20,848 bases of DNA from a virus, in the IMG/VR virus record IMGVR_UViG_3300020169_000147, positions 1 through 20,848 of that record; one strand, given 5' to 3'. The notes under the pieces are model-generated. The model worked only from the letters and a program-made list of their open reading frames with translations, was not told the DNA's origin and did not search any database. The translations under genes were made by a program, and so were the position numbers. Numbering within the stretch: the first letter of the stretch is position 1; the number at the start of each line of letters is the position of its first letter. Positions 1-20,848 of this stretch are shown here, one piece after another.

Positions 1-1
1 T

Positions 2-331
2 CTCGCAGAAATGGAGAAGCAAGCAAAGATTGACGAAGAGGAAGAGTATGAACGAAAGCAACGAAACAAAAAGATTAAAGTAAATTTAGAGAAGATGCTT
101 GGAGGAGTAAACGCCTCTGCAATGGATGCACAAGCCTCCTTAACAGAACAAGCACTTTTCGCAATGAACTACATACCTCGCAGCTATACAGGGTCACTAA
201 AAGGTGGCGTGTATGCGGACACAGTAGTACTGGTAGACGGAAAGTTACCAGATAATAAGAAAGCAAAAAGAGTTGGGCTAGCTCAGCAATTGCTTCATGA
301 AGAAATGGTAGAAGCCCAATACGATAATTAA
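2..331 (+). CDS. Conserved phage-type hypothetical protein, probably 5' partial
   Basis: The reading frame is open to the left edge of the window. An ATG lies at 11 but only ten bases precede it and they hold no ribosome binding site, so the true start is probably upstream. From that ATG the protein has 106 residues. The first 30 residues are highly charged (a run of Glu, Lys and Arg) and likely helical, followed by a mixed segment and a C-terminal part with a GLAQQLLHEEM helix. No signal peptide, membrane segment or catalytic motif is visible. It stops 35 bases before an exported-protein gene. I do not recognise a function; its place next to structural and packaging genes suggests a virion-related or accessory late protein, which is inference only. 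Confidence 0.6.
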   Translation, partial: LAEMEKQAKIDEEEEYERKQRNKKIKVNLEKMLGGVNASAMDAQASLTEQALFAMNYIPRSYTGSLKGGVYADTVVLVDGKLPDNKKAKRVGLAQQLLHEEMVEAQYDN

Positions 332-366
332 TTATCGAAGCGTGCATACGCACTAGGAACCTAACT

Positions 367-867
367 ATGAAAAAACTATTATTAATACCTATTCTAGCAG
401 CTACTGCAAATGTAGCGGGAGCTAGTATTCCAATAAACGGATTTATCGAATCAAAGTGTGTAATTCAATCAGACACTCCAGGTATGTTTGGCAACCCCAC
501 AGTCGATAAGCTTAGTACTAAGTCAGCAGACGGAGGTGTAATGCCAATTATTCGTTACGACATCGTTACTGCTTCTAAGTATAAAGCTGTAATCACAACT
601 CCTACAGACTTTTCAACCTCTCCAAATTTATCGGATAGTGTAGAATGGACAAGCACAACTGTTGCAGGTCAAATGTCTGATTCAGAAATGTCTGTATTTA
701 ACTCAGACAAAGCCATTTATAACAATGGTCACACTACAGAGTTTGATCTAGTGAAAGCAGGTAGCGTTTGGTTTAACGTAACCTCAGAAGCAGAATATGG
801 ATACGGAAAGGCTTTTCCTTCTGGTAACTATACTGCACTCATTGTGGCAGAGTGTATTGCTAAATAA
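367..867 (+). CDS. Exported coat/pilin-like Ig-type protein
   Basis: The 166-residue product begins with a Sec signal peptide: Met-Lys-Lys, a hydrophobic stretch to about residue 17, and an AGA site predicted to be cut after residue 19. The mature part is rich in Ser, Thr, Val and Gly with alternating hydrophobic residues, typical of a beta-sandwich. Only two cysteines occur in the mature part, at 31 near its start and 163 near the C-terminus, placed to form a disulfide joining the first and last strands, as in spore-coat-U and fimbrial subunit folds. The end (SGNYTALIVAECIAK) looks like the last strand of such domains. AGGAA sits just before the ATG. The stop overlaps the next start (TAATG), which links it to a PapD-like protein. 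I recall similar gene pairs in marine phages, with no known role. A surface or periplasmic function is inference. Confidence 0.6.
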   Translation: MKKLLLIPILAATANVAGASIPINGFIESKCVIQSDTPGMFGNPTVDKLSTKSADGGVMPIIRYDIVTASKYKAVITTPTDFSTSPNLSDSVEWTSTTVAGQMSDSEMSVFNSDKAIYNNGHTTEFDLVKAGSVWFNVTSEAEYGYGKAFPSGNYTALIVAECIAK

Positions 868-1238
868 TGAGACTTCTAGTGTTGCTTCTACTCTTAACCG
901 GTGGGTATGCAAATGCCCACCAGTTTACTCCTACTTATCCCAAGCTAGAAATATCACATATGCCAGGGATAATGAAAGCAGACATGGTTCTTTTTAACGA
1001 TAGATTCGAAATAAACTACTATGGAATAAACGTATTTGATGAAAAGTGGAATCCAGTACGGTTTGCAACTCAAAATAAGATAGTTCCAATAAATTATAAG
1101 GAAAGAAAATACATAACAATATATCTTAGCGGTACAGGAATCAAAAACGCTAAGTATATTTGTTCTAAATCGAAGATATTAAAGAGTATAAGTACACCTT
1201 CAATAGTATCTTCTCGAATATGTTCAAAACTAAAGTGA
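867..1238 (+). CDS. Exported PapD-like Ig-type protein
   Basis: This 123-residue protein has a clear signal peptide: a short Met-Arg start, nine hydrophobic residues, and an ANA cleavage site with predicted cut after residue 17. The mature part carries a pattern like the N-terminal Ig domain of periplasmic pilus chaperones: an LFN strand at 42-44, YYGINVFD at 51-58, a W-x-PV turn at 61-64 followed by FAT, and a strongly alternating strand YITIYLS at 82-88. Two cysteines (99 and 119) flank the basic C-terminal region. It is much shorter than true two-domain PapD chaperones of over 200 residues, so it would be a single Ig-like domain. The start is coupled to the previous stop by TAATG. Its pairing with the pilin-like protein upstream suggests that the two act together in the periplasm or at the cell surface; this is not shown. 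Confidence 0.55.
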   Translation: MRLLVLLLLLTGGYANAHQFTPTYPKLEISHMPGIMKADMVLFNDRFEINYYGINVFDEKWNPVRFATQNKIVPINYKERKYITIYLSGTGIKNAKYICSKSKILKSISTPSIVSSRICSKLK

Positions 1239-1244
1239 GACATC

Positions 1245-1724
1245 GTGAAATTTTTAATATTTGCACTACTGTTGTTCGTATGCGTATCAGCTTTGGGCGA
1301 TTCAAGTTCGCTTAATCTGAATCTACCTTCATCACCACAAAGTTACGCATCCGATAGAATAAGAGCGGGACAGTTAGAATGTCAGAACGCTATTGGCTCT
1401 TCTACAAACGTGGAGTTAGGAGTAGTAGGCTTTATTGACAATGGCGGATATAATAGCCCTTATGATATGACCCAGCCAATGAACAGTAGCGGTATACAAA
1501 CAAATGATATAGGTGTTTATGCACGTATTACTATACCAATAGGAGCTCCTAAAGAAAGACTTAACTGTAATACATTATATCAGCTAGAGCTCGAAAAGAA
1601 AAGAATGGAAGTATTCAGGTTAAAACAAGAGATTGCAAACTTAAGAAACTTGCAGTTTGTTGAAGATGTACCTATAGCGCCCGTAGCTAACAGTATTGTA
1701 GTAACGGAGGGAGAAAAAGATTAA
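1245..1724 (+). CDS. Exported protein with C-terminal coiled coil
   Basis: The gene starts with GTG; the next residues give a hydrophobic signal peptide with a likely cut after ALG at residue 18. The 159-residue product then has a Ser/Asn-rich segment, a predicted beta region (about 52-100) that includes VELGVVGFIDNG and VYARITIPIG, and a helical heptad-like segment at about 110-137 rich in Leu, Glu, Lys and Arg. Two cysteines occur at 46 and 108. The beta stretch with glycine turns resembles short outer-membrane-type strands, but this is not firm. It is the third exported product in a row, after the pilin-like and PapD-like proteins, and overlaps the next gene by TAATG, so all four are probably co-translated. 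I recall similar proteins in marine phages but no function is known to me. Confidence 0.55.
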   Translation: MKFLIFALLLFVCVSALGDSSSLNLNLPSSPQSYASDRIRAGQLECQNAIGSSTNVELGVVGFIDNGGYNSPYDMTQPMNSSGIQTNDIGVYARITIPIGAPKERLNCNTLYQLELEKKRMEVFRLKQEIANLRNLQFVEDVPIAPVANSIVVTEGEKD

Positions 1725-2182
1725 TGGCAGAGTTTGAATTTGGAGGAATGACATTTAAAGGCGGCAGAATGATGGTGATGCTTACAGCACTCTCCACACT
1801 AGGTGGTGCAGCATGGGCTGGCTTCGAGTTTTACGCAGATTATATGGACATGAAAGAAATCGTCCAGAATATCGACACAGATGCTATCGCAGCACGAAAC
1901 CTTCAAATAGAGCAAAAGCTCGACGATGCTATTGAATACACACGAGACATTAAAACTGGATTGCGAGATGATATACTTGCGATCGAGAAGCAAGCAGACC
2001 GCGCAGAAGATAAAGTACGTACTATGGAAAATGAAGTACGAGACATGATTGACAAAGCAAGCGAACGCTTTGAAACTAAGCGCGACGCCATGAAAGCCGA
2101 CTCCGAACAAGACATGGAAGATCTGGAAGATCGACTAGAAAAGAAACTACAGAGAGCACTAGACAACCCACTCTCTGATTAA
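1724..2182 (+). CDS. Membrane-anchored coiled-coil protein (spanin-like layout)
   Basis: The 152-residue protein has a short N-terminal part of about 15 residues, one transmembrane segment at about 16-38 (MMVMLTALSTLGGAAWAGF), and then a long, highly charged helix to the C-terminus with heptad spacing (about 45-147; many Glu, Asp, Lys and Arg, few Pro or Gly). This layout, membrane anchor followed by a long external coiled coil, is shared by inner-membrane spanin subunits of phages of Gram-negative bacteria, but also by many unrelated coil proteins. The start codon overlaps the upstream stop (TAATG) and the GGAGGGAG before it at about 1706-1713 is a good ribosome binding site. The gene is the last before promoter P1. 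A role in lysis or in the cell envelope is possible; sequence alone does not decide. Confidence 0.55.
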   Translation: MAEFEFGGMTFKGGRMMVMLTALSTLGGAAWAGFEFYADYMDMKEIVQNIDTDAIAARNLQIEQKLDDAIEYTRDIKTGLRDDILAIEKQADRAEDKVRTMENEVRDMIDKASERFETKRDAMKADSEQDMEDLEDRLEKKLQRALDNPLSD

Positions 2183-2199
2183 CCTGAGAAAAATATCTC

Positions 2200-2235
2200 T
2201 TGACAACCAACCTCTATTTGAGTATAATTTGAACC
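2200..2235 (+). promoter_or_regulatory. Promoter P1, perfect sigma70-type
   Basis: TTGACA at 2200-2205 and TATAAT at 2223-2228 match both consensus boxes exactly with a 17-base spacer. Transcription would be expected to begin at about 2234-2236, which is the position of the ATG of the next gene (2236). There is no Shine-Dalgarno-like purine run between the -10 box and the ATG, so RNA from this promoter would be leaderless or nearly so. Confidence 0.85.
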
Positions 2236-2697
2236 ATGGCAAAAGAATTAACTACAATTAGTCCTGAGGGACTAGAGATAGCGAATAGTTATCTTCAATA
2301 CGGAAATATTCGCGGTGTCTGCGAATATCTTCAGGTACCCGAACAGCGAGTAGTAGAAGCGTTAAATACACGGGAAGTAAAAAAGTACATTGACACAGTG
2401 TACTTGGATATGGGTTATCGAAATAAGAACAACATCGGTTCCCTGTTAGACGAGATGATTGCATCCAAACTAGAAGAAGCTCAGGAATCTGGTGTATACT
2501 CTAGTAAGGACTTAGCTGATCTATTACAAATGGCTCATAAAATGCGTATTGACGAGATTAAGGCACAGACCGATCTCGCCAAGGCCGAAGGAAGCACTAT
2601 CAAGAACCAAACCAACGTACAGATTAATGAGTCTGTTCCGTTTGGGCAAGGTAACTATGGTAAGCTTATGGATAAACTACTCAATGGAACAGATTGA
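2236..2697 (+). CDS. Probable terminase small subunit
   Basis: The 153-residue, mostly helical protein begins with what looks like a helix-turn-helix region (about 12-50: GNIRGVCEYLQVPEQRVVEA), where the segment 'graded absence of a partner, then next helix' resembles the DNA-binding part of small terminase subunits. A central helical region (about 63-118) would serve for oligomerisation, and the C-terminal tail is polar and ends in a short amphipathic helix (KLMDKLL). Small terminases bind the packaging site and regulate the large subunit. It lies upstream of the large terminase but is separated from it by nearly 3 kb of small genes. The start at 2236 is the only reasonable one: the next in-frame ATG is at codon 59. 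Expression begins at P1 with no visible ribosome binding site. The assignment rests on fold-like pattern, size and position; another DNA-binding regulator is the main alternative. Confidence 0.6.
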   Translation: MAKELTTISPEGLEIANSYLQYGNIRGVCEYLQVPEQRVVEALNTREVKKYIDTVYLDMGYRNKNNIGSLLDEMIASKLEEAQESGVYSSKDLADLLQMAHKMRIDEIKAQTDLAKAEGSTIKNQTNVQINESVPFGQGNYGKLMDKLLNGTD

Positions 2698-2890
2698 TCG
2701 AATAACTGAAATTGAAAAGAAGATGTACGCTCATGAAGTTCAGTGTGAAGAGCGTTGGAAAACTTGTTTTCAAAGACTAGAAGATATGGAAACGGGGCTC
2801 ATGCGTATTGAGTCTAGAATGCTAACTATGGGTGGAACAATGATTATGTTCCTAGCGGGTGTTTTGGTCACCCTTCTTACTAAAATATAA
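2684..2890 (+). CDS. Small tail-anchored membrane protein, XhlA-like layout
   Basis: The ATG at 2684 lies inside the end of the small terminase gene and overlaps it by 14 bases; longer upstream starts would run deep into that gene and are unlikely. The 68-residue product has an acidic/basic helical N-terminal part with heptad spacing (about 1-46, including two Cys) and one C-terminal transmembrane segment (about 48-66, rich in Met, Leu, Val and Gly). The order 'coiled coil, then C-terminal membrane helix, then Lys' resembles haemolysin XhlA-type phage proteins that assist holins. The gene ends in TAATG shared with the next gene. A part in lysis or membrane attachment is plausible by layout only. 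Confidence 0.6.
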   Translation: MEQIDRITEIEKKMYAHEVQCEERWKTCFQRLEDMETGLMRIESRMLTMGGTMIMFLAGVLVTLLTKI

Positions 2891-3315
2891 TGTTGGCCGA
2901 AATAGCCGCAGCCAATGCTGCGTTTTCGGTTATCAAAACAGCTCTTAGCAACGGAAAACAACTTTTTGAGGTCGGAGAGGAAGCAACAAAATACTTTGAC
3001 AATAAGTCCGTTATAGCAAAAAAGTCCAACGCCCACGGCAACAAAAACGAACTTGCCGCTTTCATGGAGTTACAGAAACTTAGAAAGCAGGAGGAGTGGC
3101 TTAAAGAGCATATGATTTACGCAGGTGATCCCGGAATGTGGGATGCTTGGCTACAATTTCAGTCCGATTGTAAACGCAATAGAGAACGACAAGTAGCTAT
3201 AGCAAAACGTAGAAAGATAGAAAATCGTAAGACTATAACTGCCTTCTTAAAAGTTATAGGAGTAATAATAGTAGTAATACCATTAATAGCAATTATTGCT
3301 AAGCTAATACTATAG
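2890..3315 (+). CDS. Tail-anchored membrane protein of unknown function
   Basis: The 141-residue protein begins with an Ala-rich helix (about 1-25), has a polar middle with a conserved-looking WLKEHMIY...MWDAWLQF region (about 70-90), a strongly basic helix (about 94-114, many Arg and Lys) and a single very hydrophobic C-terminal segment (about 117-141, mostly Ile, Val and Leu). The basic stretch just before the membrane helix predicts that the bulk of the protein stays in the cytoplasm. I recall this type of protein (Ala-rich start, W-rich middle, basic helix, C-terminal membrane anchor) in several marine phages, always without function. Its start is coupled to the previous gene by TAATG. 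Confidence 0.6.
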   Translation: MLAEIAAANAAFSVIKTALSNGKQLFEVGEEATKYFDNKSVIAKKSNAHGNKNELAAFMELQKLRKQEEWLKEHMIYAGDPGMWDAWLQFQSDCKRNRERQVAIAKRRKIENRKTITAFLKVIGVIIVVIPLIAIIAKLIL

Positions 3316-3324
3316 GAGAAAGCT

Positions 3325-3402
3325 ATGCCAAAAGGTAAAGGAACATACGGATCAACAGTCGGTCGACCAAAGAAGAAGAAGCCGAAGAAGAGAGGCAAGT
3401 AA
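3325..3402 (+). CDS. Very small basic protein (25 residues)
   Basis: AGGAG at 3314-3318 stands seven bases before an ATG that opens a 25-codon frame. The product starts MPKGKGTYGSTVGRPKKKKP and ends in further Lys, Arg and Gly; about half of its residues are Lys, Arg or Gly. The strong ribosome binding site, tight packing with both neighbours and my recollection of similar MPKGKGTYG-type peptides in other phages support that it is translated. It is the first of a run of very basic small proteins here and would bind nucleic acid non-specifically; a role in DNA condensation inside the capsid is only a guess. Confidence 0.6.
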   Translation: MPKGKGTYGSTVGRPKKKKPKKRGK

Positions 3403-3403
3403 G

Positions 3404-3583
3404 ATGATTTTTGAAAAGCGAGGAAAATGGTGTTATCGAGATGATAACGGTAAACTACAAAAGTTTGCTACAGAAGAAGAGGCTAAGTTAGCAGCAGGCT
3501 GGGTTCCTCCAGTAGAGGAGGTTTTATATGGCAGCGAAGAAGAAGAGGAAGACTGCGAAGAAGAAGCCGGTACCGACGAATAA
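3404..3583 (+). CDS. Small protein with acidic C-terminal tail (59 residues)
   Basis: The frame opens with ATG one base after the previous stop. The 59-residue product has a folded-looking N-terminal part (GKWCYRDDNGKLQKFATEEEAKLAAGW, where two aromatic turns and a TEEEA helix suggest a tiny beta-hairpin plus helix) and a C-terminal tail of almost pure Glu and Asp (residues 45-59). The tail is encoded by GAA repeats that overlap the start of the next gene by 56 bases in another frame, where the same bases give Lys. Upstream purines (AGAGG) give a weak ribosome binding site. I have seen similar short GKWxYRD-type proteins in phages. Function unknown; the acidic tail could shield a basic partner. 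Confidence 0.55.
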   Translation: MIFEKRGKWCYRDDNGKLQKFATEEEAKLAAGWVPPVEEVLYGSEEEEEDCEEEAGTDE

Positions 3584-3716
3584 AAGGCTTTATGCTTCTG
3601 TAAAAGCTTCAGTAAAACGAAAGTTTAAGGTATACCCTTCCGCATATGCAAATGCCTTCCTAGTAAAAGAGTATAAGCGTAGAGGCGGTAAGTACCGAAT
3701 GGGAGTCAAGAAATGA
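3528..3716 (+). CDS. Small lysine-rich protein, DUF5872-like
   Basis: A perfect AGGAGG at 3516-3521, six bases before the ATG, sets the start even though it lies inside the previous gene. The 62-residue product has a Lys/Arg-rich tail (2-19) and a compact core: LYASVKASVKRKFKVYPSAY followed by ANAFLVKEYKRRGGKY. This core matches a small domain that I recall as DUF5872 from large phages and giant viruses; the family number should be checked. It is found in DNA virus genomes and is of unknown function; the very high positive charge suggests nucleic-acid binding. The stop overlaps the next start by four bases (ATGA), a sign of translational coupling. Confidence 0.7.
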   Translation: MAAKKKRKTAKKKPVPTNKRLYASVKASVKRKFKVYPSAYANAFLVKEYKRRGGKYRMGVKK

Positions 3717-3985
3717 GTCTCAAGAAATGGTTCAAAGAAGAATGGGTAGACATTTCCCGCCCAAAGAAAGGCGGAGGCTATGCCAAGTGTGGTAGAAGCA
3801 AAGCAAAGAAAGGCAAATACCCAAAGTGTGTTCCCAAAGCAAAAGCAGCTCGTATGACCGCAGCACAAAAGAAGTCTGCAATAAGTCGTAAGAGAAAAGC
3901 AGGCAACCCGGGTGGTAAACCCACTATGGTAAAAACATTCGTGAAAAAGAAGCGTAAAGCTACTATGAAGCGAAGAAAGAAATAG
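3713..3985 (+). CDS. Small lysine-rich protein, conserved in phages and large viruses
   Basis: The 90-residue product has a conserved-looking N-terminal segment (KKWFKEEWVDISRPKKGGGY, then a Cys-Gly-Arg at about 26-28 and a Lys-Cys-Val at about 38-40) and a long basic tail with runs of Lys and Arg to the end. The WVDISRPKKGGGY plus two single cysteines pattern is one I recall from other marine phages and large viruses, where it is annotated as a domain of unknown function. The two cysteines could bind a metal only with other ligands, which are not obvious. It overlaps the upstream gene by ATGA and is followed by a possible hairpin. Nucleic-acid binding by charge is inference. Confidence 0.65.
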   Translation: MSLKKWFKEEWVDISRPKKGGGYAKCGRSKAKKGKYPKCVPKAKAARMTAAQKKSAISRKRKAGNPGGKPTMVKTFVKKKRKATMKRRKK

Positions 3986-4005
3986 GGTGTCAAGTGGCAC
4001 TCTTT
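3984..4005 (+). terminator. Weak hairpin with short T run, possible terminator
   Basis: Directly at the stop of the lysine-rich gene, AGGGTGTC (3984-3991) can pair with GGCACTCT (3996-4003) around the loop AAGT; eight pairs of which two are G-U. Only three T follow. It may be a weak terminator or an RNA end-protecting or processing structure in the 84-base gap before the lipoprotein gene. Confidence 0.3.
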
Positions 4006-4069
4006 GCTAGGCCCTTTCCTGATATATCGGACACATTTTTACCAAGGGCAGGACAATACGGAGAAACAG

Positions 4070-4261
4070 ATGAAGTATTTAGTTATAGTATCTGCACTAC
4101 TACTCGGAGCTTGTGGAACCATGAATGCAGCCATTGACGGCACGCAGGCCATGGTAAACAATACTCTAGGCGGAGTAGGCAACACAGTAGCAGATATTAC
4201 AGTAGCAGTCGGACAAGACGTCAAGGGTGTCGTCGATTCCGGCAAGAAAGACAAGGAGTAA
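4070..4261 (+). CDS. Small lipoprotein
   Basis: The frame is open from a TTG at 4004, but the ATG at 4070 is preceded by ACGGAGAAAC (good ribosome binding site) and immediately yields a lipoprotein signal peptide, so it is the start. The 63-residue product begins with MK, a hydrophobic run, and the lipobox L-G-A-C with the lipid-modified Cys at residue 15. The mature part of about 49 residues is rich in Gly, Val, Thr, Asn and Asp, and ends in a Lys/Asp/Glu-rich tail. There is no Asp at +2 (Gly instead), which favours sorting to the outer membrane in enterobacteria-like rules. Small lipoproteins in phages can be outer-membrane spanins or exclusion proteins; the mature part also recalls entericidin-like lipoproteins. 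Which applies is open. Confidence 0.65.
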   Translation: MKYLVIVSALLLGACGTMNAAIDGTQAMVNNTLGGVGNTVADITVAVGQDVKGVVDSGKKDKE

Positions 4262-4266
4262 TCTTT

Positions 4267-4575
4267 ATGCCAGCAAAGCGAAAAGCGAGGAAGAAAAAAG
4301 ACTCAAGGTTAAAACGGGCAGGCGTTAGCGGTTATAACAAACCAAAACGTACTCCAGGCCATGCTAAGAAGTCTCATATCGTAGTAGCTAAATCTGGCGG
4401 TAAAGTAAAAACGATTCGTTTCGGCCAGCAGGGAGCTAAAACGGCAGGGAAGCCGAAGGCTGGAGAGTCTGCAGCAGCAAAAGCCAAGCGTAAAAGTTTT
4501 AAAGCACGACACGCTAAGAATATCGCTAAAGGCAAAATGTCAGCAGCATATTGGGCGGATAAAGTAAAATGGTAG
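4267..4575 (+). CDS. Lysine-rich protein with conserved GVSGYNKPKRTP / MSAAYWADKVKW motifs
   Basis: The 102-residue product is very basic. It has three conserved-looking blocks: RAGVSGYNKPKRTPGHAKKS (about 17-36), a VKTIRFGQQGAKTAG block (about 47-61), and a C-terminal SFKARHAKNIAKGKMSAAYW (about 77-96) ending in KVKW. I recall this protein in many marine phages and large DNA viruses as a domain of unknown function (possibly DUF6321; the number needs checking). An AGGAG lies at 4255-4259, inside the end of the lipoprotein gene. With its neighbours it forms a run of four Lys/Arg-rich proteins. Binding to DNA or RNA is the simplest idea. Its last seven bases overlap the next start. Confidence 0.65.
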   Translation: MPAKRKARKKKDSRLKRAGVSGYNKPKRTPGHAKKSHIVVAKSGGKVKTIRFGQQGAKTAGKPKAGESAAAKAKRKSFKARHAKNIAKGKMSAAYWADKVKW

Positions 4576-4886
4576 ACGACAAGAATTTTCATCCAGCAGA
4601 CACTAATGGTGACGGAGAAGTTTCCGACGCCGAACAAAAAATGTATATGGAATTCAAACGCAAAGAGCTTGAAGACCAAGATGCACAGCGTGATGCAATG
4701 CGAAAGATGACATGGTTTTCCTTAGCAGGAATGCTACTTTATCCTTTCGGCATATTCTGCACATCATTATTCGGATTAGATAGCGCCGCTAAAATAATCG
4801 GTGATATTGCTCCCACTTACTTTGTAGCTATCGCAGCCCTGGTTTCAGCATTCTTTGGAGCCAACGCATATGCAGGGAAGAAATAA
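4569..4886 (+). CDS. EF-hand membrane protein with two membrane segments
   Basis: Residues 11-22 (DTNGDGEVSDAE) form a textbook EF-hand calcium loop: Asp1, Asn3, Asp5, Gly6, Glu7, Ser9 and Glu12 in the right positions. A charged helix (about 23-46) follows, then two hydrophobic segments (about 48-68 and 80-101) and a Gly-Lys-Lys end. The 105-residue product would sit in the inner membrane with a calcium-sensing N-terminal loop; a single EF-hand often needs pairing to a second copy, so a dimer is likely. I recall related EF-hand plus membrane proteins in marine phages, sometimes next to lysis genes. A holin-like role is possible by layout. The start overlaps the previous stop and the end is TAATG. 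Confidence 0.65.
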   Translation: MVDDKNFHPADTNGDGEVSDAEQKMYMEFKRKELEDQDAQRDAMRKMTWFSLAGMLLYPFGIFCTSLFGLDSAAKIIGDIAPTYFVAIAALVSAFFGANAYAGKK

Positions 4887-5470
4887 TGGAAATGTTACTT
4901 GATTTAGCAATGACTTTTTGGCAGTGGACAGTACTCGCAGTACTGGTACTCATTGGTTTTATAGTAAACAAAGTAGATAAAAAAGAAGAAACACTGGTAG
5001 GCTTTAAATATAAGTTTATGCCAGTTATGTCACCTTTACCTATAAAGACAAAAGATAAAGGTTTTTGGAAAGGTATCCTAATGTGGTTAATGGGTACGCG
5101 CAAATGGAAAATTGAACAAGATTTTAACTATACTCTCAATGACGTAGAGTATAAGATTCCTGCGGGGTTTGAGTTTGATGGAGCATCTGTTCCTAAGTTT
5201 CTTGCAACCTTCTTGTCACCGGTAGGAGTACTTTTAATGGGAGGTTTAGTTCATGACTACGGTTATAAATTTGCCACTCTTATGAAGAAAGACGGAAGCA
5301 CAATTGGTTATCACGATCAGAAGTTCATGGATGGAGTTTTTCGAGATATATGTATCGAAGTAAATGGTTTCCGTGTTCTTAACTATCTAGCCTATTGGAC
5401 ACTGCGCTTAGCAGGTTTTGTAGCCTGGAACGGTCATAAAAAGAGAGGTACTCACTGTGAAATGGATTAA
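4886..5470 (+). CDS. DUF1353 protein with N-terminal membrane anchor
   Basis: The 194-residue protein has a membrane segment at about 12-27, a linker, and a DUF1353 core from about 78 to 176. Key signs are the strand pair DFNYTLN...YKIPAGFEFDGASVPKF (79-105) with the invariant-looking D98-G-A-S-x-P, then LVHDYGY (121-127) and a following helix with HDQKFMDGVF (143-152). DUF1353 is widespread in phages and some bacteria; its function is unknown to me, although conserved Asp and His residues look enzymatic. The anchor at the N-terminus is unusual enough to note and would put the domain at the membrane. Coupled to the upstream gene by TAATG and overlapping the next by 14 bases. Confidence 0.7.
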   Translation: MEMLLDLAMTFWQWTVLAVLVLIGFIVNKVDKKEETLVGFKYKFMPVMSPLPIKTKDKGFWKGILMWLMGTRKWKIEQDFNYTLNDVEYKIPAGFEFDGASVPKFLATFLSPVGVLLMGGLVHDYGYKFATLMKKDGSTIGYHDQKFMDGVFRDICIEVNGFRVLNYLAYWTLRLAGFVAWNGHKKRGTHCEMD

Positions 5471-5618
5471 AGCAGCAATGAAAGAACGCACATCTTGGGA
5501 TGGTGCAATGTTAATAGCAGTCTGTGGTTCGGTCATACTTTTTGGTGGTTTAGCAAAACTACTAGCATGGGTAGGCTTAGGCTACGGCATCTGGACACTA
5601 GTTAAAAAAGAAGATTAA
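5457..5618 (+). CDS. Small membrane protein (53 residues), holin-like
   Basis: A GTG at 5457, within the end of the DUF1353 gene, opens a 53-codon frame that ends one base before the large terminase start. The product begins MKWIKAAMKERTSWDGAMLI and has a hydrophobic stretch from about 17 to 48 long enough for one or two tight membrane helices, with a Lys-rich C-terminus. I recall proteins of this form (short amphipathic start, W-x-G, hydrophobic body, GIW near the end) in many marine phages, often close to terminase or lysis genes. Size and layout fit a class II-type holin or a small membrane accessory. There is no strong ribosome binding site, so expression likely depends on coupling. Confidence 0.6.
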   Translation: MKWIKAAMKERTSWDGAMLIAVCGSVILFGGLAKLLAWVGLGYGIWTLVKKED

Positions 5619-5619
5619 T

Positions 5620-6924
5620 ATGACAGTAGAAGTAAGTCGCAGAGATATTATCTCTGACGAAATAGTTGAATTAAGATCTGAGACAAAGTTTCTAAAACTT
5701 CCAATAGCTCCGTACCTGGAGCTATTGAATGTCACTCCCTTACCATCGCAGATAGCAATTATCAATGCGATTAACGATCCAAAGTATCGTTTTGTCTCTG
5801 CCGCAGTCTCGCGCAGACAAGGTAAAACCTACATAGCCAATATCATTGGACAGCTCGTGTCTTTGGTACCTGGCTCCAATATTCTAATAATGTCCCCTAA
5901 CTACTCTTTGTCTCAGATCTCTTTCGATCTACAGAGAAATCTAATTAAACATTTTGATTTAGAGGTTACAAAAGATAACGCCAAGGATAAAGTTATCGAA
6001 ATCTCTAACGGGTCTACCGTAAGAATGGGTTCTGTTAATCAGGTCGATTCTTGTGTAGGTAGATCCTATGACCTTATCATCTTTGATGAGGCCGCACTCG
6101 CTGACGGCAAGGACGCCTTCAACGTTGCCCTTCGTCCTACTCTAGATAAACCAAATTCTAAAGCAATCTTTATTTCCACGCCACGGGGTCGTAACAACTG
6201 GTTCTCCGAGTTCTTCTATAGAGGTTTCTCAGAAGATTTCCCAGAGTGGTGCAGTATACGAGCAACTTATCGTGACAATCCTCGAATGAGCGAAAGTGAT
6301 ATTTCAGAAGCACGTAAGTCTATGTCGGAAGCAGAGTTTCGTCAAGAGTACGAAGCTGACTTTAATACTTATGAAGGTCAGATCTGGAAGTTTAACTTCG
6401 AGACACAAGTAAAAGACTTGTCTCAGTTTGATACTAGTAAGATGGACGTCTTTGCGGGGTTGGACGTAGGTTTCAAAGATCCAACAGCAATGTGTGTAAT
6501 TGCCTATGACTGGGATGAAGATAAATACTACTTGGTAGACGAGTATATGAATAATGAACGTACTACTGAGCAACACGCAGTAGAGATACAGAAGCTGATT
6601 GACAAATGGGATATTGACTACATCTATATTGACTCTGCGGCACAGCAGACTCGGTTTGACTTTGCACAGAACTATGATATTAGTACTATTAACGCAAAGA
6701 AATCCGTACTTGATGGTATTGGTCATGTATCTGCAATTATTGATAATGACAAACTTTATGTCGATCAAGAGTGCAAACAATCCCAGGCCTGTTTAGATGC
6801 CTATCAGTGGGACCCCAACCCAAATCTAATAAAGGAAAAGCCGAAGCACAACATGGCATCTCACATGGCAGATGGTATGCGCTACGCATTATATTCATTT
6901 CAAACCGCACAGGTATCCTTCTAG
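5620..6924 (+). CDS. terL: Terminase large subunit
   Basis: The 434-residue protein is the ATPase-nuclease motor that pumps DNA into the prohead and cuts it. ATPase part: Walker A-like VSRRQGKT at 63-70, Walker B LIIFDEA at 152-158 with the catalytic Glu, and the coupling motif STPRG at 186-190. Nuclease (RNase H-like) part: first acidic residue in AGLDVGFKDPTA (Asp282), second in YIYIDSAAQ (Asp338), third in HMADGMRYAL (Asp418). All needed residues are present and the length is usual. It begins two bases after the holin-like gene and is followed by promoter P2. Together with the small subunit upstream it binds the portal vertex. The clear motifs make this the surest call in the window together with the capsid gene. 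Confidence 0.96.
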   Translation: MTVEVSRRDIISDEIVELRSETKFLKLPIAPYLELLNVTPLPSQIAIINAINDPKYRFVSAAVSRRQGKTYIANIIGQLVSLVPGSNILIMSPNYSLSQISFDLQRNLIKHFDLEVTKDNAKDKVIEISNGSTVRMGSVNQVDSCVGRSYDLIIFDEAALADGKDAFNVALRPTLDKPNSKAIFISTPRGRNNWFSEFFYRGFSEDFPEWCSIRATYRDNPRMSESDISEARKSMSEAEFRQEYEADFNTYEGQIWKFNFETQVKDLSQFDTSKMDVFAGLDVGFKDPTAMCVIAYDWDEDKYYLVDEYMNNERTTEQHAVEIQKLIDKWDIDYIYIDSAAQQTRFDFAQNYDISTINAKKSVLDGIGHVSAIIDNDKLYVDQECKQSQACLDAYQWDPNPNLIKEKPKHNMASHMADGMRYALYSFQTAQVSF

Positions 6925-6947
6925 CGATACCTAGGCAAAAATAGTGG

Positions 6948-6983
6948 TTGACAAGATACCCTAAACTCGATATAATTCTTGGA
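6948..6983 (+). promoter_or_regulatory. Promoter P2, perfect sigma70-type
   Basis: In the gap after the large terminase, TTGACA (6948-6953) and TATAAT (6971-6976) match consensus exactly with a 17-base spacer. Start of transcription would be near 6983, again just at an ATG (6984). It would drive the HNH, portal and capsid genes separately from the upstream operon. Confidence 0.85.
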
Positions 6984-7016
6984 ATGAAAAATCAGGAACC
7001 AATGGAAAATGCCTAA
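6984..7016 (+). CDS. Possible leaderless 10-codon leader peptide
   Basis: The first ATG at the predicted start of P2 transcripts opens a 10-codon frame (MKNQEPMENA) whose last codons overlap the HNH start ATG at 7009 in another frame. It could be a leader peptide whose translation brings ribosomes to the HNH start, or it may be chance. There is no protein evidence beyond position. Confidence 0.25.
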   Translation: MKNQEPMENA

Positions 7017-7374
7017 GTTAAAACGCGACTATGTAAAGTATGTACGAGATAAGGCAAAGTCCAAGTATGCAAAGGGAGACTCTTGCGAGATTTGTGGTGA
7101 GACAGAGCAGTTAGACTTTCACCATTTCTATAGTCTAACACCCTTACTAAATCAATGGTTAACAAAGAACAAACACAATCCGGAGTATATTCAATCACTT
7201 CGGGATGATTTTATAGAAGAACATCATGCTGAGCTATATGACCACACAGCAACATTATGTCATACTCACCATTTAAAACTTCACTCAATTTACGGGAAAG
7301 ATCCCGGTTTAGGTACTGCTAAAAAGCAGATGCGTTGGGTACAGATTCAAAGAGAAAAACATGGCTTGGTATAA
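7009..7374 (+). CDS. HNH endonuclease, packaging-associated
   Basis: The 121-residue protein has a CEIC pair (Cys26, Cys29), LDFHHF (His38-His39) and TLCHTHHLKLHSIYG (Cys84, His87, His88, His92): two Cys pairs, or Cys/His pairs, to hold zinc and a beta-beta-alpha-metal active site with the general-base His. The C-terminal KKQMRWVQIQREKHG helix is one that I recall in marine phage HNH proteins next to terminase and portal. HNH proteins at this position work with terminase in DNA packaging (as HK97 gp74) rather than as homing enzymes. It overlaps the portal gene by 14 bases, which supports its being part of the packaging operon. An AGGA at 6994-6997 lies eleven bases before the ATG. Confidence 0.88.
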   Translation: MPKLKRDYVKYVRDKAKSKYAKGDSCEICGETEQLDFHHFYSLTPLLNQWLTKNKHNPEYIQSLRDDFIEEHHAELYDHTATLCHTHHLKLHSIYGKDPGLGTAKKQMRWVQIQREKHGLV

Positions 7375-8560
7375 TCCTTTCGAGAAAAAACCAGTAGAAG
7401 TTGAAGAGAAGCTAAATCCTGCACAGCAGTTTTACGGCAACGATATTCAAACTTCTCGTGAGCCTACCTTTTCTTATGAGCGAGCTTACGAAGAGCTGGA
7501 AGTTGTAAATCGTGCAGTAAATATTATTGTAGACGATGCAGCTGAGATTCCTACTATGGTAGGCGGACAGCACAAAGGCAGTAGCATTATTAAGGGTATC
7601 AAGCGTTCTAAAGTAGAATTACTTTTAAACCAAGAGCCTAATCCTTTCCAAGACATTAATACTTTCAAGCGTAACTTAATTATTGACTTTATACTTGATG
7701 GTAACATTTTTATCTACTATGACGGGGCTCATCTCTATCACTTACCAGCAGATAAAATGGTTATTCATGCTAGCCCAGATACTTACATTGAAAAGTTCAC
7801 TTACAATGAGAAAGTAAACTATAAGCCTAGTGAGATTATACATATTAAAGAAAACTCCTTTTACTCAATTTATAGAGGTGTTCCGCGTTTGAGTCCTGCT
7901 CTACGCACTATGCAACTTATGATGAAAATGCGTAAGTTCCAAGATAACTTCTTTAAGAATGGTGCAGTTCCTGGCTTAGTACTTAAGTCACCAAACACAC
8001 TTTCTGAAAAGATTAAAGAACGTATGATGGTGTCGTGGCAGTCACGATATCAACCAGAAGCAGGCGGTCGTCGACCCCTCATTTTGGACGGTGGAATTGA
8101 AGTAGATTCGATCTCAAATGTAAATTTTAAAGATCTTGATTTTCAAAATAGTATTGCCGACAATGAAAAGATAATTTTGAAGGCGCTCGGAGTACCTCCA
8201 ATTATGATGGACTCTGGCAACAACGCCAACATTCGCCCAAATATGCGTATGTATTATCTTGAGACTATACTTCCTATAGTTAGAAAAATCAATTTCGCGT
8301 GCGAAAGATATTTCGGTTTCGAGTTAAAAGAAGACATTAGTGAAATACCTGCTCTACAGCCTGAGCTGAGAGATGCTTCCGCTTACTACACATCACTAGT
8401 AAACGGTGGTATTATTACTCCTGCTGAAGCTCGCGAGAGACTCGGTTTTGCCTTTGTAGACGGCACAGAAGAGATAAGGGTTCCTGCAAATATCGCAGGT
8501 TCTGCAACCAATCCCGAAGAGGGCGGAAGACCAGAGGAAACAAACGAAGATGGCGAATAG
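7361..8560 (+). CDS. Portal protein (HK97-type)
   Basis: The 399-residue protein forms the dodecameric ring at one capsid vertex through which DNA enters and leaves. Recognisable parts: the N-terminal TFSYERAYEELEVVNRAVNIIVDDAAEIP, typical of HK97-family portals; the QEPNPFQDINTFKRNLIIDFILDGNIFIYYDG segment, a hallmark of the wing and stem; a SPALRTMQLMMKMRKFQDNFFKNGAVPGLVL segment; and KALGVPPIMMDSG near 285-297. The end (about 375-399) is a polar, Glu-rich tail. Length is at the lower end of the family. It begins inside the HNH gene and overlaps the next gene by 11 bases. Confidence 0.92.
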   Translation: MAWYNPFEKKPVEVEEKLNPAQQFYGNDIQTSREPTFSYERAYEELEVVNRAVNIIVDDAAEIPTMVGGQHKGSSIIKGIKRSKVELLLNQEPNPFQDINTFKRNLIIDFILDGNIFIYYDGAHLYHLPADKMVIHASPDTYIEKFTYNEKVNYKPSEIIHIKENSFYSIYRGVPRLSPALRTMQLMMKMRKFQDNFFKNGAVPGLVLKSPNTLSEKIKERMMVSWQSRYQPEAGGRRPLILDGGIEVDSISNVNFKDLDFQNSIADNEKIILKALGVPPIMMDSGNNANIRPNMRMYYLETILPIVRKINFACERYFGFELKEDISEIPALQPELRDASAYYTSLVNGGIITPAEARERLGFAFVDGTEEIRVPANIAGSATNPEEGGRPEETNEDGE

Positions 8561-8861
8561 ACCACAAAGAATTAAACTATGTCGTGACCTAGCAATGTAT
8601 TTTGCAGAAAAGGGTAAGATTATGACTCAAGCTGAGTATATAGCAGCAACAGATAGACCTGTATCTTACTCTGGAGTTCGCAATGTAGGTAGAAGTTATT
8701 CACGAGCAATTGACATGATGAAACAGGCACACCCTGAACTCATGGAACTGATCGAGAAGAAAAAAGTAGAAGCAGCTAAACCTGTTCCTGCTCCAGCACC
8801 AAAGCCAGTACCTAAGGCCGCGGTCAAGCCTGCCCCTAAACCGGCAGTAAAAAAGGATTAA
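8550..8861 (+). CDS. Small protein with Pro/Ala/Lys-rich tail
   Basis: The 103-residue product has a folded-looking N-terminal part (about 1-72) that resembles a small winged or helical domain (LCRDLAMYFAEKGKIMTQAEY, then a tyrosine-rich turn and a basic helix) and a tail (about 76-103) of repeated Lys-Pro, Ala-Pro and Val-Pro units, as in flexible linkers. I do not recognise a family. Position between portal and protease/capsid genes, and overlap with the portal, suggest a head-assembly factor. The basic, proline-rich tail might act as a flexible arm that contacts DNA or the capsid interior; this is inference. Confidence 0.6.
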   Translation: MANRPQRIKLCRDLAMYFAEKGKIMTQAEYIAATDRPVSYSGVRNVGRSYSRAIDMMKQAHPELMELIEKKKVEAAKPVPAPAPKPVPKAAVKPAPKPAVKKD

Positions 8862-8864
8862 GAT

Positions 8865-10823
8865 ATGAATAAAATCTTTAATCTTACGTCTACTTTCAAG
8901 ACTCATGCAGAAGATGATGGCTCTGTAATGATTCGTGGAATGGCAAGCACGGCTGACTTTGATCGCGCGGGTGACTCCATTTCAGCAGAAGCATGGCAGA
9001 AGGGTGGACTAAAGAACTTTGAAAAGAATCCAATTATCCTGTTTAATCATGACTATGATAAACCAATTGGTCGAGCTACAGGTCTGAAGTCCGGACCAAA
9101 TGGCTTGGAGCTGGAATGTAAGATTAGTAAGGCCGCGCCTGCTAATGTTGCTCAACTAGTTAAAGACGGTGTTCTTGGGGCCTTTTCCGTAGGTTTCCGA
9201 GTCAAGGATGCTGATTATATTAAGGAAACCGACGGACTAATGATTAAGGACGCTGAATTATTCGAGGTATCAGTTGTATCTGTACCCTGCAATCAGTCAG
9301 CTACTTTTTCGCTCGCGAAGTCTTTCGACTCAGATGCTGAGTATGAAGAATTCAAAAAAACTTTCACAAATCGTGTAGATCTAGCAGGTCAGTCTCTGGC
9401 TAAGGATGAAGTTATTACTTCGGGAATAGCTAGTGACACACCTCAAAGCGCGGAGAAATCCGTAGATCAGGAGATCAAGATGGATAATCAAAACATCGAC
9501 TTGGAAGCTTTTGCAAAGAAGGTAGCTGAAGACACAGCTGCTAAGATTGCTATGAAGCAAGCCGAGCAAAAAGCAGCTGAGCAAGCAGAAGTAGAAAAAG
9601 CAGCTGAACAGGCTTCATTTGTTGAAGCACAAGAAATCAAAGTTAAGACTGGTATTGAGTCTGGCGTTGAGAAACTTATGGGCGACTTCGAAGCTAAGCT
9701 GTCTGAAAAAGACGCTAAGATGGACGAAGTACTCGCTTCATTTAAAACCGAACTAGAAGAGAAGTCTTCTGAGATCGAAGCTATGCGTAACAGCAAGCGC
9801 ACTTTTGCTGATCGTTCTGAAAAGGGCGACATTTCTAAGTGGGGCAGCGAGTTCATGCAAGCTAGCCTACTTGGTACTATCACTGGCAAAGGCATGAACA
9901 CTGACTTTGCTCAGGGTATCATGGAAAAAGCTGGTATTGACTATGCTTCCAACGCTGGTGACATCGATCAAGAAGTTGCTCGTCAAATCGAAAAAGAAGT
10001 TACTCTAAACTTGCGTACAGCTGGTCTGTTCCGTGAGATTCAGGTGAATGGTGCTGCTACTGTAATGCCAATCCAGCCTGACGTAGAGCCCGCTACTTTC
10101 CAAACTGGTGCAGCTGCAGCAGGTAACTTGGAAAACCGTGGTGCTTCTGACAGCACTTACAAGCCTTCACAGGTAATCTTGAACGCTTACCGTTTGATCA
10201 GCCAGACTTTCATGGACAACAACGTAGATGAGCAAGTTCTCATTAACTTGATGCCTATGCTTGTTGACTCAGTAGCACGTGCTCACGCTCGCGCTGTTGA
10301 TAACGCTATCATCAATGGTTCTGGTTCTATCACTGGTCTTGACGGTTTCGCAACTGCTCACGGTACTACTCTTGACATCTCTGATGGCACTAAGTTGACC
10401 GCAGCTCTGTTGTTAGCCGCTCGTAAGGACATGGGTAAGTATGGTATTAATCCTAGTGACCTCGCCTATGTTGTATCTCAGGCTCGTTACTTTGAGCTTA
10501 TCGAAGATGCAGGCTTCCAGGACGTAACTGACGTTGGTTCTGATCTAGCTACTAAGATCACTGGTCAAATCGGATCTGTATTCGGTACTCCAGTAATCGT
10601 ATCTGACAGCTTCCCAGCTGAAACAGCCGGTGCACCTGTAGCATTCGCAGTTAACACTCGCAACTATGTTATCCCACGTCTACGTGGCGTAACTGTTGAG
10701 ACTGACTACGAAGTTGGTAATCAGCGTAACGTAATCGTCGCTTCACAAGCCCTTGGCTTTGAAGAGTTGGTTGCAGACTCAGCTGGTAACCGATCTGCAG
10801 TTAAGATCGACCTAATCGCTTAA
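8865..10823 (+). CDS. Fused prohead protease, scaffold and major capsid protein
   Basis: The 652-residue product contains three normally separate parts. Residues 1-170: U35-family prohead protease, with FNHD (His62), GAFSVGF (Ser108) and ELFEVSVVSVP (Glu134) giving the catalytic set. Residues 206-320: a helical, Ala/Glu/Lys-rich scaffold or delta-like domain with heptad spacing. Residues about 325-652: HK97-fold capsid protein, recognised from RTAGLFREIQVNGAATVMPI, ARAHARAVDNAIINGSG and the C-terminal PVAFAVNTRNYVIPRLRG and QRNVIVASQALGFEEL strands. The protease should cut the scaffold away during maturation. AAGGA at 8853-8857 marks the start. A second start at residue 206 (see the internal site) could make scaffold-capsid alone in larger amounts. 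Codon use from the scaffold onward is richer in GCT, CGT and GGT, typical of highly expressed genes. Confidence 0.9.
   Translation: MNKIFNLTSTFKTHAEDDGSVMIRGMASTADFDRAGDSISAEAWQKGGLKNFEKNPIILFNHDYDKPIGRATGLKSGPNGLELECKISKAAPANVAQLVKDGVLGAFSVGFRVKDADYIKETDGLMIKDAELFEVSVVSVPCNQSATFSLAKSFDSDAEYEEFKKTFTNRVDLAGQSLAKDEVITSGIASDTPQSAEKSVDQEIKMDNQNIDLEAFAKKVAEDTAAKIAMKQAEQKAAEQAEVEKAAEQASFVEAQEIKVKTGIESGVEKLMGDFEAKLSEKDAKMDEVLASFKTELEEKSSEIEAMRNSKRTFADRSEKGDISKWGSEFMQASLLGTITGKGMNTDFAQGIMEKAGIDYASNAGDIDQEVARQIEKEVTLNLRTAGLFREIQVNGAATVMPIQPDVEPATFQTGAAAAGNLENRGASDSTYKPSQVILNAYRLISQTFMDNNVDEQVLINLMPMLVDSVARAHARAVDNAIINGSGSITGLDGFATAHGTTLDISDGTKLTAALLLAARKDMGKYGINPSDLAYVVSQARYFELIEDAGFQDVTDVGSDLATKITGQIGSVFGTPVIVSDSFPAETAGAPVAFAVNTRNYVIPRLRGVTVETDYEVGNQRNVIVASQALGFEELVADSAGNRSAVKIDLIA
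9469..9482 (+). promoter_or_regulatory. Internal ribosome binding site and in-frame start for scaffold-capsid
   Basis: Inside the protease/capsid gene, AGGAG at 9469-9473 stands six bases before an in-frame ATG at 9480, exactly at the boundary between protease and scaffold (codon 206). Spacing and sequence are ideal. It would give a 447-residue scaffold-capsid product without protease, which solves the stoichiometry problem of the fusion. Confidence 0.7.
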
Positions 10824-10840
10824 TTTAAAAGCAAAACGAG

Positions 10841-10867
10841 AGGGGAGCTTGCTCCCCTTAAGTTTTT
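10841..10867 (+). terminator. Rho-independent terminator after the capsid gene
   Basis: AGGGGAG (10841-10847) pairs with CTCCCCT (10852-10858) around CTTG, followed after a few bases by TTTTT (10863-10867). It lies between the capsid stop and the adaptor start and no promoter follows, so the downstream head-tail genes would be made by read-through, at lower level than capsid. Confidence 0.8.
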
Positions 10868-10879
10868 AGTAATGGACTT

Positions 10880-11464
10880 ATGGCAAATTTAATCACATTA
10901 GATGAATATAAAATCTCTGAAAACATTCAGAGCACAAAGGAAGATGCTCGCATCAATTCTTTAATTACTGCCGTAAGTCAATTAGTGAAAACTTACTGCG
11001 GAACAACCATTGTAGATCACTACTCTAGCGACAAAGCAGAAGAGTTTAGTATAAACTGGTCTACAAACTTGGTTCAGCTTACAGAAAGTCCTTTTGTAAG
11101 TATTACTTCCGTACAAGAAAGAGAAGACTTCAGTAAAGCATATACTACTGTTGCTTCCACAGAATACTATGTAGACGGTTCTACAGATAGTGTTTATCGA
11201 GTGAATACCGATGGCACTAAAAAGAACTGGCCTACGGGTCCAGGTGCTGTAAAAATTACCTATAAAGCTGGGTATACAGAATGTCCTAAAGACTTACAAC
11301 TTGCTGTTATTGATTTGATTACCTACTATGCAAAAGACGAGCACAAAGCGCGTCAAACGATAGCAGGTGCAAGTATCCAAAACAATGCTTCTTCAAGTCA
11401 GAGAAACAATGTAGCGTTTCCTGATCATATTAAGCGTGTTCTGGATCTGTATAAGAACTTTTAA
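10880..11464 (+). CDS. Head-tail adaptor (HK97 gp6-like connector)
   Basis: The 194-residue protein follows the capsid gene as expected for the first adaptor ring beneath the portal. Its N-terminal part (ITLDEYK...EDARINSLITAVSQLVKTYCG, about 5-41) is the characteristic helical bundle of gp6-type connectors, followed by a beta-rich insert (about 50-130 with LTESPFVSITSVQER, YYVDGSTDSVYRV, VKITYKAGY) and a C-terminal helix pair (CPKDLQLAVIDLITYYAK). ITYKAGYxxxPxDLxxAVxxL is a motif I know from this family. The ribosome binding site is weak. Overlaps the next gene by TAATG. Confidence 0.85.
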   Translation: MANLITLDEYKISENIQSTKEDARINSLITAVSQLVKTYCGTTIVDHYSSDKAEEFSINWSTNLVQLTESPFVSITSVQEREDFSKAYTTVASTEYYVDGSTDSVYRVNTDGTKKNWPTGPGAVKITYKAGYTECPKDLQLAVIDLITYYAKDEHKARQTIAGASIQNNASSSQRNNVAFPDHIKRVLDLYKNF

Positions 11465-12774
11465 TGAGTGTAGCACAACAGAAAAAGTTCTTAACAAAAC
11501 TGCATAAAGAACTATCCGTAGACAGTGAAGACTATAGAAGAAAGACTGCAAATAAAAGAATGCACACTTTCGTAGTGACAAGAAGAGCTATTCGCAGAGG
11601 TATGAAAGACAGGCTAGAGAAAAATTATCCCGATATTTCAAAAGCAACTATAATGAAAATTTTAAAGCAGTCTGATAGATACGTTAGGGCTTTAATTCGA
11701 GAAACTGGAAGAAACGTTATAGGAATGAGCAAAAGAGATGATGGTATTACAATTACTAAGTTTACTCCCTCTAAAATAGAAGCCGCTTTTGAAGCCAGTG
11801 GGAAAGATAGATTTAATCAGATTAAAAGAAGTTATGATAAAAACTGGGGCATTGCCGCAAAAGGAATCAGCGGAGTAGTTAAAAAAGTTTTAGAGGTATC
11901 AGATGCAAACTTAGAAGCAAAATCTTTGTGGAACTTAGAACATAACTACTTAAAAGGTATTATTGAGAGCCAAGTAAAAGATGCTATAGATAATGCTTTA
12001 CTACAAGAAGAGGCTATTTCTCGAGCTTCTGTTCATAACTTTTTTAAAGGAATGGGTATAGAGCTGGATGTAATACGAAACGGAGACACCGGAGTCATGG
12101 AAGTATTTATGGGCTCCCAGAGAGCTAATGCAAAAGAAGGTGGTATAGCAGGAGCTAAAGTGGCTAAGCTAAAGAAGGCTCTGCTAAATGCATTAAGAAC
12201 TTTAGAAAATGGTGGAATACTTAGTGACTTAGATGGATCTGACTCTTTCAAAACAGCAAAAATTAAAAAAGCAAGAAGAGAAGTATTAGAACCTTTTAAG
12301 AAAGTAAAAAATGCAACAGTAACTTCTAAAGATACCAAAGCAAACAATAGCAAAACAAATGTATCAAAGAGTATTGTACAAAAAACCATCATAGGTAAGA
12401 ATGCTTCAAAAAAGAGAACAGTAAGAGCTTCTAAAGCTAAAAAAGCAGGGGCAGCTTCTCAACCCTTACAAATGATAGGACTTATCAATAAAGCACTACC
12501 GGATACCGTAAGAAAGAATATGAGAAGTCCTGCACTTGTAAATAGAACAGGACGATTTGCAGAAAGCGTACAAGTTACTGATATTGTAAAGACACCAAAA
12601 GGCTTTCCTAGTATAGGTTATACTTATCAAAGAAATCCTTATCAAGTATTTGAGGAAGGTAGCTCAGGAAACTGGGCAAACGGAAATAGAGATCCACGAG
12701 ATCTAATTGACAAATCTATTCGAGAGATAGCAGCACAGTTTGCAATCGGAAGATTCTATACCAGGAGAGTATAA
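11464..12774 (+). CDS. Neck / tail-completion protein with long basic linker
   Basis: The 436-residue protein has three parts. The N-terminal 270 residues are basic and mostly helical. A linker (about 275-330) of Lys, Ser, Thr and Asn follows. The C-terminal 100 residues contain LVNRTGRFAESVQVTDI, GFPSIGYTYQRNPYQVFEEG, RDPRDLIDKSIREIA and a basic end (GRFYTRRV); NRTGRF...YxxYxVFEEG...DPRxLIxxSIRxIA resembles the HK97 gp10/tail-completion family. I recall the same two-part protein in uncultured marine phages. Its place between adaptor and tail terminator fits a head-closure or neck role. It is about three times longer than ordinary gp10 proteins, so two functions may be joined. Codon use is richer in AGA and ATA than the capsid gene. 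Confidence 0.7.
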   Translation: MSVAQQKKFLTKLHKELSVDSEDYRRKTANKRMHTFVVTRRAIRRGMKDRLEKNYPDISKATIMKILKQSDRYVRALIRETGRNVIGMSKRDDGITITKFTPSKIEAAFEASGKDRFNQIKRSYDKNWGIAAKGISGVVKKVLEVSDANLEAKSLWNLEHNYLKGIIESQVKDAIDNALLQEEAISRASVHNFFKGMGIELDVIRNGDTGVMEVFMGSQRANAKEGGIAGAKVAKLKKALLNALRTLENGGILSDLDGSDSFKTAKIKKARREVLEPFKKVKNATVTSKDTKANNSKTNVSKSIVQKTIIGKNASKKRTVRASKAKKAGAASQPLQMIGLINKALPDTVRKNMRSPALVNRTGRFAESVQVTDIVKTPKGFPSIGYTYQRNPYQVFEEGSSGNWANGNRDPRDLIDKSIREIAAQFAIGRFYTRRV

Positions 12775-13223
12775 TGAGCAGAGCATATACAACACGACGT
12801 TTAGGCATTGTAAATGCTATTGTTGAAAAGCTCAAAGACATAGACGGGTCAGGAACTTTTTTAAGTGATTTAAATGAAAATGTTTCTCCTCGATTAAAGT
12901 TTTGGGATGAAGTGGAGGAATTTCCTGCAGTTCACCTAAATGCCGGTTCTGAGACAAGAGAGTATCAGGGTGCTGGATATAAAGACAGATTTCTTTCTAT
13001 TACATTAAGATGTTACGTACAAGCAGAAGACTCAGTAGAAGCATTAGATGAGCTTATGGAAGACGTAGAAACTATATTGGAAGATAGCTCTCGATTAGCG
13101 TATTTGGATCGTACAGGTACGACTCAATACACACAACAAATCACAATCGTTAGTATTGATACTGATGAAGGTGTACTTGAACCCTTAGGCGTTGGAGAAA
13201 TGCTAATAGAGGTTCGATACTAG
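12774..13223 (+). CDS. Tail terminator protein
   Basis: The 149-residue alpha/beta protein has the pattern of tail terminators (lambda gpU / DUF3168-like): an N-terminal helix (RRLGIVNAIVEKLKDIDG), FPAVHLNAGSETREYQGAGYKDRFLSITLRCYVQAEDSVEALDELMEDVETIL in the middle with alternating strands and a long helix, then a final beta part ending in MLIEVRY. Such proteins cap the tube and bind the neck. Position directly before the tail tube gene is usual. Coupled to the previous gene by TAATG. The 63 bases after it hold only a ribosome binding site and no clear hairpin. Confidence 0.78.
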   Translation: MSRAYTTRRLGIVNAIVEKLKDIDGSGTFLSDLNENVSPRLKFWDEVEEFPAVHLNAGSETREYQGAGYKDRFLSITLRCYVQAEDSVEALDELMEDVETILEDSSRLAYLDRTGTTQYTQQITIVSIDTDEGVLEPLGVGEMLIEVRY

Positions 13224-13286
13224 AAAATGCAGGCACGAGCAAACGTTCACGTCCTAGCCTTTTCAAGATAACATAGGAGATTAACT

Positions 13287-14462
13287 ATGGCTGATACATT
13301 ATTTTTTAGCAGAGACACCAAAGTCTACGTCGCACCCTTGAATGCCTCAGGTGCAGAAGTAGCCGGTGCAATTTGGGAGATTCCAGTTTTGGATGGTTTC
13401 TCTTTTTCACAAGCAACAAACAGTTCAGAGATTACTTTGAACGAAATGGAAGCATCAGGTGGCGGAAGCCGTCGTGGTCGCAAGATGTTTAACGACTCTT
13501 ATGCTCCTGCAGAGTGGAGTTTTTCTACTTATGCACGACCCTTTAAGTCTGCAGCTTACGCAGCAGGTGGAGCAGACAACCAAGTCGCGCATCACGCTGT
13601 AGAAGAAGCACTCTGGGCTATGATGGTTGGTAACGCAGGTGCAGGATATACCGTACCTAGTGCCAGTCAAGTATCTGTATGGGCTCAAGGCCTTACACAA
13701 GATGGTACAGATTTAGAGATTGACTTTGATGACTCTAACACTTCTACTTTGGGTACTGCAAACATTTACTTTGTACTTGGTAAAACAGGTGAAACCGCAA
13801 CTACCTACAAGATTGCAAATTGCTGTATGAACGAAGCGTCTATTGATTTTGACATTGATGGCATCGCTACTATTGCATGGTCTGGAATGGGCACTATTAT
13901 TACTGAAGCATCTGCTCCAACTGCGACTCGTTATGAAGCAATCACTTCTACTACTAACTTTATTCGTAACCGTCTTACTCAACTTGTTATGACTACTGCT
14001 GATGATCACTTGTTATCAAGTGGCGAAAGTGCTGATGGCGATTCAGATGCAGAAACTTATAATATGACTCTGACCGGTGGTAATATTACTATTTCTAATA
14101 ACATGACATTCTTAACCCCCGAAACTCTCGGTGTAGTTAACCAGCCTTTGGGCCATGTAACTGGAACTCGTACTGTTGGCGGAAGCTTTACTTGCTACTT
14201 AAATTCAGCTACTGATTCTAGCATGGATCTGTTTGAGCGTATCATTGAAGATACCGACACTATTACTAATAAGTTTGATCTTAACTTTAAAGTTGGTGGC
14301 GCAAGTGCTACTCCCCGTATTGAATTCAACATGGCAGCTTGTCACTTAGAAGTACCAACTCACTCTATTGATGACGTAATCTCCTTGGAAGTGAATTTCC
14401 ATGCCTTGGGTACAGACATCAGTTCTACCAATGAACTTGGAATCAAGTACATAGGTGCGTAA
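13287..14462 (+). CDS. Major tail tube protein
   Basis: The 391-residue, acidic, beta-rich protein has no signal peptide and begins with MADTLFFSRDTKVYVAP, typical of tube proteins. It seems to hold two tube-like folds: an N-terminal one with FSFSQATNSSEITLNEMEASGG and a C-terminal one with TYNMTLTGGNITISNNMTFLTPETLGVVN, TVGGSFTCYL and a closing ISLEVNFHALG. Two folds in one chain would make a trimer ring equivalent to a hexamer, as in T5 pb6. AGGAG at 13275-13279 gives a strong start, and codon use is like that of the capsid gene, in keeping with high expression. The gene is followed by promoter P3 and a terminator. Confidence 0.85.
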   Translation: MADTLFFSRDTKVYVAPLNASGAEVAGAIWEIPVLDGFSFSQATNSSEITLNEMEASGGGSRRGRKMFNDSYAPAEWSFSTYARPFKSAAYAAGGADNQVAHHAVEEALWAMMVGNAGAGYTVPSASQVSVWAQGLTQDGTDLEIDFDDSNTSTLGTANIYFVLGKTGETATTYKIANCCMNEASIDFDIDGIATIAWSGMGTIITEASAPTATRYEAITSTTNFIRNRLTQLVMTTADDHLLSSGESADGDSDAETYNMTLTGGNITISNNMTFLTPETLGVVNQPLGHVTGTRTVGGSFTCYLNSATDSSMDLFERIIEDTDTITNKFDLNFKVGGASATPRIEFNMAACHLEVPTHSIDDVISLEVNFHALGTDISSTNELGIKYIGA

Positions 14463-14471
14463 AAAAAGTTC

Positions 14472-14507
14472 TTGACATAGGAGGTCATTTCGACTATACT
14501 ATGAAAT
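14472..14507 (+). promoter_or_regulatory. Promoter P3, sigma70-type, just before a terminator
   Basis: TTGACA (14472-14477), 17-base spacer and TATACT (14495-14500, one mismatch to consensus). Expected start near 14507, only about 13 bases before the terminator stem at 14520. RNA from this promoter would end after about 40 bases unless the terminator is passed. Confidence 0.75.
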
Positions 14508-14519
14508 AGAAAAAGTTAG

Positions 14520-14545
14520 AAGGGGCTCTTTTTCGAGCCCCTTTT
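14520..14545 (+). terminator. Strong Rho-independent terminator after the tail tube gene
   Basis: AAGGGGCTC (14520-14528) pairs perfectly with GAGCCCCTT (14535-14543) around TTTTTC, followed by a T run to 14545. It sits between the tail tube and the next tail gene and downstream of P3. Confidence 0.85.
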
Positions 14546-14560
14546 ATTATCCGGAGAAAA

Positions 14561-16072
14561 ATGGCTACTTATAATTTTTTAAAACAGGCAGAAGTTTATC
14601 TTTCAACAACTTACCCTGTTGAAAGTGGCATGACTGTATCTGAAACTTTGGCTCCGAATACTTCAAAAGCTAATAGTGGCGCTTTTTCAGGGGCAAATGA
14701 GCACCTAAAAACATTATTTGCCGGAGAAGTAGTTTTACCTTCTACGTTCTCAAATGATCATGAAGTTATTTTTGAACACGGTGGAACAGGATATGGTACT
14801 TGGATAGGTCAAACTCTTATTTCTGGTACTAGATTTTTAATGCTTAGAGTAGGAACTGGAACACTAAATACTGAAGTTAGTAATAATGAAAGAGTTTATA
14901 AGCGAATTCCTATAGAAGATATTCCGGAGTTCGATGATAAGATGCATACAGTTGCATGGGAGTACGATCCCCCAAACGGAACAGCTAAGCTCTGGATAGA
15001 TAATCGACTTGTAATTAGCGAAGTCTGTACCGACGGTTCTTATAATCAGTGGACAGGCGGTAATGAAGGAGGATGGTTAGAAGGCTTTTTAGCAGTCGCA
15101 GGACAGGGTAGTGTAGGTGCACACAGAACACCGTGGTCAGGACAAGCAGGCTCCGATTTAAGAATTTATACTAATCAAACTATTGGTAATAATAATTACC
15201 CTTTAAGATTAGATGTTACTTCAGACATAAACTTTAGTCAAACTTTTACGGATAAAACATATCCTCAAAAGACGTTACATGATCAGAGCAAGATGCATGA
15301 GGCTTCTAGTATTACAAAAGCTAATCCTGCTAATTTTGAATTTACAGTACCGGCTCTTACAGAAAATGACTTATCAGTAGTTAAAGATTTATTAGTAGAT
15401 TATAAATCAGGTACAAATACATTAAATACATTTACGTTACATATAAAATTACCAAATGATAACTATAGACTAGATAACTGCGTTGCAACAAATGGGGCAT
15501 TCTTAATTGAGAAATTACAGGACCTCAAGTTGACAATAACAGGCGAAGCCTCTAGATTATCGAAAGGAGTATCCCTACCTACTACAGGCAGGATCTCCCG
15601 TTCAGCAAATCGTACGCACCAGCGTATTGATTATCTGTCGGTATCAGTAGACTCCACTTCTCTCACGGAAGGGATCTACGAAGTTTCCGCGGAGTTACAG
15701 AATGAGATAGAGTGGACTCCCTATGAAACTGTCAACGATGCATTGAATGTGACAAATGCTGCCACCTCAATGTACCCCTCTAGTTTCACACTAAAGAAAC
15801 GAATTCTTTCAGGTTCAATTGGACAGTATGTACTTAGCAACTTTAACAGTCATACTCAACAGTGGAAGACTGGAGTTCCAATCGTAATTAAAGCAGGAAA
15901 AAGTGCAACGCAAGGTTTTCAATTCAATCTATTAAATTGTACCTTTACAAATAGAAACAAAGTTGCAGATGTTTTTACTCAAGCGTATGACTGGAAAATG
16001 AATGACAACCCCACGGATCTAGGTGATAATACAGACACTAATAGATCATTTATAACATTTAACAACATATAA
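14561..16072 (+). CDS. Tube-like minor tail protein with inserted LamG/concanavalin-like lectin domain
   Basis: The 503-residue protein starts MATYNFLKQAEVYLS, like a tail tube strand, which seems to continue only at YPLRLDVTSDINFSQTF (about 213-229). Between them, residues about 16-211 form a LamG/concanavalin-type lectin domain: EVIFEHGGTGYGTWIGQ (68-84), HTVAWEYDPPNGTAKLWIDN (129-148), VAGQG (179-183) and the closing SDLRIYTNQ (198-206). The tube part continues with ITKANPANFEFTVPAL and LTITGEASRLSKGV, and a second beta domain follows to the end (about 350-503), so it may again be two tube folds. GGAG at 14553-14556 sets the start. It lies between tail tube and chaperones, so it is probably a minor tube or tail-tip-proximal ring that displays sugar-binding domains. 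Confidence 0.75.
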   Translation: MATYNFLKQAEVYLSTTYPVESGMTVSETLAPNTSKANSGAFSGANEHLKTLFAGEVVLPSTFSNDHEVIFEHGGTGYGTWIGQTLISGTRFLMLRVGTGTLNTEVSNNERVYKRIPIEDIPEFDDKMHTVAWEYDPPNGTAKLWIDNRLVISEVCTDGSYNQWTGGNEGGWLEGFLAVAGQGSVGAHRTPWSGQAGSDLRIYTNQTIGNNNYPLRLDVTSDINFSQTFTDKTYPQKTLHDQSKMHEASSITKANPANFEFTVPALTENDLSVVKDLLVDYKSGTNTLNTFTLHIKLPNDNYRLDNCVATNGAFLIEKLQDLKLTITGEASRLSKGVSLPTTGRISRSANRTHQRIDYLSVSVDSTSLTEGIYEVSAELQNEIEWTPYETVNDALNVTNAATSMYPSSFTLKKRILSGSIGQYVLSNFNSHTQQWKTGVPIVIKAGKSATQGFQFNLLNCTFTNRNKVADVFTQAYDWKMNDNPTDLGDNTDTNRSFITFNNI

Positions 16073-16078
16073 GGAACA

Positions 16079-16534
16079 ATGATGGACTTAAAAAAATTAA
16101 TGGTTGATACCAAAGCAGTTTGGGTTGACTTTCCCGGTCTTAAAGGCTTTGAGGTAGAGGTAGCAAATCTCTCAAGAAAAGAACTTAACGGACTTCGTAA
16201 GAAGTGTACTACTACTAAGTTTGATCGTAAAACGCGTCAAGCAGTAGAAGAGCTAGATGAAGAAAAGTTTGTTACAGAGTTTACACGTTCTGTAATTAAG
16301 AATTGGAAAGGGCTTGCACTTGAGCATCTTGAAACACTACTACTCGTAGATATATCCGATCAAGACCCTAAAAAAGAGCTAGAGTACTCTGAAGAAAACG
16401 CAGAAACTTTGGTATCGTCTTCGACTGAATTTGATACTTGGCTCAATGAGGTAGTCTTTGATCTTGATAACTTTCGTACAGGATCAAAAGACCCAGTTGC
16501 TAAACCGGCTGGAAAAGTACTTCAAGAACAGTGA
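16079..16534 (+). CDS. Tail assembly chaperone (G-like)
   Basis: The 151-residue acidic protein lies between the tube proteins and the tape measure, the usual place of the lambda G-type chaperone. It has an N-terminal beta part (VWVDFPGLKGFEVEVANLSRKELNGLRKKC, with phage-chaperone-like 'WVDFPG...FEV.V..LSR.EL..L'), a central helical part (TRSVIKNWKGLALEHLETLL) and an acidic C-terminus. Such chaperones bind the tape measure and recruit tube subunits but are not in the virion. Its end overlaps an open frame that continues to the second chaperone, so a frameshift product is possible. Confidence 0.78.
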   Translation: MMDLKKLMVDTKAVWVDFPGLKGFEVEVANLSRKELNGLRKKCTTTKFDRKTRQAVEELDEEKFVTEFTRSVIKNWKGLALEHLETLLLVDISDQDPKKELEYSEENAETLVSSSTEFDTWLNEVVFDLDNFRTGSKDPVAKPAGKVLQEQ

Positions 16535-16541
16535 GTCAAAA

Positions 16542-16862
16542 ATGACGCGAGAGCGTTATTTTAAGATGTGTGAGCAACTGGGGCAAGAGCCCAATCTCGA
16601 GGAAATACCTCCAGATATAGAGGATTTTCCAGAAATAGCAGTACAGGCAATGAGTACTTTTAGTAGTTTAGGAGATAGAGTTTTCCCAGATATAGGATAT
16701 ATGGGAAAAGACTTTACAACACTGCCTTACTATTTAGAAATGTATGACATAGAGGACAATGAATTGTTCTTAGAACTACTGACTTATTTAGAGTCAAGGG
16801 CTATCAAAACTTCCCAAGATCAACTTAAACGGGAAAGGGAGAAGCTAAAGAGAAAGAAATAG
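16542..16862 (+). CDS. Second tail assembly chaperone frame (T-like)
   Basis: From the ATG at 16542 the product has 106 residues: MTRERYFKMCEQLGQEPNL, an acidic PPDIEDFPEIAVQAMSTF stretch, GDRVFPDIGYMGKDF, and a basic, helical end (LKREREKLKRKK). I recall this ORF in marine phages directly before the tape measure. The frame is open back to 16455, within the G-like gene, in the +1 (or -2) phase, so it could be reached by a frameshift; the ATG itself has only a GAG at about 16534 for a ribosome binding site. Either way it belongs to the tail chaperone pair that handles the tape measure. Its stop overlaps the tape measure GTG by one base. Confidence 0.72.
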   Translation: MTRERYFKMCEQLGQEPNLEEIPPDIEDFPEIAVQAMSTFSSLGDRVFPDIGYMGKDFTTLPYYLEMYDIEDNELFLELLTYLESRAIKTSQDQLKREREKLKRKK

Positions 16863-19800
16863 TGGCAGACACAATAACAGTCAAGTTTAAAGTCATGGAA
16901 GACGGTAGCTTAAAAGCTATTGGTAAGGATGCCGATAAAGCATCCGCTGCTCTTAACCAGGCTGGTAATACTGCCGATAATTTCAAAAAGAAGCAAAAAG
17001 GAGTAGCAGGAGCCACTTCTAACGGTACTAAAGCTTTCTCAAAAATGACTACAGGCATACAAGGAGGTCTCGTACCTGCGTATGCCGAAATCGCCGCTAG
17101 GGTATTTGCTCTTACAGCGGCTTTCGGGGTTCTTTCTCGGAATAATGCAATCGCAAAACTACAAGAAGGTATCGAGTTCACCGGTAGAGCCGCAGGACGA
17201 AATCTTACTTTTGTAGCAGACAAACTTCAAGAAATCACAGATAACGCCATTTCAGCAGAAGCCGCTATGCGAGCTACTGCTGTAGGTGTGTCGGCAGGAT
17301 TTAGTGAAAGTCAAATGGCAGGTCTTGCCGAAGTAGCAAAAGGAGCTTCTCTCGCACTAGGTAGAGATATGGCTGATGCTATGGATCGACTTATACGAGG
17401 TGCTGCAAAACTTGAACCAGAAATTCTTGATGAATTGGGTATCATGGTACGCCTTGATGAGGCTACAGAAAACTATGCTCGTACTCTAAATAAAAATGTA
17501 AACGAGCTTACTCAGTTTGAAAGACGTATGGCTTTCACAAATGCAATCATCGAACAAGGCAGACAAAAGTTTGACGGTATTTCTGCGTCAATCGAAGCCA
17601 GTCCCTTTTCTAAGTTAGCCGCCTCTTTGCAAGACGTAGCAAAAACAGGTATTGGAGCACTTAACAAAGTCCTAGGCCCAATGGCTAACTTCTTAGCAGA
17701 AAACACTTTTGCACTGGGAGCACTTGTTGCTCTTTATGCGGGTTCTGTAGCAGGTACAATCATGGGAGGTATTACCTCTATGGCAGCTGCTTCTGCAAGT
17801 GCTGCTGTACGAACAGAAGCTCAGTCTAAAGCTGCTTTAAAAGCTATTAAGCCTCACGCTCTTCTGAATAAAAGATTTAATGATTTAGCGGCTTCTGGAA
17901 AGAGGGGTGGAGTAGCTCTTAAAAACATGCACACTGCTCTTAATAATACTATTAAAGCGCACAATGTTGGTACTGCTAAATTAAAGGCTGCTGTAAAAAT
18001 GCGTAATCAGCTAACAGCGGAAATTTACAGACAAAATCTTGCTCAAGTCAAGACAAACATGACCAATGCTTTAGGAATTCTTCAAGAGCAAGGTCTTATG
18101 GCAGGTATACGTGCTCACACGGCCGCGCTAAGAGAACTTGGTCTTGCGACACGAACGACTATGGCATCTCAAAGCGGACTGTATGCTATTATGACAGCAG
18201 GTAAGGGCGTAATGCTTGCTTTGGGCTCTTCAGCAAGATTCTTGGGAGCATCTTTATTGGCTATCATGCCTTATGTCGGTATTGTTCTAGCCGCCGTTTC
18301 TATACTAGGCCCTCTGGTCGGAAAACTTTTTGGAATGGAAGACACCCGTTTAGAAAAACAAATAAAGAAAAATACGGAAAGATTCGAAGAGTTTGATAAG
18401 GTACTAGAACAATATACCCAAACTATAAACAAGTCTGCAACCCAGACTCAACTTTGGGCAAAAACTTTAAAACCAATTGCAGGACTTCTTACTGAAACTG
18501 CTCAAGCCATGCATGAGACTATTGCCGCAGCTCAAACAGAGCAACTGCTAAAACACGTTGCTGCCACGAAAAAGCTTGCTCAGGCACAAACCACCCTTGC
18601 CGCTGCCACGGGAGATGGAATGGCAGGTATCTATTATCGTGGAAAAACTCATGATACCAACGAGATGAAGGATGATGTAAAAGACGCAGAAAAACTTGTA
18701 CAAGAGACAAGCGGAAAAATGTCGGCTGCTGTTGAAGAAATGGTTACTAAAGACTTAATAAGAGGTATGTCTAAATTTTTATCGACATCGGATGCTATGG
18801 CAACTAGACTAGAGCAGTTAGGAAAAGAAGGTAAGCCCGTTGCAGATGCTTTGAACGCGGTTAAAGCGTCCCAAGCAGGAGTGAATGACGTTCTTCAGAA
18901 GATGCTCGCAGGAAAAATGACACCACAAGAAGCCGCTACTCAAATGACAGCACTAGCTACTAGTGCGACTGCGAGTGTTCAGGCTTTTGAAAATTTCAAT
19001 GACATAGTAAACAAAGCAAAAGATTTAGTAGGAGATATAACTTCTACGTGGGGATTGTACGGAAAAGAAATTGACAACGTAGCTGAAGCCGTTATTAATG
19101 TTGAAAAAATACTAAATGATGGTAAAGGTAGTGCCGCTTCAAAAGAAAAAGCCAATGCAATATTAAAAGCATATGGAATAGATGAAGGAGGCGATGCAGT
19201 AGGCAAGCTAAAAGCGTTAGAGGCTCAACTTAAAAAGATAAATGATGCCAATAAAAGATACGGTCAAGAGCAGAGAGTTTTGGACTACGATATGGCCGCA
19301 GGAGCTATATCACAGCTTGAACTAAACAAGACAGCCCTTGATTTAACAGATAGAAGGTTACAGACTGTAGAAGACGAAATTCGTTTGGCGATACCTGGTT
19401 CTCAAAAAATGAATGAACTACAGGAGAAGCGTAATCAGCTTCTAATACAAGAAGTTGATCTTATAAAGAAAAAGTATGATCTTTTATCTGGAGATGCAGA
19501 ATCTTCTGGAATGGGTAAAGCCGCAAGTGCCGCCATTGCAGGTCAAGCTAGTATTACAAATGCCAGCACTAAAGAGGAGGCAGACGGAGCAAGAGCACAG
19601 GTTGCAAAAGACACTTTATCAGGAGTAGCGAGCGATTTGGCAGCTATGGGGCCTGAAGGCGCTCTTATGTCTTCAGCCATTCAAGGCGCTTTAGATATGG
19701 AATCAGCCTTCTCAACTGCATTTGCAGTTATAAATGATGATTCTGCGGATATGTCCACAAAAGTACAGGCAGGTCTCGGAGCAATAGGTGCAACTATATC

Positions 19801-20563
19801 TGCTCTAGGGGCGATGTCCAAAGCAGCAAGCGATCAAAAAATAGCAGGTATAGATAATGAGATTGCGGCAGAAAAAGCAAGAGACGGTAAGTCTGCAGGA
19901 AGTGTAGCAAAACTAGCCGCTCTTGAGAAGAAGAAAGAACAAGCTAAACGAAAAGCTTTTGAGATGGATAAGAAAATGAAAATGGCTCAAACAGTCATTT
20001 CTACCGCTCAAGGTGTAACAGCTATGTTAGGTGCCGCTCCTCCGCCCTTTAACTTCGCACTTGCAGGAATGGTAGCAGCTATGGGTGCTCAACAACTTTC
20101 TATGATTTCTGGAATGACTTTCCAAGGAGGCGCTTCAAGCGCTCCTGCAGCTCCTTCTCAGATAGCAGTAGGCTCACGCAATGCTTCAGTAGATCTGGCT
20201 AAAGGTCAGAACGCAGGCGGAGAACTTGCGTATGCACGAGGAGAGCAAGGTATAGGTTCAGGAATGACAGACTTCAAACCTACTAGTGCATTCGCAGGAT
20301 ATAAGCACCGAGCCGGTGGTGGTTACGTTGTAGGAGAGCAGGGACCAGAGTTGTTCATGCCAGACACACCGGGACAAATTATTCCTTCAGGTCAAGGTAC
20401 CGGAGGACAAACAAACGTAAACTTCTCAATCAATGCAGTAGACTCTGCGGGTGTAGAAGACTTACTAATGAATCAACGAGGAAACATAATCGGAATGATA
20501 CGAGAGGCCGCTAACGAACATGGAGAGTTCTTCCTAGAAAGCGTACAGGATAAATCATACTAA
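16862..20563 (+). CDS. Tail length tape measure protein
   Basis: The 1233-residue protein is by far the longest and directly follows the chaperones. It starts at GTG (overlap TAGTG), then helices rich in Ala and Lys, hydrophobic segments at about 283-312 and 446-489 that may cross the host membrane during DNA injection, long coiled-coil regions (about 495-950), a second helical, Ala/Lys-rich region, and a Gly/Pro-rich C-terminal part with GGGYVVGEQGPELFMPDTPG at about 1152-1171, a motif common to tape measure C-termini. With the rule of about 0.15 nm per residue the tail would be near 180 nm before any trimming. It is not split by frameshift. It ends with TAATG shared with the next gene. Confidence 0.93.
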   Translation: MADTITVKFKVMEDGSLKAIGKDADKASAALNQAGNTADNFKKKQKGVAGATSNGTKAFSKMTTGIQGGLVPAYAEIAARVFALTAAFGVLSRNNAIAKLQEGIEFTGRAAGRNLTFVADKLQEITDNAISAEAAMRATAVGVSAGFSESQMAGLAEVAKGASLALGRDMADAMDRLIRGAAKLEPEILDELGIMVRLDEATENYARTLNKNVNELTQFERRMAFTNAIIEQGRQKFDGISASIEASPFSKLAASLQDVAKTGIGALNKVLGPMANFLAENTFALGALVALYAGSVAGTIMGGITSMAAASASAAVRTEAQSKAALKAIKPHALLNKRFNDLAASGKRGGVALKNMHTALNNTIKAHNVGTAKLKAAVKMRNQLTAEIYRQNLAQVKTNMTNALGILQEQGLMAGIRAHTAALRELGLATRTTMASQSGLYAIMTAGKGVMLALGSSARFLGASLLAIMPYVGIVLAAVSILGPLVGKLFGMEDTRLEKQIKKNTERFEEFDKVLEQYTQTINKSATQTQLWAKTLKPIAGLLTETAQAMHETIAAAQTEQLLKHVAATKKLAQAQTTLAAATGDGMAGIYYRGKTHDTNEMKDDVKDAEKLVQETSGKMSAAVEEMVTKDLIRGMSKFLSTSDAMATRLEQLGKEGKPVADALNAVKASQAGVNDVLQKMLAGKMTPQEAATQMTALATSATASVQAFENFNDIVNKAKDLVGDITSTWGLYGKEIDNVAEAVINVEKILNDGKGSAASKEKANAILKAYGIDEGGDAVGKLKALEAQLKKINDANKRYGQEQRVLDYDMAAGAISQLELNKTALDLTDRRLQTVEDEIRLAIPGSQKMNELQEKRNQLLIQEVDLIKKKYDLLSGDAESSGMGKAASAAIAGQASITNASTKEEADGARAQVAKDTLSGVASDLAAMGPEGALMSSAIQGALDMESAFSTAFAVINDDSADMSTKVQAGLGAIGATISALGAMSKAASDQKIAGIDNEIAAEKARDGKSAGSVAKLAALEKKKEQAKRKAFEMDKKMKMAQTVISTAQGVTAMLGAAPPPFNFALAGMVAAMGAQQLSMISGMTFQGGASSAPAAPSQIAVGSRNASVDLAKGQNAGGELAYARGEQGIGSGMTDFKPTSAFAGYKHRAGGGYVVGEQGPELFMPDTPGQIIPSGQGTGGQTNVNFSINAVDSAGVEDLLMNQRGNIIGMIREAANEHGEFFLESVQDKSY

Positions 20564-20848
20564 TGGCTACATTTACTGAATTTACAAATATTTTACCAGA
20601 TCCTAACAATGCTATTGGAGAGTCGGGGCAGGCTGGAGGAACAGCAGGCCCCGGATATTCTTCTGTTAAACTAGCGTCTGAGCATAAAATGATGAATACT
20701 AGAACTAACTCTGGTAGGCTTATTAGTAGAGAAGTATCGGGTCACAAGTGGAATATATCTATTTCATATAACCCTATGACTCGAGACGAATTCGAACCTA
20801 TTTATAGTTTTTTGCTTCAAAAACGTGGATCGCTTACTCCTTTCTTCG
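20563..20848 (+). CDS. Distal-tail-like minor tail protein, 3' partial
   Basis: The frame begins at the ATG of the TAATG overlap with the tape measure and is open to the window end, giving 95 residues. The visible part has a Gly-rich start, then RTNSGRLISREVSGHKWNISISYNPMTRDEFEPIYSFLLQKRG: 'strand, turn, strand, Y-x-PMTRxEFxPIYxFL' is a motif that I recall from the first baseplate or distal tail protein after the tape measure in marine phages. Its length cannot be judged. A role in joining the tube to the tail tip fits its position. Confidence 0.65.
   Translation, partial: MATFTEFTNILPDPNNAIGESGQAGGTAGPGYSSVKLASEHKMMNTRTNSGRLISREVSGHKWNISISYNPMTRDEFEPIYSFLLQKRGSLTPFF

Follow-up and report, generated by a model that had tools for sequence, protein, structure and literature searches.

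The open reading frame at positions 14561–16072 of the window, the 20,848-nucleotide stretch of DNA from a marine bacterial virus that was analyzed here, encodes a p140-like baseplate tube protein carrying an inserted, predicted jelly-roll domain, a candidate lectin (+ strand; CDS of 503 amino acids plus stop). The protein is homologous to p140, the baseplate tube protein of T5, and an insert of approximately 198 residues splits it at the turn that joins its first two strands. Our preferred reading, which we hold to be probable, is that the virus is a T5-type siphophage whose p140 ring, with a LamG/ConA-like domain in the first hairpin, acts as an auxiliary adhesin, and that this hairpin is an exchange socket.

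The identity of the protein was evaluated using profile searches and a predicted structure. The ORF matched PF23779 (Baseplate_Tube_p140) with E = 3.4e-12 and 46.5 bits versus a curated cut-off of 27. This match spans residues 217–484 of the 503-residue protein and begins at profile position 22; the profile positions absent at its start correspond to residues 1–15 (MATYNFLKQAEVYLS). The protein also matched PHROG 3889, ‘base plate tail tube protein’. A phmmer search of the entire protein against the PDB returned nothing useful. L011, a relative lacking the insert, scored 68 bits against PF23779 with nearly the whole profile covered, and a sequence profile of the window’s insert-less relatives recovered the PDB chain of T5 p140 (E = 7e-5). 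All 298 residues encoded by T5 gene T5.144 align with the PDB chain that bears the name baseplate tube protein p140. When the model of the window protein was compared with known structures using Foldseek, T5 p140 (7qg9_G) ranked first (E = 1e-14, TMt 0.71). The best matches were 7qg9_G, 8hqz_L and 9ioz_A, with p140 of T5 and of DT57C in the lead; other tube proteins came next, followed by LamG/LNS, pentraxin and CBM40 folds. By this comparison, the predicted double tube-domain fold, which is duplicated, is most like p140. The earlier note on this DNA had called the product a tube-like tail protein, a description that holds and that PF23779, PHROG 3889 and Foldseek narrow to the T5 p140 type. 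The isolate p140 genes recovered with an insert-less query were Vibrio phage genes that matched in a single piece, without an insert of the kind described here. Bacterial genomes searched for a hint of the host contained no relative.

The neighboring genes are arranged as in T5. Specifically, the window encodes head completion and neck proteins, a tail terminator (12774–13223; PF23818, E = 8e-31), the major tail tube protein (13287–14462; PHROG 3575, E = 1e-54, and PF18906), p140, two tail assembly chaperones (16079–16534, PHROG 313; 16458–16862, PHROG 3914) and the tape measure protein (16862–20563; PHROG 3779, E = 9e-83), with every feature from the terminator onward on the + strand. The order from terminator through tape measure agrees with that of Vibrio phage phi 3 as well as T5. 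The second chaperone ORF overlaps the first in a different frame, like programmed-frameshift pairs. The tube and p140 genes are separated by a 98-bp spacer (14463–14560, + strand) that contains a near-consensus sigma70-like promoter (14472–14500; TTGACA-17-TATACT) and, directly after it, a strong GC hairpin with a T-run (14520–14546). Together, the promoter and hairpin possibly determine how much p140 is made in relation to the tube protein. Elsewhere in the window, positions 367–1235 encode two small proteins with signal-peptide-like starts and no Pfam match, the first of which weakly matched PHROG 25895. On the contig of one relative, G002, a separate 248-residue protein follows the tape measure, where Dit is expected. 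Three loci (L034, L174 and L186) carry tandem pairs of p140 homologues, suggesting duplicated baseplate rings.

The boundaries of the insert were located using relatives with an empty site. The first tube strand or strands, residues 1–15 (14561–14605, + strand), align with the N-terminus of insert-less relatives and also with residues 3–14 of T5 p140. The inserted domain, termed LamG-A, comprises residues 16–213 (14606–15199, + strand); it is absent from L011–L032, among others, and is separate in the model. The rest of the double tube domain, residues 214–503 (15200–16069, + strand), includes the PF23779 match and the tube-fold matches. Across the tube parts, the window protein and that of L011 are 83% identical. 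In L011, the sequence is MATYNILKQAEVYL-VFNSSR-YRLDVTSDLSFSQTFTDKTYPQKTLHDQSKMHEASS, that is, a 6-residue turn takes the place of the insert. Its N-terminus runs from MATYNILKQAEVYL through VFNSSR into YRLDVTSDLSFSQTF uninterrupted, and the same is true of many other loci. A scan of IMG/VR for relatives gave 54 loci, about ten with the insert; a LamG-A-type insert occupies the first hairpin in ten or more loci. When a profile of the insert-less family was compared with all ORFs, the match to the p140 of carriers broke near profile position 15–20 and resumed some 200 residues on. On T5 p140, the insertion point is by alignment the turn at about residues 14–19. The earlier note had proposed a tube strand that is interrupted and resumes after about 196 residues, the insert being residues 16–211. 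The empty-site relatives, for which it had suggested a search, agree with this proposal and move the boundaries to 16–213.

AlphaFold2, run on an alignment of 37 homologues, produced a model with a pLDDT of 77.6 and a pTM of 0.69. It places tube strands at residues 2–6 and 11–17, a beta-rich domain at 28–204, and tube strands again from 215. Thus, as had been anticipated, the insert is predicted to be a separate domain between tube strands and not part of one continuous fold. In Foldseek comparisons, the insert weakly matched LNS/LamG domains of neurexin, pentraxins and CBM40 (E about 1e-3; TMt up to 0.53, for CBM40). Searching 19 LamG-A members against Pfam gave no LamG match, the only hits being weak ones to Polysacc_lyase (0.013) and Neur (0.045), and a LamG-A profile had no real match among PDB sequences. 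In these 19 members, which come from several protein contexts, the T of GLTL, the EHGG region, EFD, HT and WID are invariant or nearly so. Judged from sequence, LamG-A is a family of its own, without a Pfam match. A LamG/ConA-like jelly-roll identity is plausible, as a prediction from weak structural similarity. The earlier assignment of the insert as LamG/concanavalin-like therefore stands in part: the predicted structure contains a beta-rich, putatively jelly-roll domain with weak Foldseek matches, but Pfam does not recognize it as LamG.

LamG-A is not confined to p140. A scan using the domain alone detected it in gpJ-like hub proteins, right after the PF13550 domain, in repeat-rich fibre-like proteins, and as a stand-alone ORF. 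Isolates with LamG-A in GTA-like hub-type proteins include Dinoroseobacter phage R5C, and Rhodobacter phage RcSalem together with relatives of the latter; in Paracoccus phage ParKuw1, the domain is in a short ORF. Its occurrence in hubs and fibre-like proteins makes the distribution adhesin-like. Placement of the domain at one end of homologues, which the earlier note had weighed against an insertion, was encountered in one p140, that of L225 (3095–4609). There, LamG-A is fused to the C-terminus (about residues 303–499 of 505) of a p140 of a different clade rather than placed in its first hairpin, and the insertion in the window is unaffected.

A different insert of about 240–320 residues, LamG-B, occupies the same hairpin in six carriers (L033, L036, L042, L107, L109 and L112), whose p140 proteins lie in a clade distant from that of the window. 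LamG-B matched PF13385 (Laminin_G_3) with E = 3e-17 in L033 and 5e-17 in L036; the domain of L042 matched with E = 4e-5, under the cut-off. For a structure model of L033, p140 was again the best fold match. The LamG-B model also had many matches to neurotoxin binding domains, which are explained by the shared jelly-roll fold alone; there is no sign of a toxin. Comparison of the LamG-A and LamG-B profiles revealed no similarity (hhalign probability 0.2%), leaving unsupported the idea that the two are one ancient, diverged insert. On these profiles, two unrelated domain families fill one turn of p140, and the two may have a common jelly-roll ancestor. In two loci (L231, 5169–8018, and L237, 6721–8580), phages with a hub LamG-A encode a Laminin_G_3 domain resembling LamG-B in the gene that follows, and a single tail thus combines the two families. 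Finally, a segment of the type GSTYKITSVGTTDFTAIGASS..GTTFTATG.GSGTGTA is present in the p140 linker of L050 (about residues 150–205), in the tube protein of G002 (L209, minus strand), and inside the LamG-B of L107. By eye, this segment resembles a second, smaller mobile decoration of tail ring proteins, the L107 copy being only loosely similar.

The history of the inserts was investigated using trees of the tube part only. In a tree of 97 rows, carriers of both insert types were scattered among insert-less relatives. This wider tree required six changes for the two insert types, a count that does not tell gain from loss. In a careful tree of the window’s own clade, the grouping of LamG-A carriers as a single clade was rejected (AU p = 0.000346). 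The trees thus indicate multiple events of gain and loss, or of transfer, of inserts in p140.

Nucleotide comparisons with two relatives bear on how the window acquired its copy. Relative to L003, which carries the insert, the window is 100% identical over the 98-bp spacer and first strand and 89–90% identical over the insert. Outside this cassette, identity is mostly 63–79% upstream and 66–85% from position 15601 on. Overall, identity to L003 is 91% within 14463–15199 versus 74% in the flanks (Fisher p = 4e-27), and dS is 0.44 for the insert versus 1.02 for the tube. Relative to the insert-less L011, identity is mostly 86–100% upstream and about 90% from 15601 on, and the stretch from 15201 to 15600 is mixed. 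The window accordingly looks like a mosaic of an L003-like insert on an L011-like backbone, each at approximately 90% identity. The simplest reading is that an L003-like cassette entered an L011-like backbone via the identical spacer and conserved tube sequence, and the window’s copy looks recently acquired by recombination. The spacer is identical in four loci (L002, L003, L004 and L011) and is therefore a possible foothold for recombination. The dN/dS of the insert was 0.10–0.28 versus four homologues, which shows that it is under purifying selection. In the group of L008, L009 and L200, the values were 0.5–0.7 for the insert and 0.3–0.4 for the tube; purifying selection on the insert is perhaps weaker there.

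Based on these comparisons, the first hairpin of p140 appears to be a socket at which candidate binding domains are acquired, lost or swapped by phages. We give about even chances to a broader version, according to which this hairpin serves marine T5-type phages generally as a socket: jelly-roll binding domains of unrelated families would be swapped there by homologous recombination, the cassettes would be shared with hub, fibre-like and free proteins, and adhesins could be exchanged independently of the tail fibres.

As to function, the insert is most likely an auxiliary, putatively glycan-binding adhesin near the tail tip. The tube fold would close around the insert, such that the ring still assembles, and LamG-A would protrude outward from this ring, which comes next after the last ring of the tail tube. 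In T5, p140 makes up one trimeric ring (PMC10038345); if the stoichiometry is the same here, each virion would carry three copies of LamG-A. The domain may bind a host surface or capsular polysaccharide, adding avidity near the tip, and could slow or orient the virion such that the tip reaches its receptor. Homologous recombination within the conserved flanks would allow p140 genes to acquire, lose and trade cassettes. The earlier note had envisaged sugar-binding domains displayed along the tail or near its tip. One ring near the tip is what would be expected; display along the tail does not fit a single trimeric ring.

The authors of the T5 structure argued that the p140 ring, enclosed as it is by the p132 collar, has to remain free of decoration (PMC10038345). 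Using the C-terminal fragment of T5 p132 and PHROG 15373, we found no p132 homologue in ten related contigs, all of which may be fragments; the PHROG search detected p132 in both controls, T5 and phi 3. If complete genomes truly lack the p132 collar, this would explain why the p140 ring can be decorated here. The same result lends something to an unlikely alternative in which LamG-A is a structural adaptor, either a docking surface for side fibres or a brace for the ring in phages without a p132-like collar. T5 p140 indeed touches the collar (PMC10038345), and ConA-like jelly rolls can be purely structural or act as scaffolds. However, most close relatives lack the insert yet are otherwise syntenic, so it is dispensable for tail building, and the fact that LamG-A also occurs in other tail proteins, and by itself, is more readily explained by a binding module than by a specific dock.

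We regard it as rather improbable that LamG-A is a lectin for environmental glycans, such as those of algal exudates, marine particles or mucus-like gels, which would keep the phage near host-rich surfaces. The insert-bearing related contigs are all IMG/VR metagenome records, the isolate matches are largely marine or water phages, and sugar-binding accessories have been proposed for marine roseophages (PMC10276861). Nevertheless, the position near the tail tip and the occurrence in hub proteins favor contact with the host, as in the adhesin reading. There is very little to recommend the protein as a second tail tube protein, polymerized along the tail such that its domains would cover the tube over its full length: the fold is common to p140 and the tube protein, but a separate tube gene (PHROG 3575) lies upstream in the T5 gene order, and T5 p140 is one trimeric ring (PMC10038345). 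An assembly or gene-fusion artefact, in which a separate lectin gene became fused with a tube gene within a single contig, has nothing but the unusual architecture in its favor and is refuted by independent contigs, as the insert is open in frame in at least 10 loci of different metagenome records and is under purifying selection.

The adhesin reading has precedents in other tail-ring proteins. As shown for evolved Dit, additional sugar-binding domains on a tail ring alter how a phage adsorbs and which hosts it infects. Moving the inserted carbohydrate-binding domain of a lactococcal evolved Dit to other phages restored their ability to infect EPS-positive strains (PMC10688798); lactococcal major tail proteins extended by CBMs are a further functional precedent for host binding (PMC6669499). 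In the literature searched, such domains are described in Dit, tube, neck and hub proteins, but not in p140, for which a need to be bare was argued in T5. Decorated tail-ring proteins are therefore already known. The earlier note knew of no published LamG domain placed in the first hairpin; our search, which covered few subscription papers, likewise brought up no account of a p140 with an inserted domain, or of any tube protein with one in its first hairpin, and within the literature searched the p140 insertion is new. The window and its relatives constitute natural plus/minus pairs for testing what the inserted domain does, and for marine phages that are uncultured, the p140 insert is likely to serve as a marker of their polysaccharide specificity.

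The closest known counterpart of the protein itself is T5 p140 (PF23779; PDB 7QG9, chains G/I), which is similar as a double tube-domain ring protein, in gene position and in predicted fold. In the 298-residue T5 protein, the site is a short turn at about residues 14–19, whereas the window has 198 residues there. Moreover, T5 p140 is described as an undecorated ring within the p132 collar, in contrast to the decorated ring protein of the window. The MTP/TpeX proteins of 936 phages and the Ig-like decorations of lambda gpV and T5 pb6 are similar in placing extra domains on tube-fold rings. Those domains are appended after the tube core, or added by frameshift, and occur over the whole tube; the domain in the window is internal, in the first hairpin, and on one baseplate ring. 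Roseophage R4C and the RcGTA, with several putative sugar-binding domains in the megatron, hub and Dit, are examples from alphaproteobacterial phage and GTA baseplates, and LamG-A itself occurs in related hub proteins (R5C and RcSalem). They differ in that the hosts of the domains are the hub, megatron or Dit, not p140, and in their CBM11-like or OB folds.

The functional counterpart is the evolved Dit of lactococcal skunaviruses, also found in lactobacillus and Bacillus cereus phages: in both cases, an internal carbohydrate-binding insertion, putative in the window, is variably present in a ring protein near the tail tip. As in evolved Dit, the insertion in the window leaves the ring core intact and is missing in relatives, but its host protein is a p140 homologue and not Dit. 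Evolved Dit also differs in its BppA-like CBM fold and its insertion site, and its binding and host-range effects are experimental. By analogy, p140 with LamG-A most likely works like evolved Dit in a different ring: the same idea, but not the same family.
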